From assembly GCA_903877125.1 (NCBI GenBank), contig CAIRCM010000079.1:1-64000 (forward strand): DNA of 64,000 nucleotides, read 5' to 3'. Position numbers and translations under genes: made by a program. How positions within the stretch are numbered: position 1 is the stretch's first letter; each line of letters starts with the position of its first letter. Below are positions 1 to 64,000 of the stretch, piece after piece. The DNA is from an uncultured Acetobacteraceae bacterium (lineage in GTDB: Bacteria; Pseudomonadota; Alphaproteobacteria; Acetobacterales; Acetobacteraceae). The notes below the pieces were generated by a model. It was not told where the DNA came from. It did not search any database and saw only the letters and a program-made list of their open reading frames with translations.

Positions 1-207
1 CGTAAGCACACCACTCGAAAGGTTGTCAACAGAAGGTAATGTCCGGTTTGACCTGGTTTGACTGCATACGCAAAACGATGGCCGTCCGGATTCTTCGCGA
101 ACGCATGGATTTCGAACGCCATCTGTGATGCCGAGGGCGACAAACGCTCACGGCGGGAAGCGGCACGAGGCCTGTTCAAACCTCGTGCCGGACCGGTTTC
201 TCTCTCC

Positions 208-1431
208 TCAAGCCTTGATCAGCGGACAAGCATGATCCGACAACGGCCGGAACGCCTCCTCGGCCGGGGTCGTGCCCAGCAGCTTGTACAAATCCCAGGG
301 CCCTTTGCTCTCCGAAGCCTTCTTCACCTCGAACAGATACGCCGGATGGATCTTCCGCCCATCCTCCCGGATACGGCCGGGGCCGAAGCAATCGTCGTCC
401 GTCGGCATCGCCTTCATCCGGGCAACCGTTGCCGCGCCGCTCTTTTTCGCTTCTGCCGCGCCCATCGCCTGAACGATCTTCAGATAATGCATCGTCGCGG
501 AATAATTCCCCGCCTGCGCCATGCTCGGCCACAGCTGCACCTTGTCCTTGACCCGGTTGTTGAATGCCCGCGTGCGATCGTTCAGATCCCAGTAATAAGT
601 CTCCGACAGCCGCATCCCCGCCGCGCTGGCCAAGCCGATCGAGTGCACATCCTGCGTGTAACCCACCATCACCGCGATGTTCATCGTCTGCGAAATGCCG
701 AATTCCGCCGCCTGCTTGATGATGTTGACCACGTCGTTACCCGCGCCGCAGAAGCCCAACACCTTGGCGCCCGAGGCCTTGGCCTTGATCAGCTGCGCCG
801 AGAAATCGGTGGTTTCCGGGAACGGATAGGGCTCCACCCCCAGCACCTTGCCACCCGCGGCAACCACAAATCCGGCGGTATCGCGCTGTAAAGCCTCTCC
901 GAACGCATAGTTCGGGTGGATCATGAACCAACTGTCGCCACCCGCCTTCACCATCGCCCCGCCGGTCGACTTCGCTTCCATATAGGTATCGAAGGTCCAG
1001 TGGATGGTATTCGGTGTGCACGCCTTGCCGGTCAGGTCGGAACTGGCGGTGCTCGACGGGATACAGACCTTGTCCTTCTCCCGGCACAACGACGACAACG
1101 CGAGCGCCGCCGACGTTGCCGCGCAGTCCATGATCACGTCCACGCCCTGCTGATCGATCCACTGCCGAGCGATCGCCACCGCGACATCCGGCTTGTTCTG
1201 ATTGTCGGCCGACAGTACCTCGACATTGAAGCTCCCGGCATTGAACTCCAATACCCCCTGCTTCGTGCAGATCACCGAGGTCGGGCCGTTCACGTCGCGA
1301 TACGGACCGGACTGGTCGTTCATCACCCCAATACGGATCGTCGGCTTGTCCTGCGCCCGCGCGCGCACGCCAGGAAGGATGAGCGGGGACGCGGCAGCAG
1401 CGGACAGGATCGAACGGCGGGTCAGTTTCAT
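208..1431 (-). CDS. Branched-chain amino-acid-type ABC transporter substrate-binding protein
   Basis: Translation from MKLTRRSILSAAAASPLILPG (signal peptide) then TIRIGVMNDQSGPY; closely resembles the two SBPs at 42259 and 43500. Start set at 1431 rather than the ORF maximum 1662. Confidence 0.9.
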   Translation of the reverse strand: MKLTRRSILSAAAASPLILPGVRARAQDKPTIRIGVMNDQSGPYRDVNGPTSVICTKQGVLEFNAGSFNVEVLSADNQNKPDVAVAIARQWIDQQGVDVIMDCAATSAALALSSLCREKDKVCIPSSTASSDLTGKACTPNTIHWTFDTYMEAKSTGGAMVKAGGDSWFMIHPNYAFGEALQRDTAGFVVAAGGKVLGVEPYPFPETTDFSAQLIKAKASGAKVLGFCGAGNDVVNIIKQAAEFGISQTMNIAVMVGYTQDVHSIGLASAAGMRLSETYYWDLNDRTRAFNNRVKDKVQLWPSMAQAGNYSATMHYLKIVQAMGAAEAKKSGAATVARMKAMPTDDDCFGPGRIREDGRKIHPAYLFEVKKASESKGPWDLYKLLGTTPAEEAFRPLSDHACPLIKA

Positions 1432-1531
1432 GGAAGTCTCCCAGGTTTCTCCCGCGACCATAAGCCAGGCCGCACCGGACTGACGAGAGGGGTTCTTGCG
1501 GGTTTTCCCCGGATGTGCGTCACACCGGCCA

Positions 1532-2404
1532 ATGAACGAACGCGTGCATGTGATCGGCGCCTCCGGGCGTTCGGGGAAATCGTTGAGCCAGGTGCTGCTC
1601 GCCCGGGGCAGCAACCTCGTGCCGGTCGTGCGGGACCTCAAGAAATGGGCCGCCAGCGGCATCGGCCAGCCCGCGCGGCAGGCTGATTTGCGCGACCTTC
1701 AGGCGTTGCGGGCCGCCCTGGTGGATGCCACCCACATCGTCTCCTGCGCCCATGCCCGCCACGCCGGCGCCGTCATCGCCGCCGCACCGCCTGACGCCCG
1801 CCTGATCTTCCTCGGCAGTACCCGCAAATTCACCCGCTGGCCGGACGATCACGGCAACGGGGTGCTGCGGGGAGAAGCCGCCTTCCTCGGCTCCGGCCGG
1901 CGGGGCACCATGCTCCATCCCACCATGATCTACGGCGCCCAGGGCGAGAACAACGTCCGCCGCCTTGCCGGTGTGCTGCGCAAACTGCCCTTCGTTCCCC
2001 TGCCCAACGGCGGGCGGGCGCTGGTCCAGCCGGTGCACCAGGACGACGTGACGGCGGCGGTGCTGGCAGCCCTGGCGCTGCGAACCCGCGAGCCGGAAAG
2101 CCTGATCGTTGCTGGCCCAACGGCCCTGACCTATGCCGATTTCGTTCGCGCCGTCGCCCGCGCCGCCGGCCTGCGGTCGCCCCGTATCGTGGCCTTCCCG
2201 GCCGGCCCGTTGATCGCCGCCGCCTGGATCGCTTGCCGCCTGCCATTCCTGCCGGATGTTGGACCGGCGGAAATCCGCCGCCTCCTGGAAGACAAGGCCT
2301 TCGACATAACCCTCGCCCGCCAACGGCTCGGCTTCGACCCGATTCCGCTGGACGAAGGACTTGCACGCACCTTCGCGACGCCGCACGATCCACACGCCGC
2401 CTGA
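1532..2404 (+). CDS. NAD(P)-binding / NmrA-like epimerase family protein
   Basis: MNERVHVIGASGRSGKSLSQ Rossmann GxSGxxG motif at N-terminus. Confidence 0.75.
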   Translation: MNERVHVIGASGRSGKSLSQVLLARGSNLVPVVRDLKKWAASGIGQPARQADLRDLQALRAALVDATHIVSCAHARHAGAVIAAAPPDARLIFLGSTRKFTRWPDDHGNGVLRGEAAFLGSGRRGTMLHPTMIYGAQGENNVRRLAGVLRKLPFVPLPNGGRALVQPVHQDDVTAAVLAALALRTREPESLIVAGPTALTYADFVRAVARAAGLRSPRIVAFPAGPLIAAAWIACRLPFLPDVGPAEIRRLLEDKAFDITLARQRLGFDPIPLDEGLARTFATPHDPHAA

Positions 2405-2416
2405 CAAGAGGTCCCC

Positions 2417-3586
2417 ATGCCCATCATCAACCGCATCGCTGAATTCCACACCGACATGACCGCGTGGCGCCGCGACCTGCACGCCCACCCCGAATTGTCG
2501 ATGCATGAGGCCCGCACCTCCAGCGTCGTGCAGGCAAAGCTGCGCGAATTCGGCGTCGATGAGATCATCACCGGCATGGCCGAACATGGCGTCGTTGGCG
2601 TGATCCGAGCGGGCACATCGAAGCGGGCGATCGGCCTGCGGGCGGACATGGACGCGCTGGCGATCACCGAGGAAACCGGCCTCCCGCTCGCTTCCACCAA
2701 TCCCGGCGTCATGCACGCCTGCGGCCACGACGGTCACACGGCGATGCTGCTCGGCGCCGCCAAATACCTCGCCGAAACCCGCAACTTCGACGGCACCGTC
2801 TACGTCATTTTCCAACCGGCCGAGGAATTCGAGGCCGGGGCCGACAAGATGGTAAAGGACGGCCTGTTCGACCGCTGCCCGATGGATCAGGTGTTCGGCC
2901 TGCATAACTGGCCGCAGGCCCCGGCCGGCACCTTCCTCTGGCGCGCCGGTCCGGTGATGGCCGCGGTCGCGTGGATCGACATCGTCGTAACCGGCAAGGG
3001 CAGCCATGGCGCGCTGCCGCATCAGGGCGTCGATCCGATCATGGTGGCCGCGCAGATCATCAACGGTCTGCAAACCATCGTCTCCCGCACCATCGAACCG
3101 ATCGAGGGCGGTGTCGTCTCGATCGGCCACATCAGTGGCGGCGACGCCCCGAACATCATCCCCGAACGCGTGGTCATGCGCGGCACCGCACGCTGGTTCA
3201 AACCCCTGGTGGGCGAGCAGATCGAGGCCGGCGTGCACCGCATCGCCACCGGCATCGCGGCGAGCTTCGGCGCGCATGCCGAAGTCAAATTCACCCGCCA
3301 CGCCCCCGCGACAGTCAACGACGAAGCCGCGACCGAAATGGCCGTGCGCGCCGCCTACACGACCGCGAGCGAGGCGCATGTCCGCCACATGGGCATGCCC
3401 ACGATGGGCGGCGAGGATTTCGCCTACATGCTCAACGCCAAACAGGGCGCCTATCTCATGCTCGGCGGCGGCACCGGCGAGAACGATCCGATGCTCCATC
3501 ACCCCCGTTACGACTTCAACGACGAAATCCTGCCCATGGGCGCGTCGTGGTGGGCAACGCTGACCGAACAGCTGATGCCGAGGTAA
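2417..3586 (+). CDS. M20 family amidohydrolase (hippurate hydrolase-like)
   Basis: WRRDLHAHPELSMHE, HACGHDGHTAMLLGAA, MGGEDFAYM motifs. Confidence 0.92.
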   Translation: MPIINRIAEFHTDMTAWRRDLHAHPELSMHEARTSSVVQAKLREFGVDEIITGMAEHGVVGVIRAGTSKRAIGLRADMDALAITEETGLPLASTNPGVMHACGHDGHTAMLLGAAKYLAETRNFDGTVYVIFQPAEEFEAGADKMVKDGLFDRCPMDQVFGLHNWPQAPAGTFLWRAGPVMAAVAWIDIVVTGKGSHGALPHQGVDPIMVAAQIINGLQTIVSRTIEPIEGGVVSIGHISGGDAPNIIPERVVMRGTARWFKPLVGEQIEAGVHRIATGIAASFGAHAEVKFTRHAPATVNDEAATEMAVRAAYTTASEAHVRHMGMPTMGGEDFAYMLNAKQGAYLMLGGGTGENDPMLHHPRYDFNDEILPMGASWWATLTEQLMPR

Positions 3587-3590
3587 CCGG

Positions 3591-6452
3591 TCAGGCCCGC
3601 CGCCGAGCCTTCTTCGGCGCGGGCTCGCCCAGCAGCGGAGCGAGAAACCGGCCCGTGTGACTTTCAGGGTTGGCGACGATGTCCTCCGGCGTGCCTTCCG
3701 CCACGATCCGCCCGCCGCCATCGCCGCCTTCCGGCCCAAGGTCCAATATCCAATCGGCGGTTTTGATCACTTCCAGATTGTGCTCGATCACCACGACGGT
3801 GTTGCCCTGATCGACCAGCGCGTGCAGCACTTCGAGCAATTTCCGTACGTCCTCGAAATGCAGCCCGGTGGTCGGCTCATCGAGAATATACAACGTCCGC
3901 CCCGTCGCCCGCCGCGCCAGCTCTTTCGACAGCTTGATCCGCTGCGCCTCGCCGCCCGAGAGCGTCGTGGCCTGCTGACCCAACGATATGTATCCCAGGC
4001 CCACCTGCTGAAGAATTTTCAAACGGTCATGGATACGGGTTTGCGCGCTGAAATACGGCACGGCTTCCTCGACCGTCATTTCAAGCACTTCGGCGATCGA
4101 TTTGTCGCGGAACTTGATTTCCAGCGTTTCGCGATTGTACCGGCGGCCCTTGCAGGTGTCGCACTTGACGTAGACGTCGGGCAGAAAATGCATCTCGATC
4201 TTGATCAGCCCATCGCCCTGGCACGCCTCGCACCGCCCGCCCTTGACGTTGAAACTGAAACGACCGGCCTTGTAGCCCCGTGCCCGGCTTTCCGGCAGTT
4301 CGGCGAACCAGTCGCGGATCGGCGCGAACAGATCGGTGTAGGTCGCGGGGTTCGATCGCGGCGTGCGGCCGATCGGCGACTGGTCGATGTCGATGATCTT
4401 GTCGAGCAGGTCCAACCCTTCGATCCGTTCATGCGCCGAAGGAACCTCGCCGGACCCCATCAGCCGGCGCGACGCGGCCTTGTAGAGCGTATCGACCACC
4501 AGCGTGGATTTCCCGCCACCCGACACGCCGGTCACGCAGGTAAACGTCCCCAGCGGGAACGTCGCGGTCAGATCCTTCAGATTGTTGCCGCGCGCGCCCA
4601 CGACGCGCAAAGCCGGGCTCTTCCTGGTCACTTGGCGCCGCAGCATCGGCACCTCGATCCGGCGCCGTCCCGACAGATAGTCGCCCGTGAGCGACTTCGG
4701 ATTCGCCGCCACCTCGGCCGGCGTGCCCTCGGCCACGACGAACCCGCCATTCACCCCCGCGGCCGGCCCCATGTCGATCAGATGATCGGCCGCCCGGATC
4801 GCGTCTTCGTCGTGCTCCACCACCAGCACGGTATTGCCCAGATCGCGCAACCGCCGCAGCGTTCCCAGCAGCCGGTCGTTGTCGCGCTGATGCAAACCGA
4901 TCGAGGGCTCATCGAGCACGTACAGCACCCCCGTCAGTCCCGAACCGATCTGACTGGCCAAGCGTATCCGCTGCGATTCCCCGCCCGACAGCGTCGCCGA
5001 ACCACGCGCGAGGGTCAGGTAATCCAGGCCGACATCGACCAGAAACCGCAACCGATCCACGATCTCCCGCAAGATCCGTCCCGCGATTTCGGCCCGCTGC
5101 GGCGTCAGCGTCGGCAACACGCCCTGGAACCATTCCAACGCCAGGCGGATCGACAGTTCCGAGGCCTCGGCGATGTTCTTCCCACCGACGCGCACCGACA
5201 GCGCCTCGGGCTTCAGTCGGGCGCCGGCACAGGCGGCGCAGGGCTTTTCCGCCTGATAGCGGGACATTTCCTCCCGCACCCAGGCGCTGTCGGTTTCCTG
5301 CCAACGCCGCTGCAAATTCTTCAGCACGCCCTCGAACGGTTTCGTGACCGTATAGGCTCGGATTCCGTCCTTGTAGGTGAAGGCCACCGGCTCGCTGCCG
5401 GTGCCGAACAGAACACCGTCGCGCACCGCATCCGGCAGATCCCGCCAGGGCGTCTTCGTGGTGACCTTGTAGTGCTTGGCGAGACTTTGCAGTGTCTGGT
5501 CGTAATATGGGCTCTGTGCCCCGGTCCACGGCGCGATCGCGCCCTCCGCCAGACCCAGGCGTTCGTCCGGGACCACCATCTGCGGATCGAAGAACATCTC
5601 CCGTCCAAGCCCGTCGCAGGCCGGACAGGCCCCATGCGGCGAGTTGAAACTGAACAGCCGAGGCTCGATCTCCTCGATCGTGAATCCCGAAACCGGACAT
5701 GCGAACCGCGACGAAAACACCGTCCTGTTCGACCCGTCCGGATGTTCCGCGTACGCCACGCCATCCGACATCGCCAGCGCGGTCTCGAAACTGTCGGCTA
5801 GACGAGGCGCGATGCCGTCGCGCACCACGATCCGGTCCACCACCGCTTCGATCTCGTGCTTGATCTTCCTGTTCAGTGCTGGAACCTCGGCGATCTCATA
5901 GATCGTGCCGTCCACTTTCGCGCGGGTGAAGCCGCGCCGCTGGAGTTCGGCGAGTTCCTTGCGATACTCGCCCTTCCGGTCGCGCACGACGGGGGCGAGC
6001 AACAGCAGCCGCGTGCCCTCCTCCATCGCCATGACCCGGTCGACCATCTGCGACACCGTCTGCGCCTCGATCGGCAGGCCGGTGGCTGGCGAATAGGGCA
6101 CCCCCACCCGCGCCCAGAGCAAGCGCATGTAATCATGAATCTCGGTCACCGTGCCGACGGTGGAGCGCGGATTCTTCGATGTGGTCTTCTGCTCGATCGA
6201 GATCGCCGGCGACAACCCCTCGATCGCGTCGACATCCGGCTTGCCCATCAGTTCCAGGAACTGGCGCGCGTAAGCCGACAGCGACTCGACGTAACGGCGC
6301 TGCCCTTCCGCGTAGATCGTGTCGAACGCCAGCGACGACTTCCCCGACCCGGACAGGCCGGTGATCACGGTCAGCCGGTCGCGCGGAATCGCGACGTCCA
6401 CATTCTTGAGGTTATGCTCGCGCGCCCCGCGCACGGTGATAAAGCCGGCCAT
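3591..6452 (-). CDS. uvrA: Excinuclease ABC subunit UvrA
   Basis: 953 aa; two ABC ATPase domains with LSGGE signatures, zinc-finger cysteines ([16 protein letters not shown]). Confidence 0.98.
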
Positions 6453-6589
6453 GTCGGGTGGATTCTCTATTCTCTTGATGTTCCGAGGTAATATGGTCCA
6501 TTACCCCCGCATGCGAAAGGGGGCAGCTTCATCCGGACCTGCCACCGAAAGCGGCCCCATCGGTTGCTTTGCCTCGGCTCTTGCTTTAT

Positions 6590-6604
6590 GTTCCCATTAT
6601 GTTC
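6590..6604. promoter_or_regulatory. Putative LexA (SOS) box GTTCCCATTATGTTC
   Basis: Exact match to alphaproteobacterial GTTC-N7-GTTC between divergent uvrA and ssb. Confidence 0.8.
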
Positions 6605-6640
6605 GAAAACACTAAATTTTCCCCGCTCGCGGGAAAGCTG

Positions 6641-6656
6641 TTAACCCATTCGTAAC
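6641..6656 (+). promoter_or_regulatory. CtrA-like box TTAACCCATTCGTAAC (one mismatch)
   Basis: TTAA-N7-GTAAC upstream of ssb; one of four related sites. Confidence 0.35.
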
Positions 6657-6700
6657 CGGGTTGGGCTAAGAACGCGGTTACTGGAGAAGGACTCGGATCG

Positions 6701-7267
6701 ATGGCTGGTAGCGTGAACAAGGTGATTCTGGTGGGCAACCTCGGCAAAGATCCGGAGGTTCGCAACGCACAGGACGGGACCAAGATCGTCAACCTCACCC
6801 TCGCGACCAGCGAAACCTGGAACGACCGCGCCTCGGGGGAGCGCAAGGAACGAACCGAGTGGCACCGGGTGGTGATCTTCAACGATCGCACCGCCGACGT
6901 CGCCGAGCGGTTCCTGAAGAAAGGCGCGAAAATCTATGTGGAGGGCGCGCTGCAGACCCGCAAATGGACCGACCAGTCGGGCCAGGACCGCTATACCACC
7001 GAGGTTGTCATCGGCCGCTTCAACGGCAATCTGACCATGCTCGACACCCGCTCGGGTGGCGGTGGCGGTGGCGGCGACTACGGCGATCCCGATATGGGCA
7101 GCGGCGACATGGGTGCACGGCCCAGCGGCGGCGGTGGTGGCTATAGCCGGGACCGCGCGGCACCGGCGGCACGCGCGCCGATGGGCGGCGGTGGCCGTGG
7201 CGGCTCCAGCGGGCCTTCCTGGGATGCCCCGAAGGGCGGGGACCTGGACGACGAAATCCCGTTCTGA
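6701..7267 (+). CDS. ssb: Single-stranded DNA-binding protein
   Basis: [23 protein letters not shown] fold, Gly-rich linker, acidic C-terminal tail DLDDEIPF. Confidence 0.98.
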
Positions 7268-7283
7268 CGCGATTCTTTCGACT

Positions 7284-7307
7284 GCGCCGGGACCTAATCC
7301 CCGGCGC
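7284..7307. terminator. Bidirectional hairpin GCGCCGGG-N8-CCCGGCGC
   Basis: Perfect 8-bp stem between convergent ssb and bolA; bolA TAG stop lies in the loop. Confidence 0.5.
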
Positions 7308-7596
7308 GTGCGTGCTCCTCCGCCGTCCGTAAACGCAAAGCCAAAGCGTGCATGCCGGTGGCGAATTCCGCCGCCAGCGCCTCGTGCACCGCGCGGGAAC
7401 GGGCGACGCGGCTCATGCCCCGAAACGTCTCGGACACGATCAGCACGCTGTAATGCGTCTGCCCGCCCGCCGCCGCGCCCATGTGCCCGGCATGATGGGC
7501 GCTATCGTCGATAACCTTCAGCACCGAAGGCGCAAACGCGTCAGTCAGAACCGCGGTCAACCGATCGGCGCGCGGGAGAGAATGGGTCTGTGTCAT
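7294..7596 (-). CDS. bolA: BolA family protein
   Basis: KVIDDSAHHAGHMGAAAGGQTHYSVLIVSETFRGMSRVARSRAVHEAL. Confidence 0.9.
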   Translation of the reverse strand: MTQTHSLPRADRLTAVLTDAFAPSVLKVIDDSAHHAGHMGAAAGGQTHYSVLIVSETFRGMSRVARSRAVHEALAAEFATGMHALALRLRTAEEHARAGD

Positions 7597-7675
7597 ACCC
7601 CTCATATCGCCCTGAAATCGTGCCAAGCCAAGCGTCCCTGTTGCCAAGCGCGGACGCGCGCCACATAACAGGCGC

Positions 7676-8266
7676 ATGACTAGTCGTCCCGCGCGCCTCA
7701 GGGCCTACGCGCCCGACCCGGCCGCTCCGGGCCGGTGCTGCGACATGCCCTCATGCGGGGCCATGGGCGAATATCGCGCGCCCAAATCCCGCACCACCCT
7801 TCGGGATTACTGGTGGTTCTGCCTGGAACATGTGCGCGCCTACAACGGCTCTTGGGACTTCTACAAAGGCATGACCCCCGCGCAGATGGAGGCGCAGTTG
7901 CGCGCCGACACCGCCTGGGACCGCCCGTCCTGGCCGCTCGGTCACATCGGCGGCTCGGCGTGGGATGAGGATATGTTGCGCGACCCCCTGCGCATTCTCT
8001 CCACCGGGGGGCTGAACCAGCAGCGGGTCCGCCCCACGAATCAGATCCCGACGGAATTGCGCGATCCCCTCGCGACTCTGGGCCTGCCCTGGCCGACGAC
8101 GTTGGACGAGGTGAAAACGCGCTACAAGGAACTCGCCAAACGCCATCATCCCGACGCCAACGGCGGCAGCCAGTCGGCCGAGGAACGTCTGAAAACCATC
8201 AACCTTGCCTACGCGGCGGTGCGTTCGCACCTGGCCGCCGAACCCCGGCTCGCCGCCACCGGCTAG
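7676..8266 (+). CDS. J-domain (DnaJ-like) protein
   Basis: C-terminal J domain TRYKELAKRHHPDANGG; Cys-rich N-terminus CCDMPSCG; next to cobS. Confidence 0.88.
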   Translation: MTSRPARLRAYAPDPAAPGRCCDMPSCGAMGEYRAPKSRTTLRDYWWFCLEHVRAYNGSWDFYKGMTPAQMEAQLRADTAWDRPSWPLGHIGGSAWDEDMLRDPLRILSTGGLNQQRVRPTNQIPTELRDPLATLGLPWPTTLDEVKTRYKELAKRHHPDANGGSQSAEERLKTINLAYAAVRSHLAAEPRLAATG

Positions 8267-8342
8267 TCCCCGCCCCCCCGGCCCTTGCGCGCGGCGGCGC
8301 GCTGGGTAGACTTTCGCGCTTTGAAACAGGAAATGCTGGTCT

Positions 8343-9359
8343 ATGAATACGGTTGCCTCTGACATCGCCCCGCGCCCCACCTCGGACATCAACCTTCCCG
8401 ATACCACCGTATCGGCGCGGGAGGCGTTCGGGATCGACATCGATATGCAGGTGCCGGCATTCTCCGTCCGTACCGAACATGTCCCCGATCTCGACAGCTC
8501 CTACAAGTTCGACAAGGAGACGACGCTCGCGATCGTCGCGGGCTTCGCCTACAATCGTCGTGTGATGATCCAGGGTTATCACGGCACCGGTAAGTCGACG
8601 CACGTCGAACAGGTGGCCGCGCGCCTCAACTGGCCCTGCATCCGCGTCAACCTCGACAGCCACATCAGCCGTATCGACCTGATCGGCAAGGACGCCATCG
8701 TCCTGAAGGACGGCAAGCAGATCACCGAATTCCGCGAAGGCATCCTGCCCTGGGCCCTGCAACATGCCTGCGCCCTGGTGTTCGACGAATACGATGCCGG
8801 CCGCCCGGACGTGATGTTCGTGATCCAGCGTGTGCTGGAAGTCGAAGGCAAGCTGACCCTGCTCGACCAGAACCGGGTGATCCGGCCGCACAAATCCTTC
8901 CGCCTCTTCTCGACCGCCAACACCGTCGGTCTCGGCGACACCACCGGCCTGTATCACGGCACGCAGCAGATCAACCAAGGCCAGATGGACCGCTGGAACA
9001 TCGTTGCCACCCTGAACTACCTGCCGCACGCCACCGAAACCGCGATCGTGCTGGCGAAGATGGGTATCGATACCGCCAAGGAACCGGCGACCAAGAAGCG
9101 GGTCGAAAGCATGGTGGCGCTTGCCGACCTGACGCGCGCCGGGTTCATCAACGGCGATATCTCCACCGTCATGTCGCCGCGCACCGTGATCACCTGGGCT
9201 GAAAACGCCCGCATCTTCGGCGATGTCGGCTTCGCCTTCCGCGTCACCTTCATGAACAAGTGCGATGAAGCGGAACGGTCCACGGTGGCCGAGTACTATC
9301 AACGCTGCTTCAACGAAGACATCCCCACCGGCGGCTTCACCACCCGCAAGTTCGCCTAA
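8343..9359 (+). CDS. cobS: Cobaltochelatase subunit CobS (AAA+)
   Basis: [48 protein letters not shown]. Confidence 0.96.
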
Positions 9360-9371
9360 GGGGACCAGCGC

Positions 9372-11252
9372 ATGAGCGGGTCCGCCAGCAAGGACAACAC
9401 ACGCGCGGAGGAGTTCAAACGCGCCACCGCGGGTGTGTTGCGTGCGATCGCCGAACAGCCGGATGTGCAGGTCGCGTTTCAGCCCGGCCCGTCCGGGGTT
9501 TCGGGCAAGCGGGCCCGCCTGCCATTGCCGACGCGGGCCCTCCCGGCCAACGAGATGGCCAAGCTCCGCGGCCAATCGGACGCCATCGCACTCCGCCTGC
9601 GCCATCATGACGATGCCGTGCATGCCCAGCGCATGCCGGCCCGCAAGGAGGCGAAAGACGCCTACGACGCCCTCGAACAAGTGCGCGTGGAAGTCATCGG
9701 CGCCCAATTCATGCACGGCGTGAATGCCAACCTCCGCGCCAAACTGACCGAGGAATGCGAAGCTGACGGCTTCGATCGCATGACCCGCAAGGATCAATTG
9801 CCGATCGACAAGGCGCTGGCCCTGCTGGCGCGCGAGCGTCTTTCCGGCGAACCCAGCCCCGAACCCGCGCAGCGTATCCTCGATCTGTGGCGCGAGTCCC
9901 TGGGCGACGGCGCCGAACAGGCGCTGGCTGAAATGACCGATGCCAAAGCGGATCAGATGGCCTTCGCACGCGCCACCCGCAAACTGCTGGCGGCCCTGGA
10001 ACTCGCCGAAGCCGAGGTCGAAGCCGACCAGGACGATAATTCGGAAGATGGCGAGGATGGCGGCGAACAATCCGGCCAGCAGGACAATTCCGAAGACGGC
10101 GACGGCCAGTCCCAGTCCGAATCCGAATCCATGCTCGGTGCCCAGCCCGAGGAAATGGAAGGCGAAGCGGCCGACGACGACGGGTCCGAATCCGAGGAAG
10201 AAGCCGCGGTGGCCGAGGGCGACGACCGCCCCGGTGGACCGCAGCCGCGCCGCGAACGGGCAAACCCCGACAGCGACGCCGTCTACAAGGCCTATACCCG
10301 CCAGTACGACGAGGAAATCGCCGCTGAAGATCTGTGCGACGCCGACGAGCTCAGCCGGCTGCGCCAGCAACTCGATCAGCAGTTGCAGCATCTGCAAGGC
10401 GTGATCTCCAAACTCGCGAACCGCTTGCAGCGCCGCCTGCTCGCCCAGCAAACCCGAGCCTGGGAGTTCGATCTGGACGAGGGTATCCTCGATGCCGGAC
10501 GCCTGTCGCGGGTGGTCATCAATCCGATGCTGGCGCTGTCCTACAAGAAGGAACTGGATACCGAATTCCGCGACACCGTCGTGACCCTGTTGATCGACAA
10601 TTCCGGCTCCATGCGCGGCCGGCCGATCACCGTGGCGGCGATGTGCGGCGATATTCTGGCGCGCACGCTGGAACGTTGCGCGGTGAAGGTTGAAGTCCTC
10701 GGCTTCACCACCCGCGCCTGGAAAGGCGGGCAAGCACGCGAACGCTGGGTGCAGGAAGGTAAGCCGCGGAACCCCGGTCGCCTGAACGACCTCCGTCACA
10801 TCATCTACAAGGCGGCGGATTCGCCCTGGCGCCGGGCCCGCAAGAACCTCGGGCTGATGCTGCGCGAAGGCCTGCTGAAGGAAAACATCGACGGCGAGGC
10901 GCTGCTTTGGGCCTACCGCCGTCTGCTGATGCGTCCGGAACATCGCCGCATCCTCATGGTCATCAGCGACGGGGCGCCGGTCGACGATTCGACCTTGTCG
11001 GTGAACCCCGGCAACTATCTGGAAAAGCACCTGCGGGAGGTCATCCGGGATATCGAGCATCGCGACCAGGTCGAACTGATCGCCATCGGCATCGGCCACG
11101 ACGTGACCCGCTACTACCGCCGCGCCGTGACGATCGTGGATGCCGAGGAACTCGGTGGCACCATGATGAAAAAACTGACCGAACTGTTCGATGAAGACGC
11201 CGCCGCCGCCTGGGCGCGCGCGGCCGGCGAACGATCCGCGGTCGTCGTATAA
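9372..11252 (+). CDS. cobT: Cobaltochelatase subunit CobT
   Basis: Acidic central region, C-terminal VWA/MIDAS ([14 protein letters not shown]), directly after cobS. Confidence 0.96.
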
Positions 11253-11268
11253 CCACCCTCACCCGTCA

Positions 11269-11345
11269 TGGTCGGGGTCAAACCCGGCCATCTCTGGGCA
11301 AGGGGTGTTCGATGAGGTGGTCGGGTCAAGCCCGGTCATGACGGG
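11269..11345. repeat. REP/REPIN-like inverted repeat (CCCGTCATG...CATGACGGG)
   Basis: Two palindromic arms in inverted orientation, each with its own dyad (ATGGTCGGG..CCCGGCCAT). Confidence 0.6.
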
Positions 11346-11367
11346 ATAAAATCAAAGGAGGGTCACA

Positions 11368-12408
11368 ATGAGCAATCTATACGCCGGCATCGCCGGTTAC
11401 GTCGGACGCGCGGACCAGAAGGGTCTCGTCGGTGTGTTCTCCCGGCAGGATGGGGAAGATCGCTGGGAACATGCGGTGACCGACGCCGAATGCTTCACCG
11501 TTCACATTCATCCGACCGACCCCACGGTGGTCTATGCCGGCACCTCGGACGGTGTTTACCGCTCCACCGACAAGGGCCGCACGTTCAAGCGCACCGCCTT
11601 CCCGGGCAAGACCCAGATCTGGTCGTTCCTGGTCGATTCCACCAATCCGGACCTGGTGTTCGCGGGCGCCTCCCCGATCGCGATGTACCGTTCGGAGGAC
11701 CGCGGCGAGAGCTGGCGCGAACTGCCTAACCCCGGCATGCCGGATCGTGCGGTCATGCCCTTCGCCTGTCGCGTCATGCGCCTCGCGCAGCACCCCTCCC
11801 AGCCCGGCACGATGTATGCCGCGCTCGAAGTGAACGGCGTGATGAAGACCACCGACGGCGGCGAGAGCTGGACGGATGTCAGCGCCGACCTCATCCGGTT
11901 GGCGCAACTGCCGCATCTGAAAAGCAAGATCGTCAGCAATACCTATAACGAGGGTATGCTCGACGGCCACGCCATCGCCATCACGCCGGCCGATCCGGAC
12001 GCGGTGATCCTCGCAGTCCGCATGGGCCTGTTCCGCACTGCCGACGGCGGCAAGAGCTGGCAGGACATGGAACTCGGCCGCTTTTCCAACACCACCTACG
12101 GCCGCGACATCAAGGTATCCCCGACCGACCCGAACACGCTGTACGCCGCGCTGAGCGTGGCCGCCGCGAGCAAGGACGGCGCGTTGTTCCGCTCCACCGA
12201 CAAGGGCGAAACCTGGAGCCGGTTCGACAAGGTCCAGGTGCACGGCACCATCATGTCCGTCGCACTGCACCAGAAGGACCCCAACAAGGTCTATCTGGGC
12301 GCGCGTTACGACGGTGAGGTCTACGGCACCGAAGATGGCGGCGAGACCTGGAATCCGGCGCATCTGCCGCACGGCGTGAAGGATATTTACTCGTTGGCGG
12401 TTGGGTAG
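11368..12408 (+). CDS. BNR/sialidase-like beta-propeller protein
   Basis: Repeated S-x-D-x-G-x-x-W motifs (RSTDKGRTF, RSEDRGESW, KTTDGGESW, RTADGGKSW, GTEDGGETW). Confidence 0.85.
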   Translation: MSNLYAGIAGYVGRADQKGLVGVFSRQDGEDRWEHAVTDAECFTVHIHPTDPTVVYAGTSDGVYRSTDKGRTFKRTAFPGKTQIWSFLVDSTNPDLVFAGASPIAMYRSEDRGESWRELPNPGMPDRAVMPFACRVMRLAQHPSQPGTMYAALEVNGVMKTTDGGESWTDVSADLIRLAQLPHLKSKIVSNTYNEGMLDGHAIAITPADPDAVILAVRMGLFRTADGGKSWQDMELGRFSNTTYGRDIKVSPTDPNTLYAALSVAAASKDGALFRSTDKGETWSRFDKVQVHGTIMSVALHQKDPNKVYLGARYDGEVYGTEDGGETWNPAHLPHGVKDIYSLAVG

Positions 12409-12420
12409 GTTTGACAAAAG

Positions 12421-12443
12421 GCCGCGGGCCTCGTGCCCGCGGC
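12421..12443 (-). terminator. Hairpin GCCGCGGGC-CTCGT-GCCCGCGGC, followed by U-run on minus strand
   Basis: Perfect 9-bp stem between convergent genes; TTTT follows on minus strand. Confidence 0.75.
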
Positions 12444-12459
12444 TGGGTCAACAGGGCCC

Positions 12460-13176
12460 CTATCCGCCACCTTCCAAATAAGCCGCCCGTATCTCCGGTC
12501 GTGCCAGCAGGTCCAACCCGCTGCCGGCCATCGTGATCGCCCCGTTCACCAGCACATACCCCCGGTGCGCCAGCCGTAGTGCCTGATGGGCGTTCTGCTC
12601 CACCAGCAGCACCGTCAGCCCCGTCTCCCGGTTCAGCGTCCGGATCGCCGAGAAAATCTGCCGCACCACCAAAGGCGCCAACCCCAGCGAAGGCTCGTCC
12701 AGCAGCAGCAACCGAGGCCGTGCCATCAGCGCCCGCCCGATCGCCAGCATCTGCTGCTCCCCGCCCGAAAGCGTTCCCCCGCGCTGTGCCAACCGCTCCC
12801 TTAAGCGGGGAAACAGAGCGCAGACTTCATCCATCACGCCGGCAATATTGCTTTGCCCCGCGACCTCCGCCCCCATGATCAGATTTTCCCGCACCGTCAT
12901 GCGCCCGAAAATCCGCCGCCCTTCCGGCGCCTGCGCAATCCGCCGCCGCATGATCAGAAGCGTCGGCATCCGCGTGATATCGGTTCCGTCATAGACGATC
13001 GAACCCGCCCGAGCCTGCGGGCTCCCGCACACCGTCATCATCAACGTCGATTTCCCGGCCCCGTTGGCGCCGATCAACGTGACGATCTCCCCCTCGTTCA
13101 CCTCCAGCGATACATCCCGCAGTGCCTGGATCGCACCGTAAAACGTGGAAACACCCGTCAGCGACAGCAGGCTCAT
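12460..13176 (-). CDS. livF: Liv-type ABC transporter ATP-binding protein (LivF)
   Basis: GANGAGKST, LSGGEQQMLAIGRALM, LLLDEPSLGL. Confidence 0.92.
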   Translation of the reverse strand: MSLLSLTGVSTFYGAIQALRDVSLEVNEGEIVTLIGANGAGKSTLMMTVCGSPQARAGSIVYDGTDITRMPTLLIMRRRIAQAPEGRRIFGRMTVRENLIMGAEVAGQSNIAGVMDEVCALFPRLRERLAQRGGTLSGGEQQMLAIGRALMARPRLLLLDEPSLGLAPLVVRQIFSAIRTLNRETGLTVLLVEQNAHQALRLAHRGYVLVNGAITMAGSGLDLLARPEIRAAYLEGGG

Positions 13177-13961
13177 GCGTCCTCGCCCTCGCCCAGATAG
13201 GCCGCGATCACCGCCGGATCGGCTCGCACCTCCGCCGGGGTGCCGTCGCTGATCTTCCGGCCGCGATCCAGCACCACGATATGGTCCGAAATCCGCATCA
13301 CCACGCCCATATCGTGCTCGATCAGCAGCAACGAGCAACCGCCATCGCGAATGCCCAGCAGCAATTGATTGAGCGCCTCGCTTTCCCGAGGATTCAGGCC
13401 CGCCGCCGGTTCGTCCAGACACAGCAGTTCCGGGTCGATACACATCGCCCGAGCAATCTCCAGCCGCCGTTGCGCCCCGTATGGCAGCGATCCCGCGGGG
13501 TCGTTGGCCCGATCGACCAAACCGATCCGCTCCAGCCAATACCGCGCCTTCTCGATCCCCGCCTGCTCGGCGGCCCGGTAACCGCCAAGCCCCAGCACCG
13601 CCATCACACCAAACCCAGTCGCCGCCATCAGCGCGTTGTGTTGGGCGACCAGCAGGTTCTCCAACACCGTCATCCCCGCGAACAGCCGGATGTTCTGAAA
13701 CGTGCGGGCGATTTTCCCACGCGAGGCGATCAGGTGCCCGGCCATCCGCTCCAGCCTGAACCGGCTCCCGTCGGCATGGGCCACCTCGATCGTCCCGCTG
13801 CTTGGCCGATAAAACCCGGTGACGCAGTTAAATACGGTGGTCTTCCCAGCCCCGTTCGGACCGATCACCGCCGTGACCTCCCCCGCCCGCGCCTGGAACG
13901 TCAGATCGTCCACCGCGGTCAGCCCGCCAAACCGCATGGTCAGGTTGGTAACTGACAGCAT
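13173..13961 (-). CDS. livG: Liv-type ABC transporter ATP-binding protein (LivG)
   Basis: GPNGAGKTTVFNCVTGFYRP, LCLDEPAAGLNPRE. Confidence 0.93.
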   Translation of the reverse strand: MLSVTNLTMRFGGLTAVDDLTFQARAGEVTAVIGPNGAGKTTVFNCVTGFYRPSSGTIEVAHADGSRFRLERMAGHLIASRGKIARTFQNIRLFAGMTVLENLLVAQHNALMAATGFGVMAVLGLGGYRAAEQAGIEKARYWLERIGLVDRANDPAGSLPYGAQRRLEIARAMCIDPELLCLDEPAAGLNPRESEALNQLLLGIRDGGCSLLLIEHDMGVVMRISDHIVVLDRGRKISDGTPAEVRADPAVIAAYLGEGEDA

Positions 13962-15241
13962 CAGCGCATCTCGGCCGTCGCGGTGCGACCGGACACCAGC
14001 CCGCGCGGCCGCAGCACCATCATCACCACCAGCGCCAGCCCGAAAATCAGCATCCGGTATGTCGGCAGATCGCCCGCGAGACCGGAGAACCACTCGCTCC
14101 CCATCTGCTCGCCGACGGTGCTCAGCAGATCGCGCAGCATTTCCAACCCGCCAACCATCACCAGCGCCGCCAAAGCCACGCCAAGCTGAGAACCCAACCC
14201 GCCCAGCACCACAATCGCCAAGACAGTCGCGCTTTCGATGAAGGTAAAACTCTCGGGGCTGATGAACGCCTGCCGCGTGGCGAAGAACGCGCCGGCGAAC
14301 CCGGCGAACATCGCGCCCGTGGCGAAAGCGGTGAGTTTGGTGGTGGTGACGTTGATACCCAAGGACCGGCAGGCGATCTCATCCTCCCGCAACGCTTCCC
14401 ACGCACGCCCCAGCGGCAGCCGGCGCAGCCGCAGCGTCACCCAATTGGTCAGCAGTGCCAGCGCCAGGATGAGGTAGTAGAGGAAAATGACCCGGTGGAT
14501 CGTCTCTGCCTCGATCCCGAAGAAACCCGCGACCGTGTCGTCCCCGTCGTCCATGCTGAACCGCAGCCCGAACAGCGTCGGCCGCGGAATGTCGGTGATC
14601 CCGTTCGGCCCATGCGTCAGGCTGACCCAGTTGATCAGCAGCACGCGGATGATCTCCCCGAACGCCAGCGTCACGATGGCCAGATAATCCCCGCGCAGCC
14701 GCAGCACCGGGAATCCCAGCAGCACGCCCCAGAACGCCGCCATGATCCCCGCCAACGGCAGGCAGATCCAAAACCCCAGCCCAAAGTGCTCGGCCAGCAA
14801 TGCGTAGGAGTAGGCACCAACGGCGTAGAACGCGACATATCCAAGGTCCAGCAACCCCGCGAGACCCACGACGATGTTCAGCCCCCAACCCAGCATCACG
14901 TACGTCAGCACCAGCGTGCCCAGGTCCACGTAATAGCGGGATCCGGTCAACGGCAGCAGCACCGCCGCCGCCAGCAATATCGGCGCAACGAACCGGTTCG
15001 CCGCCTTCGGCACGATCTTCGACGCGCGGATCGTCCGTGCCTCCTTCCCCGGCCGGTCCGCCCACAGGTGCATGACCAGCCGCCCGACGAAGACCAAACC
15101 CACCAGAACAGCCGCCGCGATCGGCCGTCCGCGCAGGACAAGCCCCCGATCGCCGTTGTCCAGCACCAGTCCGACCATGGGCACGAAAAGGCCCAGAGCG
15201 ATGACGGCGGATAGAAACGCGTCGCGCAGCGCGGCCATCAT
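13961..15241 (-). CDS. livM: Liv-type ABC transporter permease (LivM)
   Basis: GLNIVVGLAGLLDLGYVAFYAVGAYSYALL; multi-TM; start MMAALRDAF at 15241. Confidence 0.92.
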   Translation of the reverse strand: MMAALRDAFLSAVIALGLFVPMVGLVLDNGDRGLVLRGRPIAAAVLVGLVFVGRLVMHLWADRPGKEARTIRASKIVPKAANRFVAPILLAAAVLLPLTGSRYYVDLGTLVLTYVMLGWGLNIVVGLAGLLDLGYVAFYAVGAYSYALLAEHFGLGFWICLPLAGIMAAFWGVLLGFPVLRLRGDYLAIVTLAFGEIIRVLLINWVSLTHGPNGITDIPRPTLFGLRFSMDDGDDTVAGFFGIEAETIHRVIFLYYLILALALLTNWVTLRLRRLPLGRAWEALREDEIACRSLGINVTTTKLTAFATGAMFAGFAGAFFATRQAFISPESFTFIESATVLAIVVLGGLGSQLGVALAALVMVGGLEMLRDLLSTVGEQMGSEWFSGLAGDLPTYRMLIFGLALVVMMVLRPRGLVSGRTATAEMR

Positions 15242-16209
15242 ACCTTCTCGACCTCCGCCCGGCCCATGATCCCGTTCGGACGGAAGATCAGCACCAGGAT
15301 CAGGACTGAGAACGCCGCGACGTCCTTGTATTCGACCGGCAGGAACGCCGACCACCCGACCTCGATCAGCCCGATCAACAAACCGCCGAGCACCGCGCCT
15401 GGCAGGCTTCCGATCCCGCCCAACACGGCGGCGGTGAAGGCTTTGACTCCCGCCAGGAAGCCGATGAAAAAGTCGATCACGCCGTAATACAGCAGGAACA
15501 ACAGCCCCGCGACGGCGGCCAGCGCGGCGCCGATCACGAATGTCAGGCTGATCGTCCGGTCGGTATCGATGCCCATCAGGCCCGCCATTTTCAGGTCCTG
15601 CTCGCAGGCGCGCATCGATCGGCCCAGCGGCGTTTTCGTCACCAGCCAGGTGAAAACCGCCAGCACCACCAACGTCGTCACCACGATCGCGATCTGCATC
15701 CACGACAGCTGAACCGCGAAATTGCCGTCGTCCATCAGCGCGATCCCGCCGGGCAACAATGCCTCCATCGGCTTGACCCGCGCCCCCTGCCCCACCTGAA
15801 CGAAATTCTGCAGCACGATCGACATGCCGATCGCACTAATCAGCGGCGCCAACCGGAACGACCCGCGCAATGGCCGATACGCCACCCGCTCCACCGTCCA
15901 GCCATAGAGCGCGGCGAGTCCGGCGGCGAATATCAAGGTCAAAGCCAACGCCAACGGAACCGCCGTGATCCCCAGCGATGCGAGCCCCAGCAGCGCGATC
16001 AGGGACAGAAACGAGCCGACCATGAAAATGTCGCCATGGGCGAAGTTGATCATGCCGATAATGCCGTAGACCATGGTGTACCCGACCGCGATCAGGCCAT
16101 AGATCATGCCCAGGGTCACACCGTTGATCAGTTGCTGCAGCGCGTATGCCAGGGCCGGGACTCCAGGAACGTTCGTCACAACCAAACACGCCCCGGACGC
16201 TGTCGGCAA
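15238..16209 (-). CDS. livH: Liv-type ABC transporter permease (LivH)
   Basis: LQQLINGVTLGMIYGLIAVGYTMVYGIIGMINFAHGDIFMVG. Start may be an internal GTG about 30 nt downstream. Confidence 0.92.
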   Translation of the reverse strand: MPTASGACLVVTNVPGVPALAYALQQLINGVTLGMIYGLIAVGYTMVYGIIGMINFAHGDIFMVGSFLSLIALLGLASLGITAVPLALALTLIFAAGLAALYGWTVERVAYRPLRGSFRLAPLISAIGMSIVLQNFVQVGQGARVKPMEALLPGGIALMDDGNFAVQLSWMQIAIVVTTLVVLAVFTWLVTKTPLGRSMRACEQDLKMAGLMGIDTDRTISLTFVIGAALAAVAGLLFLLYYGVIDFFIGFLAGVKAFTAAVLGGIGSLPGAVLGGLLIGLIEVGWSAFLPVEYKDVAAFSVLILVLIFRPNGIMGRAEVEKV

Positions 16210-16284
16210 GACGACAGTCGCGCGCCCCCTTCGCCCCGCCCGTTTCCCGCACTACTGTCCCGCAAGACGATCCGGACCGACTCA

Positions 16285-17505
16285 ATGCCTCTTGCCGCCT
16301 TCGCCATCGACAAGCTCCGCCATTCGGCGTGGCTCAACCGCGAGCGGATCGTCGCCTGGTGCGCCATTCTCGCGATGCTGGAGGCTGCGCTGCTGATCGG
16401 CATCGCGCTGTGGCAGCACGGCGCGTTCGGACCGGCCCCCTCCCGTTCCAGCGATTTCCTGAGCTTCTATGCCGCCGGCAAGCTCGTGCTCGCCGGCACG
16501 CCCGCTCTGGCATACGACCAGAACGCGCATTTCATGGCCGAGCAGGCGATCAAAGGCGCCGGCATTCCCTACCAATTTTTCTTTTACCCGCCGGTCTATC
16601 TGCCGTTTTGCGCCTTGCTGGCGATCCTGCCCTATTATCCCGCCTTCATCCTGTTCCAACTGGCGCCCCTGATCCCCTTCGTTCTAATCGCCCGATCGAT
16701 CCTGAAGATGCCGGGGTTGGCCTGGCTCGTGCCAGTCCTGGCATTTCCGGCGATCTTCTGGACCGTCGGCCTGGGCCAGAACGCGTTCCTGACCGCCGCG
16801 CTGTTCGGCGGTTTCACCGTGCTGCTGGATCGCAGGCCCTTCTCGGCCGGCATGCTGCTGGGCCTGATCTGCTACAAGCCCCATTTCGGCGTCCTCGTCC
16901 CCATCGCGTTGATCGCCGGCAATCGCTGGCGCACCTTCGCCGCCGCCGCCATCACCATCGCAGCCATGGTCGCGCTGTCCGTCGCACTGTTCGGTACCCG
17001 GACCTGGTTCGCCTATATCGCCGCGACGCTGGACGCCAAAGCGGTCTTCGGATCAGGCCGCATCGACTATGCCGGCATGATCACCGTATTCGGTGCCGAG
17101 CGTCTGATGGGCTTCGCCAATGCCCCAGCCTATGGGCTGCAGATCATCGTGAGCCTGGAGATGGTCACCCTGGTCGCGCTGATGTGGCGCCGCCAGATCA
17201 GCCCGGCTTTGCAGTTCGTCACCTTGATTTCGGCGACACTGCTCGCGGTGCCGGTCGCGCTGATCTACGACCAGATGCTCCTGCTTCTCGCAGTCGTCTG
17301 GTTCACGAGCGAAGCGCGGCGAAGCGGGTTCCTGTCGTGGGAGCGCCTGGCCCTGGCGGGGATCTACCTGCTGGCGTTGCTGACGTGGCCGGTCGGCACC
17401 GTGTGGCACCTGCCATTGGGGCCGATCCCGCCATCGATCCTTCTGCTGCTTTGCGTTCGCCGGTTGTGGCGGACGCTTGAACTCAGGCCACGCCGTACTG
17501 CTTGA
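16285..17505 (+). CDS. Glycosyltransferase 87 / DUF2029-like integral membrane protein
   Basis: Multi-TM with SSDFLSFYAAGKLVLAGTPALAYD and FFYPPVYLPFCALLAILPY. Confidence 0.75.
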   Translation: MPLAAFAIDKLRHSAWLNRERIVAWCAILAMLEAALLIGIALWQHGAFGPAPSRSSDFLSFYAAGKLVLAGTPALAYDQNAHFMAEQAIKGAGIPYQFFFYPPVYLPFCALLAILPYYPAFILFQLAPLIPFVLIARSILKMPGLAWLVPVLAFPAIFWTVGLGQNAFLTAALFGGFTVLLDRRPFSAGMLLGLICYKPHFGVLVPIALIAGNRWRTFAAAAITIAAMVALSVALFGTRTWFAYIAATLDAKAVFGSGRIDYAGMITVFGAERLMGFANAPAYGLQIIVSLEMVTLVALMWRRQISPALQFVTLISATLLAVPVALIYDQMLLLLAVVWFTSEARRSGFLSWERLALAGIYLLALLTWPVGTVWHLPLGPIPPSILLLLCVRRLWRTLELRPRRTA

Positions 17506-18337
17506 ACCAGGCCAGCATCCGCTTCCACCCATCCGCCGCGTCGGCCTTGTTGTAGCTGGGGCGGTAGTCGGCATGGAAGCCATGGCCGGCATCCGGGTAA
17601 ATGACGATCTCCACGGTTTTATGCGCGGCTTTCGCCTTGGCCTGTGCTGCCCTGACGGCGGCGACCGGAATGCTGGTATCCTGCTCGCCGTACAAACCCA
17701 GCAGCGGACAGTGGAGCGAGTCGGCATAATCGGTCGCGGTGGCCGGCTGGATCGGCGTCGGCGTGCCACCAACCGGGCCATACCAAGCGACCGCCGCCTT
17801 CACCTGTGTGGAATGCGCCGCATAGAGCCAAGTCATCCGCCCGCCCCGGCAAAATCCGGTGACACCAAGTCGCTGAACGTCGCCCTTATGCGCCGCGGCC
17901 CAGGCGACCGTCGCGTCGGCATCGGCCATATACTGCGCGTCCGGCTCCTTGGAGATAACGTCCGAAATGATCTGCTTGACGTCGGTCATCTTCGACAGAT
18001 CGCCGATCCGGGCATAATATTCGGTCGCTACCGCCATATAGCCAGCTTTGGCGAGGCGGCGGCAGACATCCTTGATATAGTCATGAACCCCGAAAATCTC
18101 CTCATTGACGAGGATGACCGGGAAATGCGTGCCCTTGGCCGGCCGCGCGTAGTAGGCGGGGAGTTCGCCGCCGGGGACCGGGATCTTCGTCTCGCCGGTC
18201 TCGATGCCGGTCGCGTCGGTCTGGATGGCCTGCGCCTGAACCCGTTCGGTCGCCAGCGTCAGCCCCGAAATCAGCGACGTCATCACGAACCCGCGCCGTG
18301 CCATGGGATAGTTTTGTAAGCCGGATATCTCGTTCAT
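17483..18337 (-). CDS. Dienelactone hydrolase family protein
   Basis: VILVNEEIFGVHDYIKDVCRRLAKAGY, GVTGFCRGGRMTWLYAA, DAGHGFHADYRPSYN. Confidence 0.9.
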   Translation of the reverse strand: MNEISGLQNYPMARRGFVMTSLISGLTLATERVQAQAIQTDATGIETGETKIPVPGGELPAYYARPAKGTHFPVILVNEEIFGVHDYIKDVCRRLAKAGYMAVATEYYARIGDLSKMTDVKQIISDVISKEPDAQYMADADATVAWAAAHKGDVQRLGVTGFCRGGRMTWLYAAHSTQVKAAVAWYGPVGGTPTPIQPATATDYADSLHCPLLGLYGEQDTSIPVAAVRAAQAKAKAAHKTVEIVIYPDAGHGFHADYRPSYNKADAADGWKRMLAWFKQYGVA

Positions 18338-18509
18338 GGGGCCCTTCCTCCGCCGATCCTTGGACGGTACGAGCATAGCACGCGTCGGCGTGCCGTCCCA
18401 AGGACGCGACGGTTTATTTTTCCTTGGTGCGAGCCAACCGCATGGCTAATTGCCCGTTCATCGATCCGCGGGCGGCCCTGCTCGTCCAGGTCAGCGCGTG
18501 TGGTATCGC

Positions 18510-19682
18510 CTACCCCCGCTCCAGCCGCACGCTCGACCGGATCTCCAGCACGCTCAGAAAGAACGCCCCGTAGGCCGTCTGGAACGCCAGCAGGATCGCC
18601 GTCGCCGACGGAATAACCAGCCGCATCGTCTGGCTCGGCGCCATCATGCCGAACGCGTGCGTACCCCAAGCCGACACCGCGCCCACGCCCATGCCGAGCC
18701 CCAAAAGCAATAACAACGCGCCGGCGATCAGCCCGCGTTCCAGCGTCGCGACACTCATGAGGCGGCGGAACGATGGGTCGTCCGGCACAAACCCCTCCCG
18801 CGTGCCGTAGACTTTGGCGAACGTCCAGAACTGGATCGCCTGGTAACCCACATTCACTGCCGCCGACGCATACAGCAGCGTGTGAATGTCGAAGGTAATG
18901 CCCGCCACGTGACCCGGCCCTGGCAGCAGCCACAGCATTGCCAACACCCCCACCGCGATTGCCGCGAGGCCGGGATACAGGAAGAGCCAGCGCGGGCTGA
19001 ACAGCAGCAGGAACCGCAGGTGACGCCAGCCGTCGCGCCAACTGCGCAGATGCGGCGGGCGGGATCGCCCGTCGGGGGACAGGGTCGTGGGAACTTCGGC
19101 GATCCGCAGGCCTGCAATGGTCGCCTTGATGACCATCTCGCTCGCGAATTCCATACCCGTCGTCTGCAGATCCAGTCCCAGAATCGCGGCCCTGTCGAAC
19201 CCACGCAGGCCGCAATGAAAATCCCCGCTCGGGCTGTGGAAGAACAGCCGCCCGATCCCCGTAAGCACCGGATTGCCGAGATACCGGTGCAACGGCGGCA
19301 TCGCACCCGGCGCGATCCCGCCCTTGAACCGGTTGCCCATCACAAGCTGCCACCCCTCCCGCAACCGCTCCACAAAACCATCGAGGCGCGAGAAATCGTA
19401 GCTGTCGTCGCTGTCGCCCATGATGACGTAGCGGCCTTTCGCGGCCTCGATCCCGCCGATCAACGCACTGCCGTAACCCTTGGCCGCGATCGGCACGACC
19501 CTCGCACCGTGCGCGACGGCGATCGCCTGCGACCCGTCGGTGCTCCCGTTGTCGGCGATCAAAACCTCGCCGGTCACGCCCGCGCGCGCCAGAAAGTCGC
19601 GTGCCTTGTCGATGCAAACCGCCAGCGTTTCCGCCTCGTTCAGGCACGGCATCAGGATCGTCAGTTCGACGGCTTCGGTCAT
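18510..19682 (-). CDS. Family 2 glycosyltransferase (dolichol-phosphate-type) with C-terminal TM region
   Basis: ELTILMPCLNEAETLAVCIDKA, IADNGSTDGSQ, GDSDDSYDFSRL. Confidence 0.9.
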   Translation of the reverse strand: MTEAVELTILMPCLNEAETLAVCIDKARDFLARAGVTGEVLIADNGSTDGSQAIAVAHGARVVPIAAKGYGSALIGGIEAAKGRYVIMGDSDDSYDFSRLDGFVERLREGWQLVMGNRFKGGIAPGAMPPLHRYLGNPVLTGIGRLFFHSPSGDFHCGLRGFDRAAILGLDLQTTGMEFASEMVIKATIAGLRIAEVPTTLSPDGRSRPPHLRSWRDGWRHLRFLLLFSPRWLFLYPGLAAIAVGVLAMLWLLPGPGHVAGITFDIHTLLYASAAVNVGYQAIQFWTFAKVYGTREGFVPDDPSFRRLMSVATLERGLIAGALLLLLGLGMGVGAVSAWGTHAFGMMAPSQTMRLVIPSATAILLAFQTAYGAFFLSVLEIRSSVRLERG

Positions 19683-19840
19683 GATTGTGATCGGCCCCTC
19701 TCGCAGAGCAACGGTACCATTGCTCCGGGGCTTTTGCCGTCAATCGCCGCGCTTCGCCAGTTCTCGTCCCATATGTCAGGCGTCTTGCTCTTCCCTCCCA
19801 CGGATGCGAGAACGCGCGACTTAATGGACCGCTCAACTAA

Positions 19841-22096
<2,256 letters not shown>

Positions 22097-22112
22097 CGCG
22101 CCGCACGACCGA

Positions 22113-22136
22113 CCCGCCCTGAACCATCAGGGCGGG
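22113..22136 (+). terminator. Hairpin CCCGCCCTGA-ACCA-TCAGGGCGGG
   Basis: Perfect 10-bp stem 17 nt after the icd stop. Confidence 0.75.
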
Positions 22137-22240
22137 AACGCGTTTTCGCGCGATGGTTGCATTCCCAAGCTGGCCGCCCATCTGCTAGCATTGCGCGACA
22201 TGGTCGGGATCATGGACCATGCAACCGGACCCCACCACGC

Positions 22241-25200
22241 ATGAGCCGACCACCGCGTGTCATTGTGCCATTAGGCCGCCGCCGGCGCTCAGCGACGCTG
22301 GACTGGCGCGCCCTGTCCACAGCGTTGGGCATAATCTTGATTCTGCTGGCAGCGGTGGTCACATGCGCGGCCACCTACCGATCCATCCTGACCCAGCGGG
22401 CCGAGACCGAAGCAAAAGTTCAAACCTCGCTGATCAGCCAGGCGCAGACACTTTCGGAAGAGGTTAATCGCGAGCTTCTCGCTGTCGACCAGACCCTTCT
22501 TGGTCTCGCGAAGGATTGGGAAGCCGATCCCGCCTCGTTCAAACTGCGCGGACGCATGGCCGCATTACCCGCGCTCGGCGGTCTGACCCACGACATGATC
22601 CTGGTGGACGAGACCGGAATCGTCCGTCAATCGACGGTGCCCGAGGCAGTGGGGCAGAATCTCGCGGCCCGGGATTTCGTCGCCTTCGCGCGCCGCCATA
22701 CGCCCCCGGTGGGTGGCGTCTTCGTCGGTGGAGCGACGCTCGACCCGGTCATGCGGCAATGGCATCTCAATATCGCGATCTGGCTCCGCCATCCGGACGG
22801 GTCCTTCGCCGGGGCGCTCGCCGCCGACTATCGGGTTTCGGCGATTTTGGATGTCTTCCACCAGGCGGTCGTCGGCAAGGACGGGCTGGTTGCGTTGATC
22901 GGCCTGTCGGATGGACGGGTACGCGCCAACCTGAGCACGACCGAAGTCGATCAAAACACCGATTACGCGGGGTCGCCAATGCTGCTGGCGATGAAATCCG
23001 CGACCGCCGGAACCTGGTTCGGTCGCTCGGCAACCGACTCCGTGGAGCGATTCCACGCCTACCGGCGTTTGCCTGGACGCGATCTGGTCCTGATCGTCGC
23101 AATGGAACGGACCGAAGCGATGCTGCCGGCCACCGAGTGGCAATGGCAGGCCGCACGCTTCGCCGGCGCGATCCTCCTGCTCCTGCTGATCATCGGTTGG
23201 CAATTGCTGCGGAGCGCCGATCTCGCGCGCATACGCGATCAGACCTCCGCCACCGATCACGCCACACTCGCCGCCACCAACGCCCAGCTCCAGGTCGCCA
23301 AGGCCGAGGCGGACGCCAAGGCAGAGCATCTGGCGGCAACGCTGGGCGGGATGACGGATGGCATCTATATGATGGATGCTCAGTTCTGCCTCGTGGAATG
23401 GAACGAGCGCTTTCCCGACCTCGCCGGGATACCGGCAGATCTCCCGCGCGTCGGCTTGCCGATGGAGGAGATCCTGCGCGCCCAGGCCAATTCCGGCCTG
23501 TTCGGCGACGTCGATGTCGAAGCGGAAGTCGAACGACGTATGGCAACCCTGCGTACGCTCCGCTTCGGCACGACGGAACGTACGCGGCCTGATGGCCGAA
23601 CGATCGAACTGCGGCGCCGCGCCCTGCCCGATGGCGGCTTCGTCACCCTGTATTCCGACATCACCGAACACAAACGCGTCGAAGCCGACCTCCGCGACGC
23701 TCGGTCGAACGCGGAAACCGCCAACGCCGCGAAGACCCGTTTCGTTGCGATTGTAAGCCATGAAATCCGCACACCGCTGAATGCGTTGCTCAATACGCTG
23801 CGGCTGCTGGAGGACAGCATCCTGACACCGGCGCAGCGCGGCCTCGTCGCGATGGCCAGTCAGTCGGGCGACGCCCTGTCCAGCCTGGTAAACGACATTC
23901 TGGAAATGTCGCGCATGGAGGCCGGCCAACTTACGCTGCGTCCAAGCGAGTTCGAATTGCGGCCAATGTTGCGCGGGGCGTTGGAGATTTTCCGTAGCCA
24001 GGCCGAGGTTCAGGGCATCATGCTTCTCCTCGATATCGCCGCGGATGTTCCCCCGAACGTCCTGCTGGATGGCGGCCGGCTGCGGCAGGTGCTGCTCAAT
24101 CTCTTGTCCAACGCCGTGAAGTTTGCCCGCGCGGGGGACGTTGTCCTCTCGGTCGCACGCGACTACTCGACCCGAACCACCGCCGGCGGCCTGCGGATCG
24201 CGGTGTCGGATCAAGGCCCGACAATCCCCCCGGTCGACCGGGAAAAATTGTTTCAACCATTCAGCCAGTTGGACCGGCCAGACGGCGATACCACCGTCGG
24301 CTCGGGCCTCGGGCTTTCGATCTGCCTGCATCTGATCACGATGATGGGCGGGGCGATCGGCTGCGAAGCCTGGTCGGACGATCAGGCTGGTGGCAACATG
24401 TTCTGGATCACGCTGCCGGACACGGTGATCGTTCTGCCCCAGCCCGCGCCGGCGCAGGCCGGCCCGGTCCCCGCGCGGCCGGATACCGCGGTGAACCTGC
24501 CGCGCCGCCTGACGCCGCGCACCCGCATTCTGCTGGTCGAGGACGTGCGGGCAAACCAGGTGATCGCCGCGACCTTGCTGCGCCGGGTCGGACATTCGGT
24601 CGACATCGTCGCGAACGGCACGGACGCGATCCGGGCGGTGCAGCGCGTCCCCTACGATGTCGTGCTCATGGATATCTTCATGCCGGGCATGAGCGGACAG
24701 GAGGCCACGCGACATATCCGCGAACTGCCCGATCTCGCGGGCCGCGTGCCGATCCTCGCGCTCACCGCGAATACCGCGCCGGAAGATGAAGTGCTCTACG
24801 TCGCCGCCGGTATGAACGGCGCCCTGGGCAAGCCGGTGTCGTTGCCGGAATTGCAGGCGGCGCTCATCCGCTACGTCTGGCCCGGCCATCCCGCGGGCGG
24901 AGTGACGAGCATCGTAATCGCCGCGCCGGATCCGGATTCGGTGGAATCCCTTCTGTCCCTGGAACGGGTCGCCGAACTGCGTACGAACCTGCCCGCCGAT
25001 GTGCTGATGAACCTCGTCAGCGCCTGCCTCACCGAGCTGGATGAGAAGATGCCGCCGTTCCGGCGCGCGCTGGCCGCTGGAAGCGCGTCCGAAATCGAAC
25101 CCCAGGCACACGCCATCGCCGGTATCGCCGCCAGCTACGGTCTGGCAGCCGTGGAAGCCAAGGCTCGCGCCATCATGGCCGCCGCAAAGACCGGTAACAC

Positions 25201-25294
25201 AGGCAATCTCGAAACCGCCTTTCCGGACATCGAGGCCGCATTGACCCGCAGCGGCGACGCCTTGCGCGAAATCGTCCAAAAATCGCCGGCATAG
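22241..25294 (+). CDS. Hybrid sensor histidine kinase (dCACHE-like sensor, PAS, HisKA, HATPase, REC, HPt)
   Basis: VSHEIRTPLNALLNTLRLLEDS, GSGLGLSICLHLITMMGG, RILLVEDVRANQ..VLMDIFMPGMSG, HPt-like AHAIAGIAASYG. Confidence 0.93.
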   Translation: MSRPPRVIVPLGRRRRSATLDWRALSTALGIILILLAAVVTCAATYRSILTQRAETEAKVQTSLISQAQTLSEEVNRELLAVDQTLLGLAKDWEADPASFKLRGRMAALPALGGLTHDMILVDETGIVRQSTVPEAVGQNLAARDFVAFARRHTPPVGGVFVGGATLDPVMRQWHLNIAIWLRHPDGSFAGALAADYRVSAILDVFHQAVVGKDGLVALIGLSDGRVRANLSTTEVDQNTDYAGSPMLLAMKSATAGTWFGRSATDSVERFHAYRRLPGRDLVLIVAMERTEAMLPATEWQWQAARFAGAILLLLLIIGWQLLRSADLARIRDQTSATDHATLAATNAQLQVAKAEADAKAEHLAATLGGMTDGIYMMDAQFCLVEWNERFPDLAGIPADLPRVGLPMEEILRAQANSGLFGDVDVEAEVERRMATLRTLRFGTTERTRPDGRTIELRRRALPDGGFVTLYSDITEHKRVEADLRDARSNAETANAAKTRFVAIVSHEIRTPLNALLNTLRLLEDSILTPAQRGLVAMASQSGDALSSLVNDILEMSRMEAGQLTLRPSEFELRPMLRGALEIFRSQAEVQGIMLLLDIAADVPPNVLLDGGRLRQVLLNLLSNAVKFARAGDVVLSVARDYSTRTTAGGLRIAVSDQGPTIPPVDREKLFQPFSQLDRPDGDTTVGSGLGLSICLHLITMMGGAIGCEAWSDDQAGGNMFWITLPDTVIVLPQPAPAQAGPVPARPDTAVNLPRRLTPRTRILLVEDVRANQVIAATLLRRVGHSVDIVANGTDAIRAVQRVPYDVVLMDIFMPGMSGQEATRHIRELPDLAGRVPILALTANTAPEDEVLYVAAGMNGALGKPVSLPELQAALIRYVWPGHPAGGVTSIVIAAPDPDSVESLLSLERVAELRTNLPADVLMNLVSACLTELDEKMPPFRRALAAGSASEIEPQAHAIAGIAASYGLAAVEAKARAIMAAAKTGNTGNLETAFPDIEAALTRSGDALREIVQKSPA

Positions 25295-25303
25295 GCGATA
25301 CCG

Positions 25304-25319
25304 TTAACCTTTCCTTAAC
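25304..25319 (+). promoter_or_regulatory. CtrA-like box TTAACCTTTCCTTAAC (perfect)
   Basis: Exact TTAA-N7-TTAAC 24 nt upstream of a small ORF. Confidence 0.5.
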
Positions 25320-25343
25320 GAATTTGCGTTACCGTGCCGGATC

Positions 25344-25574
25344 ATGATCTCGCTGTCCTCATTGTCGGCATTTTCGGTTTCGCACCCCGCCGGGCCAACA
25401 GCCCGTCCCGGCGGGGCCATCAGCCCGCGGCAGTATGCTCGCGAGGCGACGAATCCCGCCGGACCCGGCACCCCCGCACCGAAACCCATGCCGCAGCAGG
25501 CCGCGCCGCCGGGCGGCGTGCCGCCGACCCCGCGGCTGTTGCCACGTGGGTCTCTGGTTGATCTTTCGGCCTAG
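25344..25574 (+). CDS. Small Pro-rich hypothetical protein
   Basis: 76 aa ORF between a CtrA-like box and repeat copy A; stop TAG is the first TAG of the repeat. Coding status uncertain. Confidence 0.35.
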   Translation: MISLSSLSAFSVSHPAGPTARPGGAISPRQYAREATNPAGPGTPAPKPMPQQAAPPGGVPPTPRLLPRGSLVDLSA

Positions 25575-25675
25575 AGCGGGATCGCCAGAGTTGGAATCAC
25601 ACGGCGGCGTGATTCACGCGATTAAACAAAAACTTATAGAGCACGATAGGGTCAACTTGACCCGATCGTGCTCTA
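25573..25675 (+). repeat. MITE-like palindromic repeat, copy A
   Basis: AGAGCGGGATCGCCAG..GAATCACACGGCGGCGTGATTC..AGAGCACGATAGGGTCAACTTGACCCGATCGTGCTCT; flanked by TA. Confidence 0.9.
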
Positions 25676-25729
25676 ACGCCACCACCGGATGTCTTGATCC
25701 CGCGTGCCCAAAAGCTCAGGGTAGACACC

Positions 25730-26281
25730 ATGTCAGGATTTGTTCGCCGCATCCCCGAAGGTGACAACCGCGAGCGCGCCGTCTGCGCCGATTGCGGCCA
25801 CGTTGCCTATGAAAATCCCAAGATCGTGGTTGGCACAGTGGTCGTCTCCGACGGCAAGGTGCTGCTGTGCCGCCGCGCGATCGAACCGCGCCGGGGCTAC
25901 TGGACGCTGCCGGCCGGCTACATGGAACTCGGCGAGACGCTCGAAGAAGGCGCCGCCCGGGAAGCCATGGAGGAAGCCGAAGCGACGATCGCCATCGACG
26001 GCATTCTCGGCGTGTTCACCATCGCCCGCATCGGCCAGGTGCAGGTGATCTTCCGGGGCCGGTTCGCCGATGCTCCGCATTTCGCGGCGGGACCCGAAAG
26101 TGAGGAAGTCGCGCTGTTCGAGTGGGATCGTATCCCCTGGGATGAGATCGCATTTCCCTCGGTGCACTGGGCGTTGGACGCTTGGCATCGCGATCCCGAC
26201 GGCCTGCTGGGCGCCCCTGCCGGCAACCCGACCCACGATCCGCGCGGGGTGCACCGCATCGGAGGTTCGCGGAACGCCTGA
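25730..26281 (+). CDS. NUDIX hydrolase with N-terminal zinc ribbon
   Basis: NUDIX box GYMELGETLEEGAAREAMEEAEA; CADCGHVAYENPKIVVG. Confidence 0.93.
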   Translation: MSGFVRRIPEGDNRERAVCADCGHVAYENPKIVVGTVVVSDGKVLLCRRAIEPRRGYWTLPAGYMELGETLEEGAAREAMEEAEATIAIDGILGVFTIARIGQVQVIFRGRFADAPHFAAGPESEEVALFEWDRIPWDEIAFPSVHWALDAWHRDPDGLLGAPAGNPTHDPRGVHRIGGSRNA

Positions 26282-26308
26282 AAATATTTTGTCCCAAGTG
26301 CGACCGTG

Positions 26309-26324
26309 TTAACCCTTTATTTAC
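26309..26324 (+). promoter_or_regulatory. CtrA-like box TTAACCCTTTATTTAC (one mismatch)
   Basis: TTAA-N7-TTTAC upstream of the ORF at 26383. Confidence 0.4.
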
Positions 26325-26382
26325 TATTCGTCCGCAAACTCTCCTGGACCGGTGACATCCGTCGCCGAAATGGAGAGTGGCG

Positions 26383-26685
26383 ATGGGAAAAATACCGGTT
26401 TCTCAACGGCGACGCCGATCCGCTGGCAGTTCGGTATCGGTCTCGAACGGGGGCGTCAGCATTGCCTCCGGCGCACATATCCCTCGCATCGACCTCGAAA
26501 CGCTGTTTCGGGACAGGGCGGTCGCTGAAGGCCCAGCCACCTCGGTGACCGGTGGCGGGGTACAGACGCCCGGCACCGCTGTTCAGCCCGCACCTATCGG
26601 CGCCCCCGAAACGATTGCGCTGGCGGACGGCACGCGGATCACCTTCGCTTCGGCCGACTGGATGCGGGTGTTGGAAACCGCTTAG
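26383..26685 (+). CDS. Hypothetical small protein
   Basis: MGKIPVSQRRRR...; SD-like GGAGAG just upstream of ATG; stop TAG coincides with start of repeat copy B. Confidence 0.6.
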   Translation: MGKIPVSQRRRRSAGSSVSVSNGGVSIASGAHIPRIDLETLFRDRAVAEGPATSVTGGGVQTPGTAVQPAPIGAPETIALADGTRITFASADWMRVLETA

Positions 26686-26785
26686 CGCGTGATCGCCAGA
26701 GGTGGAACCACACGGCGGCGTGAATCACGCGATCAAACAAAGACTTATAGAGCGTGATCGGGTCAAACTGACCCAATCGCGCTCT
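26683..26785 (+). repeat. MITE-like palindromic repeat, copy B
   Basis: TAGCGCGTGATCGCCAGAGG..AGAGCGTGATCGGGTCAAACTGACCCAATCGCGCTCT; collinear with copy A. Confidence 0.9.
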
Positions 26786-26795
26786 GGTCCGCGGC

Positions 26796-27215
26796 CTACC
26801 AGGAACCGGTATTAGGCATGCTGGTCCACGGTTCAGCCGGCGGCAGCGCCGCGCCGTCCTGCAACAGTTCCAGGGAGATCCCGTCGGCTGTGCGAATAAA
26901 CGCCATCCGGCCGTCGCGCGGCGGGCGGTTGATCGTCACGCCGTGCGCGATGAAGGCATTGCAGGTGTCGTAAATATTGTCGACGGCATAAGCGAGATGG
27001 CCAAAATTTCGGCCGCCGGTGTAGCCCTTCTCATCCCAATTGTAGGTCAGTTCCACCGGGGCCTGTTCGTCGCCGGGGGCGGCGAGGAAAACGTTCGTGT
27101 AGCGGCCCTTTTCGTCCTCCCGACGGCGAATCTCCTTCAGGCCAAGCACGGCGAAAAACGCGATCGTGTCCTCCAGCGAGCTGACGCGGATCATGGTGTG
27201 GAGATATTTGGTCAT
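26796..27215 (-). CDS. VOC/glyoxalase I family protein (lactoylglutathione lyase-like)
   Basis: [59 protein letters not shown]. Confidence 0.93.
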
Positions 27216-27407
27216 GACATTTCCTGGGATCGGGGTGTGACGACAGTCATCGTCAGCATATCGCGAACCCCGCCGATTGGAAAACCGCATCGGCACCCAA
27301 GTCCGAAGATAAACCGCGTTGGTGCATAGCCAACGATTGCCGGGGTTGCTACGCTGGTTGCCGGCCCGGAAAAACCGGTGACCGGTGGGCGACCCGAGAT
27401 TGAGTCG

Positions 27408-29789
27408 ATGAAGCTGTCCTCCCGCCTGCTGCTGCTGATCCTCGGCTGCCTCGTGCCGATTCTCATGGCGCAGTTCTACACCCTGGTCCGCCAGCACGCC
27501 GAACGGCAGGCTCGGCTGCATGATGCCGTCCTGTCTCAAGCCCAACTGGCGATGAACGACATGGCCGGCGTCGTCGACAGCGTACGACGCCTGTCCTGGA
27601 TCGCTGCCCGCCTGTCGTCGATCGTACCGCCCACGCCTGACGCCGATTGCGGCGACCAGTTGAGCAGCCTCCACCGCGATTTGCCCTCGCTGGTGTTCAT
27701 CGCGGTTGTCGATCGCGAAGGTAAACTGATCTGCGGCTCCCGAGCCGCGTTGGACGCCGCTTGGCAGCAACGCCCCGTCTGAGTGCCGGACCTCGGACAC
27801 ATGGAAGCCGGGACCATCGGTTCCGTCGCGACCGTCACCGGCCTGGAACACCCGTTCCTGCCGATCGCGACCCCCTCGCCCTCCCCCGAAGACGGCCATG
27901 TGGTGATCGCCGGCCTGGATCTGACCTGGTTGAGCGAGCATATCGCCGAAATGCGCCCGCAGCGGTTGGCGACGATGAACCGCGCGACGCTTTACATCAC
28001 CGATCGCAACGGAATGATCGTCGGGCTGGAGGCCGGGGGGGACTCCACCCCCGGCGCGCAGATCGGGGCACCCCTGCCGGTGGCGCTGCGCCCCTTCATC
28101 CATCCGGCGTCGGTGGAGCAAACCACGGTTCATGACTCCTCCGATCAGGGCTGGTTCACCTCCGTCGTGCCAGCGCCGATCGTGGCGTCCGGTCTGACCG
28201 CCTTCGCCGCGCTGGCGGTGCCGTCCCCGATCGCCAGTTTTGCCCGCTTCGCCGTCTGGGATTTGACGATCACCGGCTACTTCGCGCTGATGGCCCTGCT
28301 CTTGGCATGGCGGTCGGGTCAGCGCTTCATCTACCAGCCCACCGAGATGCTGCTTTCAACCGCGCAACGATGGCGCGACGGCGATCTGAACGTGCGTGCC
28401 CCGTTGACCGGCCGGGGATCGGAGTTCGATGCCTTGGCACAGTCGTTCAATGCCATGGCCTCCAGCCTGCAGGCACGCGACCTGGAGCGCCGGTTGCAGG
28501 CCGAATTGCTGGAATCGCTGGTGGCCGAACGCACCCGAGCACTGTCGGAAATCAACAACCGCCTCCAGGTCGAGGTCGCCGAACGCGAAAAGACCGAAGC
28601 CGCGCTGCATCAGGCACAGAAGCTTCAAGCCGTCGGTCAGCTCGCCGGCGGGATCGCACACGATTTCAACAACATGCTGGCAACCGTGCTCGGCAATCTC
28701 GAACTGATGCAGCACCGCGTGGTGCAGGTCGCACCCACCTTGCCGGAGGCCGATGCGGCAAGGCTGGCGGCGTTGATCGAGCGTGCGACCGGCGCTGTGC
28801 AACGCGGTGCCCAGTTGACCTCTCGCTTGCTGGCCTTCTCCCGCCGCCAGCGGCTGAGCACCCGCGCCACCGATCTGAACCGGCTTGTCACGGAACTCGT
28901 GTCGCTGGCGACCAGCACGTTGGGGCGGCGGGTGCGGGTAACAACCGATCTCGCGCCCGAACTGTGGCCAGCGATGGTCGATCCCTCGCAGGTGGAGGCG
29001 GCACTGCTGAACCTCTGCCTCAATGCCCGCGACGCCATGCCGGATGGCGGGCAACTGACCATCACCACGACCAATATCGCGTTCGAGGGCCAACAGGCCG
29101 ACGACCCGCCGCCAGGTGCCTATGTGCGGGTCAGTATCGCCGATACAGGCACCGGCATGACCGCGGAAGTGCGGCGACAGGCCTTCGATCCGTTCTTCAC
29201 CACCAAGGGACCTGGCGGATCGGGTCTGGGCCTAAGCCAGGTCTATGGCATGGCGCGCCAATCCGGCGGCACCGTGCTGCTGGACAGCACCGAAGGCCAG
29301 GGGACCGAGGTCTCGCTCGTGCTCCCGCGCGCAATGACCGAGGTCGAAACCGAACAGCCGCGTACGGCCGGCAACGATCCGCCGCCGGATTTGAAGAAGC
29401 TGCTCGTGATGGTCGTGGACGACGATGCCGCCGTGCGGCAGGTCACGGTCGAAATGCTGCGCGACCTCGGCTGCGGGGTGGTGCAGGCGCCCGGCGGGGC
29501 CGAGGCTTTGGCGTTGATCGACACATTGCCTCGCGCGCCTGACATCATCCTGATGGACTACGCGATGCCGGGCATGAACGGACTGCGCGTCGCGACCGCC
29601 TTGCGACAACGAGGCATCAACGCCGCCATCGCTCTCGTCACCGGCTATGCCGAGGTCGAAGAAGGCGACAGCGAGGTCAACCCGCTCGATGGTCTGTTGC
29701 GCAAACCCTTCAGCATCCAGGAACTGCGAACCCTCCTGACCACGCTGCGCAAGCGGTCGGAAGCCGGTACATCCACCGTCCTGACCTGA
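27408..29789 (+). pseudogene. Hybrid sensor histidine kinase interrupted by one in-frame TGA (27780-27782)
   Basis: ORFs 27378-27782 and 27783-29789 share a frame, separated by one TGA. Part 1: TM plus half a periplasmic sensor; part 2: remaining sensor, TM, HAMP, HisKA (GGIAHDFNNMLATVLGNLEL), HATPase, REC. Pseudogene, readthrough and sequencing error cannot be distinguished here. Confidence 0.7.
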
Positions 29790-29859
29790 CCTGGATCAAT
29801 GCATACGGCCCATTTCCATTCCATGTGGGCCGTATGGATCGATTGAAGGACACGATGTC

Positions 29860-30717
29860 ATGGCACTGAAAGATATCCTGGTCCACATGGACAACGGCAC
29901 CCGTTGCGAGGTCCGCCTGCGATTGGCAGCCGCGATCGCTCGGCAACATGGTGCTCACCTTGTCGGCCTCTACGCCGCCGACATCCCCAGCCCCGAATAT
30001 TTCTACGGCGCGACAATGCCGTTCGCCGGCGGCGGCGCGGAAGACGTCGTCCACCGCATGCGTTCGGATTCCGCGGCGGCCTCCGTCAATACAGAGACAG
30101 CCTTTCGCGACCTGCTGCGGCAGGAAGGCCTGCAAGGCGAATGGCGTTATGTCGAGGGACAGGTGCCTGCCACCGTCTCGCTCCATGCGCGTTACGCCGA
30201 TCTGGCCGTGGTCGCACAGCCCAACCCATATGATTCCCACGATGAAACGAATCGCGACGCGATCGTCGTCACCCCGTTGATGGGGAGCGGCCGTCCGGTC
30301 CTGATCGTACCCTACGCGGGTTCATTCTCCAGCGTGGGCGAGCACGTGCTGGTTGCCTGGAATGCCAGCCGGGAGGCCGCGCGAGCCGTCAACGATGCGC
30401 TGCCACTGCTGCGGCGTGCGAAGAAGGTCACGGTTCTCGCGGTCAATCCGCGCCAGGGTGTCGACGGCCACGGGGAGGTGCCCGCCGCCGATATCGCTTT
30501 GCATCTGGCACGCCACGGGGTCACCGCCGAAGCCGCGCACACCGTGGCGAAGGGGATCGCCGATGGCGAGGCGCTGCTGTCCTACGCCGCCGACATCGGC
30601 GCCGACATGATCGTGGCCGGCGGGTATGGCCACTCCCGAGCACGGGAAATGGTGTTTGGCGGGGTCACGCGGACACTGATCCAGGAAATGACGGTACCGG
30701 TTTTCCTGTCTCACTGA
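29860..30717 (+). CDS. Universal stress protein (UspA family)
   Basis: ALKDILVHMDNGTRCEVRLRLAAAIA, ADMIVAGGYGHSRAREMVFGGVTRTLIQEMTVPVFLSH. Confidence 0.93.
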   Translation: MALKDILVHMDNGTRCEVRLRLAAAIARQHGAHLVGLYAADIPSPEYFYGATMPFAGGGAEDVVHRMRSDSAAASVNTETAFRDLLRQEGLQGEWRYVEGQVPATVSLHARYADLAVVAQPNPYDSHDETNRDAIVVTPLMGSGRPVLIVPYAGSFSSVGEHVLVAWNASREAARAVNDALPLLRRAKKVTVLAVNPRQGVDGHGEVPAADIALHLARHGVTAEAAHTVAKGIADGEALLSYAADIGADMIVAGGYGHSRAREMVFGGVTRTLIQEMTVPVFLSH

Positions 30718-30725
30718 GACCCGGA

Positions 30726-31592
30726 TTACCAGACGAAACGCGGTAACGACGCGACCGGGGACAGGTTGGCCGCTGCTGCGGCGGCTTCAGTCTTCTCCCG
30801 GTCGAAGCCGCCTGCCCCGTCCGACAATGCGGCGCCATGGATGCCGTCCAGCACCCAGCAGGACGCGATGCCGACGCGGGTCGCCCCGGTGATGTCGGTG
30901 TGGAGGGAGTCGCCGACGGCCAGAACCCGGTCCGCGGGCAAACCCATCTGTCGCAGAACGGGCTGGTAGACCTCGGGCTCCGGCTTGCCGAGGCTGCGCA
31001 CCTCGCCGCCCAGTTCGCGATATCGCACCGCCAGCGACCCGGCACACAGAACACGCACGCCGCCGCGAATCACCACCAGATCCGGATTCGCACAGATCAT
31101 TTTCAGCCCATGCTTGGCCGATTCCTGAAGATCGGCCTCAAACTCCGCCATGTCGCTGGGGTTGCGGTGATCGTCCGGACCGGTGTTGAGCATGAAATCG
31201 GCTTCGGACGGCCGATCGACCACCTCGATCGGCAGCCCTTCGAACACCGGTCGGTCACGTTCCGGCCCCAGATGGTACATCCGCCGACCCAAATTCGCCC
31301 ACCACGCGTCCGGCGGGTCGATCAGCCCGCGGCGCACGGCTTCACCGCTGGTCATGATATCGGTGTACAGCGCATCCTCGATCCCCATGCGCCGCATCAT
31401 CGTCTGTACAGCATCGTTTGGGCGCGGCACATTGGACAGCAACAAGGTCCGTTTGCCGGCGTCGCGCAGGTGCCGCAGGGTGTTCACGGCGTGCGGGAAA
31501 GCGTTCACCCCGTCATGAATGACGCCCCAGAGGTCGAGGATGAACCCATCGTACCGCGCCGCCAATGGCGCGAAACCGGTCAGATGTTCCAT
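30726..31592 (-). CDS. HAD-superfamily hydrolase (TIGR01459-like)
   Basis: YDGFILDLWGVIHDGVNAFPHAVNTLRHL, LAVGDSLHTDITGATRVG. Confidence 0.9.
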   Translation of the reverse strand: MEHLTGFAPLAARYDGFILDLWGVIHDGVNAFPHAVNTLRHLRDAGKRTLLLSNVPRPNDAVQTMMRRMGIEDALYTDIMTSGEAVRRGLIDPPDAWWANLGRRMYHLGPERDRPVFEGLPIEVVDRPSEADFMLNTGPDDHRNPSDMAEFEADLQESAKHGLKMICANPDLVVIRGGVRVLCAGSLAVRYRELGGEVRSLGKPEPEVYQPVLRQMGLPADRVLAVGDSLHTDITGATRVGIASCWVLDGIHGAALSDGAGGFDREKTEAAAAAANLSPVASLPRFVW

Positions 31593-32657
31593 CTAATTCA
31601 ACTCCGCGCGTTTTTCGGCTTCTGTTCCCACGGCATCCTGGACCCGCTGATAGCCGCCCTTTTTCAGCGCCGCCGCCAGTTCGCGCTTCATCCGCGGAAC
31701 CATCGCCGGCCCTTCATACGCGAACCCGGTCATGACCTGAACCAACGATGCCCCGGCCTTGATTTTCGCCAATGCATCCTTGGCATCGAAAACGCCACCC
31801 ACCCCGATCAACACCAGCCGCCCCTTTGCGTACAGATAGGCTCTGGCCAGCATGCGGGTAGAAAGCGGAAACAGCGGCGCGCCCGACAGCCCCCCGTCTT
31901 TACGGATGAGCTTGGACTGAATGCCGAGGGGGCGTGACAAGGTCGTGTTGCCGACGATCAGGCCCTGGATGCCTTCCCGCACGCACACCTCGATCACCGC
32001 CCGCAGATCCTGGTCGGCGAGATCGGGCGCGACCTTCACCAGAATGGGCGGCCGATTCGGCACCCGCGCGACAGCCCGCAGAATCGCGGTCAGCCGATCC
32101 TCGCTCTGCAGATCGCGCAAGCCGGGCGTATTGGGCGACGAGACATTGATGGTCACGTAATCGACCAAAGGACCGACGGCAGCGATCAACTCGCGGTAGT
32201 CGCGTTCCGGGTTCGCGCCATCCTTGTTGATGCCGACATTGGCGCCGAGGATGGCCCGGCGGGGCCCAACCGACGCCAGATTCTGCTTGTAGGCGTCCAG
32301 GCCCCCATTGTTGAAACCCAGGCGGTTGATCACCGCCCGGTCCGGTTCCAGCCGATAGACCCGGGGCTTCGAGTTGCCCGCCTGCGGTCGGGGCGTCACA
32401 GTGCCGGTTTCGACGAAGCCGAAGCCCAGACGCATCAAAGGTGCGACCACCGCGGCGTTCTTGTCGTAGCCGGCCGCCAGACCGATCGGATTGGAAAACG
32501 TCAAGCCGAACGCGTTGACGGACAGAACGGGATCGTCCTGACCGCCGCTCCTGCCAGCCAACCCCCTACGAAGCGCCCACATGGACAGATCGTGCGCGGT
32601 CTCCGGTTCGAGGCGGCGTAGCAACGGCAGCAGAAGAGAAGCGATGCGAGGCGTCAT
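31593..32657 (-). CDS. pyrD: Quinone-dependent dihydroorotate dehydrogenase
   Basis: FSNPIGLAAGYDKNAAVV, FVETGTVTPRPQAGNSKPRVYRLEPDRAVINRLGFNN, TINVSSPNTPGLRDLQ. Confidence 0.97.
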   Translation of the reverse strand: MTPRIASLLLPLLRRLEPETAHDLSMWALRRGLAGRSGGQDDPVLSVNAFGLTFSNPIGLAAGYDKNAAVVAPLMRLGFGFVETGTVTPRPQAGNSKPRVYRLEPDRAVINRLGFNNGGLDAYKQNLASVGPRRAILGANVGINKDGANPERDYRELIAAVGPLVDYVTINVSSPNTPGLRDLQSEDRLTAILRAVARVPNRPPILVKVAPDLADQDLRAVIEVCVREGIQGLIVGNTTLSRPLGIQSKLIRKDGGLSGAPLFPLSTRMLARAYLYAKGRLVLIGVGGVFDAKDALAKIKAGASLVQVMTGFAYEGPAMVPRMKRELAAALKKGGYQRVQDAVGTEAEKRAELN

Positions 32658-32702
32658 GATCCCTCGCTTATGCCCGCCCCCGGGCTGGCGCGAAAGGCCG
32701 GA

Positions 32703-33545
32703 TTATCGCTTGTCAGGTGTCCAGCGATAAACCCGTTCCAACGCGCCGCCCATCAACATGGTTCGGTCGCTGTCGGACAGGCGATCGGTGACCTTGAACG
32801 CTTCGACACCCTGGCCATACGTCAGAACCTCGACAGCGCGTGTCCAATCGGTGCCCCAGAGGCAACGGTTGAAACCGAAAGCATCGAAGATGCGGGCGAG
32901 ATGATCCCAGATATCCGGATAGGGGAAAGGCTTGTGCGACAGGGTGCAGGCGCCGGTGATCTTGATCGCGATATTCGGTTGCGCCGCCAGCGCCAAAACC
33001 GACGGCAGCGCATCCCAAGCGTCGGCCGGCGCGGGCGGATGGTGCGGCTGCTGCAAGCCGAGGTGATCGATCACGATCTGGGTGTCCGGGTTGCGCGCGG
33101 CGAGCTGGGCCGCCTGCTCCATCCGTCCCCAGGCGAGGATATTGACCGGCAGCCCATGCTTGGCGGCGGCGGCCAGAACGCGGTTGATGCCGGGATCGGC
33201 CGGGTCTTTCGACATGGGGTCGCGCATCATGATGCGCACGCCGACCGTACCCGGCGTGGCCTTCCAGTCGGCGATCGTCTCGGCGACCGCGGGATCGGTG
33301 GGATCGACAGGCTTGATCAGGCCGAACCGCCCGGGATGGGCCTTCTGCACCGCGATCGCGTAGCTGGCATCATAGCGGTACATGCTGAAAGGCGAGACGA
33401 GCAATGCGCCGTCGACGCCGACCGCGTCCATCGCCCCCACCATGGCGTCGCCATTCACCGCTTTGGGCCCGGTCAGCGTGCCAACCCATGGACGTCCGGG
33501 ATGGTTGTGCTCATAAGCATGCACCTGGGCGTCGACGATCGCCAT
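32703..33545 (-). CDS. Amidohydrolase family protein
   Basis: MAIVDAQVHAYEHNHPGRPWVG, TQIVIDHLGLQQP, RCLWGTDWTR. Confidence 0.88.
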   Translation of the reverse strand: MAIVDAQVHAYEHNHPGRPWVGTLTGPKAVNGDAMVGAMDAVGVDGALLVSPFSMYRYDASYAIAVQKAHPGRFGLIKPVDPTDPAVAETIADWKATPGTVGVRIMMRDPMSKDPADPGINRVLAAAAKHGLPVNILAWGRMEQAAQLAARNPDTQIVIDHLGLQQPHHPPAPADAWDALPSVLALAAQPNIAIKITGACTLSHKPFPYPDIWDHLARIFDAFGFNRCLWGTDWTRAVEVLTYGQGVEAFKVTDRLSDSDRTMLMGGALERVYRWTPDKR

Positions 33546-33690
33546 GATGTTGTGTTTCCTCACCGTTGTTCTCTGGAGTGACGCTACCTCTGTCGCACGC
33601 CATCCGACAAGCCGCGCGGCCGCGAGGGCAGGCTGGACACCCACACACGGTTGGTAGTGTATTGAAAGAAGACGCAAAAAGGGATCATGG

Positions 33691-34074
33691 ATGCGACTCG
33701 TAATCGGGATCGTCGCTGCCTACCTCCTCGTGATGGGCATGGGATACGCCCTTAACGAAGGCTGGGTCCGCCTGCCGGAGCCGACGGCACCGCCGCCACC
33801 GATTTTCGATGAGTCCAAATATCTCGCTGGAGTGCAGCAGATTGGCGCCGTCGCGTTCATCGACAAACTCGTGCCCGTCGAAGGGAAAGCGCTGTCGGAC
33901 CTCCGCATCCACGATACCGCCTACAACCCCGCCATGCGCAGGTTAACAGTCTGGATATCCGCAACGTTGCGCGGCGCACATTTCGTGTTCACGTCGGAGT
34001 GCCACAACGCGACGGCCGGGGGCTGGGTCTGCACCCGGCCCGTGGACGCCGGCGGCTTCATCCGGGTGAACTAG
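33691..34074 (+). CDS. Hypothetical protein with N-terminal TM/signal anchor
   Basis: MRLVIGIVAAYLLVMGMGYALNEG; stop TAG is the first TAG of repeat copy C. Confidence 0.6.
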   Translation: MRLVIGIVAAYLLVMGMGYALNEGWVRLPEPTAPPPPIFDESKYLAGVQQIGAVAFIDKLVPVEGKALSDLRIHDTAYNPAMRRLTVWISATLRGAHFVFTSECHNATAGGWVCTRPVDAGGFIRVN

Positions 34075-34238
34075 AGCGCGATCGCCAGAGGTGGAATCAC
34101 ACGGCGGCGTGAATCACGCGATCAAACAAAGACTACAGCGCGATCGCCAGAGGTGGACTCACACGGCGGTGTGAGTCACGCGATCAAACAGAGACTTATA
34201 GAATACGATTGGGTCAACTTGACCCGATCGTGCTCTAG
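34072..34238 (+). repeat. MITE-like palindromic repeat, copies C (5' half only) and D in tandem
   Basis: Partial unit 34072-~34133 followed by a complete unit to 34238; D contains GACTCACAC-GGCG-GTGTGAGTC. Confidence 0.9.
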
Positions 34239-34259
34239 CCGAACCAGGCCGTGGCGGGA

Positions 34260-34640
34260 TCAGTTGACCCTGCCGCCGACCCGCTGCCCGCCGTTGCCCA
34301 GACAATAACACGACGAGCCCGGCGCCATCGGATGGTCCAGCGGGCAGACATACGGACCCGCATTGCATGACCCACCGCCATAGCCGGGCACCGGCGATTG
34401 CTGGGGAGGCGTGTAAACCACCGGCGGCGGGGGATAGTAGACCGGTGGAGGGTAATACGCCGGCGGGTAATAGGCCGGCGGATAGTACGCTGGCGGCACA
34501 TAGTACGGAAACGGCACCCCGATGCCGATAAATACCCTCGCCTGTGCTGGCTGCGGAGCAACCGACAGACCAAGGGCGACGGTGCCAAGCGCTGCCAATC
34601 CAAGCAAACGCCGCGAAACAGAGGAGCGTGTTTGGGTCAT
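34260..34640 (-). CDS. Secreted hypothetical protein with PPAYYPP repeats
   Basis: Signal peptide plus PFPYYVPPAYYPPAYYPPAYYPPPVYYPPPPVVY and four cysteines near the C-terminus. Confidence 0.7.
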   Translation of the reverse strand: MTQTRSSVSRRLLGLAALGTVALGLSVAPQPAQARVFIGIGVPFPYYVPPAYYPPAYYPPAYYPPPVYYPPPPVVYTPPQQSPVPGYGGGSCNAGPYVCPLDHPMAPGSSCYCLGNGGQRVGGRVN

Positions 34641-34681
34641 GCCGAACATGGTGCCACAACTATGTAACCGAATTATGGCCG

Positions 34682-35056
34682 TCAGTGCTGACTCACAGCT
34701 TGTTGAGCAGCCTGGATCAACCGCAAGCAATCCATACGGTCGCCTGAAGCCAGCGCCTGTAGTGCTTGCGAAACCAGTTTAACACTGGGCCTCCCGCTTG
34801 GAACCCCGGTCGAACCAAGTGGAACCGACCGGTCGAGCAGGCGCGTTTGTGCCATTTCCAGGGATTCCTGGGCCTCCCCGTCACGGCCGGCCGCGAGGGC
34901 GTGTTCCGCGGCACGCAGAAACGCAGAAGCATCGGCATCCTCGCTCACCGGCGGCGCCGGCAGGGGGCCCGCGATGGCCGATGGCGATGTCTGTGCCAGG
35001 GCAGGGCCAGCCAGAGCCAAGATGATGATCGCGAGACGGAAAATCAGCCGGGACAT
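34682..35056 (-). CDS. Hypothetical periplasmic protein
   Basis: MSRLIFRLAIIILALAGPALAQ signal peptide; helical EHALAAGRDGEAQESLEMAQTRLLDR. Confidence 0.65.
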   Translation of the reverse strand: MSRLIFRLAIIILALAGPALAQTSPSAIAGPLPAPPVSEDADASAFLRAAEHALAAGRDGEAQESLEMAQTRLLDRSVPLGSTGVPSGRPSVKLVSQALQALASGDRMDCLRLIQAAQQAVSQH

Positions 35057-35100
35057 CGGATCGAATCTCCAATTTGCCACCCGCCAACCCTACCGCGTCT

Positions 35101-35203
35101 ATAGCGTGATCGCCAGAGGCGGAATCACACGGCGGTGTGAATTGCGCGATTAAACAAAGGCTTATAGAGCCCTATTGGGTCAACTTGCCCCGATAGTGCT
35201 CTA
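35101..35203 (+). repeat. MITE-like palindromic repeat, copy E
   Basis: AGCGTGATCGCCAGAGGCGGAATCACACGGCGGTGTGAATT..AGAGCCCTATTGGGTCAACTTGCCCCGATAGTGCTCTA. Confidence 0.9.
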
Positions 35204-35887
35204 TGCTGCGTCGTGGAAGATGATCCCAAGTGTGTGCCGGTTGCCCGACAGCACGCGGCTGACACCATGCCGCATCGCCACGCGATGATAACCGCGAGCC
35301 CCCCGGACCGGGCGCTCGCGCACCGGGAAAATCGCGGCCTCCCCTTGGCGAAGCCGCACGACTTCGCCTCTCGATTGGGCACGAGGGCGCTGCTCGACCA
35401 ACATAAACTCCCCGCCGCTGAAATCCCGCTCGGGGTCGCTCAACAGGATCACGGTCTGCAACGGAAACACCAGCTCGCCGTAAAGATCCTGGTGCAGACA
35501 GTTGAAGCCGTCCTTGGCATAGCGCAGCATCAACGGTGTTGGCCGCGTCTGCCCCGCCGCGTGGCAACGTTCGATGAACGCCTCAAACGTCGCGGGAAAG
35601 ATTTCGTCCTGACCGAGCGCTCGGCGCCACTGGTTGGCGACCGTGGCGAGCGGCGGGTAAAGCGTGCTCCGGAGATCGGCGACGACCCTTGGCAGCGGAT
35701 AAGCGAAGTATTGATACTCGCCGCGCCCATAGCCGTGCGCCTCCATAACGATCCGTTTCCGAAAGATCGGTGTCTGATCGTAAAGCGCCGTCAGCGCCCC
35801 GCATGTCGCGGGATCGAGCATGGGACGGACTGCATAGCCGTGCTGCGCCAGATCGGCGGCGAGGTGCTGGGGGTCAAGATCGTTCAT
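35201..35887 (-). CDS. 2OG-Fe(II) oxygenase
   Basis: HQDLYGELVFPLQTVILLSDPERDFSGGEFMLVEQRPR; minus-strand TAG stop is the end of repeat copy E. Confidence 0.85.
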   Translation of the reverse strand: MNDLDPQHLAADLAQHGYAVRPMLDPATCGALTALYDQTPIFRKRIVMEAHGYGRGEYQYFAYPLPRVVADLRSTLYPPLATVANQWRRALGQDEIFPATFEAFIERCHAAGQTRPTPLMLRYAKDGFNCLHQDLYGELVFPLQTVILLSDPERDFSGGEFMLVEQRPRAQSRGEVVRLRQGEAAIFPVRERPVRGARGYHRVAMRHGVSRVLSGNRHTLGIIFHDAA

Positions 35888-35953
35888 ACCGGCATCCTCC
35901 CACGAACGCCGTTCCGGTGCATGCCGGATGTTGCCGTGGCTGCCCTGGCCGAC

Positions 35954-37396
35954 CTACCGGCCAACCGGTTTGGCCAGTTCCTCGGCGAGGGCGTCGCGCA
36001 GGGAAGTCAGCACGGGTTCCCATTGACCCGGCTTGTCCTGCCGGAACAGCCGGGCGCTGGGGTACCAGGGGCTGTCGGTCCGACCGAGCATCCAGCGCCA
36101 GTCGGCGGCCTTTGGGATCATGATCCAAACCGGTTTGCCCAACGCACCGGACAGATGTCCCATCGAGGTATCGACGGTGATGATCAGGTCGAGGTTCTCG
36201 ATGACCGCCGCCGTCTCCCCGAAATTGGTCAGTTCGTTCGACAGGTCGGTCATGTGGGAGAATTTTTCGATATGCTCCACATCCCGCGCAGGCATGGGCT
36301 TTTGCAGCGACACGAACACCGCCGGCCCGAGGTCGGCCAGCGGCAAAAGTTGCGCAAGCGGCACCGAACGCCGCCGATCATTGGGATGTGTCGGGCGGCC
36401 CGTCCAGGCCAGACCGATGCGCCGCACGCCAGCGGGCAATTGCGCCTGAAACCGCTCGGCCCAATACGCGATGCGCGCCGGATCGGCCTTCAAATAGGGG
36501 ATCGGCGCCGGAATCGTATCCGGCCTGACACCGAAGAGGTAGGGCAGGCTCGACAGACGGCAATGCGCCGCGTGGCCAGGCACATCCGTCCAGCGATGAC
36601 AGAACTGCGTAACCCCAGGAATATCCTGCAACAGCGGCGCCATTTCCTCGCTGCAGCCCAATACGACTTCCTGCACGCGGGACGCGGCTTCGCCGATGAC
36701 GCGCGCGAATTGTATTGTATCGCCGTAGCCCTGATCGCCGACCAGCAACAACCGCCCATTCGGGATACGCATCCCGTTCCATGGCGCGGAGGTCATCGCC
36801 GGCATGGTCAGCTTGCCGGCCTCGGTCTCGTTGCGCCACTCGTATTCCAACCAGCCCGGCTCGAAATCGCCCGCCGCGAGCAGATTCTGCGCCATCGCCA
36901 AATGGCCGTCGGCGTGTTTGTGATTCAACCCAAGCGCGCGCAGCAGGCAGGCGGAGGACTTCTCCTGGTCGTCGGCATCGGTGAAGATCAACGAAAGATT
37001 CACAAGATGGTCGGCGTTATTGGGGTCGAGTCGCACCGACTCCTGCCCGGCCACCAAAGCCTCCTCGATCCGGTTCGTCGCCCGGCACATCGAGCTCAGG
37101 TGCGCGTACCAACTCGGATTGCCCGGACGCAACTGGATCGCGCGCTGCAGCAGCGCGATGCCACGTTCCTGATCGTTCTGCATCGCCTTGACGATGCCCA
37201 ACAACGCGAGACCCGCCGGATGCTCGGGGAATGTCGCGAGGACATCCTCGCAAATGCCCGCCGCTTCATTGAAACGCTTCGCCTGCGCGGCTGTCTGGGC
37301 GCGACCCAGGGCCTGATCGGCCGTTTCGCCGCCGGGCAAGGTCGGTTCGGGTGCGGCAGCCGGCGCGGCGGCCTGGGGTCCGGTGGATTGGCTCAT
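35954..37396 (-). CDS. TPR-repeat protein with glycosyltransferase-like C-terminal region
   Basis: TPR-like IQLRPGNPSWYAHLSSMCRATNRIEEALVAGQESVRLDPNNADHLVNLSLIF; C-terminal DLIITVDTSMGHLSGALGKPVWIMIP. Confidence 0.85.
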   Translation of the reverse strand: MSQSTGPQAAAPAAAPEPTLPGGETADQALGRAQTAAQAKRFNEAAGICEDVLATFPEHPAGLALLGIVKAMQNDQERGIALLQRAIQLRPGNPSWYAHLSSMCRATNRIEEALVAGQESVRLDPNNADHLVNLSLIFTDADDQEKSSACLLRALGLNHKHADGHLAMAQNLLAAGDFEPGWLEYEWRNETEAGKLTMPAMTSAPWNGMRIPNGRLLLVGDQGYGDTIQFARVIGEAASRVQEVVLGCSEEMAPLLQDIPGVTQFCHRWTDVPGHAAHCRLSSLPYLFGVRPDTIPAPIPYLKADPARIAYWAERFQAQLPAGVRRIGLAWTGRPTHPNDRRRSVPLAQLLPLADLGPAVFVSLQKPMPARDVEHIEKFSHMTDLSNELTNFGETAAVIENLDLIITVDTSMGHLSGALGKPVWIMIPKAADWRWMLGRTDSPWYPSARLFRQDKPGQWEPVLTSLRDALAEELAKPVGR

Positions 37397-37450
37397 ACAC
37401 GGCAGATAGCCCGCCCCCGCACGGCCCGACAAGAGGCGGGCAGTTTGATT

Positions 37451-38392
37451 TCAAGCGGTTCGAAGCTGCTCGATTTCCGTCAACTCGTCGGCACTCAAGC
37501 GCCAGCCTCCAGCTTTGACATTCTGCTCCAACTGCTCCGGCCGCGCCGCGCCGGCGATCACACTCGCGACCGGGCGTTGGGCCAGGAGCCAGGAAAACGC
37601 GAGTTCCAACATCGTCCGCCCGCGTGCCGCGGCGAAATCGCCCAACCTTTCGGCGATCGACCAGTTGCGGTCGGTCAGAAAGCGGCTGGCGAGACGCTCA
37701 TCGCCGGAGAGCCTCGCGCCAGCCGGCATCGGCGCGTTCCGCCGGTATTTCCCGGTCAACAGCCCGCTTGCGAGTGGCGCATAGGGCAACAGACCAAGAC
37801 CGTACTGCCGCATCGCCGGCAATAGCTGCGCTTCGGGCGCGCGGTTGATCAACGAATATTCGTCCTGACAGGACACGAACGCGTTCAGCCCATTCACGCG
37901 TGCGGTCCATTGCGCCTCGACCACCTGCCAGGCCGGAAAATTGGAACAACCGATGTAGCGCACCTTCCCCTGCCGGATCAGATCGTCGAGCGCGCGCAGC
38001 GTTTCCTCGATCGGCGTCAGCGGGTCGGGCGAATGTACCTGATACAGGTCGAACCAATCGGTGCGCAGGCGGCGCAGGCTGTCCTCCACCGCGTTCATGA
38101 TGTAGTGGCGGGACGCGCCCACCTTCACACCGCTATCGTCCATCGGATTGGCGAATTTCGTCGCGAGAACGATGCGCTTGCGATCTTCCCCTAGAATCTG
38201 GCCGATCAACGTCTCCGAACCGCCGCGATTGCCGTAGGTGTCCGCGGTATCGAACAGCGTGATGCCCAGATCGAGCGCCTTGTGGATGACGTCTTTCGTT
38301 TCCGCCGGTCCCGATCGGCCGCCAAAATTGTTGCAGCCGAGGCCGATCGCCGACACACGCAAGCCTGACTGGCCGAGATTGCGGATTTCCAT
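37451..38392 (-). CDS. Aldo/keto reductase
   Basis: LGLSGLRVSAIGLGCNNFG-like start, ITLFDTADTYG, DLYQVHSPDPLTPIEETLRALDDL. Confidence 0.95.
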   Translation of the reverse strand: MEIRNLGQSGLRVSAIGLGCNNFGGRSGPAETKDVIHKALDLGITLFDTADTYGNRGGSETLIGQILGEDRKRIVLATKFANPMDDSGVKVGASRHYIMNAVEDSLRRLRTDWFDLYQVHSPDPLTPIEETLRALDDLIRQGKVRYIGCSNFPAWQVVEAQWTARVNGLNAFVSCQDEYSLINRAPEAQLLPAMRQYGLGLLPYAPLASGLLTGKYRRNAPMPAGARLSGDERLASRFLTDRNWSIAERLGDFAAARGRTMLELAFSWLLAQRPVASVIAGAARPEQLEQNVKAGGWRLSADELTEIEQLRTA

Positions 38393-38466
38393 CTGGCGCG
38401 CTCCTGTTGGGACGAAGCGAGCCTAACCCGAAGCCCCCCCATTCGCCAGCTTGGGCCGCGCGGGAT

Positions 38467-39117
38467 TTATTGGCTGACCCAGACGATGCGATGCAGCCAG
38501 GCAACTTCGTTCAGGTCGAACGAGAAGTCCGGATGCAGTGGATTCAGGCTTTTCAGTTCCACCCGGCGGGCCGACTTGCGGACGAGTTGCTTGGCCATCA
38601 CCTCCCCGGCATGGGTGCGCGCGACGACACGATCGCCACGCCGGATCGGCGCATTGGGTGAAACGATGATCATATCGCCGTCGCGATACACCGGCTCCAT
38701 CGAAGAGCCGGTGATTTCCAAAGCATAGGCGTTCTGATCGCCGATATCCGGCAGGCTGACTTCATCCCACGAACCGCCGACCGGGAAGCCGCCGTCGTCG
38801 AAATACCCCTCCCCGCCAGCCTGCGCCATGCCGATCAGCGGAATGCGCTTGGATACCGCGCGGCTGTTGCCCCCGCTGCTGAGCGCCCTGGCACCGGACA
38901 CCAGCGAAGTGAAATCCTCCATCGACGCACCGGTGGCATTCAACACCTTGGCGATGCTTTCCGTGCTGGGCCAGCGCGCCCGCCCGTCCGGCATCCGGCG
39001 TTTGGAGACGTTGAACGTCGTCGAATCCAACCCCGAGCGCTTGGCGAGCCCAGAGGCCGACATGCCGTATTCGGCCGCGAGCGTGTCGAGCGCGCGCCAA
39101 ACGTCTTCGTGTTTCAT
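38467..39117 (-). CDS. HTH plus S24 (LexA/CI-like) repressor peptidase
   Basis: N-terminal HTH SASGLAKRSGLDSTTFNVSKRR; S24 motif ITGSSMEPVYRDGDMIIV. Confidence 0.9.
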   Translation of the reverse strand: MKHEDVWRALDTLAAEYGMSASGLAKRSGLDSTTFNVSKRRMPDGRARWPSTESIAKVLNATGASMEDFTSLVSGARALSSGGNSRAVSKRIPLIGMAQAGGEGYFDDGGFPVGGSWDEVSLPDIGDQNAYALEITGSSMEPVYRDGDMIIVSPNAPIRRGDRVVARTHAGEVMAKQLVRKSARRVELKSLNPLHPDFSFDLNEVAWLHRIVWVSQ

Positions 39118-39285
39118 CGATTCGGTCCCATCGGTCGAGTCTGCGGACGCATTATGATAGGAATGGGCGCCAATTGAAATGGGAAATTTTCTTCGCACCG
39201 CTTTCTTCTCTTGCCATCGTATGCAACCCAGGGTTTAATATTCTCCGTCTATTCTCGGATGAATTGGTCGACCCAGGAGACGCCA

Positions 39286-39687
39286 ATGGTACAAACCGCC
39301 CACCGCCCACCACTCGCGCCCCGCGGCACGCCTGCTCGGCCGGTCAGGATCGAGATCACCGACCGGGTTCAACCGTTCCGCAACGCCGAAGAGGCCTGGA
39401 TCTGGACGATGTCCGCCCTTGTCGCCCGGCGCGATGGCGCCCGCTACACCGCCAACAAGGGCAGGATCGGACGCCCTTGCGACCCCGACGACATCGTCAG
39501 AAGCCTCGATGCACTCTACCGCCAACGCCGGATCGACCTGCTGCATGCCCGTATTCTCCGCATTTGGGGCGAACGCGGCGCCGCGCCCGACCCCACGCGC
39601 AAGCTCGAGCACGCTGATTGGAAGTTGTGGAAGGAAGCATTGGAGCGCCTGGAATGGCCTTTGCGGGTGAAGGGGATTGTCGCCTGA
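39286..39687 (+). CDS. Hypothetical protein divergent from the S24 repressor
   Basis: MVQTAHRPPLAPRGTPARPVRIEITDRVQPFRN...; upstream CCCAGGAGACGCC SD. Confidence 0.65.
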   Translation: MVQTAHRPPLAPRGTPARPVRIEITDRVQPFRNAEEAWIWTMSALVARRDGARYTANKGRIGRPCDPDDIVRSLDALYRQRRIDLLHARILRIWGERGAAPDPTRKLEHADWKLWKEALERLEWPLRVKGIVA

Positions 39688-39732
39688 TTTTGCCTTATTG
39701 ACGAAAATAATCCGATAAAAGGAAAAATATCG

Positions 39733-39762
39733 TTGACAAGCCTCCAACCCCACCGCTAGAAA
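39733..39762 (+). promoter_or_regulatory. Sigma70-like promoter TTGACA-N18-TAGAAA bracketed by CGTTGACAA/TTGTCAACG
   Basis: Perfect -35, near -10; perfect 9-bp inverted repeat at 39731-39739 and 39767-39775. Confidence 0.5.
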
Positions 39763-39767
39763 GCCTT

Positions 39768-39860
39768 TGTCAACGGCCGAACCACGCCCATCGGCCTGCC
39801 AACCGAAACGTTACCCACCACCCACTAAGGACCGTACCCGCAAGGGACGGTCCTTTTTTT
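39768..39860 (+). ncRNA. Candidate ~90-nt small RNA or attenuated leader
   Basis: Follows a promoter-like sequence, no credible ORF, ends at a strong intrinsic terminator. Confidence 0.4.
39827..39860 (+). terminator. Intrinsic terminator, 12-bp stem, GCAA tetraloop, seven Ts
   Basis: AAGGACCGT-A-CCC-GCAA-GGG-ACGGTCCTTTTTTT. Confidence 0.92.
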
Positions 39861-39879
39861 GTCCGAAAGGGACGATCCC

Positions 39880-40116
39880 ATGGCCTTCTCCGTCCGCCAC
39901 CTGTCCGTGCTCGCCTACGCCAACGGCTTTACCCTCTGGCACTACAAAGCACTGAAGGACACGTTGGATGTCGTAACCGGCAACAATTTCTTCGGCGACG
40001 GCGCCGACATGCTGACCGCCGGCGATCTGATCATGGTCACCGCCAACGGCGGCGCCCGCATCGTCTCCGTCACGGTCGCCGATATCGAGACGGTCGTTGT
40101 CGCGCCGCTCAACTGA
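39880..40116 (+). CDS. Phage-like hypothetical protein
   Basis: MAFSVRHLSVLAYANGFTLWHYKALKDTLDVVTGNNFFGDGADMLTAGDLIMV; SD-like AAAGGGA; resembles small phage virion-associated proteins by pattern only. Confidence 0.6.
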   Translation: MAFSVRHLSVLAYANGFTLWHYKALKDTLDVVTGNNFFGDGADMLTAGDLIMVTANGGARIVSVTVADIETVVVAPLN

Positions 40117-40325
40117 AATCTTTCCAATCGGGGGCCGACGAACGGCACCCAGCGCGGCGCCGCGCGAACGGCCAGCGCTTTGCCTTCACGGATACACAAT
40201 GACGAACCGTCTCCAACCCCTGGGCGGGTCAGCCCGGACACCTGTGCCCACGCGTCCGTGGGCGCGGCATCTGGACCACGACACGCCGATATCGCCGTCA
40301 ACCGATTGCCGGGGATGAAGCCGAT

Positions 40326-40625
40326 ATGAACGAGGACAGCGAGGTCGCCAGTTGGAACGAAAGCCGCCGGTTGATCATCAGCCAGCTGCGCGACATGGAC
40401 GCTTCGATCCGGGAGCTCAGCGCCCGGATCGACAAATACAACGACTCGGCACGGGAAAGGGCATCGGAGGTGTCAAAGGAAGCACAGGCCGGCATCATCG
40501 AGTTGAATCTCCGCGTGGCGATGCTCGAGATGCGGGCAAAGATGTGGGGGGCCTTCGTCGGCCTCGTCGGCGGTTCCGCCGGCACCCTGCTGATCGAATT
40601 GGTTCGGCGGGCCCTGCTGCGGTAG
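40326..40625 (+). CDS. Hypothetical coiled-coil protein with one C-terminal TM (phage lysis-accessory-like)
   Basis: MNEDSEVASWNESRRLIISQLRDMDASIRELSARIDKYND...MWGAFVGLVGGSAGTLLIELVRRALLR. Confidence 0.6.
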   Translation: MNEDSEVASWNESRRLIISQLRDMDASIRELSARIDKYNDSARERASEVSKEAQAGIIELNLRVAMLEMRAKMWGAFVGLVGGSAGTLLIELVRRALLR

Positions 40626-40781
40626 GGCCCTGGACCATTCCACCACCTTAAACAGACCATTGCCCAATATTATAGTCGGTTTCCCCAGGTTTCCCCCGCG
40701 AACGAGCTTGCGTGCATGCCAGCGATGTGTAAAACGCCGCCGCCACGATGACAGTTCATGACAGCAGGGAGTAGCCCGGGG

Positions 40782-41534
40782 GTGACAGATACCATCCTGG
40801 AGACAGCGGGTCTGACCCGGGAGTTCAGCGGTTTTGTCGCCGTTGACGACGTGACGCTGCGCGTCCGCACCGGGACGATTCACGCGCTGATCGGACCGAA
40901 CGGCGCGGGAAAGACCACCTGCTTCAACCTGCTGACCAACTTCCTCACCCCCACGCGCGGCACCATCAAATTCAAGGGTGAGGACATCACCGGCATGAAG
41001 CCGGCCATGGTCGCGCGCCGCGGTCTGGTCCGCAGCTTCCAGATCTCCGCCGTGTTCCCCCACCTGACCGCGCTCGAGAATGTTCGGTTGGCGCTTCAGC
41101 GCGCGCGGGGGGCGAGCTTCGATTTCTGGCGCTCCGAAAAATCCCTCAACGTCTACAACGACCGAGCGTATGAACTGCTGCACGACGTTGGGTTGCCCGA
41201 TCTGGGCCAGGCACTGGTTGCCGATTTGCCATATGGGCAGAAGCGCGCTTTGGAAATCGCGACGACCCTCGCCCTCGATCCGGAAATGATGCTGCTGGAC
41301 GAACCCACCGCCGGCATGGGCCATGGCGACGTCGACACCATCGTTCAGCTGATCCAGCGTATCCGGAAGGGCCGCACCATCCTCATGGTGGAACACAACC
41401 TCTCGGTCGTCGAAGGTCTTTGCGACACCATCACCGTTTTGACCCGCGGAAAGATTTTGGCCGAAGGCGACTATGCCACGGTTTCCAAAAACCCCGAGGT
41501 GATCGCCGCCTATCTGGGAAGCGCCGATGCTTGA
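40782..41534 (+). CDS. livG: Liv-type ABC transporter ATP-binding protein (LivG)
   Basis: GPNGAGKTTCFNLLTNFLTP; LDEPTAGMGHGDVD. GTG start at 40782 preferred over ATG at 40758. Confidence 0.92.
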   Translation: MTDTILETAGLTREFSGFVAVDDVTLRVRTGTIHALIGPNGAGKTTCFNLLTNFLTPTRGTIKFKGEDITGMKPAMVARRGLVRSFQISAVFPHLTALENVRLALQRARGASFDFWRSEKSLNVYNDRAYELLHDVGLPDLGQALVADLPYGQKRALEIATTLALDPEMMLLDEPTAGMGHGDVDTIVQLIQRIRKGRTILMVEHNLSVVEGLCDTITVLTRGKILAEGDYATVSKNPEVIAAYLGSADA

Positions 41535-42222
41535 CGTTAAGGACCTGAACGCCTGGTACGGCGAAAGCCACATCCTCCACGGCGTCGACTTCAATGTTCA
41601 GGAGGGCGAAGTCGTCACCCTCCTCGGACGTAATGGCGCGGGCAAGACCACCACCATGAAGTCCATCATGGGACTCGTGCCCCGGCGCGAAGGTCATGTG
41701 GTGTTCAAGGGCGCCGAGACCATCGACATGATGCCAAACCAGATCGCCCGCACCGGGATCGCGATCTGCCCGGAGGAGCGCGGTATATTCGGCTCACTTT
41801 CGGTGACCGAAAACCTGATGCTCCCGCCGATCGTCGCGCCGGGCGGCCTGTCGGTGAACGAGATCTATACCCTGTTCCCCAATCTGAAAGAACGTGCCCG
41901 CACCGCGCACGGCACCCGTCTTTCCGGGGGGGAGCAGCAGATGCTGGCGATCGGCCGTATCCTGCGCACGGGCGCGAAAATGCTGCTGCTGGATGAGCCG
42001 ACCGAAGGCCTCGCACCCGTCATCGTCCAGCAGATCGGCCGCACCATCCGGGAAATCAAGGCACGCGGCTTCACCGTGCTGCTGGTTGAACAAAACTTCC
42101 GTTTCGCGGCCACGGTCGCGGACCGTCATTACGTGATGGAGCACGGCAAGATCATCGATATGATCGAAAATAAGCAGCTCGAAGCCAACATGGGCAAGCT
42201 GCACGAATACCTGGGAGTCTGA
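41527..42222 (+). CDS. livF: Liv-type ABC transporter ATP-binding protein (LivF)
   Basis: GRNGAGKTTTMKSIMGLVPRREG; LSGGEQQMLAIGRILRTGAKMLLLDEPTEGL. Confidence 0.93.
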   Translation: MLDVKDLNAWYGESHILHGVDFNVQEGEVVTLLGRNGAGKTTTMKSIMGLVPRREGHVVFKGAETIDMMPNQIARTGIAICPEERGIFGSLSVTENLMLPPIVAPGGLSVNEIYTLFPNLKERARTAHGTRLSGGEQQMLAIGRILRTGAKMLLLDEPTEGLAPVIVQQIGRTIREIKARGFTVLLVEQNFRFAATVADRHYVMEHGKIIDMIENKQLEANMGKLHEYLGV

Positions 42223-42258
42223 GACGTTCTCTCACACGACAGCATAGGATATGCGCTC

Positions 42259-43482
42259 ATGACCGTCTCCCGCAGAACTCTTCTCGCCAGCGCGACCGCC
42301 GCGGCCGGTGTCGCGCCCTTCGCACGTGCCCGCGCCCAAGCGCCGACCATCAAGATCGGCGTGCTCAACGACCAGTCCGGCCCCTATACCAACACTGGCG
42401 GCCTGACTTCGGTGATCTGCGCCAAGCAGGCCGTCGAGGAATTCGGCAACAAGGGCTTCAACGTCGAAGTCATCGCGGCCGATCACCAGAACAAACCCGA
42501 TCTCGCGGTGTCGATCGTGCGCCAGTGGTTCGACCGCGATGGCGTGGATATGCTGCTCGACGTACCCACATCGTCGGTGGCGCTGTCGGTGCAGTCGGTC
42601 GTGAAGGAAAAAAACAAGGTCTACCTGAACTCCGGCGCCGCGTCGTCGGCCCTGACCGGGGAGCAGTGCTCGCCCAACTTCATCCATTGGACCTACGACA
42701 CGTTCATGCTCGCCAAATCGACCGGCGGTGCGATGGTGAAGGCCGGCGGGGACAGCTGGTACTTCCTCACTGCCGATTATGCCTTCGGCAAGCAGTTGCA
42801 GGCCGACACAACGACGCTGGTGAAAGCCGCCGGCGGCGCGGTCAAAGGCGCGTCGCTGTATCCGTTCCCGGGCACGACCGATTTTTCGTCCTTTCTGGTT
42901 CAGGCGCAATCCAGCGGCGCCAAAGTGCTGGGCCTGTGCAACGCAGGCGGCGATACGGTGAACTCCATCAAGCAGGCGCATGAGTTCGGCCTGAGCAGCT
43001 CGATGAAAATCGCCGCGCTGCTGATGTTCATCACCGACGTCCATGCCCTGGGCCTGGAAACCGCCGCCGGCCTGAACCTGACGGAAAGCTTCTACTGGGA
43101 TATGAACGACCGCACGCGCGCATTCACCAACCGGGTGAAGGCGAAGACCCCGAATAACTGGCCCAACATGGTCCATGCCGGCTGCTACTCCGCCACCTTG
43201 CACTACCTGAAGGCCGTGCACGACATGGGCGCGGCCGAGGCCAAGAAGGACGGCATCGCCACGGTCAACCGCATGAAGGCCATGCCGGTCGAGGACGACT
43301 GCTTCGGCAGCACCAAGATCCGCGAAGACGGCCGCAACCTGACTCCCGCCTTCCTGTTCGAGGTCAAGAAGCCGTCCGAGAGCAAGGGCACCTGGGATTA
43401 CTTCAAGCTGATCGCCTCGCAGACCGGCGGCGAAGCTTACCGTCCGCTGGCCGACGGCCACTGCCCGTTCATCAAAGTCTGA
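42259..43482 (+). CDS. Liv-type substrate-binding protein, paralogue 1
   Basis: MTVSRRTLLASATAAAGVAPFARARAQAPTIKIGVLNDQSGPY. Confidence 0.93.
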   Translation: MTVSRRTLLASATAAAGVAPFARARAQAPTIKIGVLNDQSGPYTNTGGLTSVICAKQAVEEFGNKGFNVEVIAADHQNKPDLAVSIVRQWFDRDGVDMLLDVPTSSVALSVQSVVKEKNKVYLNSGAASSALTGEQCSPNFIHWTYDTFMLAKSTGGAMVKAGGDSWYFLTADYAFGKQLQADTTTLVKAAGGAVKGASLYPFPGTTDFSSFLVQAQSSGAKVLGLCNAGGDTVNSIKQAHEFGLSSSMKIAALLMFITDVHALGLETAAGLNLTESFYWDMNDRTRAFTNRVKAKTPNNWPNMVHAGCYSATLHYLKAVHDMGAAEAKKDGIATVNRMKAMPVEDDCFGSTKIREDGRNLTPAFLFEVKKPSESKGTWDYFKLIASQTGGEAYRPLADGHCPFIKV

Positions 43483-43499
43483 TCGAAGGGGGCGGCGCC

Positions 43500-44723
43500 A
43501 TGACCATTTCCCGTCGTACACTGCTCGCCAGTGCGACCGCCGCTGGCGCCGCTCCCCTCGCTCGCGCTCGGGCGCAAACGCCGACCATCAAGATCGGCGT
43601 GCTGAACGACCTTTCGGGACCATACATCAACACGACCGGCGTGAACTCCGTCGTCTGCGCCAAGCAGGCGGTGGAGGAATTCGCCGCGCAAAAGGGCCTG
43701 AATGTCGAGGTGATCTCCGCCGATCATCAGAACAAGCCCGACCTCGCGGTCTCCATCGCGCGCCAGTGGTTCGACAACGACGGTGTCGACGTTCTGCTCG
43801 ACGTGCCGTCCTCGGGCGTGGCGCTCGCCCTGCAACCCGTCGTGCGCGAGAAGAACAAGGTCTACCTCAACATCAGTGCCGCCTCCTCGGCGCTGACCGG
43901 GGAGCAGTGCTCGCCCAATTTCGTCCATTGGATTTTCGACACTTATATGCTGTCCCGGTCCACCGGCGGGGCGATGGTGATGGACGGCGGCGACACTTGG
44001 TACTTCATCACCGCCGATTATGCCTTCGGCCGGCAGTTGGAAGCCGACACCACCGCCGTGATCCAAAAGGCCGGCGGCAAGGTGCTCGGCTCGGCACGCT
44101 ACCCTTTCCCCGGAACAACCGATTTCGCGCCTTATCTGGCGCAGGCGCGGGCCAGCGGCGCGATCGTCCTCGGCCTGGCGAATGCCGGCGCCGACACCAT
44201 CAACGTGATCAAGCAGGCAGCGCAAACCGGCCTGATCGAAAAGATGGAACCGGCCGCGATGTTGATGTTCATCGACGACGTGCACGCTGTGGGGCTGGCC
44301 GTGGCACAGGGGCTGAACCTGACGGAAAGCTTCTATTGGGACATGAACGAGGGTACGCGAGCCTTCACCAAGCGGGTTCTGCCGAAACTGCCGAAAAACT
44401 ACCCGAACAGCGTTCATGCCGGCTGCTATTCGGCCACGCTTCATTACCTTAAAGCCGTGGCGGACATGGGCGCCGCCGCTGCCAAAAAGGACGGTGTCGC
44501 CGCTGTCGAGCGCATGAAGGCCAAACCCGTCGAAGATGACGCGTTCGGCACTTCGAAAATCCGCGCGGACGGCCGAAACATGGTGCCCGCCTATCTGTTC
44601 GAGGTCAAAAAGCCGTCCGATAGCAAAGGGCCCTGGGACTACTATCACCTGAGGGCGACAACACGCGGCGAAGAAGCCTATCGCCCGTTGGCCGACGGCC
44701 ACTGCCCCTTCATCAAGGCCTAA
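43500..44723 (+). CDS. Liv-type substrate-binding protein, paralogue 2
   Basis: MTISRRTLLASATAAGAAPLARARAQTPTIKIGVLNDLSGPY; tandem paralogue of 42259. Confidence 0.93.
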   Translation: MTISRRTLLASATAAGAAPLARARAQTPTIKIGVLNDLSGPYINTTGVNSVVCAKQAVEEFAAQKGLNVEVISADHQNKPDLAVSIARQWFDNDGVDVLLDVPSSGVALALQPVVREKNKVYLNISAASSALTGEQCSPNFVHWIFDTYMLSRSTGGAMVMDGGDTWYFITADYAFGRQLEADTTAVIQKAGGKVLGSARYPFPGTTDFAPYLAQARASGAIVLGLANAGADTINVIKQAAQTGLIEKMEPAAMLMFIDDVHAVGLAVAQGLNLTESFYWDMNEGTRAFTKRVLPKLPKNYPNSVHAGCYSATLHYLKAVADMGAAAAKKDGVAAVERMKAKPVEDDAFGTSKIRADGRNMVPAYLFEVKKPSDSKGPWDYYHLRATTRGEEAYRPLADGHCPFIKA

Positions 44724-44758
44724 AGCCTACTATACCAAGACCGGAGGTTCCGCGTTTC

Positions 44759-45673
44759 ATGCAGGCGATCTTGAGTTACAGCTTCTCGTTTTTCGGGACC
44801 AACGTGACGATCGCTGCCCTATTGGGGCAGGGCACGTTGGGCTTGATCAACGGGGCGTTCTACGCCTGCCTTTCGCTGGGCCTCGCGGTCATCTTCGGGA
44901 TGCTGAACATCATCAACTTCGCCCACGGCGCATTGTTCATGATGGGAGCATTCGCATCCTGGATGCTGCTCAATTATCTCGGCATCGGCTATTTCCCGTC
45001 GCTGATCCTGTCCCCGCTCCTGGTGGGGCTGTTCGGCATCTTCCTGGAAAAGACCATCATCAGCCGCCTCTACAAGCTCGATCACCTGTACGGGCTGCTG
45101 CTGACCTTCGGTCTGGCGCTGGTGATCCAGGGCCTGTTCCGTAACTACTACGGCTCCTCGGGCCTGCCCTATCAGATCCCGCACGTGCTCCAGGGCGCGA
45201 CCTATATCGGCTTCATGTATATGCCGAACTATCGCGGCTGGGTGGTTCTGGCGGCATTGTTCGTCTGCCTCGCGACCTGGGCCATCATCGAAAAGACCTC
45301 GTTGGGTGCCACGCTTCGGGCAGCGACCGAAAATGCACCGCTTGTGCAGGCCTTCGGCGTCAACGTCCCGCGCCTGATCACCCTGACCTATGGTGGCGGC
45401 ATCGCGTTGGCCGCGTTCGCCGGCGTGCTCGCGGCACCGATCTACTCGGTCAACCCGAACATGGGCGACAATTTCATCAACATCGTCTTCGCCGTGGTGG
45501 TGATCGGCGGCATGGGTTCGATCATGGGATCGATCGTCACCGGCTTCGCCCTTGGCGTGATCGAGGGTATGACCAAGGTCGTCTACCCCCAGGCCTCCGC
45601 CACCGTCGTATTCGTGGTCATGGTCATTGTGCTGCTGACGAAGCCGCGCGGCCTGTTCGGAAAGGCCGCCTGA
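44759..45673 (+). CDS. livH: Liv-type permease (LivH)
   Basis: LGLINGAFYACLSLGLAVIFGMLNIINFAHGALFMMGAF. Confidence 0.94.
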   Translation: MQAILSYSFSFFGTNVTIAALLGQGTLGLINGAFYACLSLGLAVIFGMLNIINFAHGALFMMGAFASWMLLNYLGIGYFPSLILSPLLVGLFGIFLEKTIISRLYKLDHLYGLLLTFGLALVIQGLFRNYYGSSGLPYQIPHVLQGATYIGFMYMPNYRGWVVLAALFVCLATWAIIEKTSLGATLRAATENAPLVQAFGVNVPRLITLTYGGGIALAAFAGVLAAPIYSVNPNMGDNFINIVFAVVVIGGMGSIMGSIVTGFALGVIEGMTKVVYPQASATVVFVVMVIVLLTKPRGLFGKAA

Positions 45674-45674
45674 T

Positions 45675-46607
45675 ATGTTCGGATTCTCTCGCCCACAGCT
45701 CATCGCCTTCCTCGCGATGGTCGCTCTGATCGTCATCTGTCCCTTTATCCTCTACCCCGTCTTCCTGATGCGGGTGCTGACGACGGCGTTGTTCGCCTGC
45801 GCGTTCAACCTGATGATCGGCTATGTCGGCCTGCTGTCCTTCGGACAGGCTGCCTTCTACGGCATGGGCGCCTACGTCTCGGCCTGGACCATCAAGAACT
45901 GGCATGTCGATGCATCCATCGCCATCGCGCTGGGCGGCCTGACCGGCGGCGTACTCGGTCTGGCACTCGGCTATCTCGCGATCCGCCGCTCCGGCATCTA
46001 TTTCGCCATGATCACCCTGGCGTTGGCGCAGATGGTCTACTTCTTCTGCCTGGAAGCGCCCTTCACCGGCGGCGAAGACGGCATCCAGCAGGTACCCCGC
46101 GGCTTCCTGTTCGGTTTCATCGACCTGTCCAAAGACATGACGATGTATTGGCTGGTCGCGGCGGTCTTCCTCGGCGGCTTCCTGCTGATCCACCGCATCA
46201 TCCACTCCCCCTTCGGCCAAGTGCTGAAAGGGATCCGGGAAAATGAGCCGCGCACGACCTCCCTCGGCTATCGCACCGACGATTACAAGCTGATCGCCTT
46301 CGTGCTGTCCTGCACGCTCGCCGGTGTCGCTGGCGGAACCAAGGCGCTGGTCTTCGGCATCGCAACGCTGACCGACGTGAACTCCAGCACCTCCGGCGAG
46401 ATTGTGTTGACGACACTGCTCGGCGGGTTGGGTACCGTGTTCGGCCCGGCCGTGGGCGCGGTCGTGATCACCACGATGGAGAATTACCTCGCACAGATGG
46501 GTGCCTGGGTGACGGTGATCCAGGGGGCAATCTTCATGTTCTGCGTGCTCTCGTTCCGCCGCGGAATTCTGGGGGAAATCGGCAATCTGCTGAAGATCAA
46601 GCTGTAG
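45675..46607 (+). CDS. livM: Liv-type permease (LivM)
   Basis: FACAFNLMIGYVGLLSFGQAAFYGMGAY. Confidence 0.94.
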   Translation: MFGFSRPQLIAFLAMVALIVICPFILYPVFLMRVLTTALFACAFNLMIGYVGLLSFGQAAFYGMGAYVSAWTIKNWHVDASIAIALGGLTGGVLGLALGYLAIRRSGIYFAMITLALAQMVYFFCLEAPFTGGEDGIQQVPRGFLFGFIDLSKDMTMYWLVAAVFLGGFLLIHRIIHSPFGQVLKGIRENEPRTTSLGYRTDDYKLIAFVLSCTLAGVAGGTKALVFGIATLTDVNSSTSGEIVLTTLLGGLGTVFGPAVGAVVITTMENYLAQMGAWVTVIQGAIFMFCVLSFRRGILGEIGNLLKIKL

Positions 46608-46616
46608 CGCTGGGGT

Positions 46617-46640
46617 CCCCGCTTCCCGAAGCGGGGGTTT
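46617..46640 (+). terminator. Hairpin CCCCGCTT-CCCG-AAGCGGGG then GTTT
   Basis: Perfect 8-bp stem immediately after livM. Confidence 0.75.
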
Positions 46641-46675
46641 CGTCCTAAGCCCGCGTCCGGATACCGGAACCGCGC

Positions 46676-47974
46676 ATGACTGCCACGCTCCCCCTTCCGC
46701 CTTCCGACACTGAAGCCCGCCAGGAGCTTTTCCGGTACCGCGCCTTCGCCACCGGCCTCCTGGTCCTGATGGCGCTCCTGACCCTGTGCGCCTACGGCAT
46801 ACCGGCAGCATACTGGCCAAACGACTACGTCCGAGCGCTGCTCGGCGCCGCGGCAAAGGCCGGCTTCGTGGGCGGCATCGCCGATTGGTTCGCCGTCACC
46901 TCGCTGTTTCGCCACCCCCTCGGCATTCCCATCCCCCACACGGCCATCATCCCACAGCAGAAAGAGCGCCTCGGTCTCGCCCTCGGCCGCTTCGTCGCGA
47001 CCCACGTGTTCACCGAAAAGGACATCGCGGCGATGCTGGGCAAACTCGATCTGCCCGGCATTCTCGCGCGCTTCCTCGCCGATCCCGCGGCATCCCGCCC
47101 CTTGGCACTCACTCTCGCCGGGGCCTTGCCGAAAGTGCTGGCAACGGTGGAGGACGGCCGGGCGCGGCGCGTGGTGGCGCGCATGGTGCCACGGATCATG
47201 GGCGGCGCCGGCGGCAGCAGGGTGATCGCCCGAGCCCTGCATGGCCTCGTCGATGGCGGCCGGCATCAGGAAGTGTTCGGCTTCATCCTGACGCAACTCA
47301 AAACCCTGATCGCCAGCCGCGAGGAAGCCCTGCGCCACGCCATCGAAGAGCGCGTGCGCGAACAAGGCGGCCGCTTGGTCGGTTGGGCGCTCGGCGCCTC
47401 CATCGCCCGGCGCGTCCTGGCGACATTGACGACAGAACTCGACAAAATGGGACCGGACGGATCCGAATTGCGGGAGGCGTTCGACGTTTGGGTCCGTACC
47501 GAGATCCAGAAGATGGAGGAAGACCCGAACCGCGCCACGGAACTCGGGATGGCCGTGCGCGGCGTCGTGGCGCACGAAACGGTGCAAGCGTGGCTTTGGG
47601 ACATTTGGGCCCGCCTGCGCCATGCGTTGGAGGCCGACGCCGCGAAGCCAAACGGCCGCACCATCGCCTATCTGGAAGAAGCCCTGCAGACCCTGGGCAC
47701 AACCCTGGCAACCGATCCAGCGACTCGGACCCGAGTCGACGCAGCGGCCGAGGGCATCGTCCGCACGCTGCTGCCCAGCGCGCAGCAGGGCCTGTCGGCG
47801 TTCATCGCCCAGGTCGTGGCAAGCTGGGACGCCGCGACCGTCGTGGAGAAGCTGGAACTGCGCGTCGGCAAGGACCTGCAATATGTGCGGGTCAACGGCA
47901 CCCTGGTCGGCTTTCTGGCGGGCGGGGCGCTCTACGCGGTGCTGCGCGCGGCATTCGGTACCGGCGGGTTTTAA
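46676..47974 (+). CDS. DUF445 family membrane protein
   Basis: AAKAGFVGGIADWFAVTSLFRHPLGIPIPHTAIIPQQKERLG. Confidence 0.93.
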   Translation: MTATLPLPPSDTEARQELFRYRAFATGLLVLMALLTLCAYGIPAAYWPNDYVRALLGAAAKAGFVGGIADWFAVTSLFRHPLGIPIPHTAIIPQQKERLGLALGRFVATHVFTEKDIAAMLGKLDLPGILARFLADPAASRPLALTLAGALPKVLATVEDGRARRVVARMVPRIMGGAGGSRVIARALHGLVDGGRHQEVFGFILTQLKTLIASREEALRHAIEERVREQGGRLVGWALGASIARRVLATLTTELDKMGPDGSELREAFDVWVRTEIQKMEEDPNRATELGMAVRGVVAHETVQAWLWDIWARLRHALEADAAKPNGRTIAYLEEALQTLGTTLATDPATRTRVDAAAEGIVRTLLPSAQQGLSAFIAQVVASWDAATVVEKLELRVGKDLQYVRVNGTLVGFLAGGALYAVLRAAFGTGGF

Positions 47975-48204
47975 TCCCGCGTCACGGCCCTGACACCGAT
48001 GACCTGACGCAGATTGCCCTCGACCAGATGCACCATCTCCTGCGGCATGGCCCCCATGGCGATGGCAACAGACACGGAATCATCGGACCGAACGGCCTGC
48101 AAATGATCAGGCACGAGGTCGCGGCGGGCGAAGGGCTGTAACAAGCGGGGCAAAAGACCGGGCGACGCGTCAGCGTCAACACGGAAGCGAACGGCGGCGA
48201 ACAT
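47971..48204 (-). CDS. Small ACT-like domain protein
   Basis: MFAAVRFRVDADASPGLLPRLLQPFARRDLVPDHLQAV resembles an acetolactate-synthase small-subunit-like ACT fold; CTGGAG SD upstream. Confidence 0.65.
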   Translation of the reverse strand: MFAAVRFRVDADASPGLLPRLLQPFARRDLVPDHLQAVRSDDSVSVAIAMGAMPQEMVHLVEGNLRQVIGVRAVTRD

Positions 48205-48409
48205 AGGCCAATACTCCAGACACAAACACGAAAAAGCGGGTAAACCCCGGCTGCTCAGGCAGCCGGGTCGCTAATTCGCATCGTGCGGACGGTCGCGCTC
48301 ATGCCGACATCATACGCATGCAAATCATCGCGGTCCAGCGGGAAGCACACTTGCGCATCGGCCGGCCACGGCGTTCTTCTATGGTCCTGCCTTCCAGGAG
48401 CCTGCTTCG

Positions 48410-49450
48410 ATGATCCGCCTGTCCGTGCTTGACCAGTCGACCGTGGTGACCGGGCGCTCCCCCGCCACCTCCATCCGCGAAAGCATCCGCCTGGCCCAGC
48501 ACTGCGAGGCCTTGGGCTATCATCGCTACTGGTGCGCCGAGCATCATAACTCCGACAGTCAGGCGGGCACCGCGCCCGAGATTCTGATCGCCGCCATCGC
48601 CGCCACCACGACATCGATCCGGGTCGGCTCCGCCGGCGTGATGCTGCCGCACTATTCGGCATTGAAGGTGGCAGAGCAGTTTCGCGTGCTGGACGCCATC
48701 GCGCCCGGGCGAATCGATCTTGGACTGGGCCGCGCGCCGGGATCGGATGGGCGCACGGCCTATGCGCTCAACCCCCGAGCGGAAACCGCGGCGGATCAGT
48801 TCCCGGCCCAGGTGCGCGATCTCCAGCATTGGATCGCCGGCGAAAAACTGGTCGAAGGCCACCCTTTCCGCGATATCCGCGCTCAGCCTCAGGGCCCCGA
48901 GCGCCCGGAAATCTGGATCCTCGGCAGTTCGGACTACGGCGCGCAGGTCGCCGCCTATTTCGGCCTGCCCTTCTGCTACGCCCATTTCATCGGCGATGGT
49001 CAGGGCGCGGATCAGGCTTTCACGCTCTACCGCGAAGGCTATCGGCCGAGCGAGGCGCATCCCGAACCGCACGGAGCGGTGTGCGTATGGGGGATGGCGG
49101 CGGAAACCGAGGATGAGGCCGCCCGCTTGTTCTCCTCGCGGGCACTTCAGCGGTTGCGCCGCGATCGCGGCGAGTTCTCCGCCCTGCCCTCCCCCGAAGA
49201 AGCCACCGCCTACCCCTACACCGACGGCGAACTGGCCCGGGTCGAGCGCATCAAGTCGCGCGCCTTCTTCGGCACCCCAGCAGCGGTCGGCACGAAGCTG
49301 CGCGCATTGGCCGCCGAATATCAGGTGGAGGAAATCGCCGTTCTCACCACGCTTCATGACCCGGAGGCGCGGCGCAGGTCATATACGCTGCTGGCAGCGG
49401 AGTTCGGCTTAACGCCGCCGAACCCAGTAAATCGTGCGGCCGGTGTTTGA
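48410..49450 (+). CDS. LLM-class flavin-dependent oxidoreductase
   Basis: LSVLDQSTVVTGRSPATSIRESIRLAQHCEALGYHRYWCAEHHN. Confidence 0.94.
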   Translation: MIRLSVLDQSTVVTGRSPATSIRESIRLAQHCEALGYHRYWCAEHHNSDSQAGTAPEILIAAIAATTTSIRVGSAGVMLPHYSALKVAEQFRVLDAIAPGRIDLGLGRAPGSDGRTAYALNPRAETAADQFPAQVRDLQHWIAGEKLVEGHPFRDIRAQPQGPERPEIWILGSSDYGAQVAAYFGLPFCYAHFIGDGQGADQAFTLYREGYRPSEAHPEPHGAVCVWGMAAETEDEAARLFSSRALQRLRRDRGEFSALPSPEEATAYPYTDGELARVERIKSRAFFGTPAAVGTKLRALAAEYQVEEIAVLTTLHDPEARRRSYTLLAAEFGLTPPNPVNRAAGV

Positions 49451-49708
49451 TCCACCGCTCCGCCACATCTGATAGCGGAACACGCCATAGGCGACAGCAG
49501 CGGCGATCAGCGCGACCGGGATCATGAACGCCAGCAGCCACAGCGCGGCCAAAGCCACGGCGCAAGCCACGGCGCAAGCCACGGCAATCGCAGCGACGGC
49601 CGCCGACCAGATCATCACCTTCGTACCAAAGGGCACGCGCGGCGGCTGGGGCGGATCAACGAATTCGCCCTCGATGGTCATTTCCAAAATCGGCGGCTTC
49701 TGGGTCAT
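49409..49708 (-). CDS. Small two-TM hypothetical protein
   Basis: MTQKPPILEMTIEGEFVDPPQPPRVPFGTKVMIWSAAVAAIAVACAVACAVALAALWLL; 3' end overlaps the LLM gene by 42 nt. Confidence 0.65.
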   Translation of the reverse strand: MTQKPPILEMTIEGEFVDPPQPPRVPFGTKVMIWSAAVAAIAVACAVACAVALAALWLLAFMIPVALIAAAVAYGVFRYQMWRSGGSNTGRTIYWVRRR

Positions 49709-49919
49709 AAGCAGAAAATGGGCGGTCCCGTCGGGTTGTTCAAGCCCCAGGGCAGCCCCCACGGGGTGCCGTAACGGCAGGAACGGTCCTGTGGCGCGTT
49801 TCCGGCCGACCAATCCTGCACGCCCACCGGGCCATCGACGGAAAACGGGCAAAAGTCCTGTTGTGACCCCCGCTGCGTTCGGCGTAGCTTACCCGCAAGT
49901 AGCAAACGGAGGACCAAGG

Positions 49920-51131
49920 ATGAGCCAGGCCACGACCATCAATCCCCCCAATCTCTGGCGCCTCGAAACGCCCGGGCACGCCGGGTGGCCCCGCACCGCT
50001 CGGGTGGAGGACCCGCGCAAATACTTCATGGTCTCCACCGACAGCCATGCGAACGAGCCCGCCGACCTCTGGGTGACGCGCCTGCCGGTGCAGTATCGCG
50101 ACCGCGCCCCACGCATCATCACCGACGAAAAGGGTGTGCAGTGGCGCTATACCGAGGGCTATCGCCCCGACCGCGTCCGCGTCATGAGCTTCGAGGGCGA
50201 GGACTGGCTGCGCGCCCAATCCGGCGCGGTGGTGGCGGATCGCATCCGCGACAACCGCGGCGACGGTGTGGATGTCGAGATCATCTTCCCCAACAAGGGC
50301 CTGGCGATGTGGGCGACGCCCGATCCGGTGTTCTCCAACGCGCAATGCAAGGTGTGGAACGAATGGTCGTGGGAACAATTCGGTGCGCATCCTGACTCCA
50401 TGCTGCCCGTCGCCGCGATCGCCACCGGCGACTTGCCCGGCGCGATGGCGGAGATCGAACGGGTCGCCAAGGTGGGTTTCCGTGCGCTGACGCTGCCATG
50501 CAAACCGATCTGGGGTGGGCACGATGTGGATCATGTGAACTACAACCTGCCGCATTTCGATCCGATGTGGGCGCTGATCGAGGAATGCAACCTGCCCATT
50601 ACATTCCACGTCTCCACCGGCCGCGATCCGCGGGCGGCGCGCGGGAATGGTGGGGCGGTGATCAACTATGTGACGCATTCGCTCTGCCCGACGATCGAAC
50701 CGGTGGCGAATCTCTGTGCCTCCGGCGTGCTGGAGCGGTTCAAGAAGCTGCGGTTCGCCACCATCGAGGCCGGCATCGGCTGGATTCCCTGGCTGCTGGA
50801 CGCCATGGATGAGGCGTACCGAAAGCACCACATGTGGGTGCGCCCGAAGTTACAGGGCCTGCCCAGCGACTATTATCGGGCGCACGGTTTCGCATCGTTC
50901 CAGGAGGATCCTTCGGGGCTGGCCTTGGCTGAGAAATGGGGCCTGGACGAATGCTTCATGTGGGCCAACGACTATCCGCATCACGAGGGCACTTGGCCGC
51001 ACTCCGCGGAGGCGATCGAGCGCACCATGCCAGGCCTGACCGATGGGCAACGCGCAAGAATCCTCGGGCTGAATGCCGCGAAGTTGTTTGGGATCGAAGT
51101 GCCGGCGCATCAGCGGTTGGACGCGCAGTAG
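49920..51131 (+). CDS. Amidohydrolase family protein (decarboxylase-like TIM barrel)
   Basis: FMVSTDSHANEPADLW, GLDECFMWANDYPHHEGTWP. Confidence 0.9.
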   Translation: MSQATTINPPNLWRLETPGHAGWPRTARVEDPRKYFMVSTDSHANEPADLWVTRLPVQYRDRAPRIITDEKGVQWRYTEGYRPDRVRVMSFEGEDWLRAQSGAVVADRIRDNRGDGVDVEIIFPNKGLAMWATPDPVFSNAQCKVWNEWSWEQFGAHPDSMLPVAAIATGDLPGAMAEIERVAKVGFRALTLPCKPIWGGHDVDHVNYNLPHFDPMWALIEECNLPITFHVSTGRDPRAARGNGGAVINYVTHSLCPTIEPVANLCASGVLERFKKLRFATIEAGIGWIPWLLDAMDEAYRKHHMWVRPKLQGLPSDYYRAHGFASFQEDPSGLALAEKWGLDECFMWANDYPHHEGTWPHSAEAIERTMPGLTDGQRARILGLNAAKLFGIEVPAHQRLDAQ

Positions 51132-51144
51132 GTTTGGGCGCCGT

Positions 51145-51186
51145 GGTCCGCCCTCGGGCGGGCCGCGGCGGACTGCCGTTTTTTTA
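51145..51186 (+). terminator. GC-rich hairpin followed by T-run
   Basis: GTCCGCCCTCGGGCGGGCCGCGGCGGAC then CCGTTTTTTT. Confidence 0.6.
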
Positions 51187-51217
51187 ACTGGAAGGCACGA
51201 AAACACGAAGGGTTGGA

Positions 51218-51586
51218 CTAACGGACCATTCGGACTATGCCGTCTTTCATGGTGGCGGAATGGAAGTTGAGCAGAAGCCCTATGCCGTAGCCGCCGACGC
51301 GCATGTAGGTCAGCAATTGTGACCGATGCACCGGAAGCACCTGCTGTACAGCTTTAATTTCAACGATGACGGCACTTTCCACGATCAGGTCGAGGCGGTA
51401 ACCACAACCGAGATCGACGTCTTTGTATCGCGCGGGCAAATCAACCTGGCGCGCGAAGCCAAGGCCGCGCAGCCCCAATTCATGAGCCAAAGCACGCTCG
51501 TAGAACGATTCAAGCAACCCGGGTCCAAGTGCCCGATGCACCTCGATCGCTGCCCCGATCACCGCATGGCTGACAACGTCGAACAT
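51218..51586 (-). CDS. GxxExxY family protein
   Basis: IGAAIEVHRALGPGLLESFYERALAHEL; YRLDLIVESAVIVEIKAVQ. Confidence 0.92.
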   Translation of the reverse strand: MFDVVSHAVIGAAIEVHRALGPGLLESFYERALAHELGLRGLGFARQVDLPARYKDVDLGCGYRLDLIVESAVIVEIKAVQQVLPVHRSQLLTYMRVGGYGIGLLLNFHSATMKDGIVRMVR

Positions 51587-51753
51587 CGCCCTTCACCTCT
51601 GCCGATACCTATACCGGCCGAAGGTAAACAAACCGTTAACGCACCCGAAAAATCGTCCTCCTTCGTGCCATCGTGCCTTTCAGCAACAATCCGCCCCATA
51701 CCCAGCCGCGAAGCCCGGCCGTTCGGCACCGCCCAAATTCCCCCGGCGATAAG

Positions 51754-52248
51754 TTACTGGCTGTCCCGCGCCATCCGCACCCAGCACACGCCCTTCGTCT
51801 TCTTCACGATTTCATCGACATGGCTGACAAGCCACTGCCGCAATTCGTCCGGCGCGACGATCTCCCCGCCAGCGCCGAGACCCGGATACCCGTTGCCAGG
51901 TTCGCTATAGTCGCAGAACCCATCCTTCGTCAGCGGGCCGAACAAGATCGCGAACTTGTCTGATTTCGCATCCGGGGCGATCTGCGCGACGTAGATGTCC
52001 TTGCCCTCCACCAGCCGGATCAACTGGAACTTCAGAACATCCCGACCGCCCGAGAACGTGTATTCCTTGCCTTTGACGGACAGTCTGAACGGCCCCGCCA
52101 GCGCGGGCAACGGATCATTCGGCTCGATCCGATAGTACATCCCCGCCGCCAGCGGCGTCGAAGCGTTCTCGACCGGCATGAACTTGCCCTTCGACGTCAG
52201 GCAACCGCAAAGCAGAAGCGGCAGCAGGAAAATCCCGAACCGATACAT
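51754..52248 (-). CDS. Hypothetical lipoprotein
   Basis: MYRFGIFLLPLLLCGCLTS signal with lipobox-like cysteines. Confidence 0.75.
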   Translation of the reverse strand: MYRFGIFLLPLLLCGCLTSKGKFMPVENASTPLAAGMYYRIEPNDPLPALAGPFRLSVKGKEYTFSGGRDVLKFQLIRLVEGKDIYVAQIAPDAKSDKFAILFGPLTKDGFCDYSEPGNGYPGLGAGGEIVAPDELRQWLVSHVDEIVKKTKGVCWVRMARDSQ

Positions 52249-52251
52249 CGC

Positions 52252-53235
52252 CTAACTCCCATCCGCCGCGACCAGTTCCGGAAAGAATACATCCTGCCAC
52301 CGTTCCGGCGCCACCGGGATCGCGCCGGTTTCGTGCATGAACTGCCCATACGCAACCATCTTACGCGGCGCGGTGGTCCATTGATTTTCCGCCCGCGAAA
52401 TCATCGCCGCCGCCCGATCAACCGGCATGGATGAATTCTCGGCCTTCAACCAGATCGCAGCCGCCTCGGCGGGGGAGGACCGGATCACCGCCATCGACCG
52501 TTCCAAAGCCGCCAAAAACGCGGCCGCCACCTGTGGATTGGCATCGTGCCAAGCCGACGTCGCCCAGGTCAGATTGAACGTATGCGGACCACCCAGCACA
52601 TCGTAACTGTTCAGCACCACATGCACACCCGGCGCCGATGCCTCCTGGTACATAAAAGGCGCCGAAGTGAAATGCGCTGAGATCGGAGAATGCCCCGACA
52701 GCATCGCCAACATCCCATCGGGATGACTCATCGACACCGTCAGGTGATCGAGCCGCCCCTCCTGCCCAACCCCGAATGCCTGGCGGGCGGCCATTTGCAG
52801 CGTCACCGCCTGCCCCGACACACGCACGGCCGGCAGCGCGATGCGGTCCTGTTCGCTGAAATCGCGGACCGAGTGCACATTCGGGTTGGTCGTCGTCAAC
52901 CACAACGGCATCGCATTCAGCGCCGCCACGCCGCGCACCTTCAGCCCCGTTCGGGTCTTTGCCCAAAGCGTCAGCGCCGGCCCGGTGCCGCCGGCGGCGA
53001 TATCGAGGTTACCCGACAGCAGCGCGTCGTTCATCGCCGCCCCGCTGCTCAACCGCACCCATTCCGCGTGCAGCGCCAACCCGCGCGCCTTGCCTTCCTC
53101 CTCCAGCAAGCCACGCTCGCGCATCACGAACAGGGGCAGATAGCCGATGCCGAACTGCTCCGCGATCCGCACCGTCTGCGCCGCGGCCGGCAGCGACAGC
53201 AACGCGACCAGCAGTCCGATCCATACCCCTCGCAT
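52252..53235 (-). CDS. SsuA/THI5-like ABC substrate-binding protein
   Basis: MRGVWIGLLVALLSLPAAAQTVRIAEQFGIGYLPLFVMRERGLLEEEGKARG. Confidence 0.88.
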   Translation of the reverse strand: MRGVWIGLLVALLSLPAAAQTVRIAEQFGIGYLPLFVMRERGLLEEEGKARGLALHAEWVRLSSGAAMNDALLSGNLDIAAGGTGPALTLWAKTRTGLKVRGVAALNAMPLWLTTTNPNVHSVRDFSEQDRIALPAVRVSGQAVTLQMAARQAFGVGQEGRLDHLTVSMSHPDGMLAMLSGHSPISAHFTSAPFMYQEASAPGVHVVLNSYDVLGGPHTFNLTWATSAWHDANPQVAAAFLAALERSMAVIRSSPAEAAAIWLKAENSSMPVDRAAAMISRAENQWTTAPRKMVAYGQFMHETGAIPVAPERWQDVFFPELVAADGS

Positions 53236-53292
53236 CGATTGTCCTTCCGCTTTATCTTCCCCCGATACCACGACGGTAGAGGGCGGGAACCC

Positions 53293-54477
53293 ATGGCAGA
53301 CAGAACGCTTCGCGGAAAGACCGCGATCGCCGGAATCGGCGAAACCATCTACTATAAGCACGGCCAGTCGCCTGACAGCGAGTTCAAGCTTGCGCTGCAA
53401 GCCATCGTCAAGGCGTGCGAAGACGCTGGCATCTCCCCCCACGAAATCGACGGTTTCGCCTCCTACGGCAACGACCGCTCGGATGGGCCCCGTCTCGCGG
53501 CGGCGCTGGGCGTGAAGGAGCTGAAATTCTCCAACATGTTCTGGGGCGGCGGCGGCGGTGGCGTCTGCGGCGCGGTGGGCAACGCGTCCGCGGCGGTCGC
53601 GACGGGCATGGCCGATTGCGTGGTGGCCTTCCGTTCCCTGGCGCAGGGGCAGTATGCCCGCTACGGCCGCAGCGGCGCGGCGGCGGCGGTGATGGGGGAC
53701 GATGCATTCCTCTTCCCCTACGGCGTCATGTCGCCGGCACAGCGTTTCGCTATGAAAATCACCCGGTTCATGCACGATCACGGGATCAAACAGGAGGCAC
53801 TGCGAGGCATCGCGCTGGCCTGCTATCATCATGCCCAAAACAATCCCAACGCGGTGATGCGCGGCCGCACCCTGGACGAGGAAAAATACGACGCGTCCCG
53901 CTGGATCATCGAACCGTTTCACCACCTGTACGACTGCTGCCAGGAAAACGACGGCGCGGCGGCGGTGATCGTCGTGCCGGCGGACCGGGCGAAGGATTTG
54001 GCCAAGAAGCCTGCCTACGTCATGGCATGCGGCCAGGGCGGAGACCACCGCAGCGCCGCACCGGTCCATAACATGCCGAATTATCCCTCGTCGCACTTCG
54101 GCAAACTCGCACCGCGCGTCTATGCCATGGCGAAAATGGCGCCCACCGATATGGGCATCGTGCAGTGCTACGAAAATTTCACCGGCGGCGTGCTCATGAG
54201 CCTGATCGAGCACGGTCTGGTGGCGCCCGAGGCCGCAAACGAATTCCTGGTGAAGGAAACTCTGATCGTCGAGGGCGGCCGTATGCCCTTGAACACCAGC
54301 GGCGGCAATCTGGCCGAGTGCTACATGCACGGATTGGAACTGGTGATCGAATCGGTACGCCAGATCCGCGGCACCGCGATCAATCAGGTCAAAAACAACG
54401 ACGCGGCCATCGTCATGGGCGGGCCGATGGTCACACCGGTCAGCTCCCTGATCCTGGGTTCGGAGGCAACACTATGA
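53293..54477 (+). CDS. Thiolase / lipid-transfer-like acetyl-CoA acetyltransferase
   Basis: TAIAGIGETIYYKHGQSPDSEFKLALQAIVKACEDAGISPHEIDGFASY; NTSGGNLAECYMHGL. Confidence 0.9.
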   Translation: MADRTLRGKTAIAGIGETIYYKHGQSPDSEFKLALQAIVKACEDAGISPHEIDGFASYGNDRSDGPRLAAALGVKELKFSNMFWGGGGGGVCGAVGNASAAVATGMADCVVAFRSLAQGQYARYGRSGAAAAVMGDDAFLFPYGVMSPAQRFAMKITRFMHDHGIKQEALRGIALACYHHAQNNPNAVMRGRTLDEEKYDASRWIIEPFHHLYDCCQENDGAAAVIVVPADRAKDLAKKPAYVMACGQGGDHRSAAPVHNMPNYPSSHFGKLAPRVYAMAKMAPTDMGIVQCYENFTGGVLMSLIEHGLVAPEAANEFLVKETLIVEGGRMPLNTSGGNLAECYMHGLELVIESVRQIRGTAINQVKNNDAAIVMGGPMVTPVSSLILGSEATL

Positions 54478-54914
54478 GCAATTTCTATCTCCCCGAGGGT
54501 CTGCCCACGCCATCTTCCGGGCCCGACGGTCTCGCCGCCCCGTACTGGGAGGGAACCCGACTCGGCAAACTCCGCATCCAAAAATGCAGGGGGTGCGGGG
54601 CATGGCAATGGGGACCGGAATGGATCTGCCACCGGTGCCACTCCTTCGATCTGGATTGGCAGGACATTCAGGGCAAGGGACGCATCTACAGTTACGAACG
54701 GCCCCACCACCCCGTGCATACCGCCCTGAACGGGCACGGCGCTTACATTGCCGTGCTGGTGGAACTGCCGGCCTACGGCAACATCCGAATGGTCGGCAAT
54801 CTGCTCGGCGATCCGCACCAGGACGTGCCGATCGGTGCCGAAGTCGAAGCGGTTTTCGAGCCGCACGACACCGCGAACCCGCCCTATACCCTGGTGCAAT
54901 GGCGGCGTGTCTGA
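54474..54914 (+). CDS. Zn-ribbon OB-fold (DUF35) acyl-CoA-associated protein
   Basis: IQKCRGCGAWQWGPEWICHRCHSFDLDW; overlaps the thiolase by 4 nt. Confidence 0.92.
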   Translation: MSNFYLPEGLPTPSSGPDGLAAPYWEGTRLGKLRIQKCRGCGAWQWGPEWICHRCHSFDLDWQDIQGKGRIYSYERPHHPVHTALNGHGAYIAVLVELPAYGNIRMVGNLLGDPHQDVPIGAEVEAVFEPHDTANPPYTLVQWRRV

Positions 54915-54943
54915 CGCGGATGGCAGCGGCCGCGGGGCCTGGA

Positions 54944-55008
54944 CCGTGATCGCCAGCGGTCGAACAAAGGCTTATAAAGCGTGATAGGGTCAACTTGACC
55001 CTATCGCC
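54944..55008 (+). repeat. MITE-like palindromic repeat, truncated copy F (first hairpin deleted)
   Basis: CGTGATCGCCAGCGGTCGAACAAAGGCTTATAAAGCGTGATAGGGTCAACTTGACCCTATCGCC. Confidence 0.8.
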
Positions 55009-56059
55009 TTCCAAGGCTTCCACCGGATTCCTGGGTTCGCCGCTGCGTAACCTCGTCTCCGGCGTCGCCTTCATCTGCGTCGTCATGGTTGCCGCCATCG
55101 CGGCCTACCATGCCGCCGGATGGACCGTCGCCGACGCCACCTACATGGTGGTCATGACCGTCTACACGGTCGGATACGGAGAAGTGCATCCGGTCGACAC
55201 GCCGCTGTTGCGCGGCATCACCATCGCCACCATCGTGTTCGGCTGCACCGGTATGATATTCGTCACCGGTGCCCTCGTGCAGTTGATCACCGTCAACCAG
55301 CTTACGCAGATTTTCGGACTCAAACGTATGAATGCGAAGATCGAACGCCTCAAAGACCATACGATCATCTGCGGGTTCGGACGCCTTGGCGTGGTTCTGG
55401 CGCAGGATCTGCAGGCCGCCGGCGCACCGTTTGTCGTGCTGGAGCGCGATACCGCCATCGCCGAAAGCGCGCGGCATATGGGTTATCTGTGCCTGCAAGG
55501 CGATGCAACAGACGAAGAAGCCCTGCACACCGCGGGGATCGACCGGGCCCATACCCTGGCAACGGTTCTGCCCAACGATGCCGCCAACGTGTTCATTACG
55601 CTCAGCGCACGCAGCCTGAACCCCAAACTCGATATCATTTCCAGGGGCGAGCTGCCCAGCACCGAACGGAAGCTGCTGCAAGCCGGTGCCAACCATGTGG
55701 TGTTGCCAACCCATATCGGTGCCGAACGGATCGCCGAGATGATCCTCTATCGCGATACCGCGCGGTTTCTGCGCGGCAGCAAGCAGATGCGTGAGTTCGA
55801 AGCGGTCCTGCATGCCCTGACACTCGAAATCGAGGTGATGCCCGCCTCCCCGGAAAGCCGGGTGATCGGCCAAACGATCGCGGCCGTCGAACGGGAGGCC
55901 GAAGGCGCGTTCTTCATCGTCCAGATCGACCGGCGGAATGGAGAGACGATCACCGGTCCAGGCCCCGACGTACGCATCGAAACCGGGGACGGCCTGGTCA
56001 TCCTCGGCCGCGGCGCGAAGACGCGTTCTTTGAGCTCCCTATTCACCCCGAATTCCTGA
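54995..56059 (+). CDS. Two-TM potassium channel with TrkA-N/RCK domain
   Basis: Selectivity filter TVYTVGYGEV; RCK Rossmann DHTIICGFGRLGVVLAQDL. Putative TTG start lies inside repeat copy F. Confidence 0.9.
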   Translation: MTLSPSKASTGFLGSPLRNLVSGVAFICVVMVAAIAAYHAAGWTVADATYMVVMTVYTVGYGEVHPVDTPLLRGITIATIVFGCTGMIFVTGALVQLITVNQLTQIFGLKRMNAKIERLKDHTIICGFGRLGVVLAQDLQAAGAPFVVLERDTAIAESARHMGYLCLQGDATDEEALHTAGIDRAHTLATVLPNDAANVFITLSARSLNPKLDIISRGELPSTERKLLQAGANHVVLPTHIGAERIAEMILYRDTARFLRGSKQMREFEAVLHALTLEIEVMPASPESRVIGQTIAAVEREAEGAFFIVQIDRRNGETITGPGPDVRIETGDGLVILGRGAKTRSLSSLFTPNS

Positions 56060-56067
56060 GTCTTACC

Positions 56068-56847
56068 TCAATCCTTCGCCGCCTTCGACCGCAGGTGCGC
56101 CAGCGTGGCGCCGATCAACCGCGCCGGCTCATCGGTCTCGTAAGCCCGCGCGAGAGACCGGATACCGGCCTGGATGCCGTCGTTGACCGGCATCGCCTCC
56201 CACTCCCGGATCAGCTCCTTCTGTAAACGGATCGCTCGGGGGCCAGCCGCCACGATCGCATCGGCCCAATGCGCGACGGCGGCATCGAGATCGCCCGCCG
56301 GCACGACCTTTTCCACCAGGCCCCATTGCAACGCCGTGGGTGCGTCGATGTTCTCCGCTGTATAGAGCAGGATTTTGGTCCGTCCCCAGCCGATCAACTG
56401 CGGCAGCAGTGCAGCCTCCACCACCGATGGCAGCCCGACCTTGACCTCCGGCATGCCGAACATCGCATGATCGGCGGCGACCCGCATGTCGCAGGCCGCC
56501 ATCACCTCCAACCCGGCGCCCAGACTCCAGCCATTGACCCGAGCGATGACCGGCACCGGGAGATCGCGCAGGACTTTGCTCATGAGGTGAACCTGGGTGA
56601 TGAAGCCTCGCGCAGTCACCTGATCGAGCGCACCGAGTTCGAAGAGGTTCGCACCACCCATGAAGGCGCGATCGCCCTCCCCCGTCACGACCAGGACCCG
56701 CAAATCGGGATCGTCAGCCAGCGACGCGACGGCGGCGACGAAGGCCTGCATCGTTTCCATACCCAGCCGATTGGCCTTACCGGGATTGTTGATCGAAACG
56801 CAGGCAACACCGCGCGAATCGCGTCGAATCAAAACGGGGTCGGACAT
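56068..56847 (-). CDS. Enoyl-CoA hydratase/isomerase family protein
   Basis: RVLVVTGEGDRAFMGGANLFEL; ARVNGWSLGAGLEVMAACDMRVAADHAMFGMPEVKVGLPS. Confidence 0.94.
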   Translation of the reverse strand: MSDPVLIRRDSRGVACVSINNPGKANRLGMETMQAFVAAVASLADDPDLRVLVVTGEGDRAFMGGANLFELGALDQVTARGFITQVHLMSKVLRDLPVPVIARVNGWSLGAGLEVMAACDMRVAADHAMFGMPEVKVGLPSVVEAALLPQLIGWGRTKILLYTAENIDAPTALQWGLVEKVVPAGDLDAAVAHWADAIVAAGPRAIRLQKELIREWEAMPVNDGIQAGIRSLARAYETDEPARLIGATLAHLRSKAAKD

Positions 56848-56937
56848 TTCATACTCCTGGAGGGCTCGGCGTCTTGCCAGTTTTCGGGTTCTGGCATCAT
56901 ATCGCCGTCATATCGCACCACAAACCAAGGCCGTCGA

Positions 56938-57897
56938 ATGTCGGACGAATCCGAAGTCTTCTATTATGCTGATTCGGCCAACAATCGGCAGGGGCCAATA
57001 CCGGCGAGCGAGATCGCCCGCCTGATCGGGCAGGGCATCGTCCGAGCCGACACGTTGATCTGGTCGGCCAGCCTCGTGGATTGGCGACAAGCCGGGCAGG
57101 TCGCGCAATTCGGGCATCTGTTCGCCCGTTACGCCGCTCCGCCGGTTCCGCCGCCGATTTACCCCCCCAACGTGCCCCAGTCCGGCCCCGAACCAGGCCA
57201 TCGTCCGTCGCTGCACGTCTCCGGATCGCCCCAGTTCGTTGGCATCTCCGGCCAATCGCCGGCCCCCACTGGCTATCTGACCGCCGACTTCACAGTCTGG
57301 GGCCTGTTCTGGCGTTCATTCCTGGCCGGGTTCGGTAGCCTGTTCGTGGTACCCGCCCCCTGGGTCAAGACGGCCTACTACCGATATCTCGGCGTGAGTA
57401 CCATCCTGCCCGATGGCCGCCGCTTCACGTTCTCCGGCCAACCCGGGGACATCTGGCTCGTCTTCGTCGGCATCGCGATCCTCGGCACATACGGACGGTT
57501 CATTCCCGGCATTGGATTTCTGCTAAGCCTCGGAAGTATCGCGTTGACCGTGCTGGTCTTTCGCTGGTTCTGCGCCCACCTGGGAACCGAGGACGGGACC
57601 ACGAAGCTGACCTTCGAGGGTGGCATCTGGGCCTATATCGGCTGGATTTTACTGCTGATCATATCGTTTATCTCGATCATCGGCTGGGCCTGGGTCGGAA
57701 AGGCCATGTTTCGCTGGCTTTGCCGAAACGTGAAGGGGACCCTGGCGTTTGACTTCACCGGCACGGGTGGCGCGATCCTGTGGCGGTCACTGGTGGCGGG
57801 GATGGCCTGCATGTTCATCATTCCGATACCATGGATGATGCGGTGGTTTGCGGCATGGTTTGTGTCGCAAATCCAGGTCTCGCCCGGCCGCGGCTAA
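56938..57897 (+). CDS. GYF-like domain plus DUF898-like membrane protein
   Basis: N-term FYYADSANNRQGPIPASEIARLIGQGIVRADTLIWSASLVDWRQAGQ; C-term LGVSTILPDGRRFTFSGQPGDIWLVF plus TMs. Confidence 0.82.
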   Translation: MSDESEVFYYADSANNRQGPIPASEIARLIGQGIVRADTLIWSASLVDWRQAGQVAQFGHLFARYAAPPVPPPIYPPNVPQSGPEPGHRPSLHVSGSPQFVGISGQSPAPTGYLTADFTVWGLFWRSFLAGFGSLFVVPAPWVKTAYYRYLGVSTILPDGRRFTFSGQPGDIWLVFVGIAILGTYGRFIPGIGFLLSLGSIALTVLVFRWFCAHLGTEDGTTKLTFEGGIWAYIGWILLLIISFISIIGWAWVGKAMFRWLCRNVKGTLAFDFTGTGGAILWRSLVAGMACMFIIPIPWMMRWFAAWFVSQIQVSPGRG

Positions 57898-57920
57898 ATC
57901 CGATATTTTTTTTCGCCGCG

Positions 57921-57936
57921 TTAACGCTTTCTTAAC
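57921..57936 (+). promoter_or_regulatory. CtrA-like box TTAACGCTTTCTTAAC (perfect)
   Basis: Exact TTAA-N7-TTAAC 55 nt upstream of the drmD-like start. Confidence 0.5.
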
Positions 57937-57991
57937 CCGGACGTGATCCCCTGACCGTCGGGGCGCACTTGGCGCTCGATGGCAGGGTCAT

Positions 57992-60880
57992 ATGCGACTG
58001 ACAACCGGAACACGGGTGCTTGCCCGCGGCCTGACGTGGGACGTGCTGGAACGCGAGCCCTTGGGCGAGCAGGAGCGGCTGCGCCTGCGCTGCCTCAGTG
58101 AGGATTTGTCGGGGCTGGAATGGGATTTCCTCCATCCCCAAGACCCCATCACGCCGGCCGTGGACGCGCTGGACCCAAGCCGGCCTGGCCCGCTGGCGGC
58201 ATGGCGCCTGTTTCATCAGGCCGCGCTGCTTGACCAGGTTCCGGGCGCGACCGCGATGGTGGCCGCCCAACCCGGACAAATGCGGATCGAGCCCTATCAA
58301 CTCGTGCCAATGATGCGGGCTTTGGAGATGCCGCGCCCCCGGCTGTTGCTGGCCGACGGCGTCGGGCTGGGCAAAACCGTCGAGGCGGGGTTGATCGCCG
58401 CCGAACTGATCGCCCGCCGCCGGGCGCACCGGATCCTGATCGTCGCGCCATCCGGGCCGTTGCTGCGCCAATGGGAACAGGAGATGCGCCAGCGCTTCGG
58501 CCTGCCATTCACCGTTCTGGCCGACAGCGCCGCGTTGCGCGACGAACGGCGCAAGCTGGACATGGGTGGCAACCCGTTCGCCGCGACAGCCTTCGTGCTG
58601 ACCTCGATCGATTTCGCCAAGCAGGAGACGGTGCTGGAGGAAATCGAACGCACCGGATGGGATCTGGCGATCATCGACGAAGCACACCATTGCGTCAGCG
58701 CCGCGACAACGACCGCGCGCGACGACACCCAGCGTCGCCGACTTGCCGAGGTCGTCGCCCGCCAGTCCGATGGCCTTCTCCTGCTGTCGGCAACCCCGCA
58801 TGACGGGTACGATCCGCACTTCGCCTCGCTGATGGAATTGCTCGACCCGAGCCTGGTGGACGGGCAAGGCGGACTGCTGGGAAACGCCTACCGCCGCCAT
58901 GTCGTGCGCCGTTTGAAATCGCACATCGCCGATCCCACCACCGGTCAGCCGCTGTTTCGGGAACGGCTTGTGGTACCGATCCCGGTCGCGGCGAACGACC
59001 CCGACGTGCGAGCGTTTCACCGGGCACTGTCGGCCTTGGTGGTGCCACGGCTGGACGGGTCGAAAGCGCTCGGCGACGCGTTGGCGTTCGTCAGCCTGCT
59101 CAAACGGTCGGCCTCCACCATCGCCGCCTGCGTCGCGACATTGCGGGTTGTCGCGGACCGCTATGCCGGCCAGGCGGAAACCGACGCGGCTCGGCGTGAG
59201 CGCGCCCGCACCCTGCGGGCATACCGTAAACGGGCGATGCGCTACGGCGTCCTGGACACGCGTACCGAAGCCGACGTCGATCAGCTCGAAACCGAGGAAA
59301 TCGCCGCCGGGCTGCGCGCCTCCGGCGATACCGAGGCTGGTTTGCGTGCACTGATCGCTCTCGGCGAGGCCGCTGAACCCTACGATCCGAAACTGGAAGC
59401 GCTGGTGACGGAAATTCGCGCGATCAGGTCGTCGGAGCCGCGCGCGAATATCCTCGTCTACACCGAATATGGCGACAGCCAGGCCGCCGCGGTGCGCGCC
59501 CTTGACGGCATTGGCGGAGAGATCCTCACGATCGGTGGCCAGGACGACGAGGACGCTCGGGTGCGCGCGGCCGAACGATGCGAAACGGAAGACAACATCG
59601 TCCTGGTAAGCACCGATTCGCTGGCGGAAGGGCTGAACCTGCACCAGCGCTGTCACCACTTGATTCACCTCGATCTGCCCTACAATCCCAACCGTCTGGA
59701 ACAGCGTAACGGCCGCATCGATCGCTACGGCCAGACCGAGACGCCGGAAATCCGCTACCTCTGTCTCGCCGGCACTTTCGAGGAACGACTGCTCCTGCGC
59801 CTGATCGCCAAATACGAAAAGGCGCGGGCGCAACTGACGTTCATGCCGGATACGCTGGGGATCACCGCGGACGAAGACCAATACGATACCGGCCTCACAT
59901 CCGGCCTCGCCGAGGAGCAGGCAACATTGTTCCCCGACGATCCCCCGCGGGTCCGGACACTCGATATCGCGGCGCGGGAAGCGGAAACCGAAGCCTTTCG
60001 CGGCCTGCTGCATGAAATCGATCGTGCATACGAAGGCTTCGACGGCATGGCGGTGCGCCACGGCTGGCATGCCGGCCAGGGACTGAACGCCGATGTCGCA
60101 TCGATGCGGTCGGCCGTGCGGGTGCGCCGGGCAGCACGGCGTCAGGCCTCGGTCGTCGATCTCGGGCAGTTCGTCGCGGCCTCGGGCGAACCAGCCGGTC
60201 CCAGGGGCCGGGCGGACCCCATCGTGCGCAAGGCGATCGGACGGGTTCGCCATGCCTGCGACAATCGTGTCAGCGTCGCCCGCTACCATGAAAACGCGCT
60301 GTTGTTGACCTACAATACGGAAATCCACACCCAGCGCGCCATCGCCTTTCAGGGCCTGTTCGGCGTACTCTTACCGGAACATGGGCCGCTACAGCTCATT
60401 CCGGACCCAGAGGATTGCCTCGCCTTCGCCACGCCGGACCGATCGGTCGACGCAGACAACACCTGGCATCGCCTCCAGCAATGGGCTCAAGCTCGGGAGC
60501 CCGAAGCCACTGCTGCCGCGACGGATTTCATGCGCGAACAGGCGGCGGCCTTCATCGCGCAACACAACGCCGCCCTCGACATTGAAACCGCGCAGCTCGA
60601 ACGCTGGATCGCGAGGCGCGCTCACGCGATCTGCGGGCCACGACAGCACGAGGCAACGGACTTGTTCGGTACCGCCCCAAGCGGCCCGTACTGGCGATCC
60701 GCCGCAAGCCCGCTCGACCGTCTCTCCGCCTTTGCCACCGACATGACCAACCCGGCCACGGACCGGCGTGCCGCTGACGCCGCGGCCACGCTCTATCATC
60801 GCCGCCGGTGCAAGGTCCCGCGACTGTCCGACCCGATTCTGCATGTCGTCGGCATGTTGCTGTTGGTGTCCACACCGTGA
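57992..60880 (+). CDS. drmD: SNF2-family helicase, DISARM DrmD-like
   Basis: LLADGVGLGKTVEAGLIAAEL, IIDEAHHCVSA, LLLSATPHDGYDPHF, NPNRLEQRNGRIDRYGQ; 962 aa; followed at once by an N6-adenine methylase frame. Confidence 0.78.
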   Translation: MRLTTGTRVLARGLTWDVLEREPLGEQERLRLRCLSEDLSGLEWDFLHPQDPITPAVDALDPSRPGPLAAWRLFHQAALLDQVPGATAMVAAQPGQMRIEPYQLVPMMRALEMPRPRLLLADGVGLGKTVEAGLIAAELIARRRAHRILIVAPSGPLLRQWEQEMRQRFGLPFTVLADSAALRDERRKLDMGGNPFAATAFVLTSIDFAKQETVLEEIERTGWDLAIIDEAHHCVSAATTTARDDTQRRRLAEVVARQSDGLLLLSATPHDGYDPHFASLMELLDPSLVDGQGGLLGNAYRRHVVRRLKSHIADPTTGQPLFRERLVVPIPVAANDPDVRAFHRALSALVVPRLDGSKALGDALAFVSLLKRSASTIAACVATLRVVADRYAGQAETDAARRERARTLRAYRKRAMRYGVLDTRTEADVDQLETEEIAAGLRASGDTEAGLRALIALGEAAEPYDPKLEALVTEIRAIRSSEPRANILVYTEYGDSQAAAVRALDGIGGEILTIGGQDDEDARVRAAERCETEDNIVLVSTDSLAEGLNLHQRCHHLIHLDLPYNPNRLEQRNGRIDRYGQTETPEIRYLCLAGTFEERLLLRLIAKYEKARAQLTFMPDTLGITADEDQYDTGLTSGLAEEQATLFPDDPPRVRTLDIAAREAETEAFRGLLHEIDRAYEGFDGMAVRHGWHAGQGLNADVASMRSAVRVRRAARRQASVVDLGQFVAASGEPAGPRGRADPIVRKAIGRVRHACDNRVSVARYHENALLLTYNTEIHTQRAIAFQGLFGVLLPEHGPLQLIPDPEDCLAFATPDRSVDADNTWHRLQQWAQAREPEATAAATDFMREQAAAFIAQHNAALDIETAQLERWIARRAHAICGPRQHEATDLFGTAPSGPYWRSAASPLDRLSAFATDMTNPATDRRAADAAATLYHRRRCKVPRLSDPILHVVGMLLLVSTP

Positions 60881-63800
60881 ACCCGGACGTCACCACCTTC
60901 GGGCCAGCCATGCCGGAGCCGTTTCTGCGCCTCGAACTGGAAAACATGCTCCGGCGCCGCGGCCTGGCCGACCCGCCGCGGGCCGAAGTCTGGGCCGCCA
61001 TGCGGCGCGGTGTTCGCCGTCTGGGCAGCATCGGCGGCCCGCAGCGCGTGCACAACCAAATCATCGTCCCACTCGCCCGCCTCCTGGGCTACGGCGACCC
61101 CGAACGACAGGAACCGGTCGCCACGCGCGAAGGCCTGGAAGACGCCGGGTGGCTGATGACGGGTGCAGGCCAGTCGTTGCGAGCCTGGACGATCGGGACC
61201 GAGGACACGCTCGACGCGCCCCGCCGAGCCGGCCGGGCCTATCGCTTCAGTCCGATGCGCGCCGCGCAACGCGTCCTGCGTGCCCGACGCGAGCGGCTGG
61301 GGCTGCTGACCGACGGCGACACCATGCGGCTGCTGCTGTGCGATCCCACCGAAGCCGACAGTTATTTGTCCATTCCGCTCGCCGGATGGGACACGCCGGA
61401 GCCTCACGCCTCGGTTTTGGTGCTGATGGGGCTGGCCAGCCCGTCGGGACAGCAAGCGTTACCCGCGGTGTTGGAAGCCGCCCGCCTCGGCCAGGGTCGG
61501 ATCACCAAAGCCCTCCGCTCCCAAGCCCGCGAGGCTGTGGAAGGATTCCTGCAGGCCGTCCTGACACGCAACCCCGATCACGGCGCCTCAGCCGAGACGC
61601 TTTGGGCCGAGGGATTGGTGCTGGTCTATCGCCTGCTCTTCATCTTGAAGCTCGAAAGTGCTTCCGCCCCCGCCTGTGCCTTCAGCTTCGCCGCGACGCC
61701 GCTCTGGCGGTCGGCGTTGTCGCCGAACCAGGCGTTGGGTCCGCTGGTGCGCCAGCACCTGGATCGCGGCCACGACACCGGCCGGATGCTGGAAGATGGT
61801 TTGCGCGCCGTCTTCACCATATTCCGGGACGGCCTGACCTGCGGCGGCTTGTCGGTCGCACCCTTGGGCGGCGCGCTGTTCGGTGCGGCTTCGACCCCGC
61901 TTCTCGATGCCCTGACCTGGGGCGATCGCGCCGTCGCGGTACTGCTGGATCGGCTCTTATGGGCGACACCGAAAGGCCGTCCGCGGGAGCGGGTGCACTA
62001 TGGCGCGCTGGATGTGGAAAACCTCGGGCATGTCTACGAGGGTCTGCTGGAGTTGGAACCAGGCATCGCGATGGAAGCGATGGTCCGACAGCGCCGAGGC
62101 AAGCTGGATATCGTGGTGCCCGCCTGCGAAAGCGGTGACCCGGTGCCCTCCGGGACCTTCTATTTGCGTTCCGGGATGGGTCGGAAGATTTCGGGGTCGT
62201 ACTACACGCCGCACGCGCTGGTTCGCTTCCTCGTGCGCGAAACGCTCGCCCCACTGGTCGTCGCGATCAGTCCGGACGACGCCCCGGATCCGCACGGGAT
62301 TTTAAGGTTGCGCGTCGTCGATCCCGCCATGGGCAGCGGGCATTTTCTGATCGAGGCCTGTCGCTTCCTCGGTGAGGCTCTGTATGCCGCGTGCTGCCTG
62401 TGCGACGCGCGCAACCTGCTCGACATCGCCACGGTCGACCCGACGCTCGCGGCCTATATGCCGAACCGGGCCGCCGGCGATTTCGCGGGGGCACGGGCAT
62501 TGGCGGTCTGCCGGCGGCTGGTCGCGGTGCATTGTCTCTACGGCGTGGATCGCAATCCGTTGGCGGTCGAGTTGGCGAAACTGGCACTGTGGTTGGAATC
62601 CTATGCCGAGGGTCTGCCGCTCACGTTTCTGGACCATCGCCTCGTCGTGGGCGATGCGATCGCTGGGCCTTTCTTCGCCGATCTGGCGACGCTGCCGGTC
62701 GGCCGACAAATTCTGGACCCGTTGCTGGCTCGGGGGGTGACCCGGCGATTGGAAGCCTCGGTGCGCGATGCACTGACCGAGGTCGCGGCCCTGAACGCCA
62801 GTATCGGCCGCGACACGAGCGACCTCCTGGCCAAAGATGCAGCGAAGACCCGTCTCGACACCGCGCTCGCCCCGCTGCGACTGCTGGCTCGGACCTGGTC
62901 CGGTGCGGTCGCGCTGGGTGGGCGGGATTGCGACGATGAATGGCAGGCCCTCGCCGCGGCCGTGGCACACGACGGGCAGTGGCCCGATGTCCTTACGGTG
63001 CGCCAGAATGCGTTGTTCGAGGCCGGCGAAACCGCCCTGCCCTGGGACCTCACATTCCCGGAAGTGTTCCAGGTTGGCGGGTTCGATGCCGTGCTGAGCA
63101 ACCCACCATGGGATGTGATTCAGTATCGCACCGAGGACTTTGTCGCCGGCTACGACCTGTCGGTATTGGATGCGCCCACCAAAGCGGCGCAGACCGCCAT
63201 CGAACGGCGCGTCCTGGCCGAACACGCCGACGCGTTCGAAACCTACAAGGCCGGTTACGAACGGCAGAAGCGGCTGGCGAACCGGCTGTTCAGCAAGCGG
63301 CCAGGCGGCGCGCCGGATGCGTTTCATCTGTTCGCGGAACGCTACCTCGATCTCGGCAAGGCGATCGGCGCACTCCTGCCCTCGGCGTTTCATGCCAATG
63401 AGGGCGCGACCGACCTGCGCCGGCGGTATTTTTCGGAAACCCGGATCAGTTGCTGCTATTCGTTCGAGAACCGCCGCAAACTGTTCGACATCGACAGCCG
63501 GTTCAAATTCGACCTGATCGTCGCCCGCAAGCCTGGACCCACCGCGTCGTTGCGCTGCGCCTTCTATCTGGAATCGGTGGCCGACCTCGATACCCCCGGC
63601 CGGATCATGGAATACGATGCGACGTTCCTCGCCGCGTCCGGCGGCAACAATGCGACACCGCTGGAACTGCGCGGTGCCGCCGACGTCGGCATCGCGCGCA
63701 TCCTGTTCGCGCATCGCACGACATTCGGCGACCTGTGCGACCGGCTTGGCATCAAGTTCGGCTGCGACCTGCACATGACCGCCGATGCCGGACTGTTCGT

Positions 63801-64000
63801 TGCCGGGCGGCCGGCGAAATACACCCTTCACGAAGGCAAGACATTTCACCAGTACACCGACCGCTGGGATACCGCGCCGCGCTATTGGGTTTCGGAATCA
63901 TCGTTACGCGATCGGCCGGCGGTGGCCGAGGCGGCACGCCATCACCGCCTGGCCTTTCGCGACATCGCACGATCGACCGACGAGCGCACCACCATCGCCA
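60877..64000 (+). CDS. drmMI: N6-adenine DNA methyltransferase, DISARM DrmMI-like (truncated by window end)
   Basis: GTG at 60877 overlaps the drmD stop (GTGA). Frame contains motif I DPAMGSGHFLIEA (62320) and motif IV VLSNPPWDVI (63091), both in frame with 60877. Missing from the ORF track because no stop occurs before the window end. Confidence 0.78.
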   Translation, partial: MNPDVTTFGPAMPEPFLRLELENMLRRRGLADPPRAEVWAAMRRGVRRLGSIGGPQRVHNQIIVPLARLLGYGDPERQEPVATREGLEDAGWLMTGAGQSLRAWTIGTEDTLDAPRRAGRAYRFSPMRAAQRVLRARRERLGLLTDGDTMRLLLCDPTEADSYLSIPLAGWDTPEPHASVLVLMGLASPSGQQALPAVLEAARLGQGRITKALRSQAREAVEGFLQAVLTRNPDHGASAETLWAEGLVLVYRLLFILKLESASAPACAFSFAATPLWRSALSPNQALGPLVRQHLDRGHDTGRMLEDGLRAVFTIFRDGLTCGGLSVAPLGGALFGAASTPLLDALTWGDRAVAVLLDRLLWATPKGRPRERVHYGALDVENLGHVYEGLLELEPGIAMEAMVRQRRGKLDIVVPACESGDPVPSGTFYLRSGMGRKISGSYYTPHALVRFLVRETLAPLVVAISPDDAPDPHGILRLRVVDPAMGSGHFLIEACRFLGEALYAACCLCDARNLLDIATVDPTLAAYMPNRAAGDFAGARALAVCRRLVAVHCLYGVDRNPLAVELAKLALWLESYAEGLPLTFLDHRLVVGDAIAGPFFADLATLPVGRQILDPLLARGVTRRLEASVRDALTEVAALNASIGRDTSDLLAKDAAKTRLDTALAPLRLLARTWSGAVALGGRDCDDEWQALAAAVAHDGQWPDVLTVRQNALFEAGETALPWDLTFPEVFQVGGFDAVLSNPPWDVIQYRTEDFVAGYDLSVLDAPTKAAQTAIERRVLAEHADAFETYKAGYERQKRLANRLFSKRPGGAPDAFHLFAERYLDLGKAIGALLPSAFHANEGATDLRRRYFSETRISCCYSFENRRKLFDIDSRFKFDLIVARKPGPTASLRCAFYLESVADLDTPGRIMEYDATFLAASGGNNATPLELRGAADVGIARILFAHRTTFGDLCDRLGIKFGCDLHMTADAGLFVAGRPAKYTLHEGKTFHQYTDRWDTAPRYWVSESSLRDRPAVAEAARHHRLAFRDIARSTDERTTIA

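Follow-up and report, generated by a model that had tools for sequence, protein, structure and literature searches.

In the Alp system of Pseudomonas aeruginosa, the autocleaving repressor AlpR controls the antiterminator AlpA, which carries transcription past the alpB terminator tB, and a second operon is served too (PMC7969949). In the lambdoid pR'/tR'/Q arrangement, a regulator gene, a late promoter, a short leader RNA, a terminator and a virion operon follow each other (PMC6606751). In the alphaproteobacterium Caulobacter, phage-derived particle genes of the gene transfer agent (GafYZ) lie behind a terminator, and the loci are dispersed (PMC11150451). HK022 put RNA blocks termination via the zinc-binding domain of RNA polymerase, and two separate operons that are followed by terminators carry related RNA structures close to their 5' ends (PMC9378689).

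Here, we analysed a stretch of 64,000 nucleotides (the window) from an Acetobacteraceae genome of a Rhodopila-like genus, in which a promoter, a short leader RNA and a terminator are arranged in a comparable way between two small genes, up133 and dn78. The features of the locus are the following.

38467–39117, minus strand: S24-type self-cleaving repressor gene, 216 aa, helix-turn-helix (HTH) and Peptidase_S24 (Pfam PF00717, 6e-24; PHROG 4, 2.7e-29)
39158–39163, no strand assigned: TAGGAA half-site ahead of the S24 repressor gene, probably autoregulatory
39286–39687, plus strand: up133, conserved helical protein of 133 aa, no named family (AlphaFold pLDDT 81)
39719–39734, no strand assigned: AAGGA-N6-TCGTT, candidate operator of the S24 repressor, which overlaps the -35 box (alignment A3, columns 12-24 conserved)
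39731–39775, no strand assigned: 9-bp inverted repeat, arms CGTTGACAA (39731-39739) and TTGTCAACG (39767-39775), judged coincidental
39733–39738, plus strand: -35 box TTGACA (in nearly all of 50 loci, TTGAC lies 30-32 nt ahead of the hairpin)
39757–39762, plus strand: -10 box TAGAAA (TA nearly invariant, 1.74 bits each)
39769–39860, plus strand: leader RNA of ~92 nt, 5' end deduced from the -10 box (R1 match G000:C79:39766-39859, E 7.7e-10)
39769–39795, plus strand: conserved 5' hairpin of the RNA, 7/10 consensus pairs holding in the window
39827–39860, plus strand: intrinsic terminator, 12 bp with one bulge, GCAA loop and U-tract, common to nearly all leader-type dn78 loci
39866–39872, plus strand: Shine-Dalgarno sequence AAAGGGA of dn78, 7 nt before the ATG at 39880
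39880–40116, plus strand: dn78, phage-like protein of 78 aa (PHROG 18004), read-through of the terminator needed

The S24 repressor gene (minus strand), up133 (plus), the promoter–leader–terminator block and dn78 (plus) keep this order among related loci, and genes, promoter, short RNA and terminator occupy the same positions in 23/23 good genomes of the genus; the loci compared are related, so that such counts are not independent. Promoter, RNA and terminator also recur at fixed spacing across the genus. A consensus scan had missed both the promoter of the window, whose -10 box lacks the final T, and the terminator, whose stem is bulged, and conservation is therefore used as the argument for both. 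On this comparative ground, the promoter, the ~92-nt transcript and the terminator proposed by the initial annotation are confirmed as real, conserved elements of the sequence.

The promoter lies at the annotated coordinates, with a spacer of 18 bp in the window, and recurs in relatives at a constant distance from the hairpin. In the 50 aligned loci, a distance of 30-32 nt separates TTGAC from the conserved block GUCAACGGGCGANNUGCGYCC, and the transcript should therefore start at or just before this block; the 5' end of the leader RNA would fall at the start of GUCAACGG. The annotated non-coding transcript of ~90 nt is thus closely matched by the ~92 nt found here, and R1, a covariance model of the leader RNA searched over the genus genomes, hits the dn78 locus in 23/23 good genomes. 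R1 matches below ~36 bits outside two settings (L158, L162, L164-L167) look like unrelated terminators and were discarded.

The 5' hairpin has 75% of its cells paired across 42 dn78-type loci, with 26 double changes as compared to 11.4 in shuffles, and the wider locus set gives similar values (72%; 26 versus 12.4). When the hairpin partners were slid, pairing fell to 33-42% in the dn78-type loci and to 32-42% over both sets. Compensatory changes support the stem, which is conserved beyond pairing, and covariation of this kind in the aligned loci shows selection on the RNA. An alternative antiterminator fold within the leader was also considered and set aside, the hairpins being independent in the minimum-energy fold.

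For the terminator, RNAfold returned the 12 pairs, GCAA loop and seven Us described earlier, though with one bulged A (39836). The stem-loop spans 39827-39855 and the T-run 39854-39860, the two opening Us of the seven-U run being engaged in the last two of the 12 pairs. Its folding energy is -20.7 kcal/mol (z = -5.1), and 0/200 shuffles are as stable. The U-run ends at 39860, in keeping with the annotated distance of ~20 nt to the ATG at 39880; since the Shine-Dalgarno sequence lies within these 20 nt, there is no space for a second promoter, and expression of dn78 from this side needs read-through. At one related locus (L005, 1338-1520), four tandem, nearly identical terminators stand between the leader and dn78. 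Under a strict terminator call, which depends on the criteria chosen, terminators were found behind 9/10 dn78, 8/14 virion and 14/22 DUF6065 leaders versus 16/150 random stretches, and behind just 1/9 leaders of dn78-like tail genes. Given the last value and that for DUF6065, not every member of the regulon is gated.

The repressor belongs to the LexA/CI-like type: besides the Peptidase_S24 domain, its sequence contains the LexA-type serine (GSSMEP) and lysine (MAKQL) and an Ala-Gly site (AQAGGEG). PHROG 4 is a transcriptional repressor family, and the HTH match is weak (0.021, below the cut-off). Nearly all related loci have the S24 gene at the corresponding position. Over the -35 box, the TAGGAAAAATATCG columns reach 1.04 bits per base, as compared to 0.36 for the sequence upstream and 0.17 for the spacer, and palindromes are clear in outlier loci (L009, TAGGAAAACATTCCTTGAC; L084, TAGGAAAGAATTCCTTGAC; also L079). 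Half-sites TAGGAA/TTCCTA are present in 62/69 regions upstream of S24 genes, where 4.6 are expected. A TAGGA-N6-TCnTT element overlapping the -35 box is thus the more likely operator, rather than the 9-bp repeat, and the repressor would bind it there. Repressor control, which the initial annotation had attached to that repeat, is probable for the S24 protein by way of the half-sites at both promoters, and only the choice of operator has to be given up. LexA boxes occur in 35/69 S24 upstream regions; upstream of the S24 gene of the window, no LexA box was found.

We consider that the locus is probably the leader of an operon that derives from a phage and is under repressor control, in which the terminator gates the downstream gene. 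The S24 repressor, sitting on TAGGA-N6-TCnTT over the -35 box, would hold the promoter off, and its cleavage would let the promoter fire. The default product would be an RNA of ~92 nt, comprising the 5' hairpin, a tail and the intrinsic terminator and ending ~20 nt before dn78, so that dn78 would be made solely from transcripts that pass the terminator. The block would be of the phage late-promoter leader type, in which a leader terminator is overcome by antitermination. Of the two roles suggested initially, that of a conditional terminator for the phage-like gene is favoured because the same leader precedes phage virion operons; repressor binding, the efficiency of termination and conditional read-through are what we infer from this arrangement. 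Counted against it are many Acidocella loci, in which dn78 is leaderless. In Acidocella and relatives (L086-L120), dn78 comes right behind a promoter with a LexA box (GTTC-N7-GTTC) and TAGGAATATAAGCCT, without leader and terminator.

By analogy, the order of the module is very close to that of the Alp system. In both cases, the gene of an autocleaving LexA-like repressor stands beside a small regulator gene and a second, unlinked operon is under the same control, and the Alp terminator starts 54 nt after the start site (PMC7969949), as compared to ~58 here. However, AlpA is an antiterminator, whereas up133 is only a candidate for one, and AlpA binds DNA between -35 and -10, a region unconserved here, the shared conserved element being an RNA hairpin. 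The order of elements in the lambdoid system is also the same, but the present locus has no confirmed Q homologue and no conserved Q element in the spacer, and its leader hairpin is conserved. The combination of a promoter, a short leader and a terminator before a virion operon, as in pR'/tR', is seen in relatives and viral contigs, while in the window it precedes dn78 only. The Caulobacter gene transfer agent differs in having the GafZ element in the -35/-10 spacer, the terminator behind the first gene and a particle of the RcGTA type, in contrast to the podovirus-like genes here.

The product of up133 has no match in Pfam, PHROG or NCBIfam. The PF06530 (Q) profile matched none of 20 up133 members and is absent from 142 genomes of the class. 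When the PDB was searched by fold, structures of phage-21 Q ranked first, at values that are not significant (E=2.2-7.6), and hhalign of up133 against the Q21 family gave 18.4, against a shuffled maximum of 18.9, which is marginal. up133 and phage-21-type Q antiterminators have in common an RP-C-x-DD stretch and the order of helices, a similarity that is not significant either. A Q-like antiterminator function of up133 is, from these models, a weak possibility.

The gene downstream, dn78, is present in 31/33 genomes of the genus, including 23/23 good ones, and its fold resembles uncharacterised Caudovirales proteins, while its direct phage relatives amount to a single unannotated 5-kb record. 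Further downstream, the window encodes a protein of 99 aa (40326-40625) that has a hydrophobic stretch at its C-terminus and is kept downstream of dn78 in L005, L043 and L075. The locus is also present, with dn78 identity of 65-70%, in assemblies labelled Asaia bogorensis and Nitrosovibrio (L061, L063, L067), whose labels may be wrong.

The main rival to a gated leader is a free sRNA: the terminated RNA would itself be the product, a trans-acting member of a two-copy family that pairs with mRNAs via its hairpin or a C/U-rich stretch, and expression of dn78 would be incidental. We regard this option as unlikely but keep it, since the genome has another copy elsewhere, unlinked and provided with a promoter and terminator of its own. 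The ar8 / MmgR / SisA-D sRNAs (Rfam RF00519 suhB; PMC12559287) are comparable in that many relatives have a weak 5' hairpin, a UCCUCCC stretch and a terminator; an unpaired CCUCC/CUCCC stretch follows the hairpin in 24/42 relatives and resembles the UUUCCUCCCU core of ar8 sRNAs, the likeness of relatives to these sRNAs lying in the 3' half. However, the CCUCC/CUCCC stretch and a single-stranded UUUCCUCCCU core are both absent from the RNA of the window, and the 5' hairpin is a different one. No match in the window reaches an Rfam gathering threshold; the best relative, L020, scores 35 bits against the suhB/MmgR cut-off of 41, and true suhB copies exist elsewhere in these genomes. The suhB, mir and ncS025 matches in relatives are weak and were set aside. 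Genes for suhB (MmgR) have multiplied in the genus (G006, G008, G024), a single genome giving as many as 13 matches. Against a free sRNA, it also counts that the hairpin is conserved even in leaders without a detected terminator, and that both copies lie, in the fashion of leaders, upstream of phage-like or conserved genes.

Within the gated-leader reading, a sub-case assigns antitermination to the RNA itself, the 5' hairpin being a put-like or nut-like cis element that makes RNA polymerase resistant to the terminator. The DNA that Q, AlpA and GafZ recognise lies in the -35/-10 spacer, which showed no conserved element of this kind here and carries 0.17 bits per base in the alignment; a put-like role of the hairpin therefore comes into consideration as well. 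HK022 putL and putR provide a precedent (PMC9378689), and the hairpin starts at about +1, is common to several unlinked operons and is conserved beyond what pairing demands. On the other hand, put is ~70 nt long with two stems, as compared to one 5' hairpin of putative activity here, and the terminator would seldom act if the hairpin always disarmed it; we hold this sub-case to be improbable.

A decayed or insulating remnant, in which the promoter is active, the terminator does no more than stop transcription and dn78 sees little use, seems very unlikely. The virion capsid gene is missing from the genus, the hairpin of the window has three of its ten consensus pairs broken and the C/U motif is lost, all of which would fit decay. 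Yet dn78 is intact in nearly every genome of the genus with a conserved sequence, its Shine-Dalgarno sequence is kept, and the covariation indicates selection on the RNA.

That the 9-bp inverted repeat is the S24 operator can hardly be upheld: the repeat annotated around the promoter is indeed perfect, and its GTTGAC/GTCAAC arms recur in many relatives, but both are conserved for other reasons, the left arm being the -35 box and the right arm TTGTCAACG the 5' strand of the conserved RNA hairpin, while the arms do not covary (13 double-changed cells versus a shuffled mean of 11.8), the repeat is not conserved as a repeat, and the window has no more perfect 9-bp repeats with loops of 15-45 bp than chance would give (24, versus 7-30 with a mean of ~19 in ten shuffles).

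Returning to the gated leader, its wider distribution was followed with R2, a covariance model of operator, promoter and hairpin. R2 finds about two copies of the module per genome in the genus and at least one copy in 54/104 good Acetobacteraceae genomes, often two. The module has four settings: before dn78, before a gene encoding MGGLF...PKP, in the gap between a YeiH-like and a DUF6065 gene, and before distant relatives of dn78 beside tail-spike genes. The second copy in the genome of the window (L154, G000:C116:3168-3324) is a promoter–hairpin–terminator of the YeiH-like/DUF6065 setting. The MGGLF gene opens an operon whose PHROG functions include a head-tail adaptor, a major head protein, two tail proteins, a terminase and an endolysin. 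In related Acetobacteraceae, the S24 gene, up133, promoter, hairpin and terminator stand as the same block ahead of this podovirus-like virion operon. When viral contigs were searched for exact copies of the 5' motif, 27 were found, and a podovirus-like portal–capsid–tail–terminase operon, in some cases cut short, lies behind the motif in 26/27. In one viral contig (L247), the virion cluster has the 5' motif at either end (624 and 11972).

The capsid gene was found in 26/120 genomes of the family. The module is present in 24/26 genomes with the capsid gene versus 37/94 without it (Fisher p ~1e-6), mostly 2-3.3 kb upstream of the gene. In the genus of the window, the capsid query found the gene in 0/33 genomes, while the same query finds it in 26 other genomes of the family. 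We read this as Rhodopila having retained the switch before dn78 and the DUF6065 gene after loss of the virion genes. The podovirus-like virion cluster spans ~12 kb (L236, L237, L238, L241; viral contigs L244-L270), and its capsid gene is mostly single copy and 68-100% identical. A gene transfer agent is a particle that packages host DNA and cannot propagate itself. Judging from mostly single-copy capsid genes of such identity within one family, the cluster is possibly an undescribed gene transfer agent.

A broader scenario, which we put forward tentatively and with considerable doubt, is a podovirus-derived particle system throughout the family, perhaps one more kind of gene transfer agent in alphaproteobacteria. 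Its control would lie with a self-cleaving repressor together with antitermination directed by the conserved 5' hairpin, which its dispersed operons share; up133 would represent a new family of antiterminators, or the hairpin would act alone, and in Rhodopila the switch would serve domesticated genes. One intergenic guess has become a conserved regulatory module with a named set of proteins and testable sites. If the reading is right, it would open the way to an undescribed podovirus-like particle cluster that Acetobacteraceae have kept by vertical descent, supply a candidate antiterminator in up133 or a candidate put-like RNA, and provide a case in which a phage leader switch outlives the phage genes.
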